From: Desulfobacterium sp.
GTDB lineage: Bacteria; Desulfobacterota; Desulfobacteria; Desulfobacterales; Desulfobacteraceae
Direction of reading: 5' to 3'
NCBI GenBank assembly: GCA_030145245.1
Contig: JAQYWC010000046.1
Span: 1-64,000, forward strand
DNA: 64,000 nt
Below the pieces are notes generated by a model, which saw only the letters and a program-made list of their open reading frames with translations, did not search any database and was not told where the DNA came from. Of the stretch, positions 1 to 64,000 are shown one piece after another. Each line of letters starts with the position of its first letter. Position 1 is the first letter of the stretch. The translations under genes and the position numbers were made by a program.

Positions 1-264
1 AGATTAAGCCTGTTTCAAAGAGAAAGCACGGACCAGCGGTCATTTGGAGATCTGTTCAGAGCCTGTAATGAAGAATTGGCAAATATAACGTTCCTTGATG
101 CACTGAGGAGGATAATGCAGCTGGCCAAGTTTACGCAACGCAAAGCCCAGAAGTTATCTGATCAGGCCATAACCTCCATGCTTGATGCGATCATGGGTGA
201 AGCCGTTGCATTTTTTGACTTAGACAACAAGCGCAAGTCACAATTGATAGGGGTTTTGAGATAG
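1..264 (+). CDS. 3' end of an unknown protein (partial)
   Basis: The reading frame is open from the first base of the window to a TGA at 262-264, so this is the last 87 residues of a gene that begins outside. The fragment is mostly helical by composition, rich in Ala, Leu, Lys and Gln, with no membrane segment, cysteine or catalytic motif I can name. An internal TTG at 76 could initiate a 62-residue product, but the upstream codons look equally coding, so the longer partial gene is preferred. I do not recognise the family. Confidence 0.55.
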   Translation, partial: RLSLFQRESTDQRSFGDLFRACNEELANITFLDALRRIMQLAKFTQRKAQKLSDQAITSMLDAIMGEAVAFFDLDNKRKSQLIGVLR

Positions 265-460
265 TTTTACTTCTCCGAAAGTTGAGTTAATAATAATCTC
301 CGCTTTTTTATCAAAAACCGAAAACCAACTTCAATTCTTTGCGTTAACATTATTCTCAGTAGCTTTATTAGTTGCGGCGATGCTTTTCAGTTCTGTAAAC
401 TGGCTCTATCATAGTGCAGTCAAAATTAGGGCTTGCACCGAAAAAATCCAGGAGAAGTGA
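260..460 (+). other. Possible small membrane ORF or frameshifted remnant without ATG
   Basis: A frame overlapping the end of the preceding gene runs 66 codons to a TGA at 458-460. Its second half reads like real protein: a hydrophobic stretch (FFALTLFSVALLVAAMLF) followed by a basic/amphipathic tail. There is no ATG ahead of this helix and no clear ribosome site. It may start at a rare codon, be a frameshifted continuation of the upstream gene, or be a decayed membrane gene. Confidence 0.25.
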
Positions 461-542
461 AAAAGAGTATTGTCAGGTTTAATTGTCCTAAAGCCTTAAA
501 TAGAAGCAACAAATGAAGTTAATATTTAGAGGAGGAACGACT

Positions 543-1055
543 ATGAAAATCGAGATGAAAGATCCAAAGAACTGGATACCCCGGGATGTTTTTAAGTCTT
601 ATTGTGGGACTAAGTCTGATAAACTCCTCCGTTTTTATGATAAAGCCGCTAAAAAGAGAAATATGATATCCATGAGCCTGAACTGGTTGGCTATTTTACT
701 GTTACCAGCCTGGTTTGGATATCGAAAACAGTGGGGCATGCTGACGACTATGCTTGTAATATTTGCAGTAATTCCGTTCATTGAAGCCATATTTGACATC
801 ACCATAGCAAATTCAGGTTTTACTGGATTTACTATTGCCATAGGGTTGATGTGTAATGGCTTTCTATTGGCAAATGCGCACAGAGTTTTCATAAAGCACA
901 AACAGAGTGGAATGGACGAAGATCAAATCAAACAAGCACTTAAAGACAAAGTTTCCCCATCCGTTCCAATGGCGTTTGCGAGTCTTATTTTATTCGCTGT
1001 TATAGCAATCGGCTCATCTTTTGTGGCTGATACTTTTTGGGGTTTACCATATTAA
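543..1055 (+). CDS. DUF2628-like small membrane protein
   Basis: A 170-residue protein. The ATG at 543 is chosen over one 30 bases upstream because GGAGG (about 531-535) sits at the right distance from it. The N-terminal 45 residues are polar and basic. Three or four hydrophobic segments follow, at about 48-63, 68-85, 91-108 and 148-165. The pattern of an aromatic helix followed by a W-F-G-Y-R-K loop is typical of DUF2628 membrane proteins, whose role is unknown. It ends nine bases before the secreted esterase gene, so the two are probably cotranscribed. The family call is by pattern only. Confidence 0.6.
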   Translation: MKIEMKDPKNWIPRDVFKSYCGTKSDKLLRFYDKAAKKRNMISMSLNWLAILLLPAWFGYRKQWGMLTTMLVIFAVIPFIEAIFDITIANSGFTGFTIAIGLMCNGFLLANAHRVFIKHKQSGMDEDQIKQALKDKVSPSVPMAFASLILFAVIAIGSSFVADTFWGLPY

Positions 1056-1064
1056 GGAAGAGAC

Positions 1065-3041
1065 ATGAAAAAGGTATTATTTATTGTATCCGTGGTACTG
1101 CTTCTTTGTACAGGAGTTGTCAATGCCGGTACATGGCGTAGTGAATCAGTTGGTGGTTTCAGCGAAGTTTATATTTATAAACCCGAGTCGTTATCTCCCA
1201 TCGGCTCAGGTCGTTCTTTGCTGATTGCCTTACATGGCTGTGCACAATCCAATGAGGACATGAAGGGGGCGAAATGGACAGAGGCATCTGAACAATACGG
1301 AATGGTTATCGCTCTGCCTGAGGCCATGCATAAGGAAGGTTTTGGATGCTGGGGATATTGGTCCCCTCCGAAAACCAGGAATTCCCGGGATTACAAGACC
1401 ATGCGCAATCTGGTTGAGGAACTGACATCACGGTCTGAACTGAATATCGATAAGGATCAGGTGTATATCGCAGGTTTGAGTTCCGGAGGTGCTTTTACAA
1501 TGAATGTCGGGTGCATGATGCCCGACATATTTGCCGGCATGGGGATTGATGCCGGGCCGAGCACAGGCACGGACTCCTCTTGTGCCGTATACCAGTTTTG
1601 CGGAACCGTGGACTCTACGGTACGGGCTTGTGAGGAATTGGCCGGATCAAACAAGTCTTATTTTGACACCCAGATCACATCGACGGCATATGGGACAAGC
1701 GATTTTACTGTTGATCAACGATATTCCCTTCAAAACGCCGGGGCAATGGCAAAAATATATGGGGCTCAAAAGGATGACAGCGTCGAAACGATTCCTGAGG
1801 GAACCATTGCAATGTGGCGAGAGGATGGATCTATTCCGGTTTCCATGGTAAAAGTGAATCATGTGGACCACGCATGGCCGGGGGGCGAAGGCGCATCCGG
1901 TGGATATATTGACGATTCAGGGTTCAATTATGGGGCATATCTTGCCAGGTTCTTCACGGAAAACAACCGACGCGTGAAAAGGAATCAGGCACCGGATGTA
2001 CAAATCATCAGTATCCGGCAAAATGGCTCTGATATTGAGGTGAAAGGAAAAGCTACCGATCCGGACCCTGGGGATTCGATTTTAAGTTTGAAAATCAGGT
2101 TCCTCGATAATTGCAATAAAGAAAACGTTGTCATTCCTGAAAAGGAGATCGTGCACACCTTGAATAATGATGGTTCTTTTTCCCATAAAGCCGCATGGCC
2201 GGCCAATGACAGAGCCTATGTTGCTGTAGTTATGGCCACTGATTCACAAACGCCGCCCGGGTCAACCACCGTGGAGAGTGATGCTGTCAGGGTCGGGACA
2301 GCTTCAGCGCCTTTATCGATCGCCATCTTACAACAGACAGCTGTTATAGAGAATGAATGCACCGGCATCTTTCTTTCCGGGGAGGCGAATAACGGTTCAC
2401 AACAATTAGACGGTGTTTACGTACAAGTTGATTCGGGAAATTTTGAAAAAGCAGATGGTACGATTAGTTGGAAATACAAAAAATGTAATTTAAATTATGG
2501 CAAACACACGGCCATTGCCAAAGTTATCGACAATGAAGGATGTATTTCATACAGCAGAAAAGTTGAGATCAATATTATTGCTCCCTATCAGCAAAAATCG
2601 GGAAACAGCATAAGCTTACTCTCCCATTACGAAATATATCCCAACGATAGTTATCCAGCAGCCCCCTCAAGGGGGTGGGGGCTGTGCGACAGGACCTATG
2701 TGGAATTAAACAGCGAGTTTGGCGTTTCTGAACCATTTACAATCTATGGCACCGAGGATGGCAGGGTATGGTGTTTTAATGCCGACAATATCCCAACCAC
2801 AACGCCCATGGTTCCCCCCGGAGAATGTCAGGATTGGACATCAACCAACGCTGTTCATGAAACCGAAGGAAGGGCATGGAGAACCTTGTCATATGCCTTC
2901 CCCTTCGGGTTTACCTACGATTATTATGCAACAGGTTCCAATGAACCCTTGGGCAGACGTTCAGATACCACAACCCTTGTACTGGAAAGAACCGGCACCG
3001 GTCACTACCAAAGGGGCAAGTGCTCCGTCACAAACAACTAA
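1065..3041 (+). CDS. Secreted PHB-depolymerase-family esterase with C-terminal Ig-like region
   Basis: A 658-residue exported hydrolase. Residues 1-21 form a Sec signal peptide ending VNA. Residues 40-310 match the esterase/PHB depolymerase (LpqC-type) alpha/beta-hydrolase fold: an oxyanion LHGCAQS segment, the nucleophile box GLSSGG with Ser139, and a late VDHAWPGG segment that supplies the likely catalytic His. The family cleaves short-chain polyester or acyl/feruloyl ester bonds. Residues 330-500 look like two beta-rich Ig/fibronectin-type modules. The remaining 150 residues, with several Cys and aromatic residues, look like a separate surface or binding domain. It probably acts outside the inner membrane. 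The next gene begins 11 bases later. The fold is secure; the substrate is not. Confidence 0.75.
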   Translation: MKKVLFIVSVVLLLCTGVVNAGTWRSESVGGFSEVYIYKPESLSPIGSGRSLLIALHGCAQSNEDMKGAKWTEASEQYGMVIALPEAMHKEGFGCWGYWSPPKTRNSRDYKTMRNLVEELTSRSELNIDKDQVYIAGLSSGGAFTMNVGCMMPDIFAGMGIDAGPSTGTDSSCAVYQFCGTVDSTVRACEELAGSNKSYFDTQITSTAYGTSDFTVDQRYSLQNAGAMAKIYGAQKDDSVETIPEGTIAMWREDGSIPVSMVKVNHVDHAWPGGEGASGGYIDDSGFNYGAYLARFFTENNRRVKRNQAPDVQIISIRQNGSDIEVKGKATDPDPGDSILSLKIRFLDNCNKENVVIPEKEIVHTLNNDGSFSHKAAWPANDRAYVAVVMATDSQTPPGSTTVESDAVRVGTASAPLSIAILQQTAVIENECTGIFLSGEANNGSQQLDGVYVQVDSGNFEKADGTISWKYKKCNLNYGKHTAIAKVIDNEGCISYSRKVEINIIAPYQQKSGNSISLLSHYEIYPNDSYPAAPSRGWGLCDRTYVELNSEFGVSEPFTIYGTEDGRVWCFNADNIPTTTPMVPPGECQDWTSTNAVHETEGRAWRTLSYAFPFGFTYDYYATGSNEPLGRRSDTTTLVLERTGTGHYQRGKCSVTNN

Positions 3042-3051
3042 AGGATTTCTT

Positions 3052-4116
3052 ATGGCAGAAAAAAGAAAAATTGCTATTGCTTGTCAGGGAGGCGGAAGCC
3101 AGACAGCATTCAGTGCGGGCGTACTGAAATCGTTTTTTAAGAACCAGGTCCACAAGACAAATGAGATCGTCTCTCTCAGCGGCACCTCGGGCGGCGCGGT
3201 GTGTGCCGCCCTGGCATGGTTTTCCTTGCTCAAAGCTGCCAGGGGAGACAAGACACCCATTGAACAGCGACTGACCGATTTCTGGAGAGCCAATTCCACC
3301 CAGAATGCGATGGAAGAGCTGCTCAACGATTCTATGGTAAGGTTTGTTCAGCTTGTGGATAGCGGCATGATGCCGGAATGGAACACCAGCCCGAATTCGC
3401 CGATCCAGCAGGGAATGGTTTCCGCCTCCCAAGCCATGTTTCCCCGGTTCTATGATTTTAAAAGCTTATTGGAAACCCATATGAATTTCGAGGAGATAAC
3501 TGAGCTTGTCACCCCTTCAAGCCCGGTTCTGCTGCTCGGTGCGGCCAATGTACTTACCGGCGAATTCAAAAAATTCAGTTCGCTGAAAAACGAAATCCAG
3601 GTTGAGGCGGTCCTGGCTTCAGCAGCGCTGCCTTCCATCTTTCCTGCCGTTCAAATCGGAAAGGATGCCTATTGGGACGGCCTGCTTTCTGATAATCCGC
3701 CGACAGATGAACTGGTTGATGCAAGCTTTGTTGAAAAAGATCGTATCCCGGATGAACTCTGGGTGATCCAGATCAATCCCAAAACGCGCAAAGAAATCCC
3801 TGTCACCCCTGAGCAGATTATTGACCGCCGCAACGAAATGATCGGAAACGAATCCCTGTTTCAGGATCTCAAACATATCATGATGGTCAATAAGTTCCTG
3901 AAACAAGGCGCCTTCACAAAAAAATATATCAAAGAGCACCGGTTAAAACCCGTGGATATATTTATCATACAAATGTCCGGGGATCTTCTGGCAACCCTTG
4001 ACGCTTCATCAAAAGTAAACCGCAATGCAGCCTATATTGATCGTCTGATAGAAAATGGAGAGAGCCAGGGGGATCTTTTTCTTCAAGCGCCGAAAGCGAT
4101 GATGTACAAGGGGTAA
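3052..4116 (+). CDS. Patatin-like phospholipase
   Basis: A 354-residue cytoplasmic-type lipase. The start at 3052 follows the upstream stop by ten bases and places the family's N-terminal glycine-rich oxyanion loop (QGGGSQTAFSAGVL) at residues 12-25. The nucleophile elbow GTSGGA gives Ser46, and the catalytic Asp209 lies in WDGLLSDNPP, so the Ser-Asp dyad is complete. Patatin-like enzymes remove acyl chains from phospholipids or other lipids. There is no signal peptide. Because VgrG lies two genes downstream, delivery as a T6SS lipase effector is possible, though a self-acting lipid-turnover enzyme is equally plausible. An unexplained coding-like frame follows at 4103-4246. Confidence 0.85.
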   Translation: MAEKRKIAIACQGGGSQTAFSAGVLKSFFKNQVHKTNEIVSLSGTSGGAVCAALAWFSLLKAARGDKTPIEQRLTDFWRANSTQNAMEELLNDSMVRFVQLVDSGMMPEWNTSPNSPIQQGMVSASQAMFPRFYDFKSLLETHMNFEEITELVTPSSPVLLLGAANVLTGEFKKFSSLKNEIQVEAVLASAALPSIFPAVQIGKDAYWDGLLSDNPPTDELVDASFVEKDRIPDELWVIQINPKTRKEIPVTPEQIIDRRNEMIGNESLFQDLKHIMMVNKFLKQGAFTKKYIKEHRLKPVDIFIIQMSGDLLATLDASSKVNRNAAYIDRLIENGESQGDLFLQAPKAMMYKG

Positions 4117-4246
4117 AAAAGCCCAGGAAGAGCTGGATGTCCAGGATGTGTATATTACTAAGCTTAAAGTAAACTGGAGAGGCACAATATTGACCGTTGT
4201 CAACGAGAGTAACCAAAAGTACGAAATCAATCTAAAGGGAAATTGA
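4103..4246 (+). other. Coding-like frame between patatin and TPR methyltransferase
   Basis: A 47-codon frame, shifted by one from the lipase, ends with TGA exactly one base before the ATG of the next gene. Its translation looks like a genuine beta-strand-rich protein tail (VYITKLKVNWRGTILTVV). It has no ATG; GTG at about 4157 is a possible start. It could be a small coupled gene, or the original C-terminus of the lipase or of a lost gene separated by a frameshift. Confidence 0.3.
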
Positions 4247-5605
4247 ATGGCAAACCATGCAGAGACAGCACCTGGGCACAGGCCGTCCGGACAGGTAAAA
4301 CTTGCAGTCCACGAGGCCCTGGAAATCGGCCTGAAGCTTCACCAGAACGGCCACTTCACCCAGGCCGAGATGCTCTATATGCGTATCCTTGAGGCGGCAC
4401 CGGGAAATATCGATACCCTGCACTATCTGGGACTTCTGTGCCACCAGCATAACCGGGGCAAAGAAGCCGCCGAACTGATAAAGCGGATCATCACCCTTGC
4501 ACCGGAGAATGCCGATGCCCACAACAATCTTGGCAACGTGCTCGAAGGAATGGGAATGACCGGTGAGGCAGAAGAGTGCTACAGACAGGCCATCGCCCTT
4601 TTTCCCGACCATGGGCCAGCCATGAACAACCTTGGGGTGATGCTCATGGCCCGTAACAAGGTGGCAGAAGCGGTGACAACCTATCAAAATGCCATCCGGG
4701 TGGCCCCGGATTCAGCCGATTTTCACTATAATCTGGGCAATGCCCTGGTAAAATCAAAGGATGGTGATGGGGCGATCGCCGCCTACCAGCGCGCCATCGC
4801 CCTGAAGCCCGACTATGCCCTTGCCTGGCAGAGACTGGCCATGTATTTCCTATCTGCCGACCGGAAAAAAGAGGCTGAAGCGTTGTTTAAAAAATGGCTT
4901 ACGGTTGAACCCGGGAATCCCACGGTTCTTTATCTTCAGGCAGCCTGCCTGGGCAGTGACGCCCCGGACAGGGCACCCAACCAATATGTTCAGCAGGTGT
5001 TTGATGATATGGCAGACAACTTTGACACCCATTTGGTGGAAAAACTGGACTACCGTGCACCTGATTTACTCATAGAAGCGCTTGCCCAAGCCCTGCCCAA
5101 GCCAACCAACAACCTTGAGATATTGGATGCAGGCTGCGGCACGGGACTCTGCGGGCCGCTCCTTCGTCCCTATGCCGGACAGCTCACCGGCATCGACCTC
5201 TCCCCGCGCATGCTGGCCAAGGCAAAGGGCAGGACGGTGTATGACACGCTTACAACAGCAGAACTGACGGCGTTCCTTGATCAGCAATCCCAAGCTTTTG
5301 ATATCATTTTCTCGGCAGATACCCTGTGCTACTTTGGCGCCCTTGCCCCTGTGTTCACGGCAGCCTCAAAAGCCCTGAAACCGGACGGATTTTTCGCATT
5401 TACCCTGGAGACTGCCGACGGACATGCCGTGAACCTGAGACTCAACTCCCACGGCAGGTATTCCCACACCCGGGCCTATGCAAAGGAGACCCTCGCCGCT
5501 GCGGGACTTAAAACGGTTTCCATCGCATCAAAGGAGCTGCGCAAGGAAGAGGGGCGGCCGGTGTCGGGATTTGTTGTGGTGGCAAAGAAACAAAAGCGCT
5601 GTTGA
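4247..5605 (+). CDS. TPR-repeat SAM-dependent methyltransferase
   Basis: A 452-residue fusion. Residues 18-240 hold about six tetratricopeptide repeats, with the usual A-LG-AxxxY-AI-P spacing, for protein binding. Residues 250-450 form a class I methyltransferase; motif I (LDAGCGTGLCG, about residues 292-302) and the acidic strand-2 end (GIDLSPRML) bind S-adenosylmethionine. Homologous TPR-methyltransferases occur near secretion and sugar-modification loci, but the methyl acceptor is generally unknown. The start codon directly abuts the stop of the small upstream frame, and an AAAGG sits inside that frame, so translational coupling is likely. VgrG begins about 100 bases downstream. Confidence 0.8.
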   Translation: MANHAETAPGHRPSGQVKLAVHEALEIGLKLHQNGHFTQAEMLYMRILEAAPGNIDTLHYLGLLCHQHNRGKEAAELIKRIITLAPENADAHNNLGNVLEGMGMTGEAEECYRQAIALFPDHGPAMNNLGVMLMARNKVAEAVTTYQNAIRVAPDSADFHYNLGNALVKSKDGDGAIAAYQRAIALKPDYALAWQRLAMYFLSADRKKEAEALFKKWLTVEPGNPTVLYLQAACLGSDAPDRAPNQYVQQVFDDMADNFDTHLVEKLDYRAPDLLIEALAQALPKPTNNLEILDAGCGTGLCGPLLRPYAGQLTGIDLSPRMLAKAKGRTVYDTLTTAELTAFLDQQSQAFDIIFSADTLCYFGALAPVFTAASKALKPDGFFAFTLETADGHAVNLRLNSHGRYSHTRAYAKETLAAAGLKTVSIASKELRKEEGRPVSGFVVVAKKQKRC

Positions 5606-5710
5606 CACCAGGGGAACAAGTTTGGTATTCAAAAAGAGTTCTATGCTTATCCCATCGTAAACGGTTTATCACCATTGTTTTGCTGCTCCTCACCTTAAAC
5701 GGGGGCTGTC

Positions 5711-7885
5711 ATGTATACCCAGGAGAACCGGTTTCTTGCCGTTAACACGCCGCTTGGTCAGGATGAACTGCTCCTCACAGGGTTCGCCGGGGGAGAAGGG
5801 ATTTCAGATCTTTTTGCCTTTGAACTGAAGATGATTTCCGAAAGGCACGATATCTCTTTTAAGGATATCATAGGAAAAAACGTCTCGGTTTCCATCATGC
5901 TTGCAGACGGCCGCAAGCGTTACTTTAACGGGCTTATATCCAGTTTCAGCCAGGCCGGTGGAGATAAAGCCGACAGTGATACCCTGTTTTCGTACTACAC
6001 CGCCACCATGATGCCCTGGTTCTGGCTCCTTACCCGGACAGCGGATTCAAGAATCTTTCAGAAACTATCAGTGCCCGATATTGTTGAAAAAATCTTTTCC
6101 GAATACGGGTTCACCGATCACAGCCTGAGGCTGCAGGGAAGTTATGAACCACGGGAGTATGCCGTGCAGTACCGGGAAACCGACTTTAACTTTATTTCAC
6201 GCCTGCTTGAAGAAGAGGGGATTTACTACTTTTTTGAGCATGGGGAAAAGAAACATACCATGGTGCTGGCGGATTCACCGACGGAACACAAACCGTGCCC
6301 GAACCAGGATGTTGCACGATACCTGATAACCGCCGGCAATGGAGAGGCTGAGGATATCATCACCAGAATCGAGGTGATGAAAGAGATACGGGCAGGCAGA
6401 TACACCCAGAAAGACTTCAACTTCAAAGTCCCCAATACAGACCTGAAGGTGACAACCGATTCAAAATATCAACTGGGACCGGGAGAACGGGAGATCTACG
6501 ATTATCCGGGGATATACGGCAACCGCAGCCTGGGTGACCGGCTGACCACCATCCGCATAGAAGAGGAGGAGGCCCGGATCACCACCATCACCGGCAGCGG
6601 CACCTGCCGGTCCTTTACCGGAGGCTGCCGTTTCACGCTGGAAGAGTATTTTCGCGACGACATGAACGACAAGGATTTTGTACTCACCCATGTTGAACAC
6701 CATGCAGACCAGAAAGAAGCCTACAGAAGTGAACCTTCAGCAGCCGGTTCAACAGATGACAGCTATACAAATGAATTTAAATGCATTCCGTTTGAAATAC
6801 CCTTCAGACCGCCCAGGATCACACCTAAACCGTTAGTAAAAGGCGTGCAGACGGCTATCGTGGTAGGACCGGCCGGGGAAGAGATCCATACGGATGAGTT
6901 TGGCCGGGTCAAGGTTCAGTTCCACTGGGACCGTGAGGGAAAACATGATGAAAACAGCTCCTGCTGGATCAGGGTGTCCCAGGTATGGGCCGGGGCGGGC
7001 TGGGGAGCCATGTATATTCCCCGGATCGGCCATGAAGTGATTGTTGAATTCATTGAGGGCGACCCTGACAGACCCATCATCACCGGCAGGGTTTACCACG
7101 GGAACAACACGCCGCCCTACCCCCTTCCGGCCAATAAAACCAGAAGCACCATAAAGTCAAACTCCTCCATTGGCGGCGGCGGATCAAATGAATTCCGCTT
7201 TGAAGACAAAAAAAGCGAGGAAGAGATTTACCTCCACGGACAAAAAGACTGGAACATAGTCATTGAGAACAACAAGAGCCAGTCCGTGGGCGTGGATGAA
7301 TCCCTGTCCGTGGGCCATGACCGTACAAAAACAGTGGGCAATGATCAAAAGGAGTCCATCGGGGTAAATAAAACCATACAGGTGGGGTCAAACCATAGTG
7401 AGAATGTTGGAAGCAACATGACCCAGACCGTTGGCATCAACAAAGCGGAAACCATCGGGGTTGCAAAGGAACTGACCATTGGCGGTGCCTACCAGGTCAC
7501 GGTGGGAGCTGCCATGAACGAAACCATCGGAGCGGTCAAGGCTGAGGAGATCGGGGCGACAAAATCAGTAAATGTCGGGGCAAATTCAAGTGAAAACATC
7601 GGCCGGGACAAATCGGTAAATGCAGGCAAGAATATCAGCATGTCCTCAGGCAAAGAAACAAGCTTAACCGCAGGCAAAACAATGACCTTAACCTCAGGGG
7701 ATGACTTTACTGTCAAGGGGGATAAAAAAGGGGTTATTGAAATCAAGGATCAGTTGACCATCAAGGTCGGCAAAGCCTCTATTACCATGAAGAAGAACGG
7801 CGATATTACTATTAAGGGTAAAACCATAACCACCAAGGGTTCCGGAAATGTAGTCATAAAGGGCAAAAAGATACTGGAGAACTGA
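5711..7885 (+). CDS. vgrG: Type VI secretion spike protein VgrG (TssI)
   Basis: A 724-residue VgrG. Residues 1-375 are the gp27-like region, including the FNFISRLLEEEGIYYFFEH signature. Residues 378-470 are the gp5 OB-fold (EFGRVKVQFHWDREG; the WAG-GWG-MYIPRIGHEV block). Residues 470-720 form the gp5C-like beta-helix made of short glycine/valine repeats. VgrG trimers cap the T6SS tube and carry effectors. The C-terminus ends with the ordinary beta-helix and has no fused toxin domain, so cargo would be separate; candidates are the DUF6484 partner and the upstream patatin. No core tss or hcp gene is in the window, making this an orphan vgrG island. Confidence 0.95.
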   Translation: MYTQENRFLAVNTPLGQDELLLTGFAGGEGISDLFAFELKMISERHDISFKDIIGKNVSVSIMLADGRKRYFNGLISSFSQAGGDKADSDTLFSYYTATMMPWFWLLTRTADSRIFQKLSVPDIVEKIFSEYGFTDHSLRLQGSYEPREYAVQYRETDFNFISRLLEEEGIYYFFEHGEKKHTMVLADSPTEHKPCPNQDVARYLITAGNGEAEDIITRIEVMKEIRAGRYTQKDFNFKVPNTDLKVTTDSKYQLGPGEREIYDYPGIYGNRSLGDRLTTIRIEEEEARITTITGSGTCRSFTGGCRFTLEEYFRDDMNDKDFVLTHVEHHADQKEAYRSEPSAAGSTDDSYTNEFKCIPFEIPFRPPRITPKPLVKGVQTAIVVGPAGEEIHTDEFGRVKVQFHWDREGKHDENSSCWIRVSQVWAGAGWGAMYIPRIGHEVIVEFIEGDPDRPIITGRVYHGNNTPPYPLPANKTRSTIKSNSSIGGGGSNEFRFEDKKSEEEIYLHGQKDWNIVIENNKSQSVGVDESLSVGHDRTKTVGNDQKESIGVNKTIQVGSNHSENVGSNMTQTVGINKAETIGVAKELTIGGAYQVTVGAAMNETIGAVKAEEIGATKSVNVGANSSENIGRDKSVNAGKNISMSSGKETSLTAGKTMTLTSGDDFTVKGDKKGVIEIKDQLTIKVGKASITMKKNGDITIKGKTITTKGSGNVVIKGKKILEN

Positions 7886-7889
7886 TGCA

Positions 7890-8396
7890 ATGAAAGGCGC
7901 TTTGGCGGACAATGTCCGCAAACTTGAGTTTTCAAGACAGATCAAAGGACCGGTAGCGGGCAGGATCGTGAAAACAGACAAAAACGGCAGGGTCTTTGTT
8001 GACTTTCCGGGTAATCCCCGGGAGCCGATCCCTGCAAGACTCACCCGCTCAATTAAAATGCAGCTTCAAAATGAAAAGAACATTTTCCCCCTTGAAGTAC
8101 TGCTTTTGTTTGAAAACAACAATCCTGAACAGCCTGTGATAGTGGATATCCTGTGCTCAGATCTTGGGGAAGACAATGGGCCGGAAGCTATATCACTTGA
8201 CAGGGAAAAACCGGAAGAGGTGCTGGTTGACGGCAGGAAAATCGCTTTCACGGCCAAAGAGGAGATCGTGCTTCGCTGCGGCAGGTCAAGCATCACCCTG
8301 ACAAAAGCCGGCAAGGTGATTATCCGGGGCGCATATCTTTTGAATCGTTCCTCAGGCGTAAACAGGATCAAGGGCGGATCGGTACAGATAAATTAA
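7890..8396 (+). CDS. DUF6484-type VgrG-associated protein
   Basis: A 168-residue protein starting four bases after the vgrG stop, so cotranscribed. Residues 18-110 carry an OB-like element resembling DUF6484 (GRVFVDFPGNP followed by PAR, then a VLLLFENNNPEQPVIVD strand pair). Residues 128-168 look like a short beta-helix tail similar to the gp5C repeats of VgrG (KEEIVLRCGRSSITLT). Such proteins are found beside VgrG in T6SS islands and are inferred to help load effectors or extend the spike. No enzymatic motif is visible. The family call rests on pattern plus context. Confidence 0.65.
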   Translation: MKGALADNVRKLEFSRQIKGPVAGRIVKTDKNGRVFVDFPGNPREPIPARLTRSIKMQLQNEKNIFPLEVLLLFENNNPEQPVIVDILCSDLGEDNGPEAISLDREKPEEVLVDGRKIAFTAKEEIVLRCGRSSITLTKAGKVIIRGAYLLNRSSGVNRIKGGSVQIN

Positions 8397-8398
8397 CT

Positions 8399-8530
8399 AT
8401 GAGACTCGAGCACATAACAGCCATGGAAACCGGCTATACAATGGGCATGCAGCCCGATCGCCGTGAAAGTGATTATGCGCCCCATAAGCCGTTTTGTGAT
8501 GTTCTGCTGAGGGGCAGCGCCATTGGATAA
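8399..8530 (+). pseudogene. Remnant of a DUF2169-like T6SS accessory gene
   Basis: A 43-codon frame starts two bases after the preceding stop. It joins two pieces that recall DUF2169 proteins: an N-terminal part (YTMGMQPDRRE) and, directly after, the segment ESDYAPHKPFCDVLL with GSA. In intact family members these are separated by tens of residues, and hundreds more should follow. This looks like an internally deleted and 3'-truncated copy. DUF2169 proteins normally sit beside VgrG/PAAR genes, which fits the position. The identification is from memory of the family pattern. Confidence 0.45.
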
Positions 8531-8738
8531 GGGGATATATATACCCGGAGAAAAGGGCGAAGCAAAATCAACTCAATGAGGTTGAAATACCGGTTAAAGG
8601 ACCCTTAATTTCTATCGCATGGAAGCGACAACAGTGAACTCCTGAACGTGTGGCGGAGAGTGTTGTTTAAAATTTGACGAAAAAAAGTGGACCCAATATA
8701 TTTTTCCGGATAATAAGTAAAAACCAAGAAAGATCATC

Positions 8739-9989
8739 ATGACAATAATACCTGAAATAATATTCCAGCATGCCGAGGAAGCAGCCTTTCTCTGGCTCCT
8801 GCGGAACCATGGGGTGCACGAACCGCACTATTCACTGTCCGATCTGGCCCACCTTGACAGCCGCGTTGAGTCACATATCGACGGATTGCGCATTGCTGGA
8901 GACGAAGGCTGGGAGATCGTAAAGAATGAGCTTGCATGGGAAGAGGCAGGTGAACTGTTTACGGCATCCCTGCTTGCGTTTGGAGGAGATAATGAACAAC
9001 GGATTCACACGGTTATTGAAGCAGCAATCAGTGAATATGAACTCTCCCTTGGTTTAATTTCAGCCCTTGGATGGCTCCCTTTTGATCAGGTAAACAGGCA
9101 GGTTCAACATTTACTGTCTGCTAACGCCCCGGCTCTTCGACGCATGGGTCTTGCGGCATCAGCTGTACATGGGCGTAATCCGGGGCAGCCATTGATAAAT
9201 GCTTTACCGGATGAGGATATTCTGCTGAGATCCCGTGCCCTCAAGGCTGTGGGAGAACTTGGCCTGAACCAGCTCCTGCCAGCACTTCTTGAGCACCTGA
9301 ACGACCGGAGCAAAAAATGTCGTTTTTTTGCCGCCTGGTCTGCGGCACTGTTTAAAGCTCCCGCTTCCGTTCCGGTGTTACGCAGTATTGCCGGGCAAGG
9401 AGACGTATATTCGGAAAAGTCCTGCAAAATGGCCCTTCGCAACATGGCGTTCCATGATGCCTGTTCCTGGTTAGAGGATCTCTCCAGGCATAAAGAGCTG
9501 CAACGGCTTGCATTGAAAGGTTACGGAGTCCTGGGTGATCCCATGGCAGTTCCCCTGCTTATCCAGGCAATGGAAAATCCGGAACTTGCCAGGGTTGCCG
9601 GGGAATCCCTATCAATGATAACCGGAGTGGATATCGCGGATGAAGATCTTGAGGGTGAATGGCCCCAGGGATTTGAGGCAGGTCCCACGGAAACTGCCAA
9701 GGATGAGAATGTGGAGATGGATCCGGATGAAGATCTTCCATGGCCTGAAGCTGAATTGATTGAACAGTGGTGGAGCCAAAACAAAAAATCCTTTCAAAGC
9801 GGCAAACGGTATCTACTGGGAAAACCGATATCCATTGAACAGCTTCACCACGTACTTGGAAGCGGATTCCAGATACAGCGGGCTGAAGCCGCAATAGAGC
9901 TTGCCATGATGAATCCGGGGCACCCGGTTTTTGAAGTGCGCGCGCCGGGGTTCAGGCAGCAGATATTACTTGGTAGTCAAGGGGAATGA
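8739..9989 (+). CDS. TIGR02270-family HEAT-repeat protein (T6SS-associated)
   Basis: A 416-residue soluble protein. The N-terminal motif (FQHAEEAAFLWLLRN, then LDSRVESHIDGLRIAG) is characteristic of the TIGR02270 family. Residues 90-300 contain HEAT-like helical pairs (for example RRMGLAASAVHGRNPG, RALKAVGELGLNQLLPALL). The C-terminal 110 residues are acidic, then helical. The family is often encoded in T6SS gene clusters next to VgrG/DUF2169 genes; no activity is known. Its last 13 bases overlap the 3' end of the convergent diguanylate cyclase. About 200 bases of non-coding sequence separate it from the decayed gene upstream. Confidence 0.75.
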   Translation: MTIIPEIIFQHAEEAAFLWLLRNHGVHEPHYSLSDLAHLDSRVESHIDGLRIAGDEGWEIVKNELAWEEAGELFTASLLAFGGDNEQRIHTVIEAAISEYELSLGLISALGWLPFDQVNRQVQHLLSANAPALRRMGLAASAVHGRNPGQPLINALPDEDILLRSRALKAVGELGLNQLLPALLEHLNDRSKKCRFFAAWSAALFKAPASVPVLRSIAGQGDVYSEKSCKMALRNMAFHDACSWLEDLSRHKELQRLALKGYGVLGDPMAVPLLIQAMENPELARVAGESLSMITGVDIADEDLEGEWPQGFEAGPTETAKDENVEMDPDEDLPWPEAELIEQWWSQNKKSFQSGKRYLLGKPISIEQLHHVLGSGFQIQRAEAAIELAMMNPGHPVFEVRAPGFRQQILLGSQGE

Positions 9990-12472
9990 GGCGATTTCAC
10001 GTAATCACCCCCCATCTCTGTTCGGTTGCGACCGGCTCGTTTGGCCCGGTACAAGGCCTGATCCCCGGCCTTGTACATGGACGCCATGTCAGAAGGATTG
10101 TTTGAAACCACAAGACCAAAGGATGCGGTAACCGTATCTGCCACCCGGTTGTTGAGGTGCTCCATGGCCAACCCCTGGATGGCGGCCCGCAATCCGTCGA
10201 CAAAGACCATTGCCTGGTCAGGATCAAGGGTAGAGAACAGGATGCCGAACTCTTCGCCCCCGAGGCGGAAGGAATAATCCGTGGCCCTCCTGCACCGCTC
10301 AAGGAGGAGCTTTCCCACCCGGATAAGGACATCATCCCCCATCTGGTGACCATAGCAATCGTTGTACTGTTTGAAATAATCGATATCCATGACTGCAAAG
10401 GCAAGATATTCTCCAGTGCGACAGACCCTGCGAATTTCAAGGGGAAAAATCTCCTTTAACTTTCGCCGGTTAAAAAGGCCGGTCAGGGGATCCATGGCAG
10501 CAAGCAGTTTAACCTTGTCCTTTTCCTTGCGCAATTCGCCTTCAACCCGGTTTCTCACCTGAATCTCATTTCTGAGTCTCCGGTTCAGGCTGGACAGGCG
10601 CCTGATCCAGTAGAGGGATGCCAACAGGAGAACAACGGCCGCAAGCAGCACCTTCCAGAGCAGGGTATAGTCAAACCCATGCTCATATCGCAGGGTGATC
10701 CACCTCTGGTAGATGGTGTCCCGTTCCTTGTCTGAGATGGAGTCGATGGCCTTTTGAACCACTGAGGCAAAAACCGGCCAGTCATTGCGGACCGCCATGC
10801 TGACCTCAACTCCATGGGGCGTTGTACCGGAGACCTTGAGGGTGGTGATCCCCTCCTTTTTTATGGCATAATTGGCCGTGGCAAGGTTTCCCACATAGGC
10901 GCAGGCCTTTCCTTCAACCACAAGCCCAAGGGCCTTTGCCGTGGTATCTTCAGGATGAATATCAATGGCCGGATAATTCTCCCTGATAATTTCGTGTTCC
11001 GCATAATCCCTGACTACGGCAACCGGCCACCCACCCAACGCCTTCAGATCCTCGATAAAATCCACATTTTCATTGGTTATCACCACCAGGGGAAACGTCA
11101 GGTAAGGCTGGGTAAAGCTCATGCTCTTTTGTCGCTGGGCCGTTGCAGCAATGGCGGCAATCATGTCCAGCCGGCGATTTTCCATGGCGTTCAATGTGTC
11201 TGACCAGGACATCTCCCTTGAGTAGACAAAATTAATTCCAAGCCGGTCTTCAAGGATTCTAACATAGTCGGCCGTAATTCCTTCATACCTGCCTTCCGGA
11301 TCAAGGGATTCAAACGGCAGCCAGTTACGATCTATCCCGAGCCGGATCACGGGATGTCCGGCCACCCACTGCCGCTCCCGGTCGGTAAGCTTTAACATGC
11401 CTGCACTGGGATAAAAGGTGTCGATAAGATGGAGCAGATCAAACCCATAGAGCAGGAAGTCATTTTGATATTTGGATAAACTCCTGAAATCGATGCGCTC
11501 CCAGCTGTCGGCCAGGAAGCCGGCCACCTGATCCACGTTACTGCTGTCTATGGCATGCATCCCGGTGGTAAACACGGTATTTTCCTGTGAGAAATCCATG
11601 TCGTTCAGATAATCGTACATCAGGACCAGAGCCCAGGCACCTTCGAACATATGGCCGCCCACACTCACCCTGTTTTCACCGGATCGAATGCTCCCTACGG
11701 CATCGTCGCTCCAATCGATTCCGCCGGTCACGACCCTGTCCCGGCCAATGCCCATCTCATTTACGGCATCCATCACCCCAAGTGCAATATCATCCCCGGC
11801 CGCCCACACCGTATTGATATCGGGGTAGCGGCGAAAGGTTGACTCAAACACCTCCCTGGCATTTTTCCGGTTCCAGCTTTTTCCGGTTTCCACGATCCCA
11901 TACAGGGTCACATCGTCCCGGTTTGAAACAACCGTCTTCAACCCCTGTACACGGTCAATGGATGATTTTTCCAGCGGATTTCCCTGGATGGCAACCATGC
12001 GGATTTTATCCGCCCCGGTCGCTTTCCCAATATCGATCAACCGCTCGGCAAGCAAGCCCCCTGCCCTGACATCATCCGGCGTAATGCTTCCGATCCAGAA
12101 CGGGAACTGTTTCCGTGGAACCATCATGGGGTCTGCAAACCCTGTGTTATAGAGCAGGGCAGGCACCTTAAACCGGCCCGAGACCCTGAGAATCTCTTTG
12201 CCGAGATTTTCGTAATTCATGAAGATGATGCCGTCCGTGCCCTGGCTGCAGGCTGTTCTCACCTGTTCCAGCATGGTATCTCCCCGGTTGCCGGCATCAT
12301 GGACCGTAAGCTTCACCCCAAGATCACCGGCGGCCGACCGGGTCAGCCGGACAAGGGAAGCCCAGAAAGCAGTGTCATCCCGGGGAACGAACAGGGAAAC
12401 CTGGAAAGCCGAAACAGGAGCTGCCAGCAGCAGGAAAAAAATAAGTATAACAATCAGCCTGTTTTTCAGCAC
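9977..12472 (-). CDS. Membrane diguanylate cyclase with two periplasmic-binding sensor domains
   Basis: An 831-residue sensor-cyclase, starting at GTG behind a GGGGGA site. Residues 1-22 are a signal peptide. Residues 25-340 resemble a sugar/TorT-type type-1 binding protein (NTVWAAGDDIALGVMDA). Residues 360-600 resemble an SBP_bac_3 domain (VIRLGIDRNWLPFESLDPEGRYEG). A membrane helix lies near 615-635, followed by a coiled coil, and the GGDEF domain fills 655-820. The active-site loop reads GGEEF, and RATD lies five residues upstream as an intact inhibitory I-site, so active, product-inhibited c-di-GMP synthesis is expected. Two unlike ligand-binding domains in one receptor suggest integration of two small-molecule signals. 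Confidence 0.9.
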   Translation of the reverse strand: MLKNRLIVILIFFLLLAAPVSAFQVSLFVPRDDTAFWASLVRLTRSAAGDLGVKLTVHDAGNRGDTMLEQVRTACSQGTDGIIFMNYENLGKEILRVSGRFKVPALLYNTGFADPMMVPRKQFPFWIGSITPDDVRAGGLLAERLIDIGKATGADKIRMVAIQGNPLEKSSIDRVQGLKTVVSNRDDVTLYGIVETGKSWNRKNAREVFESTFRRYPDINTVWAAGDDIALGVMDAVNEMGIGRDRVVTGGIDWSDDAVGSIRSGENRVSVGGHMFEGAWALVLMYDYLNDMDFSQENTVFTTGMHAIDSSNVDQVAGFLADSWERIDFRSLSKYQNDFLLYGFDLLHLIDTFYPSAGMLKLTDRERQWVAGHPVIRLGIDRNWLPFESLDPEGRYEGITADYVRILEDRLGINFVYSREMSWSDTLNAMENRRLDMIAAIAATAQRQKSMSFTQPYLTFPLVVITNENVDFIEDLKALGGWPVAVVRDYAEHEIIRENYPAIDIHPEDTTAKALGLVVEGKACAYVGNLATANYAIKKEGITTLKVSGTTPHGVEVSMAVRNDWPVFASVVQKAIDSISDKERDTIYQRWITLRYEHGFDYTLLWKVLLAAVVLLLASLYWIRRLSSLNRRLRNEIQVRNRVEGELRKEKDKVKLLAAMDPLTGLFNRRKLKEIFPLEIRRVCRTGEYLAFAVMDIDYFKQYNDCYGHQMGDDVLIRVGKLLLERCRRATDYSFRLGGEEFGILFSTLDPDQAMVFVDGLRAAIQGLAMEHLNNRVADTVTASFGLVVSNNPSDMASMYKAGDQALYRAKRAGRNRTEMGGDYVKSPHSP

Positions 12473-12566
12473 CCATCCCCCTTTAAAAATGAAAAAGGGG
12501 TATGATACAGCCTTTCAAGCGGATTATTCAAGAAAAAAAGCGGCCCCTGGCCCTTGGGGTCCTCAT

Positions 12567-13469
12567 CTATTTGAAGAGTTTCTTGAACAGGGAGCGGGGT
12601 TTTTCCGGTTGCGGCTCTTTTTCCGGCGTGTCGGGAGGCTCGGGCTCCGCCCTGGGCTCGGCAATTTCGGCAAACCGACCACCGGCAAGGAATCGGAAGG
12701 TCGGCCCCTGGGAAGTCAGGGAAAGCCGGTCTTCCGGATTCAAGGGAGCCTGATTTTCAATGGGCTGGTTGTTGACCCTCACCTGATTTTTACCGGTAAG
12801 GTCCTTGATCCAGTAGCTGTCCCGGCTGAAAAAAAACTGGGCGTGACGGGCAACAACCATGGGATGGTCCAGTACGACATCGCAGTCGGCGCCACTGCCC
12901 ACGATGATGGGAACCTCCTTGAACGACTGGAGCATGGGACCGTACTGGATCACCAGGGGGGCCATGACAACCTCCACGGAAATGCCGTTAACCTGGCTTG
13001 GCGGCGGGACCACCGGGGGAGGAAAAACCGGGGCCGGGGCCGGAGGTGAAGCTTGGGCTGAAGGTGGGACCGGAGCGGGGGCTTGGGCCGGGGCCGGAAC
13101 GGTAGCCGGTTGGGACGGCACACTGACCTCAACCGGTGCGCTCCCCTCTTCCACCCGGGTCAGGAAGCTGACCTTGGGGCCGCCTTCGGTGAACATCAGC
13201 ACATCGCCGTCCTTTAAAAAGCCACGGGAGACCCGCTGCCCGTTCAAAAAGGTTCCGTTGGTGCTGGTATCTATAATTTCAAAACGGTTTCCCTCCCGGT
13301 TGATGCTGGCGTGCCGCCTTGAAATGACGGCAAGCTCCCTTGGAAAGCTGAGCTGGCAGGAGGGGTGCCGCCCGATCTCGATGGCAGTTTCACTGAACTC
13401 CTGGATGGTTCCCATGAGGGGACCGTGGATATGGACAAGCTGAACAATAATCCTGGGTACGGTTTTCAT
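12567..13469 (-). CDS. Tandem FHA-domain protein
   Basis: A 300-residue protein with an FHA domain at about 25-95 (GRHPSCQLSF, ISRRHASI, TSTNGTFLNG: the conserved GR, SxxH and NG phosphothreonine-binding residues). A Pro/Ala-rich linker covers 105-155. A second, more divergent FHA-like domain covers 170-265. The last 30 residues are Pro/Glu/Lys-rich. FHA domains bind phosphothreonine on kinase targets. The ATG overlaps the upstream TGA by one base (TGATG) with no good ribosome site, so it is coupled to the LysM-TPR lipoprotein. The membrane Ser/Thr kinase and PP2C phosphatase transcribed divergently 3 kb away are natural partners. Confidence 0.85.
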   Translation of the reverse strand: MKTVPRIIVQLVHIHGPLMGTIQEFSETAIEIGRHPSCQLSFPRELAVISRRHASINREGNRFEIIDTSTNGTFLNGQRVSRGFLKDGDVLMFTEGGPKVSFLTRVEEGSAPVEVSVPSQPATVPAPAQAPAPVPPSAQASPPAPAPVFPPPVVPPPSQVNGISVEVVMAPLVIQYGPMLQSFKEVPIIVGSGADCDVVLDHPMVVARHAQFFFSRDSYWIKDLTGKNQVRVNNQPIENQAPLNPEDRLSLTSQGPTFRFLAGGRFAEIAEPRAEPEPPDTPEKEPQPEKPRSLFKKLFK

Positions 13470-14926
13470 CAATTGTCACTTTGCTTGATCGTTTCCAGCC
13501 GTTGAAAAAGCATTTCAGCCTTTTTAAGGTTCGGACTCACCTCTTTGTATCCGGGGTCGATATCCTTTACCAGTTGCCACTCGGCAATGGCCTCCTTGAG
13601 CTGCTCCTTGCCAAAGTGGTGAATCCCCATGGTGTAATGCTTCTCTTTATAGGTATCCAGGGATTTTGTCATGTACTCTGAACACTTTTCGCAGTTGGGA
13701 TTGTTTTCCAGGGCCGCCTCGAAACTTTTTGTCGCCTCCAGGAACTCATCCCTGGAATGGTGGATCAGCCCCTGCTGAAAATGGGCCTGATAAAGATAAT
13801 CCAGGACCTTTGGATTGTCGGGATCTGCTTTTTTTGCCAGGTCAAACTCCAGGATGGCATCTTTATACTCCTTTTGCTCAAAGAGCTCTATGCCCTGGGC
13901 AAGGTAGATCCCGGCATCGTCAAACTTCTCCCGGGGAAGCACCGGCGGTTGGATATCTTCCGGGACGACTATGGCCAGGGGCTCCTGGGGGACTTCACCG
14001 GCCACGCCTGCATCTTCCATTGTGCCGGATTCCGGCGTTGGGAGCTCCTGAATGGCTTCGCTTGCCTGCGTCTCGTCCACCAGAACCCCGCCGGCCTGGG
14101 TTTCATCGGCCTGAACCTCGTCGCCCTGGATGTCATCAGACAGGATCTCGTCCCGGACAGTTGCCACCGGTTCAACAGGCTCCTCTTCATCAACAGGTTT
14201 GAGGCTATCCACAGGTTCTGGCGTTCCCCCGGGAGGCTCTGGTTTTTCTTCCTGGGCCAGGGTCCCGCTCTCAGGTATTACTGGTTTGGCTTTTTTAAGG
14301 GAGGCAAGGTAAGCAGCGTGTCGCTTTTCAAGCTCAGCAACCGAAATGCCATCGATCTCGGGAACATTGACCTTCTGTCCCGCACGTACCCGGGTGGCAT
14401 TCTTCATGGCGTTAAATTTGGCGATCAAGGGATATTTCTTAAAATCGCCATAGTAGCGAATGGCAAGTCGGGAGATGCTCTCACCCGGCCTGATGGTGTG
14501 AACGATATATTCCCTCTCCTCTTCCACGATGCCGGCGGTCAGCCGCTTCTTTGCCCCGGCATGACCCGGCCAGTTCTGGAGGGCGGCCAGGTACTCTTTC
14601 CTGGCCATTTCATACCTTCCCCTTTTGTCCAGACCAACGCCTTTTTCGTAATGGATCTGAGCCCGTTTTTGCAACAGCTTTTCCGCAGCTTTGATCTTCC
14701 GGCTTGCGATATCACTTCCCGGATCGATGGCTGAGGCAAGCTTGTACTCTCTAAGGGCGCTGGTAATGTTGTTCTCCTTTTCAAGGCGTTCGCCCGTGGC
14801 CATGTGCTGCTGAAAAAGACTTGCATCATCACCGGTCAGCTTTTTTTGCATTTCGGTGAGGGAGGCGCATCCTGAGAGGATAAAGAGAACGAAAAGCAAG
14901 AAAACAGCACAACGCGATTTTTTCAT
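13469..14926 (-). CDS. LysM and TPR lipoprotein
   Basis: A 485-residue lipoprotein: the signal peptide ends in the lipobox LSGC, giving lipidated Cys19. A TPR-like helical segment covers residues 35-125. A LysM peptidoglycan-binding module covers about 137-190 (YIVHTIRPGESISRLAIRYY). An acidic, Glu/Pro-rich, probably disordered linker covers 205-330. C-terminal TPR repeats cover 335-475 (YKDAILEFDLAKKADPDNP). AAGGTG lies seven bases before the ATG. The layout suggests an envelope scaffold anchored in the outer membrane and touching peptidoglycan. It lies between the deacetylase lipoprotein (six bases) and the FHA protein (one-base overlap). Confidence 0.85.
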   Translation of the reverse strand: MKKSRCAVFLLFVLFILSGCASLTEMQKKLTGDDASLFQQHMATGERLEKENNITSALREYKLASAIDPGSDIASRKIKAAEKLLQKRAQIHYEKGVGLDKRGRYEMARKEYLAALQNWPGHAGAKKRLTAGIVEEEREYIVHTIRPGESISRLAIRYYGDFKKYPLIAKFNAMKNATRVRAGQKVNVPEIDGISVAELEKRHAAYLASLKKAKPVIPESGTLAQEEKPEPPGGTPEPVDSLKPVDEEEPVEPVATVRDEILSDDIQGDEVQADETQAGGVLVDETQASEAIQELPTPESGTMEDAGVAGEVPQEPLAIVVPEDIQPPVLPREKFDDAGIYLAQGIELFEQKEYKDAILEFDLAKKADPDNPKVLDYLYQAHFQQGLIHHSRDEFLEATKSFEAALENNPNCEKCSEYMTKSLDTYKEKHYTMGIHHFGKEQLKEAIAEWQLVKDIDPGYKEVSPNLKKAEMLFQRLETIKQSDN

Positions 14927-14932
14927 AACGTT

Positions 14933-15925
14933 TCACCTTAACGAAACAGAATTAAATGTTATCAACCGGGATACAAAAGATTGCATATCTCTTTTTAATA
15001 TCATATCCCTCCTTAAATCAAGGGGATTTGAAAAAAAGGGGTTGGTTCCCCGCTCAACGGTAACAGCCATCCTGTATCCCGCAGCCTTTGCCATGGCAAT
15101 GGTCCCGGCATTGGAGCGCCCAAAGGGATAGGAGAAAAAAATCGTATCCTGGTCAAGTTCCCTGTCGATGATCTTTTTGGAGGTCGCAAGCTCGTGTTTC
15201 ACCCGGCCAAGGAACTGCTCTCCGGTCTCGTTTATCCCGGGCCGGGTCAGGTCTGAATGGGCGACGGAATGGGAACCTATGGTGAATCCGGCGGCTTTCA
15301 TCTCCCTCAGATCGTCCCAGGACAGCGCCTTTGACGAAATGCCGATGTAATCGGTATATACGAAAAGGGTGGCGACAAAACCATATCGTTTCAAAATGGG
15401 CCAGGCAACATCCCGGACAGACCGGTAGCCGTCGTCAATGGAGATAATCACGGAACGCCTCGGTATCTGCTGCCTGAAATCGAGAAATCCCAGGAGATCG
15501 TCCGGGGAGATCACATGGTAATTGTTGTCCTTGAGGTAACGCATCTGCTCGTCAAAAACATGGGCCGGCATGTTCATGCCGGATGCTTTTCCTTTACCGA
15601 ACTTGTGGTAACAAAGGATGGGCACGCCCTGGAAACCGTCTTCGTACAATCCGCCGGGTCTTGTCTGTTTAAGGGGAACGATCACCAGATTCCCGGGCCT
15701 GAAATCGGTATTGCCGTTGACCTCCCGGATAAGCCAGGCTTTACCGGGTTCCCCCCAGAAGCGCTCTGAAAGGGAGGCAAGGGTATCGTTGTTTCCCATT
15801 CTGTAAAAGAGATACTCATCCGAACGGAACCTGACCCCATCCGGTGGCGAACCTGTTTGGCACCCCGACAGAACAAGACACAGGGCCCCAAAGACCACCA
15901 GGCAGGATCGCCTGAAAGACACCAT
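14933..15925 (-). CDS. LysM-like polysaccharide deacetylase lipoprotein
   Basis: A 330-residue protein with lipobox LSGC near residue 21, a short LysM-like module at about 38-85 (DTLASLSERFWGEPGKAW, then a PGNLVIVP end) and a NodB/CE4 deacetylase domain at 100-310. The catalytic motifs are visible: SIDDGYRS (metal and base aspartates) and the metal-binding SHSVAHSDL (HxxxH). CE4 enzymes remove N-acetyl groups from peptidoglycan or exported polysaccharide. AGGAG lies eight bases before the ATG. It is the first gene of the envelope operon that continues into the LysM-TPR and FHA proteins. Confidence 0.85.
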   Translation of the reverse strand: MVSFRRSCLVVFGALCLVLSGCQTGSPPDGVRFRSDEYLFYRMGNNDTLASLSERFWGEPGKAWLIREVNGNTDFRPGNLVIVPLKQTRPGGLYEDGFQGVPILCYHKFGKGKASGMNMPAHVFDEQMRYLKDNNYHVISPDDLLGFLDFRQQIPRRSVIISIDDGYRSVRDVAWPILKRYGFVATLFVYTDYIGISSKALSWDDLREMKAAGFTIGSHSVAHSDLTRPGINETGEQFLGRVKHELATSKKIIDRELDQDTIFFSYPFGRSNAGTIAMAKAAGYRMAVTVERGTNPFFSNPLDLRRDMILKRDMQSFVSRLITFNSVSLR

Positions 15926-16241
15926 TATATCGCTCCTGGAAAATCGTGATCATCAAACCGAACAGAAACACCGTTAATCACAATAGCCATAGATAAGGTC
16001 CATGTCCAGAAAAAAGAACCCTTCGGCGAAACAACCTCCGGAAGCCATGCTCAACGGTTTTACGGACAATTCGCGCGGCCGGGATACCACAAACAATAAC
16101 AAACTTGACATGAATACGGTTTTACGGGTAGTCTGAACCCAACGTTCACACTGTTTCACCAGGGATATCCATGGAATAACCGACCGGGAAGGAATTTTTC
16201 ACCACGGTCCAGCGCGGCAACCCTCGAAAAGGAACGTTTCA
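15926..16241. other. Divergent intergenic region
   Basis: 316 bases between the deacetylase operon (minus) and the sensor/kinase/phosphatase operon (plus). It must hold both promoters. I see no sigma-54 motif, clear sigma-70 pair, RNA gene or credible small ORF. A 61-codon minus-strand frame here lacks a ribosome site and has atypical composition. Confidence 0.5.
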
Positions 16242-17102
16242 ATGACACTCACAAAGAAAATCGCTCCGGACAAGGACATCACCATCAGGTTACTCTCAGC
16301 CCTGATCATCTGGTTTATCTTTTTCACGCTCTGTTATGTTTTTCTCTTTTTGAAAGACGATCATCGCCGGGAAGAGCTGACCAGGATCGGGGTATTTATT
16401 TCAAAGGACATTGCTAGCCAGGCAGGCCTGCCCCTGCTCGAGAAGAACACAGATCGCCTGGGAGATCTGTTGAAAGAGGTTTCAACGCGTCCCGGTGTCG
16501 TGTACGCCTCGATCATCGACCACAAGAACAAGCTCATCGCCTACACGGATCAGAAGCAGTTTTTAACCCTCAACCAGCTGGGATGGAATGTCCTGGACGA
16601 TGTCCAATACTCCAGAGCGACGGAAACAAACAACCGGACCGTGATCAACTTCTCTTCGGAAGTCACCTTTTCCGGAACCCGTATAGGAGAGATCTTCATC
16701 TCCCTGGCCACCCGGAAGGTCACCTTGAAAAGACAGCTCTTCCTGGGAGCCGCCTTTTTGTCCCTGGTGTTGATACTCGCGATCTTTGTCACCATCCAAA
16801 AGAAGATGGACCTGCCCCTGTGGCTAAAGCTCAAGGCCCTGTTTCTTGAAAAAGGCGCTGCAAAGGAGCCGGATTCAACCCATCTTGCAATCAACTGCCC
16901 CCTGTGCGGACAAAAAAGCAACGTTTCCTCAAAAGAGTTTGCACTGTTCAGCCTGAACCAATTTCCAGTCCTCAGGACAACGGTCGACAGAAAAGCACCC
17001 ATTCTGTTGAACGATCTGAGCAAGGTCGAGGAGATGACCTGGTTAAAGCAAAGAATCGTCATGCAGTGTACTGAAATCATCAACAAACTCATCGCCAACT
17101 AA
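16242..17102 (+). CDS. Two-helix membrane sensor with single CxxC motif
   Basis: A 286-residue inner-membrane protein. Transmembrane helices lie at about 18-38 and 166-186 and enclose a 125-residue periplasmic, Cache/CHASE-like domain (GVVYASIIDHKNKLIAYTD resembles the strand pair of such sensors). The cytoplasmic 95-residue tail carries CPLCG, half of a zinc ribbon, and a distant single Cys. There is no kinase or cyclase domain, so it is probably an input partner. It lies 14 bases before the membrane Ser/Thr kinase, whose own extracytoplasmic region has the same layout, suggesting duplication or heteromer formation. Confidence 0.6.
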   Translation: MTLTKKIAPDKDITIRLLSALIIWFIFFTLCYVFLFLKDDHRREELTRIGVFISKDIASQAGLPLLEKNTDRLGDLLKEVSTRPGVVYASIIDHKNKLIAYTDQKQFLTLNQLGWNVLDDVQYSRATETNNRTVINFSSEVTFSGTRIGEIFISLATRKVTLKRQLFLGAAFLSLVLILAIFVTIQKKMDLPLWLKLKALFLEKGAAKEPDSTHLAINCPLCGQKSNVSSKEFALFSLNQFPVLRTTVDRKAPILLNDLSKVEEMTWLKQRIVMQCTEIINKLIAN

Positions 17103-17116
17103 CCGGGAGAAAGTCA

Positions 17117-18736
17117 ATGTCCGTGACCGACAAAGTGTCAACAACCATGACATGGGCGAAACAGGTGACAACCGGAACATTTAAGAGTGTAACCGGCACC
17201 CTTCTGCAGAACACCTTCCTACACAGGAACAGGAAACCGTTAACGGTCTATGGTGTTATCTGGCTGATAGTGGTTGTTCTGTCCGCCCTCATGGTCCGCA
17301 ACGCGGCCAAAGACTTTCGCCAGGAGTTCCTGAACAAAGCCGTTATCGCGGCAACCGCCATGGCGGAAAAGATCAGCGCCCCGCTGCTGGAGAACGACAT
17401 CCTGACCCTGAACGTCTCCATCGGGGAATTAGAAAAGAAAATCGCTCCGGTATTTGCAGGAATTCTTGACCACGAAGGGGTGGTCATTGCCCACAGCGAC
17501 CCTGATGCCATGAATCTTAAGATGGAAGCGCCCGAAAAGAAAAGAAAAATCACCATCCAGAACGGAGTGACCGTGGAACAGGGGGTGCTTCCCAAATATG
17601 GAAAAACCATCCTCTTCTCCAAGGAGCTCTTCTACTCAAAAATTAAGATCGGCGCCCTTGTTTTCGGGCTTGACGCCCAAATTCTGGGCAAGTCTGCGAC
17701 ACGTCATAACCTGGTTTTCCTGGGCATTCTGGCCCTGAGCGTCATCTTCTTTCTGGCCCTGGTTTTCATCACCGACCGCCATCTCAGGAATAAGGCTGCC
17801 AAAGAGCTTGAAGCCTTTGAAAGTATGGAGACCGTCGGCCCCTACCGGTTAAAGGAAAAAATCGCCCAGGGCGGTATGGCCGAACTCTATCTTGCCGATT
17901 ACGTCCGGGAAGACGGATTCAAGCGCACGGTCGCCATCAAAAAGATCCTGCCCCACCTGGCCCAGAACCAGGACTTCGTGGCCATGTTCATCCGGGAAGC
18001 AAGACTTGCCGCCATGCTCCAGCACCCCAACATCGTCCAGATCTTTGACCTGATTAAATTAATGAACCTCCACTTCATTGCCATGGAGTATGTCAACGGA
18101 AAAAACCTTGCAGAGATCATGGCCCATGAGAAATCCGGACTGTCCGTGGAGCTCGCCCTGTTCCTGGTCCAGAAGATCAGTTCAGGCCTCCACTATTCCC
18201 ACTCGAAAAAGGATGCCCACACAAGAGAGCCCCTGAACATCGTCCACAGGGACATCAGCCCCCAGAACATGCTGATCTCCTTCAAAGGTGAGGTTAAAAT
18301 CAGTGATTTTGGCATCTCAAAAGCCAGAAGTGAACCAAGCTTCACCCAGGCCGGGGTCATCAAGGGTAAAATTTCCTACCTCTCCCCTGAGCAGGCCTTA
18401 GGCAAGGAGGTGGATCACCAGGCTGATATTTACTCCCTGGGCATTATCTTCCATGAGATTCTCACAGGAAAGCGGGTCTACAATTTCTCCAACGAACTGG
18501 AGGCCATTCGAACCATTCCCACCATGAAGATCCCGGATGTAACGGAATTGAGGGCCGACCTTCCCAAACCCTTGGCGGCTATCATTGCCAAGTGCCTGGA
18601 AAAGAATAAGGCCCGCAGATACCAAACAGCAAAAGAGCTCCATGACGATCTGGTCAGCCTGAAATCCGAGCTTCAAATCTCGTTTGACGCATCCAATCTT
18701 GCCGAATTCATGGCCGACCGGTTCAAAAACAAATAA
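17117..18736 (+). CDS. Membrane Ser/Thr protein kinase (PpkA/PknB type)
   Basis: A 539-residue kinase. Membrane helices at about 46-64 and 196-216 flank a 130-residue periplasmic sensor. The cytoplasmic Hanks-type kinase domain covers about 240-510: glycine loop AQGGMAELYLAD, ATP lysine Lys275 in VAIKK, catalytic Asp379 in VHRDISPQN, and Asp397 of the DFG motif, all intact. The orientation is unusual, with the sensor at the N-terminus and the kinase C-terminal. The gene lies between a sensor-like membrane protein and a PP2C phosphatase, the standard reversible phosphorylation pair. The tandem FHA protein nearby is the likely reader. A T6SS post-translational switch (PpkA-PppA-Fha logic) is possible but inferred. 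Confidence 0.92.
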   Translation: MSVTDKVSTTMTWAKQVTTGTFKSVTGTLLQNTFLHRNRKPLTVYGVIWLIVVVLSALMVRNAAKDFRQEFLNKAVIAATAMAEKISAPLLENDILTLNVSIGELEKKIAPVFAGILDHEGVVIAHSDPDAMNLKMEAPEKKRKITIQNGVTVEQGVLPKYGKTILFSKELFYSKIKIGALVFGLDAQILGKSATRHNLVFLGILALSVIFFLALVFITDRHLRNKAAKELEAFESMETVGPYRLKEKIAQGGMAELYLADYVREDGFKRTVAIKKILPHLAQNQDFVAMFIREARLAAMLQHPNIVQIFDLIKLMNLHFIAMEYVNGKNLAEIMAHEKSGLSVELALFLVQKISSGLHYSHSKKDAHTREPLNIVHRDISPQNMLISFKGEVKISDFGISKARSEPSFTQAGVIKGKISYLSPEQALGKEVDHQADIYSLGIIFHEILTGKRVYNFSNELEAIRTIPTMKIPDVTELRADLPKPLAAIIAKCLEKNKARRYQTAKELHDDLVSLKSELQISFDASNLAEFMADRFKNK

Positions 18737-18762
18737 CTCTCCCGACCCAAAGGTTGAGACCG

Positions 18763-19491
18763 ATGACACAGATACACTTGTTTGGACAGACAGACCCGGG
18801 CCTGATGCGCAATAACAACGAAGACACCTTTTTCATCGAAGAAAAGCGGGGTTACTGCCTGGTGGCAGACGGCATCGGAGGAGCAAAAAACGGAGAGATT
18901 GCAAGCAGGCTATTTGTCGAAGAGACCGTGACCTCGTTTACCGGTCCGGATCTTTTGACCGATTCCAACGCCCCGGACCTGATTCGCCAGAGCTTCCAGC
19001 GGGCCAATGCCGCCATCCTGGAATATGCAACGGCCAATCCCGGCTGCAGGGGCATGGGATGCACGGCCGAGCTGATCGCCTTTTACCCGAACGGCTTTGT
19101 CCTGGGGCACATGGGGGACAGCCGCAGCTTCCGCCTGAGAAACCACTCTTTCAAGCAGCTGACCACGGACCACTCCCTGGTTCAGGAGCAGCTGGACCAG
19201 GGATTGATCACTCCTGAAGAGGCCAGGGACCACTCCTACAAAAACGTGATTCTCCGGGCAGTGGGCATTGAGGAGCATCCCCGCCTGGACATTATCAAGG
19301 GCAAGGTGTTTCCAGGGGATCTTTTCCTCCTCTGCTCTGACGGGCTCACAGACATGGTGAACCCCGGGCAGATCCAGACCCTGATGAGCAGTTCAGCAAC
19401 ACTTGAAGAAAAAACCGGGGCCCTGGTGCACCAGGCAAACGCCAATGGCGGCAGGGACAACATCACCGTTGTTCTGGCCGAAATCCTTTGA
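18763..19491 (+). CDS. PP2C-family protein serine/threonine phosphatase
   Basis: A 242-residue phosphatase. The ATG at 18763, nine bases after AAAGG, is preferred over the in-frame TTG at 18754. PPM/PP2C metal-binding motifs are complete: NNNEDTFF, VADGIGGAKNG, GHMGDSRSFRL, LCSDGLTDMV and GGRDNITVVL. It removes phosphate from Ser/Thr using two Mn/Mg ions and is expected to reverse the kinase encoded 26 bases upstream. It is soluble, with no signal peptide. It ends the operon, facing a convergent gene of unknown function. Confidence 0.92.
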   Translation: MTQIHLFGQTDPGLMRNNNEDTFFIEEKRGYCLVADGIGGAKNGEIASRLFVEETVTSFTGPDLLTDSNAPDLIRQSFQRANAAILEYATANPGCRGMGCTAELIAFYPNGFVLGHMGDSRSFRLRNHSFKQLTTDHSLVQEQLDQGLITPEEARDHSYKNVILRAVGIEEHPRLDIIKGKVFPGDLFLLCSDGLTDMVNPGQIQTLMSSSATLEEKTGALVHQANANGGRDNITVVLAEIL

Positions 19492-19544
19492 CCTTGTCGA
19501 ACGAATCAGCCAGAGAAGGGTTTTGAACTCATTTCCGAATATTA

Positions 19545-20348
19545 CTAAGACACCTCGCCAAGGGTATCAGGAAATGTTGTGGACAAGTAATCCTGCATCC
19601 GCTCCCGGAGATCCGCCAAAATCTGGAATTTTGGACGTTCCTGCTGGTCTTTACCTTCAACCGGCTTGAGGAGGTGGGCAAACAATTGGTCAATGGGTTG
19701 TTGAGACTTCTGCTGGAGCTCTTTTTCGCTCTCTTCCATCATTTTCACCATTCTGTCCATGAGGTTTTCCGCCTGGCCGGCAACAATTGATGAGGGGGGT
19801 GTTGAGCCGGATTGGGGCATCCTGGAATAGCTCTCCTGGGAGACCTCGCTCATCATGGTGTAGGAGCGCTGCATACTGATATCTGCGGAAAATTCTGAAA
19901 CAGTATCATACCCGGTCATGCCAAGGGCGGTTTCAACGGCACCCTCCATGTCGCCATCCCCCATCTCTTCGAGGATCTCATCCAGGCTGCCCACCATCTT
20001 TTCAATATCATCGAGCTCCTCCTCGCTGAGGTCGCCTTTTACCGAAAAGGTAAAGGAGGATCCCGATTCAAGGGTCATGGTTCTGGAACTATAATGGGAC
20101 TGGATCTCTGATGAACCATTGACAATCTTTCCGCTCTGGTCATAGGAGGACGCGTTCAGCTCAGAAAACGATGCCGCATTGATAGTAACGATATCCCCCT
20201 CTTTGGTTTTCAGGGAAAGATCGACATTGCTGCTTTCGGATGCGGCCAGGGAGTGCCGCTGGGAGGAGCGGAAACCTGTCTCAGCCATGGAACGGTTGGG
20301 ATTGCCATGTCCGGCCAATGCCTGGGAGTACGGTGAGATACTGTTCAT
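19545..20348 (-). CDS. Hypothetical acidic helical protein
   Basis: A 267-residue soluble protein with no signal peptide. The first 50 residues are Ser/Asn/Gln-rich and low in complexity. Residues 50-110 are beta-like and Ser/Thr-rich. Residues 110-260 are acidic and helical, with a DLSEEELDDIEKMVGSLDEILEEMGDG segment and a Met/Glu/Gln-rich coiled-coil region (LMDRMVKMMEESEKELQQK). The composition recalls DUF5610-type or flagellar-associated proteins, but I cannot assign a family. The gene follows a diguanylate cyclase on the same strand with a 76-base gap. Confidence 0.6.
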   Translation of the reverse strand: MNSISPYSQALAGHGNPNRSMAETGFRSSQRHSLAASESSNVDLSLKTKEGDIVTINAASFSELNASSYDQSGKIVNGSSEIQSHYSSRTMTLESGSSFTFSVKGDLSEEELDDIEKMVGSLDEILEEMGDGDMEGAVETALGMTGYDTVSEFSADISMQRSYTMMSEVSQESYSRMPQSGSTPPSSIVAGQAENLMDRMVKMMEESEKELQQKSQQPIDQLFAHLLKPVEGKDQQERPKFQILADLRERMQDYLSTTFPDTLGEVS

Positions 20349-20424
20349 ATGTAAACACTCCTTTATTCTCTGGGTTGCGTTGCCTTATATCCGTATCGGC
20401 CGCCCCCCCAACAAACGTTAGTGT

Positions 20425-22821
20425 TTATCGATTTTTTTTGTAGCACTCCACCCGGTTGCGCCCGTTTTTCTTTGCCCGGTACAGGGCCTGATCCGCATGT
20501 TTCATCAGCTCTTCGATCTCTTTGATGCTGCTGTTCCAGGTTGCGACCCCAAGGCTCACGGTAAACGAGATCCCGCCCTTGTCCAACGTCACTGAACTTC
20601 GTTCACAGGCCTGTCTGAACCGTTCGGCAATGGCAAAAGCCCCCATGAGATCGGTCTCCGGAAGAAGAATAACAAACTCTTCTCCGCCGACCCGGGCAAA
20701 CACATCCGCATCCCTGAGGGCCTTCCGACCCATATAGGCAAAGGTCTTCAAAACCAGATCCCCGATTTCGTGGCCATGGGTATCGTTTATAATCTTAAAA
20801 TGATCCAGGTCCAGCATGATCAGGGAGAGACCGGCAGGGGAGTATCGCTTCTGGCGCTCTATTTCGATTTTTCCAAGTGCCATGAAATGTCTGCGGTTAC
20901 ACAATCCTGTCAAATAGTCGGTGGTGGCCACCTGTTTGAGTTTCTCCTGGTACAGGCGCTTTTCCGTGATGTCATCCACCATCCAGACCACCCCCTTTGA
21001 CAGATCCGGCGGGGTGGCCGAATCAATGGCCTTGCCGGAAAGGGTGCACCAGACCGGGAAGCCGTCCCTGCGCCTGAGCTGATACTCCACCTGGATCTGT
21101 TCCCCATGGACCAGCCGGTTGAAATATTTTTCACCATACTCGTTGAACCGCTCCTCGGAGAGATGAAGCGCCGTCATGCTCAACCCCACCATCTCTTCGG
21201 GTGTGTCATAACCAAGGATATCTGCAAGCCGCTGGTTTCCCTTGTACAAGATCCGCCCGCCCTTAAGAAACATGATGCCCACCGAACTGTTCTCAACAAT
21301 GGTTGAAAGCTCCTCCAGGGCACTCTTCAGCTTCTGTTCCATCTCTTGCCGGAAGGTGATATCCCTGAACTCCACCACTCGTAACATGCGCCCCTTGTGG
21401 GGGATGGCCTTGCCCTGAAGCTCAAGGGGATAGGTGGAACCATCTTTTCTGATGCCCTCGACACAATAGGGGTTTTCATAGTCTGAGGCAAATTTGGACC
21501 GCACCGAATCATGCCAGGCCGGGGCGATGAGCTCATATCCGGACATGCCGATCAATTCCCGGGGCTCGTATCCGGTCATATCGGAAAAGGCCTGGTTTGA
21601 ATCGATGATGCATTTTTTGTCATGGATGGCAATGCCGCCTGAGGAGGCCTCGTGGAGGATACGAAACCGCTCCTCGCTTTCCCTGAGTTCCCGCTCCGCA
21701 CGCTTTCTCTTTTCAATGTCGGTTTTCAGGGTTACGTTCACCCCGGCAAGCTCGGCCGCCTGACCCTCCATCTGCTCGAGCATCCGGTCCACCTCCCTGC
21801 CGAGGGTGCCGATCTCATCGTTCTGGGAAAATCGAATTCTGGTGGAGAGATCACCTGTCTTTGCAACCCCCAGGACATGATCGGTCAAAACCATGATGGG
21901 GGATACCACGACCTTTCTCACGATAAAAACAACCAGAAAAGCCATAAACAGTCCAACAATGGATATCAGTGTCAACGAGTAGAAAAAGGTGCTTCTTCCC
22001 TTTGCAAGGATCTGCCTTGGAATCTCTGCCCGTATCAGGAACCCCTGGCCGCCGCCGATATCCGGCAGCCGGGAATAGATCAGGAGAGGCTCGCCCTCGC
22101 CCCTCCCTACTGTACGAAACGCATCAGGTTCAAGGGTTCTTGAGATCTCCTTCTCTTCCCGGGTCAACCCGTCCCCCTCCATGGCACGGATACTGAAATC
22201 CATCTCAACCTGTTCAGCCAGGAGCCCTATGGAAACCGGATCAAGAAGCCGGCCCATAATCAGCACCCCCCGGACGGGTCCCAGGTTTCTGGATGTGGTG
22301 ATCGGCCGAAGACTTATCAGCATCGGCCCCCTGTCACTATTGTATAGCCCTGTAATCTTCACCCCGGAGAGATCCTCTTTTTTCCAGGAAGAGGAAGCAA
22401 AAGCGTTGGTCAGGGACAGCAGGCCTTCGGGAAGAGCGGTCAACACCGTTTTATCCAGTTGGGAGAGATCCCATGCCTCGCAGAAATTGAACTTGCCTGA
22501 AATGTCAATGATGCAGGCAAGACTCAACCGGTTATTCACCATGGTATCGGGATTGAGATTTCTCTCAACAAAGCCGGGGGATGGTGAGGCCGTGAAGTCG
22601 TAGAGATCGTCCCAGGCAGCCCAATCATGACAGAGGATGTCCACATGGTGGATCTCCTCCCTGATCGCCTTGATGCAGCGCTCCATATCCTTTGTTGCCT
22701 CGCTTACCTCCAGCGCTTTAAAACCCGGCAGGATGATAAGGTGATGGATGCCATAGTTCAACGAGGCAAAAAGGGAAAAGACCAGTAACAGAATCAGGAC
22801 TACCTTTGTTTTTAAGGGCAT
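20425..22821 (-). CDS. CHASE4-HAMP-PAS-PAS diguanylate cyclase
   Basis: A 798-residue membrane sensor-cyclase. The N-terminal helix (7-27) and a second helix near 285-305 enclose a CHASE4-type extracellular domain (HDWAAWDDLYDF is its hallmark). HAMP follows at about 310-360, then PAS at 380-490 (with a trailing PAC-type RVVEFRDITFR) and PAS at 500-620, then GGDEF at 635-795. The active loop is GGEEF, and RDAD five residues upstream is an intact I-site, so it should make c-di-GMP with product inhibition. Its end product feeds the same second-messenger pool as the cyclase at 9977-12472. Confidence 0.92.
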   Translation of the reverse strand: MPLKTKVVLILLLVFSLFASLNYGIHHLIILPGFKALEVSEATKDMERCIKAIREEIHHVDILCHDWAAWDDLYDFTASPSPGFVERNLNPDTMVNNRLSLACIIDISGKFNFCEAWDLSQLDKTVLTALPEGLLSLTNAFASSSWKKEDLSGVKITGLYNSDRGPMLISLRPITTSRNLGPVRGVLIMGRLLDPVSIGLLAEQVEMDFSIRAMEGDGLTREEKEISRTLEPDAFRTVGRGEGEPLLIYSRLPDIGGGQGFLIRAEIPRQILAKGRSTFFYSLTLISIVGLFMAFLVVFIVRKVVVSPIMVLTDHVLGVAKTGDLSTRIRFSQNDEIGTLGREVDRMLEQMEGQAAELAGVNVTLKTDIEKRKRAERELRESEERFRILHEASSGGIAIHDKKCIIDSNQAFSDMTGYEPRELIGMSGYELIAPAWHDSVRSKFASDYENPYCVEGIRKDGSTYPLELQGKAIPHKGRMLRVVEFRDITFRQEMEQKLKSALEELSTIVENSSVGIMFLKGGRILYKGNQRLADILGYDTPEEMVGLSMTALHLSEERFNEYGEKYFNRLVHGEQIQVEYQLRRRDGFPVWCTLSGKAIDSATPPDLSKGVVWMVDDITEKRLYQEKLKQVATTDYLTGLCNRRHFMALGKIEIERQKRYSPAGLSLIMLDLDHFKIINDTHGHEIGDLVLKTFAYMGRKALRDADVFARVGGEEFVILLPETDLMGAFAIAERFRQACERSSVTLDKGGISFTVSLGVATWNSSIKEIEELMKHADQALYRAKKNGRNRVECYKKNR

Positions 22822-22978
22822 TTTCTCGCTTACCTTTGATCCACAAATATGTTTCTTCTAATGGCTAACTTATATTCAGATCCCCCGGAAAAGTCTATGT
22901 TTTTTTACATTGCGCGATTTCATGATATCGATTATAAGGCTCTCAATACAGCCATATTTCACAAAAGGATTCCCAAGG

Positions 22979-23800
22979 ATGCTCAGCTTTTCATTTACCC
23001 GAAAAAAATTTCTATCCCTTACCCCCCAGGGCCGGCACCGCTGGATCATCAAATGGCTCTCAGCAGTATATCACAAGATTTCAACAAACCGGGTCGGCCC
23101 GGAAAGCCTTGAGCTCTTTGCAAAGGAGTACACCCAGGTAATGGAGTGGTGCCAGGCCGTTCCCCCGACCCTGCCCCCTCCCAAAGACCAACGGGGCTGG
23201 CTTGAGTTTGTATCCGACGCCATCCATTGTGAGCGGACCGCTTCCGGAATTGTTCCCAAAGACCAGGACCTTCTGACGGCAATAGAGACAGATGACAGGC
23301 CGGAAGAAAACAGCGGGTTTCCGAGACTCGACTTCCACATGGCCCTGGACGGCCTCAGGAGCCTTTTCAATGTGGGATCGATCTTCAGGAGCTGTGATGC
23401 CGCAGGATTCTCCTCCCTGATCCTTGGCAACACCCCCGGGGGGGAACATCCCCTGGTGCAAAAAACCTCCATGGGTGCAGCAAGCTGGATGCCCCACACA
23501 AAAACCCGGGATCTTGCAGGGACCCTTCTGGATATGAAGACCCAAGGGTACAGGATCACGGCCGTTGAAACGGCAAAGCACTCCAAGCCCTACAATGACA
23601 ATCCCTGGGATGGCCGGGGGGTGGTTGTGATGGGCAATGAAGAGTATGGGATCTCCTCCCATGTGATGCGGGTGTGCGATGATGTTGTTCACATTCCCAT
23701 GTTCGGCAGGAAGAACTCCCTCAACGTTGCCAATGCAGCCTCCGTGGTTCTTTTTCACATCGCATCCACCCTGTATGCCCAAGGGCCGCAACCGGTTTAA
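22979..23800 (+). CDS. TrmH/SpoU-family RNA 2'-O-methyltransferase
   Basis: A 273-residue SPOUT methyltransferase. The ATG at 22979 is chosen over an upstream one because AAGGAT precedes it and the extra residues look non-coding. Residues 1-110 are a basic helical extension. The SPOUT knot occupies 125-270 with all three SpoU motifs: NVGSIFRSCDAAGF, VVVMGNEEYGIS and IPMFGRKNSLNVANAASVVLF. Such enzymes methylate ribose 2'-OH in tRNA or rRNA using S-adenosylmethionine; the target site here is unknown. It stands alone between divergent and downstream transporter genes. Confidence 0.88.
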   Translation: MLSFSFTRKKFLSLTPQGRHRWIIKWLSAVYHKISTNRVGPESLELFAKEYTQVMEWCQAVPPTLPPPKDQRGWLEFVSDAIHCERTASGIVPKDQDLLTAIETDDRPEENSGFPRLDFHMALDGLRSLFNVGSIFRSCDAAGFSSLILGNTPGGEHPLVQKTSMGAASWMPHTKTRDLAGTLLDMKTQGYRITAVETAKHSKPYNDNPWDGRGVVVMGNEEYGISSHVMRVCDDVVHIPMFGRKNSLNVANAASVVLFHIASTLYAQGPQPV

Positions 23801-23824
23801 AATCCTGAAAATACAAAATTTTTC

Positions 23825-23852
23825 TTGCTTTTTAGACGTCTGAGTATATAAT
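23825..23852 (+). promoter_or_regulatory. Sigma-70 promoter for the ABC transporter operon
   Basis: TTGCTT (23825-23830) and TATAAT (23847-23852) with a 16-base spacer lie about 70 bases before the substrate-binding protein ATG. The -10 is a perfect consensus and the surroundings are AT-rich. Confidence 0.7.
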
Positions 23853-23920
23853 AAAAGACTTTTGATTGACCCCGGGGTTGGTAAGCCTGGAGCAAGAGTA
23901 AATACAACAAGGAGTAGTCA

Positions 23921-24907
23921 ATGAAAACCATAGTTACAACGATGGTGGCCGCTGTTCTGATCGCCTGTTCCGCTTTTTCGACAGCCGCGGCCCAGGACTC
24001 TGTCCTGGTCGGAATCTCGAAGATCGTTGCCCACCCGGCCCTTGACGCCCTGGAAACCGGTGTCCAGGACGGCATAAAAGAGAATTTCCCCAACGCACGG
24101 TTTGACCTTCAAAACGCCAACGGAGAACTTGCAACGGCCGCCTCCATTGCCCAGAAGTTCAAGTCCCAGCGAGTCGACCTTGCCGTGGGCATTGCAACCC
24201 CAACGGCCCAGGCCCTGGTGGGAACCATCAAAAAAAGCCCCGTGCTCTTCTGCGCCGTGACAGATCCCGTGGGCGCAGGCCTTGTGGGATCCACGGACAA
24301 AGGGGAGAAGAACGTGACCGGCACCTCGGACATGACCCCTGTGCGGGAACAGATCGAACTTTTAAACCGGATCAAGCCCCTCAAAGCCCTGGGCCATGTT
24401 TACTGCAGCAGCGAAGCCAATGCCGTTGCCCTGGCTGTGATCGCCAAACAGGTGTGCAGGGAGATGGGCATCAAATTTGTTGAGACCACGGTGACCAACT
24501 CAGCCGAGGTGATGCAGGCGGTTCAGACCATCGCATCCCGGGTGGACGGCATCTATCTGAGCAATGACAACACCGTATTTTCAGCCCTTTCCGCCGTCAC
24601 CACGGTGGCCATGAAGCACAAGATACCGGTGATGTCGGCCGACCCGAGCTCGGCTGCGGACAACGATGTCCTGGCTGCCTGGGGATTTGACTACTACAAG
24701 ATGGGCAAAGCCACCGGCCATCTTGCGGCAAGGATCCTCAAGGGTGAAAAACCCGAAAATATCCCCACTCTCTTCATGACAGACCCAAGTGATGTGGATC
24801 TGTTGATCAACAAAGATATAGCCAAAAAGCTGGGCCTGGTATTTCCCGAAGACGTTATCGCCTCGGCCAACACCATCATCGAAAACGGAAAACCCACGAG
24901 AAAGTAG
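23921..24907 (+). CDS. ABC transporter substrate-binding protein (TrpX/COG2984 type)
   Basis: A 328-residue periplasmic protein with a signal peptide cut near residue 23 (TAAAQD). The remainder matches the COG2984/TrpX fold, with the SKIVAHPALDALETGVQDGIK opening and the later LLFEM-like loops (IYLSNDNTVFSALSAVTTVAMKHKIPVM). Family members bind aromatic amino acids or other small ligands; the ligand here is not determined. AAGGAG precedes the ATG by seven bases. It is the first gene of a three-gene operon with the permease and ATPase, behind a good sigma-70 promoter. Confidence 0.88.
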   Translation: MKTIVTTMVAAVLIACSAFSTAAAQDSVLVGISKIVAHPALDALETGVQDGIKENFPNARFDLQNANGELATAASIAQKFKSQRVDLAVGIATPTAQALVGTIKKSPVLFCAVTDPVGAGLVGSTDKGEKNVTGTSDMTPVREQIELLNRIKPLKALGHVYCSSEANAVALAVIAKQVCREMGIKFVETTVTNSAEVMQAVQTIASRVDGIYLSNDNTVFSALSAVTTVAMKHKIPVMSADPSSAADNDVLAAWGFDYYKMGKATGHLAARILKGEKPENIPTLFMTDPSDVDLLINKDIAKKLGLVFPEDVIASANTIIENGKPTRK

Positions 24908-24914
24908 AGCGACC

Positions 24915-25805
24915 ATGATAGAAGGAATATTTGTTGAAGGGCTGATCTACTCGATCATGGCCCTGGGGGTCTTTTTTACCTTTCGAATCCTCGACTTTCC
25001 CGATCTGACCGTTGACGGTTCCTTTCCCATGGGAGCGGTGGTGATGGCCGCCTGTCTCCACCAGGGTGTCAACCCGGTCACAGGATTGTTGCTGGCCTTT
25101 GCAGGCGGAGTCTTGGCCGGGGTAACCACGGCCGAGATCCACAACCGGCTCAAGGTCCCCCACCTTCTGGCCGGCATCCTCACCATGACCATGCTCTACT
25201 CGGTCAACATCCGGATATTGTCAAACAGGGCCAACCTTCCCCTCCTGAGGGTGGAGACGGTCCTGACAAAGATCCATGCATGGAGTGAGGGATTTATCTC
25301 TGCGGAATGGGCGTCCCTTATCTTCTTCCTCCTTGTGGTGATCTTGATTAAAAAAGGGCTGGACCTCTTTTTCATCACCGACATGGGACTCATGTTCGGG
25401 GCGCTTGGCAACAACGAACAGATGGTAAGGACCCAGGGGGTGAACCCCGCCATCCTCAAATCCATTGGTGTGGGCCTCTCCAACGGGCTTGTGGCGCTTT
25501 CCGGCGCCTTTGCCGCCCAGTACCAGGGGTTTGCCGACGTCAACCTGGGCCAGGGCATTGTGGTGTCAGGCTTAGCCTCTGTGATGCTCGGGGAGTTTCT
25601 GCTCAGGTCCAACCGCATCTCCATCCTCACCCTGAGGGTGGTGCTGGGAACCATCCTGTTCAAGGCGATCATGTATCTCGGACGCTATTACGGCTACTAC
25701 ATCAACATGACCCCCAACGATCTCAAGCTCATTGCCGGCATCCTCATCATCATCTCCCTTGCCGCTGCAAACATAAGGAACAAAAAGGAGAAGAACCGGT
25801 CATGA
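24915..25805 (+). CDS. ABC transporter permease (TrpY/COG4120 type)
   Basis: A 296-residue inner-membrane permease with about eight hydrophobic segments across 5-285 and a basic C-terminal tail (RNKKEKNRS). It belongs to the branched-chain-type permease superfamily (the LDFPDLTVDGSFPMGA opening is characteristic of COG4120). It forms the membrane channel for the ligand captured by the preceding binding protein, seven bases upstream, and overlaps the ATPase gene by four bases (ATGA). Confidence 0.88.
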   Translation: MIEGIFVEGLIYSIMALGVFFTFRILDFPDLTVDGSFPMGAVVMAACLHQGVNPVTGLLLAFAGGVLAGVTTAEIHNRLKVPHLLAGILTMTMLYSVNIRILSNRANLPLLRVETVLTKIHAWSEGFISAEWASLIFFLLVVILIKKGLDLFFITDMGLMFGALGNNEQMVRTQGVNPAILKSIGVGLSNGLVALSGAFAAQYQGFADVNLGQGIVVSGLASVMLGEFLLRSNRISILTLRVVLGTILFKAIMYLGRYYGYYINMTPNDLKLIAGILIIISLAAANIRNKKEKNRS

Positions 25806-26596
25806 TAAGACTCGAAAAGGTCCAAAAGACCTTCGGCCTTGGCACGGCCGGTGAAAAGACCGTGATCCGCAACCTCGACTTTGAGGTTGAAAAAGGCGAC
25901 TTCATCACCGTTGTGGGCAGCAACGGGGCGGGCAAGACCACCCTGTTCAACCTCATCTCCGGAAGCATCTTTCCCACCCAGGGAAAGATCCTGATCAAGG
26001 GAAAAGAGGTCACCCGGGATCCCGAGTACAAGCGGGCCAAAGCCATTGGCCGGATATTCCAGGATCCCCTGGCCGGCACCGCCTCCAACATGACCCTGGA
26101 GGACAACATGATGATCACCAGCAACAAGGGGTTCAAGTGGCCCAAGATCAGTCTGACCCGCACCATGAGACAATCGTTCCAGGAGCAGGTTAAACAGCTT
26201 GAGATGGGCCTTGAATCGCGACTCAAGGAGAATGTCAACACCCTTTCCGGCGGCCAGCGCCAGGCCCTGACCCTGCTCATGACCGTCACATCCAATCCCG
26301 ATATTCTGCTCCTTGACGAGCACACGGCCGCCCTTGACCCCAGGAACGCCGAACTTGTCATGGCGCTTACAAAACGCTTTATCAATGAAAAGGGCCTTAC
26401 CACACTGATGGTGACCCACAACATGAACCACGCCATCGAATTTGGTAACCGGCTCATCATGATGGACCAGGGAGAAATAATAATCGATGTAAAACAAGAG
26501 GCCAAGAAGCAACTGACCAAAAAACGCTTAATAGAAATGTTTAGTGAAATCAAAAAACGAGACTTTGAAAACGATGAAGTTCTCCTCACGTCTTAG
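25802..26596 (+). CDS. ABC transporter ATP-binding protein (TrpZ/COG1101 type)
   Basis: A 264-residue ATPase. Walker A GSNGAGKTT lies at about 40-48, the ABC signature LSGGQRQALTL near 155, and Walker B ILLLDEHTAALDP near 176, followed by the H-loop THNMNH. The DEHTAALDP form is typical of COG1101 ATPases paired with TrpX-like binding proteins. It powers the import system and is translationally coupled to the permease. TypA follows 15 bases after its stop, so readthrough into a housekeeping gene is possible. Confidence 0.92.
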   Translation: MIRLEKVQKTFGLGTAGEKTVIRNLDFEVEKGDFITVVGSNGAGKTTLFNLISGSIFPTQGKILIKGKEVTRDPEYKRAKAIGRIFQDPLAGTASNMTLEDNMMITSNKGFKWPKISLTRTMRQSFQEQVKQLEMGLESRLKENVNTLSGGQRQALTLLMTVTSNPDILLLDEHTAALDPRNAELVMALTKRFINEKGLTTLMVTHNMNHAIEFGNRLIMMDQGEIIIDVKQEAKKQLTKKRLIEMFSEIKKRDFENDEVLLTS

Positions 26597-26611
26597 AAGG
26601 AATAGATTTAA

Positions 26612-28417
26612 ATGAAGAACACAGCTCAAAACAGCAACATTCGAAATATTGCCATTATTGCCCATGTTGACCATGGAAAGACCACCCTTGTGGATGCCAT
26701 GTTCAAGCAGAGCGGCATGTTCCGCCAGGGCAAAGAAGTAGATGACAGGATCATGGACTCCATGGACCTTGAAAGGGAGCGGGGCATCACCATCTCTGCC
26801 AAGAACTGCTCCGTTATATGGGAAGACATCAAGATCAACATCCTCGACACCCCTGGCCATGCCGATTTCAGCGCCGAGGTGGAGCGGGCCCTGTCCATGG
26901 TGGACGGCGCCATCCTTTTGGTAGATGCCTCTGAAGGTCCCCTTCCCCAGACCCGGTTTGTCCTGAAAAAGGCCCTGACCGCAGGCCTTCGGATCATCGT
27001 TGCCATCAACAAGATCGACCGCCCCGATGCCCGGGTAGACGAAGTCCTGGACGAGATCTACGACCTGTTCATCGATCTTGACGCCACAGACGAGCAGATC
27101 GACTTCCCCGTGCTCTACGCCATTGGAAAGGACGGCGTGGCAAAGCCGAGCATGGAAGACGATTCAGAAGACCTGAAGCCCTTGTTCTCAAAGATCCTCA
27201 GCGAGATTCCCGCACCCAGCTATGACCCGGATGAGCCCTTCCAGATGCTGGTATCGGATCTTGGCCACTCAGACTACACAGGAAGGCTTGCCATTGGTAA
27301 GATCTCCAACGGCCAGGTAAGCTCCAAGGATGAGCTGGTCCTCATGGGCGCGGACGACAAGATCGAGAAGATCAAGGTCTCCAGCCTCCAGGCCTATGAC
27401 GGCGCCTCCCTTGCCGTTGCCGACCATGTTGAACCCGGCGACATTGCCGTGGTTTCCGGCACCGACAACTTCAAGATCGGGGACACCGTCTGCACCAAGG
27501 ACTACCCCAAGGCCCTTCCCCGTATCGCCGTGGACGAGCCCACCATCACCATGATGTTCACCATCACCAACTCCCCGTTTTCAGGCATGGAAGGCAAACT
27601 TGTCCAGTCCAGCCGGATCCGGGAGCGACTTGAGAAAGAAGCCCTGGCCAACGTTGCCATCAGCGTTGAAGACACCGTGGAAAGGGACAGATTCAAGGTC
27701 AAGGGCCGTGGCGAGTTCCAGATGGCCATCCTGGTCGAGACCATGCGACGGGAAGGCTTTGAGCTCTGCGTGGGCCGTCCCGAGGTTATCTTCAAGGAAG
27801 GTGAAAACGGTGAGAAGATGGAGCCTGTCGAGCGCCTCTATGTGGACTGTGAAGAGGCCTTCACCGGTGTTGTTACGGAAAAACTCTCCATCAGAAAGGC
27901 ACGGATGGTCAACCTTGTGAACAAGCGTGGCCGGGTAAACATGGAGTTTTCAGCTCCCTCCCGCTCCCTCATCGGATACAGGGACGAGTTTCTGACCGAC
28001 ACCAAGGGTACGGGCATCATGAACTCCATCTTTTCAGGCTATGAGCCGTTCCGGGGCGAGTTCCCCACACGACGAACCGGATCCCTTGTGAGCGACCGCC
28101 AGGGCAAGTCCGTCCCCTACGCACTCTACAACCTGGAGCCCAGGGGCCGGCTGATGATCACCCCCGGCACCCCGGTTTATGAAGGAATGATCATCGGCGA
28201 GCACAGCAAGGACCGTGATCTTGACGTCAACCCCTGTAAGGAGAAGAAACTCTCCAACATGCGGGCTTCGGGCAAGGATGAGGCCACCACCTGTGCGCCG
28301 ATTAAACCCCTGACCCTGGAGCAGGCTTTGAACTTCATCAACGCGGACGAGCTTGTTGAGGTCACCCCCCTGACCGTCAGGGTAAGGAAAAAGATCCTTT
28401 CCAAACAGAAGCGATAA
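26612..28417 (+). CDS. typA: Ribosome-binding GTPase TypA/BipA
   Basis: A 601-residue translational GTPase of the usual family length. The G-domain carries AHVDHGKTT (G1), RGITI (G2), DTPGHADF (G3) and NKIDR (G4). The elongation-factor-like domains II, III and V follow, and the BipA-specific C-terminal domain contains the conserved RMRASG-type segment (NMRASGKDEATT). TypA binds the ribosome at the A-site and helps 50S assembly and stress or low-temperature growth. GGAA lies in the leader. A strong hairpin follows the stop. Confidence 0.97.
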   Translation: MKNTAQNSNIRNIAIIAHVDHGKTTLVDAMFKQSGMFRQGKEVDDRIMDSMDLERERGITISAKNCSVIWEDIKINILDTPGHADFSAEVERALSMVDGAILLVDASEGPLPQTRFVLKKALTAGLRIIVAINKIDRPDARVDEVLDEIYDLFIDLDATDEQIDFPVLYAIGKDGVAKPSMEDDSEDLKPLFSKILSEIPAPSYDPDEPFQMLVSDLGHSDYTGRLAIGKISNGQVSSKDELVLMGADDKIEKIKVSSLQAYDGASLAVADHVEPGDIAVVSGTDNFKIGDTVCTKDYPKALPRIAVDEPTITMMFTITNSPFSGMEGKLVQSSRIRERLEKEALANVAISVEDTVERDRFKVKGRGEFQMAILVETMRREGFELCVGRPEVIFKEGENGEKMEPVERLYVDCEEAFTGVVTEKLSIRKARMVNLVNKRGRVNMEFSAPSRSLIGYRDEFLTDTKGTGIMNSIFSGYEPFRGEFPTRRTGSLVSDRQGKSVPYALYNLEPRGRLMITPGTPVYEGMIIGEHSKDRDLDVNPCKEKKLSNMRASGKDEATTCAPIKPLTLEQALNFINADELVEVTPLTVRVRKKILSKQKR

Positions 28418-28426
28418 TATTATATT

Positions 28427-28459
28427 GGTGGGGTTTAAGACCCGGTCTCAAACCCCACC
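28427..28459 (+). terminator. Long hairpin between typA and the MetE-like gene
   Basis: GGTGGGGTTT (28427-28436) pairs with AAACCCCACC (28450-28459), extended by AGAC/GTCT inside. No U-run follows, so it may be a rho-independent-like terminator of typA, an mRNA-stabilising stem, or an attenuator for the next gene, whose ribosome site starts about ten bases later. Confidence 0.55.
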
Positions 28460-28481
28460 GATCTTATGAGGAGTTGACACT

Positions 28482-29546
28482 ATGACAGACTTTAAAGCAG
28501 ACGCACTTCCCCTTCTCATCGGAAGCCTGCCCATGAAAGATCATGACGCAGCAACCCGGCTGATCCTTGAGTTCACCCCTGAAGTTCCCCTCTGGGCCCA
28601 ACTCCCCATGTTTCTGGAAGAGGGCATGGCCGCCCAGTTCCTTCCAGGGATGCCGGGATTTACCGAATCGCCCGAAGGCAAGCTCTACATCAACGAAGAA
28701 AGCGACACCTTTGACGCCGAATACCTCGCCTTTTACGAGGAGTACCTGGCCGTAACCGAGGCAGGTGCAAGCCTGGACGATTCACGTTTTAGCCTGACCC
28801 CTGCCACCGGCCGGGGATTCAAAGAGTTCATGCGCCAGGTGGACCAGGACACATCCGGTTTCAAGGCCCTCAAGGGCCAGGTCACCGGTCCCTTCACCTT
28901 TGCCACCAGCGTCACGGACAAGGAAGGCAGGGCCATCTTCTACAACGACCAGCTCAGGGACGCAGCCATCAAGCACCTTGCCATGAACGCCAAATGGCAG
29001 GCCCGCACCTTTGCATCAAGGAACCTCACCCCCGTCATCTTTTTTGATGAGCCGGCCCTTGCGGGATTCGGCACCTCGGCCTTTATCACGGTGTCACGTA
29101 CGGAGGTGACCGAGGCCATCAACGAAGTAATGGCAGCGGTCCATGAAGAGGGCGGCCTCACCGGCATCCACGTGTGCGCCAACACCGAGTGGGACCTGCT
29201 CCTGGATTCAACGATCGACATCATCAACTTTGATGCCTACTCCTACTTTGACAAGTTCATCCTCTACCCCGAGAAGATCAAGAACTTCATCGCCCGGGGC
29301 GGCATCATTGCCTGGGGCATCGTTCCCACGGACAATGCAGATGACATTGCCAAGGAGACCTGCGATACCCTCGGCGAAAAGCTTGAGGCCCAGATCGCCC
29401 AGATGGAAGCCATCGGCATCGACCGGGCAACCCTATTGTCCCAGTCCTTCATCACCCCCAGCTGCGGCACCGGTTCCATCGATCTCGACTCAGCCAAACG
29501 GGTGCTGATGCTCACCCGGGACCTGTCCAAAAGAATTCGCGCATAA
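28482..29546 (+). CDS. Core-MetE-like methyltransferase (candidate methionine synthase)
   Basis: A 354-residue protein equal in length to the C-terminal catalytic half of MetE, in the UROD/MetE-like superfamily. The zinc ligands His230 and Cys232 (GIHVCANTEW) and Cys328 (PSCGTGS) are present. The usual fourth acidic ligand may be Asp251 (INFDAY), where classical MetE has Glu. It lacks the N-terminal MetE domain that binds methyltetrahydrofolate polyglutamate, so the methyl donor is probably a methylated corrinoid protein, as reported for core-MetE enzymes of other anaerobes. GAGGAG precedes the ATG. Function as a methionine synthase is inferred. Confidence 0.7.
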   Translation: MTDFKADALPLLIGSLPMKDHDAATRLILEFTPEVPLWAQLPMFLEEGMAAQFLPGMPGFTESPEGKLYINEESDTFDAEYLAFYEEYLAVTEAGASLDDSRFSLTPATGRGFKEFMRQVDQDTSGFKALKGQVTGPFTFATSVTDKEGRAIFYNDQLRDAAIKHLAMNAKWQARTFASRNLTPVIFFDEPALAGFGTSAFITVSRTEVTEAINEVMAAVHEEGGLTGIHVCANTEWDLLLDSTIDIINFDAYSYFDKFILYPEKIKNFIARGGIIAWGIVPTDNADDIAKETCDTLGEKLEAQIAQMEAIGIDRATLLSQSFITPSCGTGSIDLDSAKRVLMLTRDLSKRIRA

Positions 29547-29553
29547 AAAACAT

Positions 29554-29615
29554 CGCCTGGCTCCCCCGGGATCCAGGCGTCCGTACAAAGGGGACGCTTC
29601 CATAGAACCGTCCCC
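29554..29615. terminator. Two hairpins between convergent genes
   Basis: CGCCTGG/CCAGGCG (29554-29579) and GGGGAC/GTCCCC (29590-29615) form adjacent stem-loops between the MetE-like gene and the convergent universal stress protein. Neither has a long T-run. Bidirectional termination is the simplest reading. Confidence 0.5.
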
Positions 29616-29632
29616 TATGCTTACAGCCGGGA

Positions 29633-30556
29633 TTATACGATGCAGACCGTGCGGCTGTGGGCGGCATGGATCACCTTTTTGCTCACCCGTCCCAGGAAGA
29701 AATCCCTGACCCTGGAGACCCCATGGCGGCCCATGACAATGGTGGAATAGTCTTCCTCGTCGGCAATCCTTGCGATGGTGCCGGCCCTGGAACCGGCCCC
29801 TGTGATCACCTTGTGATGAATATTGTCATGGTTATACCCTCTCTGGGTCAGCCGGGACCTGGCATCCTCAAACACCTTGAGCATGGTGTTGCGCCCCACG
29901 CCGTCGGCCCCGTAATAGTCGTCGGAAAAGATCTCGTCCTCCCGGACAACATGGACAAGGGTCACGGAGTAATCGCTCTTTCCGGTGGTCCTTGCAACAA
30001 ACGCCACAGCATCCATGGCCGATTCAGAGTTGTCCATGGCGATGAGGATCTTATCGGATACGGGTTCGGCCCCCACAAAAAACAGGGGCACGAAATCAAG
30101 GGAGGTCATGAGCTTGTCCGCCACAGAGCCCATCAGGATACCGGGCACCTTGGTGAATCCCCGCCGCCTTGCTACAACCGCGACATAACCGTTCTTTGCC
30201 TCGGCAATGATATCCCGGGTCACCCCTTTTTCAAGGTTCCGGATACTGACTTCCACGTCCTCCGCCTGAAAGCCTGCGGTCCTGAGTATGGCAACGCTCT
30301 TCTCCATGAACCGGTCGATGGTCTGCCGGTTCTGCTGCTCCCAGGAGGCCATATGCACGGCCCGGCCGTTCATCATGGGGGAGTTGGTAAGATCCCAGTA
30401 GTATTCCGGGATCTTGTGAAACACGTTGAACAGGACCACCTTCATGTTGCTGAAAGGCGCAAACCCTGCGATGTAGCGAATGGTTTTCATCGACCGTTCA
30501 GATCCGTCCACGGGAACCAATATTTTCTCTTGTTCGTCAGCTTTATACTCCATCAT
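29633..30556 (-). CDS. Tandem universal stress protein (UspA x2)
   Basis: About 307 residues with two Usp domains. Domain one (5-160) starts KILVPVDGSERSMKTIRY; domain two (165-305) starts KILIAMDNSESAMDAVAF and ends with the ATP-binding-type loop VMGRHGVSRVRDFFLGRVS (G-2x-G-9x-G-S/T pattern). The ATG ATG pair at 30556 follows GAGG at good distance, so the longer upstream start is rejected. It directly follows the ADP-forming acyl-CoA synthetase/GNAT gene on the same strand, overlapping or abutting it, which suggests a joint energy-stress or acetylation role. Confidence 0.88.
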   Translation of the reverse strand: MMEYKADEQEKILVPVDGSERSMKTIRYIAGFAPFSNMKVVLFNVFHKIPEYYWDLTNSPMMNGRAVHMASWEQQNRQTIDRFMEKSVAILRTAGFQAEDVEVSIRNLEKGVTRDIIAEAKNGYVAVVARRRGFTKVPGILMGSVADKLMTSLDFVPLFFVGAEPVSDKILIAMDNSESAMDAVAFVARTTGKSDYSVTLVHVVREDEIFSDDYYGADGVGRNTMLKVFEDARSRLTQRGYNHDNIHHKVITGAGSRAGTIARIADEEDYSTIVMGRHGVSRVRDFFLGRVSKKVIHAAHSRTVCIV

Positions 30557-30566
30557 AATGCCTCGC

Positions 30567-33245
30567 TTAGTTAAAGGTTGAAAGGTCAATTTTTAACTCA
30601 TACTCCGAGGAGCCGGAAACCCTTGCCACCTCAAATCCGAGTCTTTTACCTAGTTTCAGCATCTGGCTGTTCTCCGCGATCACAAGCCCCCAAACGGTCT
30701 CAAGCCCCTTTTGCTTTGAAATTCTGAGACACCGCTTCAAGAGTGATGCGCCAATGCCCTTGCCCTGCCACTGGTCGGCCACGGCAACGGCAAACTCACC
30801 GTTTTTTCCGTTCGCTTCCCTGATAACCCTGGCAACCCCGGCCATCTTCTGCCCGTCCGGGGTATCGATCAGGGCGATCAGGGCCACCTCCCGGTCGTAG
30901 TCCACCTGGGTCAGCCGGATGAGCATCCACTTGGAGAGCTGCTTCATGGGAAAGAAGAAGCGCTGGTAAACGCTCTTTGGGGACAGGGCGTTGAAATGCT
31001 CGATCATGAGACCTGCATCCTCCGGCCGGATGGGCCGGATATAAATCCGATCATTGTCCACGGTAAGATCCTCAGCCTCCTGCTCCCAGGGGTAGGAGGA
31101 GATCACAAGATGGCCGGGCGCAACCTTGGCTGAAGGCTTGACCACCACCCGGGCATCCACGGCAACAAGGCCGCCCTGGCTCACAAGCACCGGGTTGATG
31201 TCAAGTTCGTCGATCCCGGGGAAATCCGTGACCAGCCGGCCGAGCCGGATCAGGATCTCCTCCACCAGACCACGGTCCACGGCAGGGATATTCCGGAACC
31301 CGTCAAGCACCCTTGAGATCCGGGTGCCGTTGATGAGGGTGCTTGCCAGTGGCCGGTTCAAGGGCGGCAGCCCCATGGCCGTGTCCCTGAACACCTCGGT
31401 CATCACCCCGCCCATGCCAAACAGCACCACCGGCCCGAAGGAATCGTCCTGCTTGGCCCCCATGATGAGCTCATAGTCGGCACCGGGGTTCATGGGCTGG
31501 ACCGTCACACCGAGGAGATGGGCAGTGGCATCATAGTTCCGGGCCGCCGCCAGGATCCGCTCAAAGGCCTGACCCACCATGGTTTCGTCCCCAAGATTCA
31601 GCTGAACCCCACCGGCATCGGACTTGTGGAGGATATCCCTGGAGCAGATCTTCAATGCCACGGGAAACCCCATCTCCCGGGCAAGGGCCACGGCCTCTTC
31701 CCCGGTTTCGGCAAGGTCGCACCGGTTCACGGGGATGCCGTAGGCCCGGAGCAGATCCTTTGCCTCCACCTCGGTCAGGCCCTTGTCCGGTTCGGCCAAA
31801 CCAATGTTGATGATCTCCCCGGCCCTGGCCCGGTCGATCAAAAGCCGTTTGTCCCTGCGAATGGGAATCTCATGGAGCATCTCGATATTCTTCCCGTACT
31901 GGTAGAGGTTCATGAAGGCCCGAACCCCTCGTTCCGGGGTGTCGTAGGTGATCACCCCGGCCTCGTTGAAGATCATCCGGGCCTTGTCGATATGGGTACC
32001 GCCGATCCACGCCGTAAACACGGGGCAGGTGCTGGTCTTTAAAAATTCTGCCAGGGGCTTTGCAAGGGCCGACGGATCATACATCCCCACCGGCGAACAG
32101 ATCAACAGCAGGCCGTCGGTCTCCGGGGCCTCCATGCAGATCCTGGCGGCATTGACATAGGTTTCAGGGGAGGCGTCCCCAAGGATATCCACGGGATTCT
32201 GGCCGCTCCAGCTGGGGGGCAGCATGGCATCGAGCTTTGAAATGGTCTCGTCGCTCAAGGCGGCCGGCTCCGCGCCCTGGGCCCCAAGGGCGTCCGCCGC
32301 CATCACCCCGGGGCCGCCGGAATTGGTCACGATGGCAAGCCTTGCCCCCTTGGGACGCTGCTGCTTTGCCAGGAACTCGGTACAGTCGAACAGCTCCTGG
32401 AAATCATCGAGCCTGAGGATACCGGCCCGCTTAAAGGCGGCATCGTAAATTGCGTCATCCCCTGCCATGGCACCGGTGTGGGAGGCGGCCGCCCGGGCAC
32501 CGACCTCGGACCTGCCCGCCTTCAGCGCCAGGATGGGCTTGATCCTGGACACGGCCCTGGCCGCGCTCATGAAGTTTCTGATGTTGGTGATGCTCTCCAC
32601 GTACATGACAATGCTCTCAACCTCCTTGACCGTGCCAAGGTAATCGATCATGTCGCCAAAATCCACATCCGCCATGGAGCCCAGGCTCACAAAATGGCTG
32701 AACCCCACCTTCTCCCGCATGGCAAGATCAAGCACCGAGGTGCATACCGCCCCGCTCTGGGAGAGGAAAGCGATCTTCCCCGGCAGGGGATGCTGGGAAG
32801 CAAAGGTTGCGTTAAGACCGATGGCGGTGTTGACCATGCCGAGGCAATTTGGACCAATGATCCTGATCCCGGTTTGGCTGGCGGCCTCAACAATGGCGGC
32901 CTCGGTCTTTGCCCCCCTGGCTCCGGTCTCCTTGCCCCCGGCCGAGATGACCACACACCCTGCAACACCCGCTTTTCCGCAGCTTGCAACCATGTCGGGC
33001 ACCGTTGCCATGGGGGTTGCGATAACGGCAAGATCCACCTCCCTTTTAATCGCCTGCACATGGGGATATGCTTTAATTCCCATGATTGTACCATGCCTGA
33101 GATTAACCGGATAGACCTTACCCTGGTACCCCTTGCCCACCAGGTTTCCCATGACGGATTCGCCGACACTGCCCACCCGCTCGCTGGCCCCGATCACTGC
33201 CACGGATGCCGGATTGAACATCCGGTTTAAATTGAGTGTGCCCAT
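30567..33245 (-). CDS. ADP-forming acyl-CoA synthetase fused to GNAT acetyltransferase
   Basis: 892 residues in the order CoA-binding (about 10-140), succinyl-CoA-synthetase-like domains (150-460), ATP-grasp (490-700) and C-terminal GNAT (735-890, with acetyl-CoA loop DQWQGKGIGASLLKRC). This is the architecture of Pat/PatZ (YfiQ) protein lysine acetyltransferases. Unlike PatZ, whose synthetase half is degenerate, the phospho-histidine motif SHTGA is intact here (His256), so it may still make acetyl-CoA plus ADP, or run in reverse to gain ATP. AGAGGGG precedes the ATG. A double UspA protein follows. Protein acetylation, acetate metabolism, or both are plausible. Confidence 0.85.
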   Translation of the reverse strand: MGTLNLNRMFNPASVAVIGASERVGSVGESVMGNLVGKGYQGKVYPVNLRHGTIMGIKAYPHVQAIKREVDLAVIATPMATVPDMVASCGKAGVAGCVVISAGGKETGARGAKTEAAIVEAASQTGIRIIGPNCLGMVNTAIGLNATFASQHPLPGKIAFLSQSGAVCTSVLDLAMREKVGFSHFVSLGSMADVDFGDMIDYLGTVKEVESIVMYVESITNIRNFMSAARAVSRIKPILALKAGRSEVGARAAASHTGAMAGDDAIYDAAFKRAGILRLDDFQELFDCTEFLAKQQRPKGARLAIVTNSGGPGVMAADALGAQGAEPAALSDETISKLDAMLPPSWSGQNPVDILGDASPETYVNAARICMEAPETDGLLLICSPVGMYDPSALAKPLAEFLKTSTCPVFTAWIGGTHIDKARMIFNEAGVITYDTPERGVRAFMNLYQYGKNIEMLHEIPIRRDKRLLIDRARAGEIINIGLAEPDKGLTEVEAKDLLRAYGIPVNRCDLAETGEEAVALAREMGFPVALKICSRDILHKSDAGGVQLNLGDETMVGQAFERILAAARNYDATAHLLGVTVQPMNPGADYELIMGAKQDDSFGPVVLFGMGGVMTEVFRDTAMGLPPLNRPLASTLINGTRISRVLDGFRNIPAVDRGLVEEILIRLGRLVTDFPGIDELDINPVLVSQGGLVAVDARVVVKPSAKVAPGHLVISSYPWEQEAEDLTVDNDRIYIRPIRPEDAGLMIEHFNALSPKSVYQRFFFPMKQLSKWMLIRLTQVDYDREVALIALIDTPDGQKMAGVARVIREANGKNGEFAVAVADQWQGKGIGASLLKRCLRISKQKGLETVWGLVIAENSQMLKLGKRLGFEVARVSGSSEYELKIDLSTFN

Positions 33246-33555
33246 CTATGTTACCCCTCTTGTTCCTTCTGGTTAATGGTAAACTTTTGCTCAGCTCTCA
33301 ATTCTCAACTTTTACTCAATGCTACAGGTTTCCTGCTTTCTAACGTAACAAGATATGTGCCAACCGGTCAGGTCGTCCCGGTTCCGGGTTTAACGGCAGA
33401 TTCCCCCACGGGGCATGGGCAATGCCCCCTGTTTTCCCAAAGATTTTCAGTGATTTGTTTACAATGTGTAAAAGAAGCTGACACTTTTCAAAGCAGGATG
33501 TTTTTTCTCGATTAAACATTTGATTTTGGCACTTGAAAAGGGTATTTACCTTTCC
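33246..33555. other. Divergent intergenic region with a perfect hairpin
   Basis: 310 bases between the acyl-CoA synthetase/GNAT gene (minus) and the sigma-54 response regulator (plus). GGGGCAT/ATGCCCC (33410-33428) is a perfect 7-bp stem with a five-base loop, followed by CTGTTTT; it could be a terminator, leader structure or protein-binding dyad. TTGGCAC at about 33525 matches a -24 element but lacks a -12 partner. No small gene seen. Confidence 0.5.
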
Positions 33556-34935
33556 ATGGATCCCTATACGATATTTATCATCGATGATGAAGAGACCATC
33601 CGGGACAGCCTGACCCTTATCCTTGAGCCGGACTACTTGGTTCACACCTTTGCCACGGGCAGCGAGGGCCTTGGGGCACTATCCACCGCGCCTCCGGATC
33701 TCATCCTGCTTGACATCGGCCTTCCCGACATCTCAGGCATCGATCTTCTTAAAAAGATCAAGGCATCCCACCCTGGGATCCCCGTGATCATGATCACGGC
33801 ATTTGAAGATATCGACACCGTGATCTCGGCCATGAAATCCGGGTCCTATGACTATCTGGTGAAACCCCTCCACGGCGACACACTGGAGCTTGTGATCGCC
33901 AATGCCCTGGAGACGGTTAAACTGAGAAAGGAGGTCAAGCACCTCCAGGAGCAGTTCATCCAGGAGAACCTGCCCTGCTTTATCGGGGAGAGCGACGTGA
34001 TCCAGGACATGCTGGAGTTTGTGGAGATGGTGGCCAAGAGCCCGGACACACCCATTCTCATCCTGGGCGAGACCGGTACGGGCAAGGAGCTTGTGGCAAG
34101 CGCCATCCACTACCGAAGCCCCAACTTCAGGAGCAAATTTGTAACGGTGAACTGTGCGGCCATCCCCAAGGACCTCATTGAAAGCGAGATATTCGGCTAC
34201 GAACGGGGGGCGTTTTCAGGGGCCAACCCGGCGGGCAAAAAGGGACTGATCGAGGAGGCTGCCAACGGCACCCTGTTCCTGGACGAGCTGGGAGATCTCA
34301 GCCTTCCGGCCCAGGCCGCCCTGCTGCGATTCCTTGAGACAGGGGAGTTCTACCGGATCGGGAGCACCAAAAAACACCATGTCCAGACCCGGGTCGTGTC
34401 GGCCACCAACAAGGATCTTGACGAGATGATCGAAACCGACCGTTTCAGGCGGGACCTCTATTTCAGAATCGGGGTGGTCAAGCTTGAGATCCCCTCCCTG
34501 AACGACCGGCGCTCGGACATCCTTTCCTTGGCCGCCTTTTTCCTGGACCGGTTCAACACCAAGTTTTCCAAAAACATCACCTGGTTCTCTCCTGAAGCTG
34601 AAGAACGCCTGACCACCCACCATTGGACCGGAAATGTCAGGGAGCTTAAGAACCTCATGGAGCGGGGCGTACTGGTAGCAAAGGGATCAAAGCTCACCCC
34701 CGGGGACATGGGATTTTCCGAACCGGACAGGGACCCGGCCAAGGCAAGCGCAAGCACCCTGTTCCCCCCCCTCTCCCCTGACGGAGTGGATCTCTCCCTT
34801 CTCCAGGAGCAGATGGAGCAATTCTATATCAGCGAGGCGTTAAGACTCTCCAAAGGCAACGAAAGCCAGGCGGCAAAGCTCCTCAACATCAACCACCACA
34901 CCTTTCGCTACCGCAGGAAAAAGTTCATGGATTAG
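33556..34935 (+). CDS. NtrC-type sigma-54 response regulator
   Basis: A 459-residue activator. The receiver domain covers 1-120 with phospho-acceptor Asp53 (ILLDIGLPD) and Lys near 103. The AAA+ domain covers 145-380 with Walker A GETGTGKE and Walker B LFLDELGDL. The sigma-54 contact loop reads GAFSGA, a tolerated variant of GAFTGA. A Fis-type helix-turn-helix lies at 415-459 (ESQAAKLLNINHHTFRYRRKK). The ATG at 33556 is preferred to an earlier start that would put a non-receiver extension in front. The cognate kinase begins 13 bases after its stop. Confidence 0.92.
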   Translation: MDPYTIFIIDDEETIRDSLTLILEPDYLVHTFATGSEGLGALSTAPPDLILLDIGLPDISGIDLLKKIKASHPGIPVIMITAFEDIDTVISAMKSGSYDYLVKPLHGDTLELVIANALETVKLRKEVKHLQEQFIQENLPCFIGESDVIQDMLEFVEMVAKSPDTPILILGETGTGKELVASAIHYRSPNFRSKFVTVNCAAIPKDLIESEIFGYERGAFSGANPAGKKGLIEEAANGTLFLDELGDLSLPAQAALLRFLETGEFYRIGSTKKHHVQTRVVSATNKDLDEMIETDRFRRDLYFRIGVVKLEIPSLNDRRSDILSLAAFFLDRFNTKFSKNITWFSPEAEERLTTHHWTGNVRELKNLMERGVLVAKGSKLTPGDMGFSEPDRDPAKASASTLFPPLSPDGVDLSLLQEQMEQFYISEALRLSKGNESQAAKLLNINHHTFRYRRKKFMD

Positions 34936-34948
34936 AAGGAGGCCGCCC

Positions 34949-36952
34949 TTGACCACCCGTCGTGCCCGCACACCGGACTCGGTGTCTAAAACCTTTAAAG
35001 TGGTGAGCCTGCTTCTGATAAAGGAGAGCCGCCTTGACCCGCTTCTTACCAGTGTCTGCAAGGCCCTCAAGAACTCCCGGCTCTACAAGGATGTGAGCCT
35101 GGGCATCCTTAATAATAACCTCAGGCTGGAAACAGCTTCCGGCACAGGACAAGCGCCCCTGCCGGCAAACGAGTTCTTCGCAATGAAACCAACCCCCGGG
35201 TGCATCCGGGCTGTGATCAACCATATGGAACCCCTGGTACTCACCGAGGATTCCGGTCTTTGCGCGGCCTGTCCCCTGTCCAAGGGCTGCCACAGGTGGG
35301 CCTCCATCCTCATGCCCCTGGGCTTCAAGGGCACGCTCCACGCCATCCTCTTTGTCACCATGCCAACCGAGGTGGTGTCCGTGAACACCGAGGTGGAATT
35401 CCTCGCCGAGATCGGTGAGAACATCGCAGCCGGCCTCCACAGGATCAACCAGGAGAAGCTCCACAGAAAGACCGCCACGGCCCTTATAAAAAGGAGCCTT
35501 GAGCTCAACTACTTCCACAGCTTTTCCCGGATCATCGAGCAGCAGGAGCTGGGCCTTGAAACCATCCTCCAAAAGGCCATCGACCTGATCCCGGCCTCCA
35601 TGCAGTACTCAAGCCTTGCCGCGGCAGAGCTGTTCCTTGCCCCCACGGGCCAGCGGTTCTGCACCCCCAACTTCAGGGAGAGTTCCCCAAGGCTCAAGAA
35701 CCGGATCCTGGTGGACAAGGACGATGTGGGGGTGCTCACCGTGTGCTATCTTCCCCAACCCGACAAGGTTGCCCCCCCGGCGTTCCTGGACGAGGAGAGA
35801 GACCTTATCCGCTCCATCTCCGTGAGAATCGGCAAGGTCATTGAGCGCAAACAGGGCAGGATCGCCCTGGAGGAGAGCGAACAGCGGTTCCGGGATCTCA
35901 CCAACAATGCGGTCACCGGCATCGCCATCCTCCAGGCAAAACGAATCGTATTCCAGAATCCCGAATACAGGAATATCTTCGGGTCCCTGTCCGACTCCTC
36001 CACCCTGTTCTGCGACCCCATGATCCACACCGATGACGTGGAAAAAACCCGGCAGTTCTACAGGGAGATTTCCCGCAGGGGGTTCACCACCCTTTCCGTG
36101 GATTTCCGAATCTGCGCCCGCTCCCCCCTGGAAAAAAACGAGACCATCAAGTCGGTCTTCTGCAGGGCGGCCATGACCGAATTCCAGGGAAAACCCGCCG
36201 TACTTCTCAACGTCATGGACATGACCAAGCCAAGGGAGCTTGAGCACCTCCTGAGAATCCAGGACAAGATGACCTCCCTTGGCCGCATTGCCGCAGGCAT
36301 TGCCCATGAGATCCGGAATCCATTGTCCGGCATCAACATCTACTTGAAATCCCTTGAGAAATATAACGCCACACGGGAGAACGACACCGAGAAAAAGATC
36401 ATCACCAAGATGCAGAGCGCCTCGGACCGCATCGAATCGGTGATCAAACGGGTGATCGACTTTTCAAAACCCGGCGACCTCAAGCCCACCCTGCTGGATA
36501 TCAATATCCCGGTGCAGAACGCCATCGACCTTGCCGCCGTCACCCTTCGGAAAAGCGGCGTATGCCTGGAAACAAGCCTCAGTGACCTCCTGCCCCGGTG
36601 CAACGCCGACAGCCACATGATCGAACAGGTGATGCTCAACCTCATGACCAACGCCTCCGAGGCCATGAAAGCCCTGCCCCCTGACGCCAAAACCATTACC
36701 GTCATAACCGAACCCGCGGACGGGACCGAACCCGCGGACGGCAAGGCAGTCACCATCCGGGTGGAGGATTCCGGCCCCGGGATCTCCGAGTTCCACAGGG
36801 AGCGGATTTTCGACCCCTTCTACACCACCAAGAACAGCTCCGGCATCGGCCTCAGCATCTGCCAGCGCATCATCAACGACCACAAGGGAAAACTGGAGGT
36901 CTACCAGAGCCGACTCGGGGGAGCGGGATTCGTGATCCACATCCCTGTTTGA
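34949..36952 (+). CDS. Soluble GAF/PAS sensor histidine kinase
   Basis: A 667-residue kinase starting at TTG, six bases after AAGGAGG. No membrane helix is visible. Residues 15-190 form a GAF-like sensor with CAACPLSKGC, a Cys-rich loop of four cysteines in a CxxCx4C pattern that might bind metal or a redox cofactor. A second GAF-like region covers 200-310 and PAS 315-430. HisKA follows with His453 in GIAHEIRNPL, then the HATPase domain to 667 (NLMTNASEAM, VEDSGPGI, SSGIGLSICQRI). An 18-base exact duplication encodes TEPADG twice in the ATPase lid region. It pairs with the preceding sigma-54 response regulator. Confidence 0.9.
   Translation: MTTRRARTPDSVSKTFKVVSLLLIKESRLDPLLTSVCKALKNSRLYKDVSLGILNNNLRLETASGTGQAPLPANEFFAMKPTPGCIRAVINHMEPLVLTEDSGLCAACPLSKGCHRWASILMPLGFKGTLHAILFVTMPTEVVSVNTEVEFLAEIGENIAAGLHRINQEKLHRKTATALIKRSLELNYFHSFSRIIEQQELGLETILQKAIDLIPASMQYSSLAAAELFLAPTGQRFCTPNFRESSPRLKNRILVDKDDVGVLTVCYLPQPDKVAPPAFLDEERDLIRSISVRIGKVIERKQGRIALEESEQRFRDLTNNAVTGIAILQAKRIVFQNPEYRNIFGSLSDSSTLFCDPMIHTDDVEKTRQFYREISRRGFTTLSVDFRICARSPLEKNETIKSVFCRAAMTEFQGKPAVLLNVMDMTKPRELEHLLRIQDKMTSLGRIAAGIAHEIRNPLSGINIYLKSLEKYNATRENDTEKKIITKMQSASDRIESVIKRVIDFSKPGDLKPTLLDINIPVQNAIDLAAVTLRKSGVCLETSLSDLLPRCNADSHMIEQVMLNLMTNASEAMKALPPDAKTITVITEPADGTEPADGKAVTIRVEDSGPGISEFHRERIFDPFYTTKNSSGIGLSICQRIINDHKGKLEVYQSRLGGAGFVIHIPV
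36707..36742 (+). repeat. 18-bp in-frame tandem duplication
   Basis: Two copies of an 18-base unit (first at 36707-36724, second 36725-36742, differing only in the last base) encode TEPADG-TEPADG inside the kinase ATPase domain. It looks like recent slippage or an expanded loop. Confidence 0.85.
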
Positions 36953-36997
36953 TTATTTCGCAATTGCCCTAACCACCGTTAAAAAACCATCTCCTGT

Positions 36998-37864
36998 TCA
37001 ACGGATACGATTGTTAAGCTCGGCTTCCAAGTAGGTGATAAAAACATCTCTGACGTCGTTTTTTTTCTGTTCATCAATGAAAAGAGCCATGGCGTACATG
37101 GGCAATTCAGGCAATTCCAGTTGGGCGGGTGCTTTTTTCATACCGTCCTTTAATGCGCCCCTGGGCAAAACAGAGATCCCCATTCCTGCCTGCACGGCAG
37201 CTTGAATGCCCGCAGTGGAGTTCCCGGTGTAGACGATCTCCCATTTACGGTGGGCTTTTTCCAGGCTTTCAATGGCAAGTTTTCTGAAAAGACAGGGTGA
37301 CGGGAACAATGCAAGCGGCATGGTTTCGGGAAGGAAGAGGTTTGTATCTTTACCCACAACCCAGATTAAAGGCTCTTGAATAAAGACCCGGGAGCTTTCC
37401 TGGTAGTCATCTTTTCCCGCCACCACCAAATCCAGCTCACCCCTTTCAAACAAAGGGATGAGGCCGGTACCCAGCTCGTTATGAACTTCAAGGTGGACAT
37501 TGGGATATTGTTTTCTGAATTGAATGAGAAGGCCGGGAAGCAGTTCCGGTAAAAAATAGTCAATGAGCCCAATGCGCAGGCGGCCGGTCGCCTCGGGCTG
37601 TGTTAACCGGCTGACGGCTTCATCGTGAACGGATAAGATCCGCCTTGAATAGTCCAGTAAGATTTCACCCTCGGGGGTAAGTGAAATATTTTTACTCGTT
37701 CGGTTAAACACCTTTGCGCTTAACCGCTCTTCGAGCCGGCGGATTTTTATGCTCACACCGGCTTGTGTTAAGCCGATATTATTTCCGGCCCGGGTGAAAC
37801 TTCCTGTTTCAGCCACTTCCTTGAAGCAGCGCAGCATGTTTATGTCAAGATCTATGGGTACCAT
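36998..37864 (-). CDS. LysR-family transcriptional regulator
   Basis: A 288-residue regulator. The N-terminal winged helix-turn-helix covers 6-65 (MLRCFKEVAETGSFTRAGNNIGLTQAGVSIKIRRLE in shape, with the usual A-LxxTQxxVSxxIxxLE pattern). The effector-binding domain covers 92-285 (RLRIGLIDYFLPELLPGLL). It is transcribed divergently from a nitroreductase, the usual arrangement in which the LysR protein binds the shared intergenic region and controls its neighbour and itself. The start codon lacks a good ribosome site. Confidence 0.9.
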   Translation of the reverse strand: MVPIDLDINMLRCFKEVAETGSFTRAGNNIGLTQAGVSIKIRRLEERLSAKVFNRTSKNISLTPEGEILLDYSRRILSVHDEAVSRLTQPEATGRLRIGLIDYFLPELLPGLLIQFRKQYPNVHLEVHNELGTGLIPLFERGELDLVVAGKDDYQESSRVFIQEPLIWVVGKDTNLFLPETMPLALFPSPCLFRKLAIESLEKAHRKWEIVYTGNSTAGIQAAVQAGMGISVLPRGALKDGMKKAPAQLELPELPMYAMALFIDEQKKNDVRDVFITYLEAELNNRIR

Positions 37865-37881
37865 GGCAATAATAATATCCA

Positions 37882-37901
37882 GTTATGATTAACATGACAA
37901 C
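37882..37901. promoter_or_regulatory. Imperfect dyad, possible LysR operator
   Basis: GTTATGATTAACATGACAAC has matching outer arms (GTT...AAC, with AT steps inside) and lies in the 102-base divergent region, where a LysR regulator of this pair should bind. The dyad is imperfect and the call rests mainly on position. Confidence 0.3.
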
Positions 37902-37966
37902 TATTAATTTGCCTTATCCTCCCTGTGGTGTAAAATTTAACGAACTTAAAAAATACAGAGCAGGAA

Positions 37967-38608
37967 ATGACAAGGATCAATCAACTCGTAAAATTCAACA
38001 TCAAACCGGAACATTACGAGGGGGTTAAAGCGGCATTGATTGAAGATAAAAAAGAAGAGGACAATATGAATCCGACAATTGAAACCATGATGCAGCGTAG
38101 AACCATCAGAAGATATACAGACCAGCCTGTTACGAATGAAACGATGGAGAAATTGTACAACGTTATTGAAGGGACGCAGTCCTGGGGAAATACCCAGTGC
38201 TGGGAAATTGTTGACGTGCAGGATAAAAAACTGCGTAAACAACTGCAGGCCACCCTTCCGCCAAAGAACCCTTCGTATAAGGCCATTGCCGATGCGCCTA
38301 GATTACTTGCCGTCTGTGCCCGCAAGGGACGTTCCGGCTATATTGAAGACAAAATTGTCAACAAGCATGGCGACTGGTACATGTATGATTTGGGGTTGAT
38401 GACCCAAAACCTCTGCCTGGCCGCACATTCCCTCGGACTGGGCACTGTGGTTGTCGGGTGGTATGATCTTGAAGAAGCAGAACGTATTCTTAACTGCCCG
38501 GACGGTGTTGAAGTCGTCACCCTGATCCCCATGGGCTACAGGGCACAAAAAGGACATGTCCCAACCCATAGGCCTGTTGCCGATTTTGTGCATACCAATA
38601 CGTTTTAA
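37967..38608 (+). CDS. Nitroreductase-family flavoprotein with short N-terminal extension
   Basis: 213 residues from the first ATG, or 180 from ATG 38066, which has GAGG five bases ahead and fits the family start (ETMMQRRTIRRYTDQPV, the FMN-binding RRxxRxY/F signature). The rest is a normal nitroreductase fold, with the C-terminal LIPMGYRAQK segment. These FMN enzymes reduce nitro or quinone compounds or act as oxidoreductases. The 33-residue extension reads like the first strand and helix of an antibiotic-biosynthesis-monooxygenase (ABM) domain and may be a remnant. The divergent LysR gene likely controls it. A strong terminator follows. Confidence 0.82.
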   Translation: MTRINQLVKFNIKPEHYEGVKAALIEDKKEEDNMNPTIETMMQRRTIRRYTDQPVTNETMEKLYNVIEGTQSWGNTQCWEIVDVQDKKLRKQLQATLPPKNPSYKAIADAPRLLAVCARKGRSGYIEDKIVNKHGDWYMYDLGLMTQNLCLAAHSLGLGTVVVGWYDLEEAERILNCPDGVEVVTLIPMGYRAQKGHVPTHRPVADFVHTNTF

Positions 38609-38631
38609 ATGCCAGGAACAGCATAGAAAAT

Positions 38632-38673
38632 CCGGCAGGGTGATGTGTATTTACAGCAACATCTCCCTGCCGG
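38632..38673 (+). terminator. Rho-independent terminator after the nitroreductase
   Basis: CCGGCAGGG (38632-38640) pairs with CCCTGCCGG (38665-38673), extended by GATGT/ACATC in the loop side, followed by TTTGG. A strong stem placed directly downstream of the stop. Confidence 0.8.
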
Positions 38674-38815
38674 TTTGGATGATTTCGCAATTTCTCTATC
38701 CCCCCTTCTAAATTCTTCTAATCCCGCATGCCCCCCCATGGGCACCCCCACGCACCTGAAAATATTTCCCTTATCATTTCAAACATTTATGCTTTTAACT
38801 TAAACTTTTCGCCCA

Positions 38816-38830
38816 TGGCACGCAAATTGC
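38816..38830 (+). promoter_or_regulatory. Sigma-54 promoter of the TauE/PEP-synthase-like module
   Basis: TGGCACGCAAATTGC matches the -24/-12 consensus (TGGCACG-N4-TTGC) at every fixed position, with ten bases between GG and GC. It lies about 43 bases before the kinase ATG at 38873. The neighbouring NtrC-type regulator at 33556-34935 is a possible activator. Confidence 0.85.
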
Positions 38831-38872
38831 GAAACAAGTTCCCGGTAACAACATTGAACCAAAGGAAACTTG

Positions 38873-40660
38873 ATGACCATGGGAACAACCATATTTGGGA
38901 AAAAAAATAACAGCCCAACCAATGCAGCGGTGAACCCGAGAATTTCAGATAATCTCCTCAAAACGAGAAACTACTTCAACCAGCTCAAGTTCCGCCTTGG
39001 AATCGGGGTTCTGGCCTGCTTTATCATTCCCCACGCACTGCTCTCCTTCTACTTCCATTTCCAGTTCACTGCTGCATTGAAAAAAACAGGCAAGCTCAAC
39101 ATGCAGGCATTGGCAAAGAGCCAGAGAAACACGGTGGATCTCTTCCTGCGGGAACGTGAAATGAACCTTCGGAACCTCTTCTACACCCGGGATTTCACCC
39201 CGGCACCCAAGGAAGACAAGATGCTCTTCTACCTCCAGAACCTGAACCACCACAGCGACGCCTTTGTGGATGTGGGATTCCTCAACGGCCAGGGGATCCA
39301 GACCGGCTATGCAGGGCCGTTTCCCAACCTCCTTGGCAAGGACTACAAGCACGAAGCCTGGTTCACCACCCTGGTTGCCCAGAAAAAGGATTACGTGATC
39401 ACCGACATCCATCTTGGCTTCAGGAACAAGCCCCACTTCACCATTGCCGTGAAGCAGACCGTCAGCGAGAGCCTCTGTATCATGCGCGCCACCATCGATC
39501 CGGACAAGTTCTACATGTTCCTGCGCTCCATCGGCAAGGGCAAGGAGATGGAGACCACCCTGGTGAACGCCAGGGGCACCTACCAGCTGGTGGATCCCTT
39601 AAAGGCAAATCTCCTGGAGACTTCCAGGTACCTCCCTCCAAAAGATATGAGTGCCGGCATCTACGAGATCCATGATGAAAACGGCACCATGCTCACGGCC
39701 CATGCCTGGCTCATGGAGACCCACTGGGCCCTGGTGATCAGCCAGCCCCTCAAGATCATCCATGCCCAGATGTACAAGACCCGGAACATGATGATGGTCA
39801 ACCTGGCCCTCATCACCCTGTTCCTGGCCCTTGTGATCTGGATCACGGTGAGCCGCCTCATGAACCGGGCCCAGAAGATAGCCGAACAGAGCCACCAGCT
39901 CCAGACCCAGCTGATCCACGCCTCAAAGCTCGCCTCCGTGGGCGAGCTTGCCACCGGGGTGGCCCACGAGATCAACAACCCCCTTGCCATCATCACCTCC
40001 ACCACCGGGGTTGTAAGGGATATGCTCAACCCGGAATTCAATCTTGACTCAAGACCCGAAGCGATCCTGGGGGAGCTTGACACCATCGAGTCCGCCGCCT
40101 TCAGGGCCAGCGGCATCACCCGCCAGCTCCTGGACTTTGGCAGGAAGAACGAGCCCCGTAAGGGCCTCCACGACATCAACGAGATTCTTGAGAACGTGGT
40201 CATCGGGGTGAAAAAACACCGGTTCAACCTTGCCGACATCGAGCTTGTGAAAAACTACGCCCCCCAGCTGCCCAAAATCCGCATCGATGCCGACCAGATC
40301 TCCCAGGTGTTCCTCAACCTTCTCAACAATGCCGAGGATGCCATCTCGGAAAGCGGCACCATCACCATCTCCACAAGCCGTGAAAAAGATCAGGTGATCA
40401 CCATGATCCAGGACACGGGGGACGGAATGCCCCCGGACCAGGTCAAGGAGATCTTCACCCCCTTTTACACCACCAAGGAGGCGGGCAAGGGAACGGGCCT
40501 GGGGCTCAGCATCTCCCTTGGCATCATCAACTCCATGGGCGGCACCATCGAAGTCCAGAGCCTGCCCGGCAGGGGCAGCCTCTTCACCATATCCCTTCCG
40601 GCCGGCACCCCGGACTTCAACGACAGCAACGACAACAATAACAAGGGAGGCGAGGGATGA
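38873..40660 (+). CDS. Membrane sensor histidine kinase with Cache domain
   Basis: A 595-residue kinase; the ATG at 38873 lies six bases after AAGGA. Membrane helices lie near 38-58 and 302-322. The 240-residue periplasmic region between them resembles a double-Cache sensor (GFLNGQGIQTGYAGPFPNL, DYVITDIHLGFR). HisKA follows with His365 (GVAHEINNPLAI), then HATPase to about 585 (NLLNNAEDAI, DTGDGMPP, GTGLGLSIS). It overlaps the next response regulator by four bases and opens a seven-gene sigma-54-driven set. The signal is likely a small extracellular anion or organic acid, given the TauE partner. Confidence 0.92.
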   Translation: MTMGTTIFGKKNNSPTNAAVNPRISDNLLKTRNYFNQLKFRLGIGVLACFIIPHALLSFYFHFQFTAALKKTGKLNMQALAKSQRNTVDLFLREREMNLRNLFYTRDFTPAPKEDKMLFYLQNLNHHSDAFVDVGFLNGQGIQTGYAGPFPNLLGKDYKHEAWFTTLVAQKKDYVITDIHLGFRNKPHFTIAVKQTVSESLCIMRATIDPDKFYMFLRSIGKGKEMETTLVNARGTYQLVDPLKANLLETSRYLPPKDMSAGIYEIHDENGTMLTAHAWLMETHWALVISQPLKIIHAQMYKTRNMMMVNLALITLFLALVIWITVSRLMNRAQKIAEQSHQLQTQLIHASKLASVGELATGVAHEINNPLAIITSTTGVVRDMLNPEFNLDSRPEAILGELDTIESAAFRASGITRQLLDFGRKNEPRKGLHDINEILENVVIGVKKHRFNLADIELVKNYAPQLPKIRIDADQISQVFLNLLNNAEDAISESGTITISTSREKDQVITMIQDTGDGMPPDQVKEIFTPFYTTKEAGKGTGLGLSISLGIINSMGGTIEVQSLPGRGSLFTISLPAGTPDFNDSNDNNNKGGEG

Positions 40661-41067
40661 AGATCCTGCTGGTGGACGACGAAGAACTATTCCGCATTGC
40701 CGTTGCAAAGCAGCTTGCGGTCAGGGGCCACACGGTCCATGAGGCCGGCACCGGGGAGGAGGGCCTTGCCATGGCCTGCGATCTTTCCCTGGATGTGGTC
40801 CTCCTTGACATGCGGTTGCCCGGTATGAACGGCACCGCCACATTAAAAGAGATGAAAAGGGTATCTCCCCTGACAGAGATAATCATGCTTACCGGACACG
40901 CCACGGTTAAGGCTGCCATGGAAGCGATCAACATGGGGGCCTTTGACTATATGACAAAGCCCATGGGAATCAATGAACTGATCTACAAGATGGAGGATGC
41001 CTATACAAAAAAGCGACTCACCAAACAACAGCTAAAGGTAACCACAACACCCGTCAACAACCGATAA
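40657..41067 (+). CDS. Single-domain response regulator
   Basis: A 136-residue stand-alone receiver with Asp51 (VVLLDMRLPGMNG), acidic pair near residues 7-8 (LLVDDEELF) and the Thr/Lys switch residues (MLTGHA, MTKPMG). No output domain, so it acts by protein contact or phosphotransfer. It overlaps the kinase by four bases and precedes the TauE-type permease by 14. Confidence 0.9.
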   Translation: MKILLVDDEELFRIAVAKQLAVRGHTVHEAGTGEEGLAMACDLSLDVVLLDMRLPGMNGTATLKEMKRVSPLTEIIMLTGHATVKAAMEAINMGAFDYMTKPMGINELIYKMEDAYTKKRLTKQQLKVTTTPVNNR

Positions 41068-41081
41068 AAGGAGCAACAACA

Positions 41082-42356
41082 ATGAACTTTTTTAAACAGT
41101 GGGGCAGGTTCATGATCCAGGGATCACGACACTATGCCCAATGGGAAATCAACAATGCAAACACCATCCTCAACAGCAAAAAAAGGGTCGCGATCCTGGG
41201 ACTGCTCCTGATACCGGCCATCATCGGAGGCGTCGTGTTTGCCGATGACATCGGCAGCGCCATGCCCGACCTCATCGGCGGCCACCACGCCTACAGCCCC
41301 TCCTACTACAGCCTGGGGATATTTGTGGTCTCCATCTTTGTGGGACTGCTTGCAGGGCTCATCACCGGCTGCATCGGCGCCGGCGGCGGCTTCATCATCG
41401 CCCCGGCCCTGATGAGCGCCGGCATCAAGGGGATCCTTGCCGTGGGCACCGACCTCTTCCACATCTTTGCCAAGGCGATCATGGGCAGCGTCATCCATCG
41501 TAAGTTAGGTAACGTGAGCGTTCCCCTGGCCTTTGTCTTTGTGATCGGGGCCCTTTTGGGGGCCACGGGCGGCGGGCTCCTCAACCGCTATCTCTACGAG
41601 CTCAACCCGGTATTGAGCGACGCCTTTATCAGCAGCGTCTATGTGTTCATGCTGGGTTTCCTAGGCATCTACGCCCTCACCGATTTCCTGCGCTCCAAGA
41701 ATCCGGGCAAGGAATCAAGCGACAGCGGCAGCGACGCCCTGGGAAGCCTTCCCAGGAAGCTCCAGTCCGTAGCCCTTCCCCCCATGGTCAAGTTCGACTT
41801 TGACATCACCCCGGGCGGCAGAAGCATCTCCTGGCTCTTCCTGGTGCTCTCAGGCGGGCTCGTAGGGCTTGCCGCAGGCATCATGGGCGTGGGCGGCGGC
41901 TTCCTCACCTTCCCCATCTTTGTCTATGTCATGGGCGTCTCCTCCATGACCACTGTGGGCACCGACATCTTCCAGATCATCTTCACTGCCGGCTACGCCT
42001 CCATCACCCAGTACGCCATCTACGGGTTCATCTTCTACACCCTTGCCATCGGTATGCTGCTGGGCTCCCTTGTGGGCATCCAGATCGGCGCCATGGTGAC
42101 CAAGGTGGTCAACGACACCACCATCAGGGGATTCTACGCCATCGCCATCCTCTCCGGCTTCGTAAACCGGCTCTTTGCCCTGCCGGTGAAGCTTGCCGAC
42201 ATGGAGATCATCTCCCTTTCCCATAAAACCGGGATGATGCTCAACACCATCGGCACCTGGGCCTTCTTCCTGGTGATCGGAATCTTCGGGATCTGGGTCT
42301 TTTCAGTCTTTTTCATGAACATCAAAACCCTCAGGGGCGAGGAGGTGCGCTCATGA
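41082..42356 (+). CDS. TauE/SafE-family membrane transporter
   Basis: A 424-residue integral membrane protein. After a 30-residue cytoplasmic start, hydrophobic segments lie at about 32-50, 74-100, 105-135, 150-175, 182-205, 253-285, 290-330, 335-360 and 385-412. Glycine-rich signature loops occur in each half (GCIGAGGGFIIAPAL and GIMGVGGGFLTFPIF), the internal duplication typical of TauE/SafE. The family exports or imports sulfite, sulfoacetate, sulfolactate or similar small acids. AAAAGGAG precedes the ATG. It is overlapped by the next membrane gene, whose product may be a partner. Confidence 0.9.
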   Translation: MNFFKQWGRFMIQGSRHYAQWEINNANTILNSKKRVAILGLLLIPAIIGGVVFADDIGSAMPDLIGGHHAYSPSYYSLGIFVVSIFVGLLAGLITGCIGAGGGFIIAPALMSAGIKGILAVGTDLFHIFAKAIMGSVIHRKLGNVSVPLAFVFVIGALLGATGGGLLNRYLYELNPVLSDAFISSVYVFMLGFLGIYALTDFLRSKNPGKESSDSGSDALGSLPRKLQSVALPPMVKFDFDITPGGRSISWLFLVLSGGLVGLAAGIMGVGGGFLTFPIFVYVMGVSSMTTVGTDIFQIIFTAGYASITQYAIYGFIFYTLAIGMLLGSLVGIQIGAMVTKVVNDTTIRGFYAIAILSGFVNRLFALPVKLADMEIISLSHKTGMMLNTIGTWAFFLVIGIFGIWVFSVFFMNIKTLRGEEVRS

Positions 42357-43039
42357 TAGCAAAAAAGAAAGAATTCTATATCGGAGCGTTCATGCTGCTG
42401 GCATTTGCAGCCGTTCTTGCATTTATATTCTCCCCCATCTACCATGGCAAAAACGGACTCTGCTTCCTGGACAACATGTTCAACTCCATGTCCAAGGGAT
42501 CGGCCTACTACATTCCCGTGGTAAAAACCGAGGCAGCCAAGCTTAACGGCAAAACCGTGGGCCTCACCCTTGAGATGGACAAGACAGCCCGGATCACCCC
42601 CACAAAGCTGGTGCTGGCAAAGGCCAACGCCCTGGTCACCACCTCGGGAAAAGTCCTCACCGTTACGGCGGACCTGGGCCAGGTCCTGGACGCCTGTTTA
42701 AAGGATGCGGATGCCATGTACCACAACAACGGCAGCGCGATCCAGCAGAAGTACCTGACCGATGAACGGGTGATCCTGTTCAACTGGTACCAATTGCTGA
42801 AAAACATGGAAAAGGGGCTGACAAAGCAGAAACTGTTCAAGGAGGCCAAGATCGTTGCCCAGGTGAACCACAAGGCCGTGGAGACCGCCTACAACTACTA
42901 CAAGGTCGAGGCAAAATCAGTCAAGGCCAGCGCCGCCATGCTCGGGTTTGCCCTGGCTTTCTATGTGATCTACACCCTTTGGTACGGATTTGGCATCATG
43001 TTCGTATTCGAAGGCCTTGGCATGCAGATAGAACATTAA
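42353..43039 (+). CDS. Unknown two-helix membrane protein of the TauE module
   Basis: A 228-residue protein with a membrane helix near 10-27 and another near 192-215, enclosing about 165 residues of probable periplasmic domain, mixed and Lys-rich with no motif I know. The gene overlaps the permease by four bases (ATGA), so their products are made together and may form a complex. It may be a periplasmic accessory subunit of the transporter. Function unknown. Confidence 0.7.
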   Translation: MIAKKKEFYIGAFMLLAFAAVLAFIFSPIYHGKNGLCFLDNMFNSMSKGSAYYIPVVKTEAAKLNGKTVGLTLEMDKTARITPTKLVLAKANALVTTSGKVLTVTADLGQVLDACLKDADAMYHNNGSAIQQKYLTDERVILFNWYQLLKNMEKGLTKQKLFKEAKIVAQVNHKAVETAYNYYKVEAKSVKASAAMLGFALAFYVIYTLWYGFGIMFVFEGLGMQIEH

Positions 43040-43057
43040 AGAAAAAGGCAGCTTGAG

Positions 43058-45682
43058 ATGATGAACCTGATAAAGAAAACACTGGGACGGCTCTTCAAAA
43101 CATACCCTATACCCAACCCATCCAATGCCGAAGAGCTGCGCCTTAATTTCAAATCCAGGTACCATCATTTCAAGCTGCTACTTAACGCCAACAACCGCTG
43201 CCTCGAGGAGATGGCCGAGATGGAGCAGGCCCTCAAGGGAGACAAGACATTCGGCATGAGCTTTGTCAGAACCTGCTGCACGGCCATATCCGTGAACGTA
43301 CTCACCATGATCAACAACATGGAGCACCTGGCCCCTGACAAATACCCGGATCTTGGCCCCCGGTTCGACGCCATCCGCACCCAGTTAGACCACCTTCTCC
43401 ACCCCAAAGCCAGGATCCAGGAGGAAAGACTGGTCATCCCCTTTGACAAGATCAACCAGGAGATGGCCAATGTGGTGGGGGGCAAGATGGCAAAGCTTGG
43501 AGAGATCAAAAACCAGCTCGACATCAACGTACCCCAGGGCTTTGTGATCACGGCCACGGCCTACGAGCGCTTCATCCACCTCAACGACCTCCAGGATGAG
43601 ATCGACACCATCACCCAGGCCTCCGGGGCCGACGATCTCAAGCAGCTCGACATCATCAGCGCCCAGATCCAGCAGAAGATCATCACCGCCGCCATGCTGG
43701 ACGGGCTTGAAACCGCAGTACACAAGAACTGGGACCTGCTTGAACAGAACGTCAACCGGCCTCTCCAGCTTGCCATCCGCAGCAGCGCCCTTTGCGAGGA
43801 CAGCCTGGAGAGCTCGTTTGCCGGCCAGTATCGAAGCGAACTCAACGTGGATCAGGAGAACTTTGCCCAGGTATACAAGGAGGTGGTGGCCAGCAAGTAC
43901 AGTGTCCAGGCCATGACCTACCGGCTCAACAAGGGCTTCCGGGACGAAGACATCGCCATGTGCATCGGCTGCATGGAGATGATCGATGCCGTGGCAGGCG
44001 GGGTGATCTACACCCGCAATCCTGTGAATGCCGACGACGACTCGGTTTTCATCAACTCGGCCTGGGGCCTCCCGAAACTTGTGGTGGACGGCAGCGACTC
44101 CTTTGACCTCCTGGCGGTCTCCCGGAAGCAACCCTTTACGATCACCCGGCGGGACATCGGCGAAAAAACCATCCGCTACCGCTGCTCCCACGGGGACGGC
44201 ATCGAGAAAGTTCCCGTCCCGGAAAACGACCGGACACAACCCTCCATCGACGACAACACCGCCCTGGAGCTTGCCCGGATCTCCCTTGCCATTGAAGATT
44301 ACTACACCATTCCCCAGGACATCGAATGGGCCCTATCCCAGGAGGGCAGGCTCTACATCCTCCAGTGCCGCCCCCTGCAACAAAAGAAGAGAACCGCGCC
44401 TGCCCCGGATCTGCCCGGCCTTGACAAGCCCCTGCTTTCAGGAGGCATCACGGCAAGTCCGGGAACCGCAACAGGTCCTGTATACCGGGCCACCAGGGAT
44501 GCGGACATCCTCTGGTTCCCGGAGAACGCCATCCTTCTGGTGGACCAGGCAAGACCCAGGTGGGCCCCGCTACTCAACAGGGCCGCCGGCATCATCTCGG
44601 AACACGGCGGTTTTGCCGGCCACCTTGCCAATGTGGCAAGGGAGTTCTCGGTGCCCGCCATCATGAACATCCAGGGCGCCATAGAGACCCTTGAACCCGG
44701 CGACGTCATCACCATGGATGCGGACACCTGCTCGGTTTATAAAGGGGAACAGCCCGCCATCCTTGCCAAGAAGCAACCGGCACGGCCCAGCCCCATGAAA
44801 CAGAGCACCGTGTTCAGGCTGCTCGAACAGGCCTGCGACCTGATCGTGCCCCTGAACCTCATCGATCCCGACGCCACCGGGTTCCGGCCGGGCTCCTGCA
44901 AGACCTTCCACGACATCACCCGGTTCATCCACGAGCGGTCGGTCCACGAGATGTTCAACTTCGGCGCCACCAACAACTTCCCGGAACACTCCAGCAAGCA
45001 GCTCCACTACCATGTGCCCCTGAACTGGTGGATCCTCAACCTGGACGACGGCTTCACCAAAACTATGACAGGCCCCTATGTCCGCCTCAACAATATCGCA
45101 TCCCATCCCATGCTCGCCTTTTGGGAGGGGTTCATCCTCGTTCCCTGGGACGGCCCCCCGCCAGTGGACGGCCGGGGACTGATGTCGGTGATGTTCCGAT
45201 CCACCATGAACCCCTCCCTGGTACCCGGTGTCCGGTCTAAGTACGCGGACAAGAACTACTTCATGATCTCGAAGCACTACTGCAGCCTCAACTCCCGGCT
45301 TGGCTACCACTTTTCCACCATGGAAGCCCTGGTGAGCGGCCGGGCCGAGGAAGACTACATCAGCTTCCAGTTCAAGGGAGGCGCCGCAGACTACGACCGC
45401 AGGCTCAAACGGGTCCATTTCATCAAGGAGATCCTCGAAACCTACGATTTCACGGTCACGGTCAGGGAAGACACCCTCACGGCCCGCATGGAGGGCCAGG
45501 GCACCGAAGTCCTGAAAACCCGCCTCATGATACTCGGCTACTTAAGCCTACACACCCGGCAGATCGACATGATCATGTCCAACAGCCGCCGTGTAGGCTT
45601 TTACAGGGAAAAGATCGGCAACGATATTGACGAAAAAATAATAAAACCACACTTCAACAAAGAGGAGGAGCACCATGGATAA
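43058..45682 (+). CDS. PEP-synthase-like phosphotransferase lacking the PEP/pyruvate barrel
   Basis: An 874-residue protein. Residues 1-125 are a helical domain of unknown type. Residues 130-445 are the ATP-grasp domain of PEP synthase/pyruvate phosphate dikinase (VVGGKMAKLGEI, RSSALCEDSLESSFAGQY, DIEWALSQEGRLYILQCRPL). Residues 460-570 are the swivelling phosphohistidine domain with His522 (EHGGFAGHLANVARE in place of GGxTSHAA). The last 300 residues do not show the usual PEP/pyruvate TIM barrel, so the phosphate acceptor is probably something else, as in rifampin phosphotransferase-like enzymes. It sits between TauE-module membrane proteins and two receiver proteins. Partner substrate unknown. 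Confidence 0.8.
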   Translation: MMNLIKKTLGRLFKTYPIPNPSNAEELRLNFKSRYHHFKLLLNANNRCLEEMAEMEQALKGDKTFGMSFVRTCCTAISVNVLTMINNMEHLAPDKYPDLGPRFDAIRTQLDHLLHPKARIQEERLVIPFDKINQEMANVVGGKMAKLGEIKNQLDINVPQGFVITATAYERFIHLNDLQDEIDTITQASGADDLKQLDIISAQIQQKIITAAMLDGLETAVHKNWDLLEQNVNRPLQLAIRSSALCEDSLESSFAGQYRSELNVDQENFAQVYKEVVASKYSVQAMTYRLNKGFRDEDIAMCIGCMEMIDAVAGGVIYTRNPVNADDDSVFINSAWGLPKLVVDGSDSFDLLAVSRKQPFTITRRDIGEKTIRYRCSHGDGIEKVPVPENDRTQPSIDDNTALELARISLAIEDYYTIPQDIEWALSQEGRLYILQCRPLQQKKRTAPAPDLPGLDKPLLSGGITASPGTATGPVYRATRDADILWFPENAILLVDQARPRWAPLLNRAAGIISEHGGFAGHLANVAREFSVPAIMNIQGAIETLEPGDVITMDADTCSVYKGEQPAILAKKQPARPSPMKQSTVFRLLEQACDLIVPLNLIDPDATGFRPGSCKTFHDITRFIHERSVHEMFNFGATNNFPEHSSKQLHYHVPLNWWILNLDDGFTKTMTGPYVRLNNIASHPMLAFWEGFILVPWDGPPPVDGRGLMSVMFRSTMNPSLVPGVRSKYADKNYFMISKHYCSLNSRLGYHFSTMEALVSGRAEEDYISFQFKGGAADYDRRLKRVHFIKEILETYDFTVTVREDTLTARMEGQGTEVLKTRLMILGYLSLHTRQIDMIMSNSRRVGFYREKIGNDIDEKIIKPHFNKEEEHHG

Positions 45683-46109
45683 CGTGAATATCAATCTGTT
45701 AGTCGTTGATGACGAAGAGGAATTTCTGGTCTCGATCACCAAGAGCCTGTCTGTCAGAAACTTCAAGGTCACTGCGGTGAACCGGGGGGAAAAGGCCATC
45801 GAGGCCGTCAAAGCCCATGCCGTTGACATCGCCCTGGTGGACCTCAAGATGCCCGGCATCAACGGAGAGGAAACCCTTGCCGCCCTCAAAGCGGAACAGG
45901 AGGGCCTGGAGGTCGTGATCCTCACCGGCCACGGCACCATCGACTCGGCCATCGAATGCACCAGAATAGGCGCCTTTGCCTTTCTCCAGAAACCCTGCGA
46001 GCTGAACGAACTCCTGGACACCCTGCACAAGGCCTATGCAAAGAAGCAGAAAAACGTAGAGGAGATCAACGAACGCCGGATCAAGGGCATCCTCAAAGCA
46101 AGGGCATAG
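45675..46109 (+). CDS. Single-domain response regulator
   Basis: A 144-residue receiver with Asp56 (IALVDLKMPGING), VVDDEEE acid pocket and ILTGHGT/FLQKPC switch region, then a short basic helical tail (KKQKNVEEINERRIKGILK). It overlaps the phosphotransferase gene by eight bases with GGAGGAG inside the overlap, so it is translated in step with it. It may control that enzyme directly. No DNA-binding domain. Confidence 0.9.
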   Translation: MDNVNINLLVVDDEEEFLVSITKSLSVRNFKVTAVNRGEKAIEAVKAHAVDIALVDLKMPGINGEETLAALKAEQEGLEVVILTGHGTIDSAIECTRIGAFAFLQKPCELNELLDTLHKAYAKKQKNVEEINERRIKGILKARA

Positions 46110-46140
46110 TTTTTTGTCATCCCCACACACACAACCGCTT

Positions 46141-46167
46141 CCCCGGCTCCTTGCCCAGGAGCCGGGG
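46141..46167 (+). terminator. Perfect GC-rich hairpin between two receiver genes
   Basis: CCCCGGCTCC (46141-46150) and GGAGCCGGGG (46158-46167) form a perfect 10-bp stem with a seven-base loop. No T-run follows. It probably reduces transcription into the last receiver gene or protects the upstream mRNA end. Confidence 0.65.
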
Positions 46168-46205
46168 AGATCCGGAAAGGAACACGGCCACCAGGGACAG
46201 GCACG

Positions 46206-46604
46206 ATGAATGTATTCAAACGACTCAGGCAGTTAAAAACCCTCCTCATTGACGACGACGAATGGATCCGGGACTCCATGTCCATCTTTTTCCAGAGCGA
46301 AGGGTGCGCCATTCAAACCCTGGAAACAGCAGAAGAGGCTTTGCAGCTTTTTGCAAAGGACCGCTACGACATCGTGCTCATCGACTATATGCTGCCGGGA
46401 ATGAACGGCATCAGCTTTGCCAGGGCCCTGGACCGCCTCCAGGCGCACAACCCCAAATCCCCAAGCCCCATCATCAAGATCCTCATCACGGCCCACGGCG
46501 AAGCGGAGATCGTCACCCAGGCGAAGGAAGCAGGGTTCCACGACATTATCCACAAGCCCTTTACCCCGGAAGCCATCGAAACCGCCCTTGGTGAATGCCT
46601 GTAA
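46206..46604 (+). CDS. Single-domain response regulator
   Basis: A 132-residue receiver with Asp60 (IVLIDYMLPGMNG), LIDDDEWIRDS acid pocket and IHKPF switch. It is separated from the preceding receiver by 96 bases and a strong hairpin, so its expression may differ. With the kinase and two other receivers, this makes three stand-alone receivers for one visible kinase, a branched output. Confidence 0.88.
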   Translation: MNVFKRLRQLKTLLIDDDEWIRDSMSIFFQSEGCAIQTLETAEEALQLFAKDRYDIVLIDYMLPGMNGISFARALDRLQAHNPKSPSPIIKILITAHGEAEIVTQAKEAGFHDIIHKPFTPEAIETALGECL

Positions 46605-46850
46605 GCTCTGGTCCATATTCCCCATATTTGCAGAGACTTGCAACTTCAGTTTCACCAGCAATGGGAGAGCCCGCCGGTCTATAAAAAATACCACCACTGC
46701 CCAACGTGTTGATTTATTAGCGCCATTTTGATATAAAGTTGGAGTTTTTTTTTGACGGAAACATTTTTTACTTGAATGAAATGGCTCAGCCGGAATTGAA
46801 CCTTTGATATTATTGGTTTCGAATTGTGTCCATGGGAGAGGTTAGACCTA

Positions 46851-48206
46851 TTGAATTTGATTAATAAGTATGTTCAACTGATATGCATTGTGCTTTTCAT
46901 AGCTGTTTCAGCAGTTTTTTTATCCTCAAGTATTGGAATCAGCAGTATTTTCCCTTCCTTCGAAAAGGACACAACAAAAACCAAGATAGTTGACGGTAAT
47001 TTAACGGAGTCCCCAGCGTCGGTACCTGCCACTGAACCATTCCCCTCTGATTCCACTGCTGTTGATAAAGCATCAACTGAAAAAATTACAATGGATGTGG
47101 CTCCTGATATCCAGGGGACGATTGGCAAGAATAATACCGTCTATGGGAAACTGATATCCTGCGGATTATCCCCCACTCAAATTTTAAATCTGACACAAGC
47201 CTTTAACAAGACGTTTGATTTCAGAGCTGCCGCACCTGATGACAGGTTCCAGATTTTTCTTGCCGGGAATAATCAACTTAAAAAATTCATTTACAGTCCT
47301 GATCCCTTGCGTGAATATGTTGCCGAGAGGAATGAAACCGGCGGTTTTACGGTCTCCAGACATGATCTGATTCCGGAAAAAAAGATTGAGGCAATGGAGA
47401 TATCCCTTGAGTCGTCGCTTTCCCAGGCCATTTTAAATGGCGGGGAAAAACAGAGGCTGGTTGATCAATTTGTGAATATCTTTTCCTGGGACATCGATTT
47501 TTTTCTTTTCCCAAGAAAGGGGGACAGGATAACGGTTCTCTATGAGAAATATTTTAAGGATGACACCTTTATCAAGTATGGCGATATCCTGGCTGCGAAG
47601 TATGCCGGAGAAAACGGGACATTCTCCTCTTTTTTCTTTGATGGCGGATATTATGATGAACAGGGTCATCCATTGAGAAAAATGTTCCTGCGGCTACCTC
47701 TGAAATTTGGTGTCAAAACCTCGGACTATTCCATCAGGCGGTTCCACCCTGTAAAAAAGAAGTACAAACGGCATAACGGCATCGATTATGGTGCCAAAAT
47801 GGGGACAACGATCTTTGCCACAGCCAACGGAAAGGTGATCTTTTCCGGCTGGAAAGGCGGTTATGGAAAGACAATTGTTTTACAACATCCCAATGGGTAC
47901 CAGACCTATTACGCCCATTGCAGCAAGCTCATTGCAAAAAAAGGGCAGTTTGTTGATCAGGGTGAGACCATTGCAAAGGTTGGGATGACCGGTATTGTCA
48001 CAGGCCCCCATGTTCATTATGAGGTACGTATCAAGGGCAAACCCGTTAATCCGAGTACAATTAAGAACTTCAAGGGTACGCCCCTGAGCCCCCAGAAATT
48101 AGAAAAGTTCAGGGCCACCGTGCAATCAAGACTTTTATTGGTGGAGGAGAAAACCAGGCTGAACAGCAAAGAGGAGAAGCTTGTTCTTGCTGATACACCT
48201 GAGTAA
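46851..48206 (+). CDS. M23-family peptidoglycan endopeptidase
   Basis: A 451-residue protein. The TTG at 46851, nine bases after GAGAGG, is preferred to an earlier TTG at 46824 because it places the membrane anchor (residues 5-28) at the N-terminus. A Ser/Thr/Pro-rich linker follows, then an OapA/LysM-like region at 80-290. The LytM/M23 metallopeptidase domain covers 300-405: metal ligands in HNGIDYG and HVHYEV (His387, His389). Such enzymes cut peptide cross-bridges in peptidoglycan during growth or division. Codon use is more AT-rich than its upstream neighbours. Confidence 0.88.
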   Translation: MNLINKYVQLICIVLFIAVSAVFLSSSIGISSIFPSFEKDTTKTKIVDGNLTESPASVPATEPFPSDSTAVDKASTEKITMDVAPDIQGTIGKNNTVYGKLISCGLSPTQILNLTQAFNKTFDFRAAAPDDRFQIFLAGNNQLKKFIYSPDPLREYVAERNETGGFTVSRHDLIPEKKIEAMEISLESSLSQAILNGGEKQRLVDQFVNIFSWDIDFFLFPRKGDRITVLYEKYFKDDTFIKYGDILAAKYAGENGTFSSFFFDGGYYDEQGHPLRKMFLRLPLKFGVKTSDYSIRRFHPVKKKYKRHNGIDYGAKMGTTIFATANGKVIFSGWKGGYGKTIVLQHPNGYQTYYAHCSKLIAKKGQFVDQGETIAKVGMTGIVTGPHVHYEVRIKGKPVNPSTIKNFKGTPLSPQKLEKFRATVQSRLLLVEEKTRLNSKEEKLVLADTPE

Positions 48207-48235
48207 TTCCTGACCTTCATGACACGGGGGTGCAT

Positions 48236-48484
48236 TTACTCGCTGGCCGATTTCCAACTGGATTCGCAATCATAAAGCAAGTTAGATGCACCCTCAATAC
48301 AAACCTTAGCTATCCCCTTGAACCCCTTCACCTGTTTATAACTGATTAGTCCCACCTGGGCTCTGTAAGGATCAGAATCAATAGGTCCATCGCAGTATCC
48401 GATTCTCCGCAACAGCTGTTGAACAAGGAGAAAGACATCTTTTTTTTCATCGACATTAACCCTTGTGTTTATGGAACCTTCCAA
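48236..48484 (-). CDS. Small protein with degenerate peptidoglycan-binding-like motif
   Basis: 82 residues from a TTG that lies inside the end of the preceding gene (16-base overlap). Residues 18-60 (LVQQLLRRIGYCDGPIDSD, then KQVKGFKGIAKV) recall the PG_binding_1 repeat, a short helical module that binds cell-wall peptidoglycan, but the match is weak. Three cysteines. It is probably coupled to the coiled-coil membrane protein ahead of it. Start uncertain. Confidence 0.45.
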   Translation of the reverse strand: MEGSINTRVNVDEKKDVFLLVQQLLRRIGYCDGPIDSDPYRAQVGLISYKQVKGFKGIAKVCIEGASNLLYDCESSWKSASE

Positions 48485-48975
48485 CGAGTTATTTCATCCT
48501 TGAGACGCATTATCTCATCCAGATACTTTTCTTCTTTTTCTTCCATTGTTCTCAGTAAATGATTTTTCTCTTCATGCTCTCGGGCCAGTTGCCTATCAGT
48601 ATCCGCCAACCGATTTTCAATGTCCCTGATCCGCGCCTCCAACTCATCTATGATTGTAGATTTATCCTTAGACTCATTAAGTGTTGTTGCTATTTTATTC
48701 CGTGACTCATCAACCGTTCCCCGCAACTCAACAGGAAGGGTCGCTACAAACTCCCGGGCTGTCATGCCACCTACCACTTTTGGTGGCCCATGGGAGTCAT
48801 TTTTTTCTTTCATCTTAATTTCAAATCCCCATAAATTAATGTCCGCGCCTTTGTTGACAGCAATTGAGATTACAACCACGAACGCAAGAATAACGACTAT
48901 TAGCACCATGGCAATTATTCGCGGAGTAAGCTTGCTCAACACCTTATCCAACATACCTTCCGTTCCGTTCGGCAT
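48469..48975 (-). CDS. Single-pass membrane protein with coiled coil
   Basis: A 168-residue protein with a strongly hydrophobic helix at about 20-42 (AMVLIVVILAFVVVISIAV) and a C-terminal heptad-rich coiled coil from 105 to 162 (Glu/Lys/Leu-rich). There is no signal cleavage site; the coiled coil could lie on either side of the membrane. The family is unknown. It overlaps the small PG-binding-like gene, with which it may form an envelope complex. Confidence 0.65.
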   Translation of the reverse strand: MPNGTEGMLDKVLSKLTPRIIAMVLIVVILAFVVVISIAVNKGADINLWGFEIKMKEKNDSHGPPKVVGGMTAREFVATLPVELRGTVDESRNKIATTLNESKDKSTIIDELEARIRDIENRLADTDRQLAREHEEKNHLLRTMEEKEEKYLDEIMRLKDEITRWKVP

Positions 48976-49361
48976 ATCTTATATGTCCCCTTCCGACAAA
49001 CTGAGAATCGTGCGATCTATAGTTCTTCGAGCCCATTGTGAAAGGGCTACAGGCTCCACCTTTGAACCTTGTCCAATTCACGTTTTTGCGCTGACGTCGT
49101 CTGCTCAACAATTTGTATGTGTGTTCGATGATAACCTGATAATAGGAGCAACCCGCCCCTTTTTAGGTCTTTAATTCCGGCTTATTATAGGATTTAATTT
49201 TGATTTAAACAAGGATTCGGCGAATTTTAATTTATCATCTTGCGTCAGAGTCTTAAGAAAAGAAGCGCTATGGCCGTTGTGAAACGGCCACGACGCTAAA
49301 ACACTTTGCCCTGGGGGCCATGGAGACTGCATTTGCTGATTTTACAAACGGTTCAGGCCTC
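48976..49361. other. Intergenic region with GNRA-capped hairpin
   Basis: 386 bases between two minus-strand genes. The only structured element seen is the hairpin at 49265-49298. A plus-strand frame crossing 48620-49174 is a shadow of the coiled-coil gene. No promoter could be assigned with confidence. Confidence 0.5.
49265..49298. repeat. Hairpin with GTGA tetraloop
   Basis: TGGCCGTT-GTGA-AACGGCCA (49271-49290) is a perfect 8-bp stem closed by a GNRA-type tetraloop, flanked by AGCG/CGCT that extends it with small bulges. It may be a terminator of the deaminase gene, a REP-like element or a structured RNA tip. Confidence 0.55.
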
Positions 49362-49832
49362 TTAATTCCAGAAACCTTCATGTACCTTTTTTGCTTCTTC
49401 TTCAAGTACAGGACCTATCACTTCAATGGGCTTTTTGCCCCTTACAAGGATTTCCCGGCAGGGCAGAAGAAGAACTTCTTCATCCCCCTCCCCCATCATC
49501 CCATACAGGCCCTCCTCGCTGAGACCGTATACCACCCGCCTCACATTCCCCCAGAATATGGCGCCGGCACACATGGGGCAAGGTTCGGTGCTCGTGTAAA
49601 GGGTGCATTTGGCGAGGAATTCACGGTCATATTTACGGGAAGCCTGTCGCATCAGATTGGCTTCCGCATGGCCGGTGCAATCTTTTTCAGTAATAATGGT
49701 GTTTTCAGATTCCAGGAGTATATTGCCATGTTCGTCAGCGAGTAAAGCGCCAAAAGGCTCATTTCCATTATTTCTGGCATTTCCTGCAATCTCAATTACA
49801 GCTCGGATCAATCTCAAATCATTTTCGTTCAT
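49362..49832 (-). CDS. Guanine-deaminase-type nucleoside/nucleobase deaminase
   Basis: A 156-residue zinc hydrolase of the CDA fold. The HAEAN motif (zinc ligand His and proton shuttle Glu) and PCPMCAGA (two Cys zinc ligands) are intact. The length and the C-terminal aromatic ending resemble GuaD-type guanine deaminases rather than tRNA adenosine deaminase, but substrate cannot be fixed from sequence. GuaD turns guanine into xanthine and ammonia. It stands alone just outside the direct-repeat-bounded segment. Confidence 0.8.
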   Translation of the reverse strand: MNENDLRLIRAVIEIAGNARNNGNEPFGALLADEHGNILLESENTIITEKDCTGHAEANLMRQASRKYDREFLAKCTLYTSTEPCPMCAGAIFWGNVRRVVYGLSEEGLYGMMGEGDEEVLLLPCREILVRGKKPIEVIGPVLEEEAKKVHEGFWN

Positions 49833-49923
49833 CTTTGATACCTTTCTGATTCAGGAATTCAACCTGAAAACTGTTCTTGTAAAAAACAAATCAAACACGT
49901 CCGGCAAAGGGTTCAATATACGC

Positions 49924-49956
49924 CAGCACGGCATAAAAAACACGACAAATTTATGG
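49924..49956 (+). repeat. Left copy of a 33-bp direct repeat
   Basis: Matches 54292-54324 at 30 of 33 bases (mismatches at positions 6, 10 and 27 of the unit), sharing an exact 16-base core TAAAAAACACGACAAA. Weaker similarity continues about 25 bases upstream. The two copies flank four genes. Confidence 0.8.
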
Positions 49957-50099
49957 GTAACGTCAGGCGGTGGATCTCAATCACAAACCAGATAGTTGAC
50001 AATCACACATAAACACTTGACAAAATCAACAATCTTGAGAATTATTAAACCAGGTACCCCCAGAATCACAAACGAAAACTTCTCAGGAGAAGGGACGTT

Positions 50100-51026
50100 A
50101 TGGCAAACGAAATGAACGATATTGAAAAGATACGTCATTTTAACCGGTTCTACACACAAATCCTTGGTTTACTAGATAATAAACTTCTGAAAAGCGACTA
50201 TTCATTGACTGAAGCCCGGATTTTATTCGAGCTGGGTCAGATGCCCAACCTTGTCGCAAAGGACCTGGCAAAACAGCTCTATCTTGATCCGGCACAACTG
50301 AGCCGCCTTTTACGGCGTTTTGAGCAACAGGGACTGATTCGCAAAGAAAAATCCTCAGAAGATACCCGCAAACAGGTCATTTCGCTAACATCCCTTGGTG
50401 AATCGGCACTCAGCAAACTCCAGGAGATGTCAAATGAGCAGATCGGGAGATCCCTTGCCGGTACCACTAAAGAGGAACAGGGACAACTTGTAAAGGCGAT
50501 GAACTCGATTGAACAAATCTTCACAGGGCAAACACAGCCATCCAAGATGTTTACGCTTCGATCCCATCGTCCGGGTGATATTGGGTATATTACCTATCGC
50601 CATGCCATGTTTTATTCGCAAGCCTACGGGTTTGATGTCACGTTTGATGCCTATGTGGCGGCAGGCATGGCACAGTTTGTCATGCAGTATGACCCTCAAA
50701 AAGAACATCTCTGGGTCGCTGAGACAGACACAACCCCTGTTGGGTCCATTGCCATTGTGAAAGCAGATGAGGATACGGCTCAACTGCGATGGTTCCTGGT
50801 GGAATCACAGGCCAGGGGAAAAGGGCTTGGAAAGAAACTGCTCCATGAAGCGGTTGAGTTCTGTAAACGCCGGAATTATAAAAAAATCATTCTGTGGACA
50901 GTGAGCAACCTGGAAGCTGCCCGTCAGCTCTATGACCGGTTTGGTTTTCAGGCCACAACCACCAAGAGCCACCAAATCTGGGGCCAGGAACTCACCGAAG
51001 AACTGTGGGAATTGGAACTGAGTTAG
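50100..51026 (+). CDS. MarR regulator fused to GNAT acetyltransferase
   Basis: A 308-residue fusion. Residues 10-140 form a MarR winged helix-turn-helix (LTEARILFELGQMPNLVAKDLAKQLYLDPAQLSRLLRRFE region). Residues 150-305 form a GNAT domain with the acetyl-CoA loop ESQARGKGLGKKLL. This fusion type is widespread; the DNA-binding half is thought to respond to or regulate by small ligands while the GNAT half acetylates an unknown amine. GGAGAAGGG lies near the start. Target genes unknown; the helicase downstream is a candidate. Confidence 0.9.
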   Translation: MANEMNDIEKIRHFNRFYTQILGLLDNKLLKSDYSLTEARILFELGQMPNLVAKDLAKQLYLDPAQLSRLLRRFEQQGLIRKEKSSEDTRKQVISLTSLGESALSKLQEMSNEQIGRSLAGTTKEEQGQLVKAMNSIEQIFTGQTQPSKMFTLRSHRPGDIGYITYRHAMFYSQAYGFDVTFDAYVAAGMAQFVMQYDPQKEHLWVAETDTTPVGSIAIVKADEDTAQLRWFLVESQARGKGLGKKLLHEAVEFCKRRNYKKIILWTVSNLEAARQLYDRFGFQATTTKSHQIWGQELTEELWELELS

Positions 51027-51152
51027 GAAGCAACCAACAATCCGGATGAACTTTCTCTTTCCATGGGGTGCAATCTGTGATTTAAAGGCCGCCATGGAAA
51101 TAAAAAGGGTTCTTTACGAAAATAATCTGGCGGCAGAATAATCAATACAGCA

Positions 51153-52628
51153 ATGCTTCAAATTACCAGCGAACAAAAAAAGATCATTCACTGTGATCTT
51201 AAGCCCGGGGAAATTCTTAAGATCAAGGCCTTTGCCGGCACCGGCAAAACCACCACCCTGGTGGAGTATGCACGGGCAAGACCCTGGATGCGGTTTTTAT
51301 ACATCGCCTTTAACAAAAGCGTTCAACTGGAAGCGGCCCAGAAGTTCCCACCCAATGTGACGGCCCGCACCTCCCATGCCCTGGCGTTCAGGGAGAAAGG
51401 ATTTCAACACAAGGAGAGGCTGGTGCCGGGATTCCGGGCCAACCAGGTCATGGACGCCCTGGACCTTAAAACCTATGAAGATGCCAGGTTCACCATGGAT
51501 ACCCTCTATAATTACCTGGTATCGGCAGACCCCAAGGTGGCTGGCCGCCATATTCCGGCCAAGGCAAGGGCGTTTTACGAAAACCGGATGCCGGACCTTG
51601 TGGCCCATGCCAACCGCCTCGGCCGGCTCATGTGTGACGGATCCGATGGGACCATCGGCATGCTCCATGACGGGTATTTGAAATTGTACCAATTATCCAA
51701 CCCGGTCCTGAACTATGACTGCATCCTGCTGGATGAAGCCCAGGACATTAATCCTGTCACAAGCGCCATTGTGTTCTCACAAACAGGAACGGTCCCCAAC
51801 CAACCCGGCCGTAACAGGGTGCCGGCCGCCATTATTCTGGTGGGTGACGGCAACCAGCAGATCTACAGCTTCCGGGGGGCACGGGACACCTTAAACCACC
51901 TCCAGGCCTCCCAGACCCAATACCTGACCCAGAGCTTTAGGTTTGACAACAACATTGCCCGGGTGGCCAACATGGTGCTCACACACTTTAAAGGGGAAAA
52001 ACGAAAGATCGTCGGCACCCCTGTCCGCCGGGGGCAAAAGCCCAAATGGGATCCCGGCCGTTACACCATCATTGCGCGAACCAATGCCGGTGTTTTTGAC
52101 AAAGCGGTGCAGTTATACCCAAAGCATAAGATCGGGTTTGTCGGGGGAGTGGGCGGGTACAGGCTCACCCTGCTCAAGGATGTGTTCCACCTTTACGACG
52201 GCGCATCTGCCAGGGTAACGGATCCCTATATCCGAAGTTTTGGTGATTTCCCGACGTTACGATCCTATGCCAGGGCTGTGGAGGATCTTGAACTCATGAG
52301 CCTGTGCGTGATGGTTGAGAAATACACCTCCCGTATTCCACGCCTTGTGGACCAGATAACGGACCGGGCAGTGGAGGTTAAAGAGGCCGGCATAACCCTG
52401 ACCACGGCCCATAAATCAAAGGGGCTTGAGTGGGCCAATGTCCTTTTGATGGATGATTTTCACCCCCTGGTGGAAAAGGGAGAGATCATTAACCCGTCCG
52501 GGGTGGAACCGGACGAATTCAACCTGATCTATGTGGCCATGACCCGGGCCATGGTGAACCTGAGGTTCGCCAAGGAGAGCTGTATCCCGGAATTTATAAA
52601 ACGATGGCAGGAGCAGCAGAAACGATGA
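51153..52628 (+). CDS. UvrD/Rep-type helicase, Fbh1-like
   Basis: A 491-residue SF1A helicase. Motif I (KAFAGTGKTTT) follows a Q-motif-like start (TSEQKKII). Motif Ia (YIAFNKSVQLEA), motif II (ILLDEAQDINP), motif III (VGDGNQQIYSFRGA), motif IV (LTQSFRF) and motif VI (LIYVAMTRAMVNLRFA) are present. The short length and the AFNKS motif Ia are typical of Fbh1-like helicases, which remove recombinase filaments from single-stranded DNA. It overlaps a small-molecule kinase gene, an unusual pairing. It could serve DNA repair or defence. Confidence 0.9.
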   Translation: MLQITSEQKKIIHCDLKPGEILKIKAFAGTGKTTTLVEYARARPWMRFLYIAFNKSVQLEAAQKFPPNVTARTSHALAFREKGFQHKERLVPGFRANQVMDALDLKTYEDARFTMDTLYNYLVSADPKVAGRHIPAKARAFYENRMPDLVAHANRLGRLMCDGSDGTIGMLHDGYLKLYQLSNPVLNYDCILLDEAQDINPVTSAIVFSQTGTVPNQPGRNRVPAAIILVGDGNQQIYSFRGARDTLNHLQASQTQYLTQSFRFDNNIARVANMVLTHFKGEKRKIVGTPVRRGQKPKWDPGRYTIIARTNAGVFDKAVQLYPKHKIGFVGGVGGYRLTLLKDVFHLYDGASARVTDPYIRSFGDFPTLRSYARAVEDLELMSLCVMVEKYTSRIPRLVDQITDRAVEVKEAGITLTTAHKSKGLEWANVLLMDDFHPLVEKGEIINPSGVEPDEFNLIYVAMTRAMVNLRFAKESCIPEFIKRWQEQQKR

Positions 52629-53587
52629 ACGATTTAACGGATATTGAATATTTAAACCGGGTGGCCCGGGGGTACGGTCTTGAACTGTCCCGGCTCCATG
52701 GGGATGCGGGAATCACCGGAAGCCCGGAGCGCAGCCTGAACCGCACGGTGGCGGGAAATACGGCAGGCGAAAAATACATTATCGAAGAGTTACCCCCGGA
52801 CAGATCGGAAAAAAAGCAACGGCTTGGGAAGCACCAGCACGCCTTGAAAGATCTGGCTGTCCCCCATGTGCATCCCCCCCTGAGGAACCGTGAAGGAAGT
52901 GTGTTGACACAACTTGACGGACGGTTTTTCCAGATCACCCCCTTTGTTCCCGGCGTCACACTGCCGAGGCCTGAATATGTGACGGATGCCTGGCGGGGTG
53001 AGGCCATGGCTGATTTTCTTATTTCCCTTTACGGAAAAACCCGTGGAACGGACGTGGTCAGCCAGGAAGAAAGAGACGGCCAGGGGTTTTCAATAGCGGA
53101 TTATGTGCAAAGGATCTTAAGGGACATCGATCAGAAAAACCCTGAAATTTCCAGCCGGGTCCGGCAGATAGCGGCCAGCCTGGAAGACCGGTTTATGGAA
53201 GTTCACGACAAGGTGCCCCAAATATTTTGCCATGGGGATTTCCATGTGATGAATGTGATCTGGGGAACTTCAGGCATTTCCGGCGTCATCGACTGGGAGT
53301 TCTGCGGTCTTCGCCCGGATGTGTACGATGTGGCCAACATGATCGGCTGCATCGGGATTGAGGATCCCAACGCCCTGGGCGGTCCCCTGGTTACCCGTTT
53401 TCTTGAAAAGCTCACCCAAAGCGGTTTGATCTCCAGGATGGGTTGGGAGAACCTGGCGGAATTCATCATCGCCTTGCGGTTTGCCTGGCTTGCCGAATGG
53501 CTTCGGAACAATGACCCTGAGATGATCGAACTGGAACTGGTTTACATGAAGCTCCTTGCGGACAACCGGGCGACCCTGTTCAGATAA
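52625..53587 (+). CDS. Aminoglycoside-phosphotransferase-family kinase
   Basis: A 320-residue APH/choline-kinase-fold protein. ATG 52625 overlaps the helicase TGA (ATGA), so it is coupled; another in-frame ATG at 52604 is less likely. The catalytic loop is CHGDFHVMNV (Asp and Asn in place) and the metal-binding segment is GVIDWEFCG. The N-terminal ATP-binding lobe is shorter and more divergent. Such enzymes phosphorylate small molecules (drugs, sugars, choline-like compounds); this substrate is unknown. The tight link to a helicase hints at a shared role. Confidence 0.85.
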   Translation: MNDLTDIEYLNRVARGYGLELSRLHGDAGITGSPERSLNRTVAGNTAGEKYIIEELPPDRSEKKQRLGKHQHALKDLAVPHVHPPLRNREGSVLTQLDGRFFQITPFVPGVTLPRPEYVTDAWRGEAMADFLISLYGKTRGTDVVSQEERDGQGFSIADYVQRILRDIDQKNPEISSRVRQIAASLEDRFMEVHDKVPQIFCHGDFHVMNVIWGTSGISGVIDWEFCGLRPDVYDVANMIGCIGIEDPNALGGPLVTRFLEKLTQSGLISRMGWENLAEFIIALRFAWLAEWLRNNDPEMIELELVYMKLLADNRATLFR

Positions 53588-53613
53588 CCTTGATGATCAT
53601 TCACGTTACAGGC

Positions 53614-54222
53614 CTATTGTTCCCCCAGCTTGCCTGCGCCCAGTTTGGGAGGGACAGGATTCACCGGCTGAAGGCTTGCGATCAACAAGTCAACATTAAA
53701 GAACCCGGGAACAAGGGCCTTGTGTTGAATCAGGGGGGGTAGCGCCTTAGCGGCGATTTTCTTTGCTTTTTCCGGGCTGCCCGCTTCAAGATGCACGTAG
53801 GTGCCTGCGGCCCGGATCAATGCCTGTAACACTAACTTCTCAGCACCACTGCTTTGAAGCCATTTTGCTTCAACCCATTCATGGACCTCAAAAAACAACC
53901 CCTGATCCCATAAGAGGAGAGCGATGGCATAGGTGTCATCAACGGGGATGTTTGCGGACCGGATCTGCGCAATAACCGCCTGGTACCGTGTAATACGGTC
54001 ATCTATATAAGTTTCCAGGATGGGATCGGCATAATCCTGTCGCAACTGTTCAGCAACGGCTTGTGAGGAATCGGTATTACCCTTCTGAATGGAGGTCATC
54101 AGGCTTTCTGACAATCCATTCCTGACTTGCTGGCATAAACGGCTTTCAAACGGGTCAAACCGCGTTATCTCGTGTGAATCTGATCGGGCAACCATGGGCT
54201 CTTCCATAAAAATAAATATCAT
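53614..54222 (-). CDS. DUF309-domain protein
   Basis: About 202 residues; ATG at internal Met6 or Met10 is also possible because the first residues look irregular. The conserved DUF309 core lies at 100-165 (LLWDQGLFFEVHEWVEAKW, then LVLQALIRAAGTYVHLEAG), with the paired HE/W residues that probably bind metal or substrate. The family is small and of unknown function. It is convergent to the kinase gene and lies inside the direct-repeat-bounded segment. Confidence 0.75.
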   Translation of the reverse strand: MIFIFMEEPMVARSDSHEITRFDPFESRLCQQVRNGLSESLMTSIQKGNTDSSQAVAEQLRQDYADPILETYIDDRITRYQAVIAQIRSANIPVDDTYAIALLLWDQGLFFEVHEWVEAKWLQSSGAEKLVLQALIRAAGTYVHLEAGSPEKAKKIAAKALPPLIQHKALVPGFFNVDLLIASLQPVNPVPPKLGAGKLGEQ

Positions 54223-54291
54223 TAAAAACGCCGAACATTACCCAGGCAACAACTGATACGCCCGGATTTTCCAGCAAAGTCCACCTTATAC

Positions 54292-54324
54292 CAGCATGGC
54301 CTAAAAAACACGACAAAATTATGG
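54292..54324 (+). repeat. Right copy of a 33-bp direct repeat
   Basis: Same-orientation partner of 49924-49956 (30 of 33 bases identical). It lies upstream of the DUF309 gene and inside the long leader of the decarboxylase operon. Confidence 0.8.
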
Positions 54325-54475
54325 ATCGCAGTCGGCTACCTGTCACTCAAAAAGCACATTTGATGTTTCTCTTTCCATGGGATCAGGCTTTTATCTGAGC
54401 ACTGTCTCTATTTGTAACCCTGTCACGAACAAAGACAATTTCGTATTTTAGCATAAAGCGGGGCATTCTTCACGC

Positions 54476-54490
54476 CGCGACGCCATCGCG
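54476..54490. promoter_or_regulatory. Palindrome in the decarboxylase leader
   Basis: CGCGACGCCATCGCG has perfect 5-base arms with a 5-base centre, about 110 bases before the sigma-54-like promoter, a usual distance for a sigma-54 activator site. Function inferred from position only. Confidence 0.35.
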
Positions 54491-54595
54491 TTGTCACGTC
54501 CCCATACACTCCCTGCAACGCCCCATTAAGAAGAAAAAAAACAAAAAAGCCATTTCCCTTTACATCACAAACAGTTACCCCCCCATCTCCTCCCA

Positions 54596-54610
54596 TGGCA
54601 CAGATTATGA
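54596..54610 (+). promoter_or_regulatory. Weak sigma-54 promoter for the decarboxylase operon
   Basis: TGGCACAGATTATGA carries a perfect -24 half (TGGCAC); the -12 half reads ATGAA where TTGCA is expected, so GC is GA. The -12 side shares TTATG with the regulator-operon promoter at 63885-63900. It lies about 100 bases before the ATG. Confidence 0.5.
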
Positions 54611-54708
54611 AATTAGTACTTAGTCAAGAAGATTAACCGAAAAGGCTTCTGCGAAACCGGAGTAAATATCAACCCCGAGCCTTATTAAAACTGATGGAGG
54701 TATCTCAA

Positions 54709-57423
54709 ATGGCTAAAACATTGAAAGCTGTTCTTGCTGATGCGGGAATTCCAATGAATTTCCAGGCTGGCGGACAAGCGCCGGATCAATTAATCGATAG
54801 GGAAATTCAAAGAGAACCGCATCCCCGCGTACAAAAACTGAAACATATCTTCATGGGAACTCTTTCATCGGCAAGCAATGAATTCCCTTACTGGTACACC
54901 CGTGAATACATGCTGCACGACAATGACGTTCCCGTGCTAAGACGTGCAAAATCCTTGAAAACCGCATTTGCCCATTCCACGCCGGTCATTATCCCAGGCG
55001 AACTTCTGACCATGCGCAAAGCACCTTATTTTCGAGGTTCCTTTCCCATGCCCTGGCTGTCAGAAGGCTTCTACATGGCAAAGGAAGACGAATTCTACCA
55101 GGAAGCTTTAAAACGCGGCTCAGCATCTGTTGACGAACATTCTAAGTTCGGGCAGGGCGGAGGAAACGTGCCCAATAGCTTTGGTAAAGTCGTTTCCATT
55201 GCCGGCAAATTCGGTATGCGCCAGGAAGAAATTCCGGCTCTTCTCAAGCTTGCCAGGCTTTGGTATGGAAAATCGGTTGACGATCTCGGGAACAGATATG
55301 AAAAAATGGTTCCCGGCTATGGAACCAAGGAAAAGATCATGCGTAACATCGTATGCATGTTCGATTCCGGGTTTACGCTTCCCCAGGGACGGGAAGTCAT
55401 CAATTACTACTATCCCCTTGAATACGGTTTTGACGGCATTATCAAAATCGCAAGGGAAATGAAGGACAAAGTGGCTGGCAGGGCGGACGGTGACGGAATG
55501 GTAGGGATGAACCGCCTTTATAACTATGAAGCCGTCATTTACGTAGTTGAAGGCATTCAGAGCTGGATTCATAACTATGCAAAGGAAGCTAGAAGATTAG
55601 AGTCGCTTGAAGCTGACGCTCACCAGAAAACAGAGTTTAAGGAAATGGCTGAACGGCTTGAATGGATTGCCCATAACCCTCCAAGAACATTCATCGAAGC
55701 CTTTCAGATGATCGAAACCGTTCATATCGCAGTTCTCAATGAAGATGCCATCTCCGGTATGTCTCCCGGCAGAATCGGCCAGGTGCTCTACCCCTACTTT
55801 GAGCAGGATATGGAAGCAGGCCGCATCACGGAAGACGAAGTTATCGAACTGCTCGAGCTTGACCGGGTATTCAAGACATCCATCGACTGCTTTGCTTCCG
55901 TTGGTGTTGTGGGTGGCGTTCTCTCAGGAAACACCTTTAACACGGTTTCCATCGGCGGTTTGGACAAGGAGGGAAAATCCGCCGTCAACAGGCTCGAATA
56001 CCTGATTCTTGAGGCGGGCGCAAACAATGCCATGCCCCAGTCCACCCTCTCCTTACTCTATGATGAGAAACTACCCGAAGACTTTCTTTTACTTGCCATG
56101 GAAGTGATCAAGACAGGTGCCGGCTATCCTGCTTTTATGAGCAACCAGATTGCCCAGGAGTTCCTGAAAAACCACTACGGCCATGAAGGAATGAATGTTG
56201 AAGACGCTCGGGCCTGGGCCATCGGAGGCTGTCTTGAAACATCCGCATGTACATGGAAACCGCTTCACCTGAACGGCAAGGAATACTGGATCCCAGGCGG
56301 TGCGGGACAGCCCACGAGCGTCGGGGTACACTTTGTATCCATGCCCAAGATCCTCGAACTGACCCTGTTTAACGGTATTGACCAGAAAACCGGGGAAACG
56401 GTTTTTGCGCCCCATGACAAGTCCCTTGACACCTATGAGGAACTGTTTGAACAGTTCAAAACATACTGGAAAGAAGCGGTCGATATTCTAGCTCTTACCA
56501 ACAATATCCAACACGATATCTGGCGAAAGAATAACATGGCGGTTTTCAATTCACTCCTTAAACCGGACTGTCTTGACAAAGGCCATTTGATCAACGAGCT
56601 GGGCTACCGCTACAACGCCACATTTAACGTGGAAAGTGCCGGAACAATAACCCTGGTAAACGCCATGGCAGCCCTCAAGAAGTTGGTTTATGACGAGAAG
56701 GAAGTAAACCTTAAAGAGATGAAAAATGCTTTGAAGGATAATTTCGGTTTCAAGACCGCCCAGGAGATAAATTCCTTCTCACTGGCCGACCAGGAAAAAA
56801 GAGAGGATGGCGATAAAAAGTGGGACAAACTTCATTTTAAGACCCTCCAGGCACCCAAATACGGTAACGATGATCCGTATGCGGACAACATTCTTCTTGA
56901 CTGGGAAAATTTCTTCTGCCCGGATTGCAAAAATTATGAATCGTTATACGGCCACCCCATGTACCCATGCCAGATTTCCGTATCGACCCACGGTGCCATG
57001 GGATCGGCAACAATCGCCTCACCGGACGGCAGACTGGCGGGAACCACCTTTGCTGATGCGTCAATGTCCGCTTATCCGGGAACAGACAAAAACGGCCCCT
57101 TTGCCCTGCTCAATTCAGCGGCGATCTGGGATCACGCCATGTCCCAGAATTCCCAGCTGAACATCAAGATTCATCCCACGGCCATCAAGGGCGTCGAAGG
57201 GGCTAAAAAGTTGCTTGACCTCACCCGGGCTTACATGAGGAAAGGCGGATTTCATATTCAGTACAACGTCGTTGACTCCAAGGTATTGAAAGACGCCCAG
57301 AAACATCCTGAGAACTACCGGGATCTCATGGTCCGGGTTGCAGGCTTTACCCAGTACTGGGTCGAAATCGGCAAGAGCGTACAAGATGAACTAATCGCCA
57401 GAACAGAATATGAAGGAGTATAA
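54709..57423 (+). CDS. hpdB: Glycyl-radical arylacetate decarboxylase, 4-hydroxyphenylacetate decarboxylase type (large subunit)
   Basis: A 904-residue glycyl radical enzyme. ATG 54709 lies eight bases after GGAGG, five codons inside an earlier ATG. The thiyl Cys508 and the Cys-x-Glu base Glu510 ([11 protein letters not shown]), His541 (TSVGVH), Glu642 (FNVESAGTI) and radical Gly879 (RVAGFTQYW) match, in order and spacing, the clostridial 4-hydroxyphenylacetate decarboxylase residues C503, E505, H536, E637 and G873. The family removes CO2 from arylacetates; 4-hydroxyphenylacetate gives p-cresol. An extra CPDC pair (C737, C740) is seen. The HpdC-like subunit, transporter and activase follow. 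Family certain; substrate could be another arylacetate. Confidence 0.9.
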
Positions 57424-57428
57424 ATATA

Positions 57429-57692
57429 ATGGAAATGCTTACCTATAAGGACACCCGTAATTACGCCCCCATAGATGTCACAAAGGGAATGGACCTTCTC
57501 ACCAGGGAAATCGTCATGGCAGATACCCAGGCCCCTGAAGGGTACGAAATCATGCCCAAGTGCAAGTTTTGCAAAAACTTCAAGGAGACCGACACCTTCA
57601 TTGGGACCTGCGAAGCATCCATGAATGAACCCCGCTTTATTGCTTATCCTGACATGACAGCGGTTACCTGCGAAATGTACGAAACCATGTAA
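57429..57692 (+). CDS. hpdC: HpdC-like iron-sulfur small subunit with one cluster site
   Basis: An 87-residue protein six bases after the large subunit. It keeps the HpdC landmarks DVTKG (16-20) and MPKCKFCKNF, and the C-terminal [4Fe-4S] set Cys45, Cys48, Cys61 and Cys81. Clostridial HpdC, as I recall it, holds a second cluster on His3, Cys6, Cys19 and Cys36; the aligned residues here are Tyr6, Thr9, Asp22 and about Tyr39, and the protein has no other Cys. One cluster is therefore predicted, as in the small subunits of benzylsuccinate synthase. In HPAD the small subunit is needed for assembly and stability of the active complex. Identity strong; cluster count inferred. Confidence 0.85.
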   Translation: MEMLTYKDTRNYAPIDVTKGMDLLTREIVMADTQAPEGYEIMPKCKFCKNFKETDTFIGTCEASMNEPRFIAYPDMTAVTCEMYETM

Positions 57693-57709
57693 AAACAATT
57701 ATAGAACAG

Positions 57710-57736
57710 GCGTGGGGCAGGAAGAACGCCCCACGC
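57710..57736 (+). terminator. Hairpin between small subunit and transporter
   Basis: GCGTGGGGC (57710-57718) and GCCCCACGC (57728-57736), a perfect 9-bp stem with a nine-base loop and only TTAT after it. Probably a partial terminator or mRNA-end stabiliser that keeps decarboxylase levels above transporter and activase. Confidence 0.6.
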
Positions 57737-57758
57737 TTATACGGGAGGAGAGACTCTC

Positions 57759-59081
57759 ATGAATGAAAACAAAGCAAAACAATTGGGCTGGTCGGTTGTT
57801 GCCGCTTCATGGTTGGCCGTATTCTGCCTGTTCGGCTACCGGGCCACCTTCGCGATTCTAAAAGGTCCAATGAGCGCGGATCTGGGCTGGTCCCAGGCAC
57901 AGGTCACACTGGGGTACTCCCTGATGATGGTCTTTTACGCGATCACTGCTTTTTTCAGCGGAATGATCCTTGATAAATGGGGCACAAAACCGGTTTATGC
58001 CATTGCGTCCGTTTTCGGTGCATTGGGCTTTTACACCACCAGTTTAATAAACAGCCACCTTGCCTACCTCTTTACATTCGGACTCATTGCCGGTATTGCC
58101 ACAGGCATGTTATGGGTGACCTCAACAGTGTCCATACGAAAATGGTATGTGGGCAAATCCTACGCAACCATGTGGGGAATTGCCTTTGCCGGCGCTCCCA
58201 TGGCCCAGTTTATTCTTTCCTATATCACAAAGGCGGCACTTCAGGGGGGTGCCCCCGATGCCTGGCGCGGAGCCATGCAGATTCTGGCAGTCATTATGCT
58301 GGTGGCCCTTATCGCCGCGGTTCTCCTGGCCAAAAAAAGCCCCGAAGCCTACAACCTGACACCCTTCGGTGAAATGCCCGGAACGGGCGGCGGACCGGCG
58401 AATACCGAATATGACTGGACCATGAAAGACGCTTTTTCCAACTATGCCATCTGGGCGGCGATTCTCACCTTTTTAACCAGTATGATGGGTGAATTCCTAA
58501 TCTGGACACAGGTTGTAAGCTATTGGGTTGCCGACCTGGGATGGACCCGTAACAAGGCTGTTGGCGTCTATGCGATCATCGGCCTGATTGGTATTTTCAG
58601 CATGCCGATCATGGGCGTTGTTGCCGACAAGGTGGTTCAAATTGTCGGAAAGGAAGCCAAGGGCCGTAAGATCATGCTGATTATCGGTCCTCTGACCGGC
58701 GTAATCGCCTGCATACTTCTCCTTATGGCCGGCCAGTCCATCTCCTGGGCGTATGGAGCCTGTTTTGTCTTTGCCGTTTACTGGGCCATTGTTCCCGGCG
58801 GCGTGGTCGGCTACACCGGCGCTGTCTATGGCCGCAAAACCCTGGGCAAGATCTGGGGCCTGGCGACCTTGATCGTCATGGGCATCGGTCCTTTCACCGG
58901 ATCATACATCGGCGGTTTGCTGAAAGACATCTCAGGCAGCTATACATATTCCATCTATTTTGCACTGGGATCCTTTGTCCTATCTATTCTGCTGGCAATA
59001 TCCCTGCCCTTGGCCGCAACGCCCCATGATGTCAAACTGGACGGGCACCATCATCATGGCAGGCGGGCTTTCAGCAGCTGA
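57759..59081 (+). CDS. MFS transporter, OFA (oxalate/formate antiporter-like) family
   Basis: A 440-residue twelve-helix carrier. It has the MFS loop after helix 2 (GMILDKWGTKPVYAI) and the OFA-like start (GWSVVAASWLAVFCLFGYRATFAILKGPM). The central loop lies at about 200-225 and the C-terminus ends in a polar HHHHGRR tail. OFA carriers exchange small carboxylates. Placed inside the decarboxylase operon, it most likely imports the arylacetate substrate or swaps it for a product or anion; exporting the aromatic product is the alternative. GGGAGGAG lies before the ATG. Confidence 0.9.
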   Translation: MNENKAKQLGWSVVAASWLAVFCLFGYRATFAILKGPMSADLGWSQAQVTLGYSLMMVFYAITAFFSGMILDKWGTKPVYAIASVFGALGFYTTSLINSHLAYLFTFGLIAGIATGMLWVTSTVSIRKWYVGKSYATMWGIAFAGAPMAQFILSYITKAALQGGAPDAWRGAMQILAVIMLVALIAAVLLAKKSPEAYNLTPFGEMPGTGGGPANTEYDWTMKDAFSNYAIWAAILTFLTSMMGEFLIWTQVVSYWVADLGWTRNKAVGVYAIIGLIGIFSMPIMGVVADKVVQIVGKEAKGRKIMLIIGPLTGVIACILLLMAGQSISWAYGACFVFAVYWAIVPGGVVGYTGAVYGRKTLGKIWGLATLIVMGIGPFTGSYIGGLLKDISGSYTYSIYFALGSFVLSILLAISLPLAATPHDVKLDGHHHHGRRAFSS

Positions 59082-59196
59082 TACGGCCATTTGGCACCCA
59101 TCATCGCTTCCGGCCGGACACCTGTTGTCGGCCCGACGGCCGGAAGCTAAAAACAGCCCGATAACAGCCGGTTTTACACGAAAATAAGGAAATAAA

Positions 59197-60213
59197 ATGC
59201 ATAAATCACAAACGTCAAAGACCACAACAAAGCCCCCTGTAAAGGAGTTTATTGTGGAAACGCCCGGTGCCATGAAACAGGAGGCTCTCAGGGGATTTAT
59301 TTTCGACATACAGGGACATTCCGTGCATGACGGGCCCGGCACACGGACTACGGTTTTCATGAACGGCTGTCCCCTGAACTGTATCTGGTGCTGCAATCCG
59401 GAAGGCCTGTTTCGTCATCCGGTAATTATGCACAAAAAGAGCAAATGCGTCTGTTGCGGCAACTGCATTGAAAGCTGCCCCTATGACGCGGTTTCCATTA
59501 CCAAGGAAGGAAATTTATATTTCAACAGGGGCCTTTGTGACGTCTGTAAAACCCATGAATGCCTGGACACCTGTTACCATGACGGATTAGAACTGAACGG
59601 CAAATTCTACACACCGGATGAACTGATGCAGAAGTTGCAGAGAGACCGTCAGTTCTGGGGGGCCAAGGGCGGCGTTACATTCAGCGGCGGCGAACCTTTG
59701 ATGCAAAGCCGGTTCATACTTGAAATGCTTAAAAGATGTAAGAAAGCCTATCTGCATACCTGTGTGGAAACCACCTCCTGCCTGCCCACGGACTATTACA
59801 TGGACGCTATGCAATATGTGGACTGGGTGTTCACGGACCTGAAACATATGAACAATGGGGAGCACAAGGCGCTTACAGGCGCTGGCAACAGTCTCATATT
59901 GAAAAACATTGAAACCCTGGCCAAAAAACCAGATTGGGACGGATTTATTGTCCCCCGCATACCGGTTATTCCGAACCTGAATGATTCAGATGAAAATATC
60001 TGCGCCACCGCCGATTTTGTAAAGGCAATCGGGTTGGAAGTGATCAATATTCTTCCTTTCCACCGGCTTGGTGAATCTAAATACCGTCAACTCGGAAAGG
60101 TCTACCGTTTTGCGGAACAAAAACCGCCGTCAGCAGAAAAAATGTGCCATATCAAAAAATTAATCGAAGGGTACGGGCTTGTCTGTTTCATTGGGTATGA
60201 AACCCCCTTCTAA
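59197..60213 (+). CDS. hpdA: Glycyl-radical-enzyme activase (HpdA type)
   Basis: A 338-residue radical SAM protein. The SAM cluster motif CPLNCIWC gives Cys58, Cys62 and Cys65. Two ferredoxin-like clusters follow in an insert: Cys84/87/90/94 (CxxCxxCxxxC) and Cys114/117/122/126. The GGVTFSGGEP motif contacts SAM methionine, and LLPFHRLGESKYRQLG-type residues close the barrel (seen as ILPFHRLGESKYRQLG). It places the radical on Gly879 of the decarboxylase. AAGGAAAT precedes the ATG; a later ATG at 59275 would give 312 residues, closer to clostridial HpdA. Last gene of the operon. Confidence 0.9.
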   Translation: MHKSQTSKTTTKPPVKEFIVETPGAMKQEALRGFIFDIQGHSVHDGPGTRTTVFMNGCPLNCIWCCNPEGLFRHPVIMHKKSKCVCCGNCIESCPYDAVSITKEGNLYFNRGLCDVCKTHECLDTCYHDGLELNGKFYTPDELMQKLQRDRQFWGAKGGVTFSGGEPLMQSRFILEMLKRCKKAYLHTCVETTSCLPTDYYMDAMQYVDWVFTDLKHMNNGEHKALTGAGNSLILKNIETLAKKPDWDGFIVPRIPVIPNLNDSDENICATADFVKAIGLEVINILPFHRLGESKYRQLGKVYRFAEQKPPSAEKMCHIKKLIEGYGLVCFIGYETPF

Positions 60214-60247
60214 CGCTTTTTCGTAAGCGCTCAACGAACCGCACCTT

Positions 60248-60279
60248 GGCAGGGGGCGCGATAAAAAACGTCCCCTGCC
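60248..60279. terminator. Bidirectional terminator hairpin
   Basis: GGCAGGGG (60248-60255) and CCCCTGCC (60272-60279), extended by GCG/CGT inside, with an A-rich loop, sit between the activase and the convergent ligase stop codons. Confidence 0.65.
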
Positions 60280-60289
60280 CCTGCCTCTA

Positions 60290-61867
60290 TTACTCTATTT
60301 TAAAGCTTTCCGATATTCCACCGAACTGTTTTCTTAATTTGGGTTTTTCAATTTTGCCTGTTGGATTGCGAGGCACATGGTTAAAGATAATTTTACGCGG
60401 CCTTTTGTACCTTGGAAGCTCCTCGCAAAATGCATTGATCTCATCCTTTGTCACTGCCTGGCCTTTCTTCACCTGAATTACGGCGGCCGTGATCTCCCCC
60501 AGCCGGGTACTGGGTACGCCAATGACTGCAACGTCCTGTATTTTCGGATGGGCCTGCAAAAAGTTTTCGATTTCCACCGGGTAGATATTCTCCCCTCCCG
60601 TAATGATAACGTCTTTCTTCCTATCCACCAGCCAGATAAACCCGTCTTCATCCTGGCGGGCCACATCCCCCGTGCGCAGCCAACCGTTAACGACCGCTTC
60701 GGCAGTTGCCTCAGCATTTCCATAGTATTCTTTCATGATACCCGGCCCCTTAACGATCAACTCCCCTGGAGAGCCTTGTTCAACGGACCTTAAGTCATCA
60801 TCAACGACCTTGCATTCCCAGTCAAACCCAGGCCGCCCAATGGCGCCGACCTTGTGTTCATTCTCAATCCCCAGATGAACGCATCCCGGACCGGTACACT
60901 CTGTAAGCCCATAATTTGTGTCATACTTGTGATGGGGAAATACTTTTTTCCATTCTTTAATAAGACTCAAGGGAACCGGTTGGGCGCCGATATGCATCAA
61001 CCGCCACTGATCAAGCTCATAGTCCCGCAACTTTATGTCGCCACATTCAATGGCAAAGAGTATATCCAGCGCCCATGGCACCAGAAGCCAGACCAGGGTC
61101 ACTTTCTCCTCAGACACGGCCTCAACAATCCATTTGGGTTCGATCCCTTTCAGAATGACGGATCTGGCCCCCACAATAAAATTTCCAAACCAGTGCATTT
61201 TGGCGCCGGTATGGTATAACGGCGGAATACAAAGAAAATTATCTTCATGGGTCTGGTGATGGTGACTGTTTTCCAGGAAACAGGCAAACTCCAGATTCCT
61301 GTGGGTCAGCAATGTCGCCTTGGGTCTGCCGGTGGTTCCGGATGTAAAGTAAAGACCGGCATCGTCCAATATATTCATATTCACCTGTGGTTCATCCGCA
61401 CTTTGAGAGTCAATAAACGCTTTATACGGGATTGCGTAACCAGGCGTCTGTTCTTCCGGCCCCACAAAGATGTAATCTTTTACGGTTTCATCAATATCGC
61501 TTTTTATTTTATCAACACGGTCAACAAATTCCTCACCAAAGATAAACGCTTTTGCCCCGGCAACGGATGTGCAGTATTTGAGACTCTCTGCCCGAAACCG
61601 GAAATTAAGCGGCACCGCCAGCGCGCCGGTACGAAGGATACCAAAATAGATGGGCAGCCATTCAATGCAGTTGACCATCAAATGAACCACTTTATCCCCT
61701 TTTTGAATTCCGGCGGCGAGAAGGGCCTGGGCGACCTGATTCGACTGTGCATTAAATTCCTCCCAGGTAATTTCCCGTCTCAGGTTTTGAGTTGGCACAC
61801 GCTCTATCAGGGCTGTTTCATTTCCATACATCCGGGCATTTCGAACAAGTATATCTGTAATCAGCAT
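60290..61867 (-). CDS. AMP-forming acyl/aryl-CoA ligase
   Basis: A 525-residue ANL-superfamily ligase. Motif A3 YFTSGTTGRPKATLLTHRN binds ATP phosphates; A5-type NYGLTECTGPG, A7 GWLRTGDVARQDEDG, A8 VDRKKDVIITGGENIYPVEIE and the A10 lysine near the end (PTGKIEK) are intact. It joins a carboxylic acid to CoA with ATP to AMP plus PPi. It is not the shorter PaaK subfamily, so the substrate may be a medium-chain, aryl or hydroxyaryl acid. GGAGAGG precedes the ATG. It shares its operon with an ACT protein and the sigma-54 activator, pointing to aromatic-acid activation. Confidence 0.88.
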   Translation of the reverse strand: MLITDILVRNARMYGNETALIERVPTQNLRREITWEEFNAQSNQVAQALLAAGIQKGDKVVHLMVNCIEWLPIYFGILRTGALAVPLNFRFRAESLKYCTSVAGAKAFIFGEEFVDRVDKIKSDIDETVKDYIFVGPEEQTPGYAIPYKAFIDSQSADEPQVNMNILDDAGLYFTSGTTGRPKATLLTHRNLEFACFLENSHHHQTHEDNFLCIPPLYHTGAKMHWFGNFIVGARSVILKGIEPKWIVEAVSEEKVTLVWLLVPWALDILFAIECGDIKLRDYELDQWRLMHIGAQPVPLSLIKEWKKVFPHHKYDTNYGLTECTGPGCVHLGIENEHKVGAIGRPGFDWECKVVDDDLRSVEQGSPGELIVKGPGIMKEYYGNAEATAEAVVNGWLRTGDVARQDEDGFIWLVDRKKDVIITGGENIYPVEIENFLQAHPKIQDVAVIGVPSTRLGEITAAVIQVKKGQAVTKDEINAFCEELPRYKRPRKIIFNHVPRNPTGKIEKPKLRKQFGGISESFKIE

Positions 61868-61977
61868 AATATTTCCTCTCCAAATCCTTTATTCTCGCGC
61901 TTTCAGGTTTCCTTATCTCAAGATGAATAAAAAACAATCAGATGGTTGATCCAGGGTCCAGGTAAATAACGATTAAT

Positions 61978-62364
61978 TCATTCAAGCACCTGGGAGGCCT
62001 TATCCGGGTCATCGACCATAAACACCATCCCCATGCTGTTTTTTTCCACATTGGCAAAGGCATACATGTATTCCACGTTTATCCCGGCACGGTTAAAGGA
62101 CGCCAGAACATCATGGATCTGCCGGGTATCATTTTCCAGTTCAACCGCAAAGACCGATGTGGAATTTACGACGAACCCTTGATGTTTAAGGTGGTCTTTC
62201 GCCTTTTTCGTATCATCCACAATCATCCGGAGCACTCCGAAATCCGAAAGATCGGCCAGAATCATGGCCTTTACAACAATGCCCGCCTCCGAAAGTGCGG
62301 AAGTAACTTCAGCAAGTCGTCCCGATTTGTTTTCCATGAAGATCGAAATTTGTTCAATTTGCAT
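61978..62364 (-). CDS. Tandem ACT-domain protein
   Basis: A 128-residue protein; the ATG at 62364, seven bases after AAGGAG, is preferred to an upstream start. Two ACT modules: 1-65 (QIEQISIFMENKSGRLAEVTSALSEAGI type start) and 68-128 (FAVELENDTRQIHDVLASFNRAGINVEY). ACT domains bind amino acids or related acids and regulate nearby enzymes. Small ACT proteins often sit next to arylacetate-CoA ligase genes in anaerobes. Here it lies between the sigma-54 activator and a CoA ligase, so it may sense an aromatic amino acid or the arylacetate. Confidence 0.85.
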   Translation of the reverse strand: MQIEQISIFMENKSGRLAEVTSALSEAGIVVKAMILADLSDFGVLRMIVDDTKKAKDHLKHQGFVVNSTSVFAVELENDTRQIHDVLASFNRAGINVEYMYAFANVEKNSMGMVFMVDDPDKASQVLE

Positions 62365-62419
62365 AGCGCTTCTCCTTTTTCTATTTAATGACACAAAGCC
62401 GGGGCATAAACCGTCCCCA

Positions 62420-63814
62420 TTACGGATCCATCATCCCGTACAAATGCATTTTTTTATAAAGCAGGGCCCTTGATATTCCAAGTATTTTGGCTGTTTCCGA
62501 TCTGTTGTTGTTTGCAGATACAAGGGCCTGGCTAACCGCTTTTTTCTCGGTCAAGGCAACCAGAGAACGCAAATCATGTTTAATACCGAAATGGGATTGA
62601 ATGACAGCGCTTTGCCCGGAGATTATGGTCCGGACATGCTCCTCCGTTATGGATTCCTGGGGAACAAGGATGATGAGCCGTTCCAGGACATTTCGCAATT
62701 CACGGATATTGCCCGGCCAATCATAATTTTTCAGGACATTTAACGCTTCGAAATCCAGCTTTTTGTGATAAATACCGTATTCCTTCTTTAACTGCTTCCA
62801 GATAAAAAGAGTTAATTCCGGAATATCCGAGCGACGGTCACGAAGGGAAGGAATACAAATGGGAATCACATTCAGTCGATAGTACAGATCTTTTCTGAAC
62901 TTTCCTTGCTTTACAAGCTGCTCCAGGTTTTTATTGGTGGCGGCGATGATGCGCACATCAACGTTAAATATTTTTTCTCCCCCGACCTTGTCAACCGTTC
63001 GTTCCTGGATGACCCGCAGCATTTTAGCCTGGAGGGCCAAGGGCATATCACCAATCTCATCAAGAAAAATGGTTCCAGTATCAGCCAGTTCGAACTTACC
63101 TTTCTTCCCTCCTTTTTTAGCACCGGTAAATGCACCGCCCACATACCCGAACAACTCTGACTCAAAAAGGCTTTCCTGAATGGCCGAACAATTAAGCATC
63201 ACAAAAGGACCGTTACACCGTGAACTCATATTATGTATGCTTTGGGCAAATACCTCCTTGCCCACGCCACTTTCTCCTAACAACAGCACAGTTGCCTGGG
63301 AGGCAGACGCCCTGATGGCCCTTTTTTTTATTTGATGGCTTAACTCAGAAAAGGCAACCATTTTTTTAAATGTATACCGGGCATCGTGATGGTTCCCATC
63401 TGTTTTTTTTATTTTTGCTTCAAGTTTCAGGATCTTTTGTGTCAGGTGTTTCACTGTATCCGTATGCTGAAATCTAATTTTTCCGACAACACCGACACAT
63501 TGGCCCCGAATCACCAACGGCAGCCTGGAAACAATATATTCATGCTTACCGATGGTCTGGATTTCGTCTGTTTCAGCTACACCGGTCTGGGCAACAATAT
63601 GCATCCTGGTGTTTTCCATGATATCGGTTACCTGTCTGCCCACAGCTTTCTCTTTCGGAATCCCATGAATCTCCTCAAAACTTTTATTTACATAGACAAT
63701 TTCCCCCTTCAGGTTGATGACCATCAAGCCTTCCGCAGAAATCGCCAGGATTTCCTCAATTATTTCCGTAGCACTAAAAACATCTGTTAACTCAAAAAGT
63801 TTTAAATCATTCAT
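62420..63814 (-). CDS. PAS-containing sigma-54 activator of the decarboxylase locus
   Basis: A 464-residue bacterial enhancer-binding protein; ATG 63814 lies five bases after GGAG. A PAS sensor covers about 20-125 ([24 protein letters not shown]). A short coiled coil follows, then AAA+ at 165-395: Walker A GESGVGKE, sigma-54 loop GAFTGA (intact), Walker [12 protein letters not shown] Fis-type helix-turn-helix ends the protein ([21 protein letters not shown]). No receiver, so it likely responds directly to a small molecule through PAS. The sigma-54 sites at 54596 and 63885 are its probable targets, giving self-regulation and control of the decarboxylase operon. Confidence 0.92.
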
Positions 63815-63884
63815 AGCGTCTCCATGCACCCGATTTTTATGATCTGGAGCATCGTTCCGGACATCCATTCAACTCTTTCTTTTG

Positions 63885-63900
63885 TGCATAAGTCATGCCA
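63885..63900 (-). promoter_or_regulatory. Sigma-54 promoter of the regulator-ACT-ligase operon
   Basis: On the minus strand TGGCATGACTTATGCA: -24 TGGCAT, -12 ATGCA, GG and GC ten bases apart. It lies about 70 bases before the regulator ATG, implying sigma-54 dependence and possible self-activation. Confidence 0.7.
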
Positions 63901-64000
63901 TACGTATGCGACCTAAAAGAGACAACGGGCATAGGAGAAGTATAACTGATTTTACGTTAAGAGGATTGGGACTGCTGCTGTTACGACCCTCTCCCCATGA

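Follow-up and report, generated by a model that had tools for sequence, protein, structure and literature searches.

The window, that is, the whole analysed stretch of 64,000 nucleotides on contig JAQYWC010000046.1 of Desulfobacterium sp., carries a gene cassette for a 4-hydroxyphenylacetate decarboxylase (HPAD) in the order hpdB, hpdC, MFS transporter and hpdA (Table 1). The hpdC-like gene lies immediately 3' of the gene for the HPAD large subunit, its ATG five bases beyond the hpdB stop, and the activase gene is close by. The HpdA-like activase matches TIGR02494 with 306 bits, above the cut-off of 174, and the best NCBIfam match given in Table 1, NF033717, is the HPAD activase model. The MFS gene is equally placed in a Candidatus Aminicenantes locus (L004; 70% identical) and in an Acidobacteria locus (L008; 78%).

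Table 1. Genes and sequence features of the HPAD cassette and its surroundings in the window.
Feature	Position	Strand	Details
Sigma-54-like promoter box	54596..54611	+	TGGCACAGATTATGAA; upstream of hpdB; -24 half good, -12 half weak
hpdB, HPAD glycyl radical large subunit	54709..57423	+	904 aa; NF033715 1596 bits, cut-off 1150
hpdB active site		+	Cys508 56230-56232; Glu510 56236-56238; His541 56329-56331; Glu642 56632-56634; radical Gly879 57343-57345
hpdC-like small subunit	57429..57692	+	87 aa; NF033716 79.1 bits, cut-off 50
N-terminal domain, site I lost	57444..57542	+	Tyr6 57444-57446; Thr9 57453-57455; Asp22 57492-57494; Cys36 equivalent deleted or Pro36 57534-57536
Retained C-terminal HiPIP-like site	57561..57671	+	Cys45 57561-57563; Cys48 57570-57572; Cys61 57609-57611; Cys81 57669-57671; PF18524
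MFS transporter, hpdC-hpdA interval	57759..59081	+	PF07690
Radical SAM activating enzyme, HpdA-like	59197..60213	+	Best NCBIfam NF033717 375 bits, below cut-off 420
AMP-binding enzyme, probably acyl-CoA ligase	60290-61867	-
ACT-domain protein	61978-62394	-
Sigma-54-dependent regulator	62420..63868	-	PF00158; Best NCBIfam NF041552 (PrdR) 442 bits, below cut-off 795

The HpdB protein aligns with the large subunit of the Clostridium scatologenes (Cs) enzyme (2y8n_A, E 2.3e-302), and the five active-site residues of Table 1 correspond, in the same order, to Cs Cys503, Glu505, His536, Glu637 and Gly873; together with Phe214 and Ser344, seven Cs HPAD residues are identical in the window. His536 is presumably linked to the para-hydroxyl of the substrate. 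In HPAD, Glu637 is credited with deprotonating the phenol and Glu505 with protonating the thiolate (PMC9248008, available text). Judging from the conserved residues, the activase would generate a glycyl radical that is passed on to the active-site Cys, and 4-hydroxyphenylacetate would be decarboxylated to p-cresol. The Acidobacteria relatives raised phenylacetate decarboxylase (toluene) activity as another candidate, which appears improbable when judged on residues and model score, given that Cs His536 and Glu637 are kept and the NF033715 score is far above the cut-off.

The same genome holds a second complete HPAD operon (L003; G000:C77, 3652-9524), whose regulator, hpdB, hpdC and activase are 73, 87, 82 and 75% identical to those of the window; no match to the MFS protein was found in the 17 kb read around it. 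The regulator in question is divergent from that operon, and its counterpart in the window presumably controls hpdBCA. Sigma-54-like boxes with TGGCAC/T occur 41-127 nt 5' of hpdB in the window, L003, L021, L023, L024, L016, L046 and L019. The match is full in L019 (TGGCACGCGGCTTGCA), and the -12 half is weak in the window, L003, L021 and L024; a box with both core pairs and no fewer than 9 matches turned up in 19 of 500 random 350-nt stretches taken from the window as a control.

The small subunit exceeds the cut-off of the curated HpdC equivalog model NF033716, and the Pfam families 4HPAD_g_N (35.9 bits) and HPIP_like (39.2 bits) both match above cut-off, the HiPIP-like PF18524 fitting the C-terminal domain (39.2 bits, cut-off 28.1). 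Its only cysteines are residues 45, 48, 61 and 81 and it contains no His, as the initial annotation had stated. The stop-to-stop frame (57414-57692, 92 codons) adds only RSINI upstream of the Met, with neither Cys nor His, so that a longer start would bring no ligand. We take His3, Cys6, Cys19 and Cys36 to be the ligands of the N-terminal cluster (site I) in C. scatologenes HpdC, an assignment that reportedly stems from the 2011 structure paper on that enzyme; the joint retention of these four positions in 19 of 30 small-subunit rows agrees with it. In a phmmer comparison with 2y8n_B, the C. scatologenes HpdC (E 7.3e-6; window residues 6-85 homologous), His3, Cys6, Cys14 and Cys19 pair with Tyr6, Thr9, Val17 and Asp22, and Cys36 falls into a three-residue gap in the pairwise alignment or stands opposite Pro36 in the multiple alignment. 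The N-terminal His-Cys-Cys-Cys site is therefore absent, its place being taken by Tyr, Thr, Asp and a gap or Pro, and the loss of site I first noticed on reading the sequence is borne out. The constant offset of three residues assumed in that reading holds for the first three ligands, but is zero after the deletion (Cs Cys45 is window Cys45), which makes the fourth position either a deletion or Pro36 and not, as had been suggested, approximately a Tyr. AlphaFold2 runs with five input sequences gave a mean pLDDT of 51.8 for the window protein and 37.7 for L004 as intact control, both models being poor. With site I absent and site II, the C-terminal four-Cys site, kept, we infer a one-cluster HPAD, and from the sequence this step, which the initial annotation had also taken, is straightforward.

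How widespread this state is can be seen from the HPAD loci of other genomes. Large subunits above cut-off were found in 5 of 389 genomes of the window's class, in 5 of 347 of the phylum of the Acidobacteria MAG (1 of 4 in its family), in 2 of 139 from the Aminicenantes MAG's class, and in 10 of 140 from the family and 12 of 216 from the class to which the Olsenella genome belongs, some genomes falling into more than one of these searches. Searches with the N-terminal Pfam family gave matches in 4 of 193 relatives and in 2 of 345 genomes of the phylum, and a contig scan with the large subunit as query gave five loci. The 30 small-subunit rows compared consist of 29 genomic sequences, among them Collinsella vaginalis (L006), and 2y8n_B, through which alone the Clostridia are sampled. 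Left out were L007 and L048 (whose contigs stop short of hpdC), L012 (PF18671 below cut-off) and the duplicates L001, L002, L009, L010, L011, L013, L014, L015, L022 and L026; L004, L005 and L008 are counted once, as L046, L034 and L016. Near-copies persist among the rows (L027-L029; L032-L035; L046-L047), and row counts are therefore not event counts. PF18671 gave no match in the Acidobacteria genome G528, although its L008 hpdC (10004-10270) scores 74 bits with NF033716, which indicates that the N-terminal Pfam model can miss a degraded HpdC.

The four C-terminal Cys of site II are present in all 30 rows. Site I is complete in 19, as His-Cys-Cys-Cys in 18 (the His of L018 was taken from its frame, THMDC, outside the trimmed alignment) and as Cys-Cys-Cys-Cys in one; in the latter (L042; G1325, hpdC 4200-4481) Cys replaces the His, so that the N-terminal site consists of Cys throughout. 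Seven rows retain none of the four ligands (window, L003, L021, L023, L024, L016 and L030), and four rows from the Olsenella family keep Cys6 only (L027, L028, L029 and L031). The N-terminal domain is devoid of Cys and His in the window, L003, L021, L023, L024 and L016; that of L030 has one His and one Cys, and those of L027-L029 and L031 have two Cys and three His each. We therefore prefer "degraded" to "cluster-free" outside the window's group, since the Cys and His left in L027-L031 could conceivably belong to a re-arranged metal site. Asp13, Lys/Arg16 and Gly17 are retained in 30 of 30 rows; with these residues kept and five related loci (L003, L021, L023, L024 and L016) in the same state, the loss of site I looks like more than chance. 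HPADs of the window's class are not always one-cluster enzymes, as L025 from genome G011 is intact. Two divergent HPAD-like enzymes with intact small subunits, L043 and L044, score about 1240 bits and have Ala where Cs has Phe214; their substrate may differ.

The cassette hpdB-hpdC-MFS-hpdA is shared by the intact Aminicenantes locus L004 (= L046) and the degraded Acidobacteria locus L008 (= L016), both with a large subunit 78% identical to that of the window. The small subunit of L004 (51% identical) keeps the site-I His and three Cys, unlike that of the window, whereas L008 has Tyr, Ser, Asp and Pro at these positions. Unlike the window protein, however, L008/L016 groups with the intact L046/L047, and its loss is perhaps independent.

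Another question regards how often site I was lost. A maximum-likelihood tree was computed from 34 large subunits, of which 30 belong to HPADs and four to indoleacetate decarboxylases (IAD). The degraded label cannot be placed on it with fewer than four changes, and four are already required by well-supported branches. This tree carries a long branch (L025) as well as long branches meeting at the outgroup; a second tree without L025 and the four IAD rows left the number of changes the same. On the second tree, a single clade of all degraded rows was rejected (p-AU 1.5e-6), as was a single clade of the six rows of the window's group (p-AU 0.0016), values that serve as a guide because the groups were defined after the label was known. 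The degraded rows occupy three separate parts of the HPAD tree, and L046/L047, with site I intact, are nested in the window's degraded part, meaning that the site was either lost more than once there or regained. When the four ligand columns are excluded, a tree of the small subunits, in which only 6 of 26 inner branches are well supported, has broadly the same topology as the large-subunit tree and groups L016 with L046/L047 (support 85/91, not starred), which speaks against a whole-gene swap. The two halves of the L046/L047 hpdC have different nearest relatives: the N-terminal half is 57 and 60% identical to the intact L019 versus 44 and 47% to the sister L016, and the C-terminal half 61 and 59% to L016 versus 47% to L019, a pattern that leaves room for partial replacement. 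By parsimony the intact site I is the ancestral state, the IAD outgroup not being known to have the subunit, and the degraded state is apparently a repeated, secondary loss inside HpdC.

This placement bears on the further suggestion of the initial annotation that the protein is intermediate in form between HpdC and BssB/BssC, which we took to mean an evolutionary link from the two-cluster to the one-cluster type. The small subunits of BSS and MASS likewise carry a single [4Fe-4S] cluster in a HiPIP-like fold on a glycyl radical enzyme (PMC12358834, available text), and one HiPIP-like domain is what is left of the cluster sites here. The degraded proteins, however, sit inside intact HPAD lineages at three places, and the window protein, unlike BssB/BssC and the MAS small subunits, has the HpdC-type N-terminal domain. 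The HpdC models match it and no Bss small-subunit family does at E <= 0.001; PF08201 (BssC/TutF) gave no match at this threshold to the window protein or anywhere in its genome, and matched in one of the eight genomes searched (G1030). We give the intermediate hardly any credence.

Alternatively, the operon might be degenerating, with a small subunit that no longer matters. All four ligands are lost, and the related IAD has been reported to work without a small subunit (PMC6181972, available text). Against such decay, the reading frames are intact in both HPAD operons of the genome, the second operon's HpdC likewise lacking site I, and the seven active-site residues of the large subunit are kept. 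Moreover, the same state recurs in L021, L023 and L024 from the window's class and in L016 from the Acidobacteria. Between the window and L003, dN is 0.08 and dS 1.03 for the N-terminal domain, and 0.15 and 1.42 for the C-terminal half. Across the six rows of the window's group dN is lower than dS in 30 of 30 comparisons, covering both gene halves, with dS above 1 or saturated in 27 of the other 28. The low dN of the N-terminal domain indicates that it is maintained without its cluster. The same loss in a second operon and the purifying selection on the N-terminal domain argue against both a sequencing slip and a dying gene, and degeneration is in our view very improbable.

Asp at position 19 is common to all 11 degraded rows; of the three tree parts with degraded rows, two show Tyr at position 3 and two show Pro at 36. 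The Asp19 codons (GAC/GAT) are two base changes away from those of Cys (TGC/TGT), and by this reckoning the recurrence of Asp in each of the three parts suggests that the residue has a role. We considered a Lys/Arg4-Asp19 salt bridge in place of the cluster. Lys/Arg4 is present in 10 of the 11 degraded rows, but as a general rule the proposal fails, as Lys/Arg4 is also found in the intact L046, L047, L019 and L042 and the degraded L030 has Tyr.

The recurring Asp, in a domain that remains constrained, could also mean that a cluster, or a single metal, is still bound at site I, with Asp22, Asp8, Tyr6 or residues of the large subunit as ligands. Other degraded lineages do retain Cys and His, and in eight columns of the HpdB alignment Cys is confined to one or more degraded rows (e.g. 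Cs 527 in L023, L024 and L016). In the window HpdC, however, no Cys or His precedes residue 45, and to our knowledge a [4Fe-4S] cluster to which its own domain contributes neither Cys nor His would be very unusual, which counts against this explanation. The large subunit offers no obvious substitute either. Each of the eight Cys columns of the window HpdB is also Cys in 7 to 19 of the 19 intact rows, and thus none looks like a new donor or is special to degraded rows. As to particular candidates, the window lacks Cys in all eight degraded-only columns, and a CPDC motif at Cs 731-734 is also present in the intact L019 and L042. By the criterion applied, no large-subunit column set each of the three degraded groups apart from its intact relatives. 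Cs position 706 is Cys in 19 of 19 intact HPADs and in 7 of 11 degraded ones, and is not Cys in the window, L003, L021 and L023. Overall, we regard binding through such ligands as unlikely.

The explanation we favour, and hold to be very probable as a whole, is that of an HPAD whose small subunit carries one [4Fe-4S] cluster rather than two. The C-terminal HiPIP-like cluster, whose Cys ligands are all present, would be kept, and the N-terminal domain would persist as a structural element without a cluster, probably serving in docking to the large subunit, with the Asp at the former Cys19 probably stabilising the vacated site. Compared with C. scatologenes HpdC (PDB 2y8n, 2yaj), the window protein has the same HpdB partner family and the same four C-terminal Cys but none of the four N-terminal cluster ligands.

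The HPAD small subunit has been described with two [4Fe-4S] clusters (PMC12358834, PMC11194802, PMC10239695), its function being called unknown or unclear (PMC12358834, PMC11194802); the subunit is regarded as important for expression in soluble form, and its proposed participation in reducing the glycyl radical is given as unconfirmed (PMC12358834), all according to the available text of these papers. A one-cluster HPAD was not reported in the literature searched, as far as its text was available; an earlier mention in the HPAD papers of 2004, 2006, 2011, 2014 and 2016 is possible. Plasmid and viral collections yielded no HpdC relatives. The host is probably a sulfate reducer, as dsrA exceeds the model cut-off in its genome. 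The same holds for the other four HPAD genomes of the class (G060, G170, G1030 and G011), and no dsrA match was found in the two Acidobacteria-phylum genomes searched (5 of 7 positive overall); in a control, 8 of 14 genomes gave weaker matches, below cut-off.

The degradation of site I in three separate parts of the tree suggests that HPADs in general can probably function without the N-terminal cluster. We lean, with some reserve because Cys and His partly persist in this domain in the Coriobacteriia forms, towards seeing the cluster as a dispensable accessory whose loss was repeated and convergent, Asp replacing Cys19 on every occasion, and thus against a universal two-cluster relay. If this is true, the electron transfer proposed between the small subunit and the glycyl radical, in either direction, cannot need a two-cluster relay in all HPADs. 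Natural one-cluster HPADs and their intact relatives with the same cassette would provide a ready-made comparison in which the part played by the N-terminal cluster (in solubility, activation or radical persistence) can be told apart from the contributions of the C-terminal cluster and the protein scaffold, and the recurring Asp would be a defined residue for testing.
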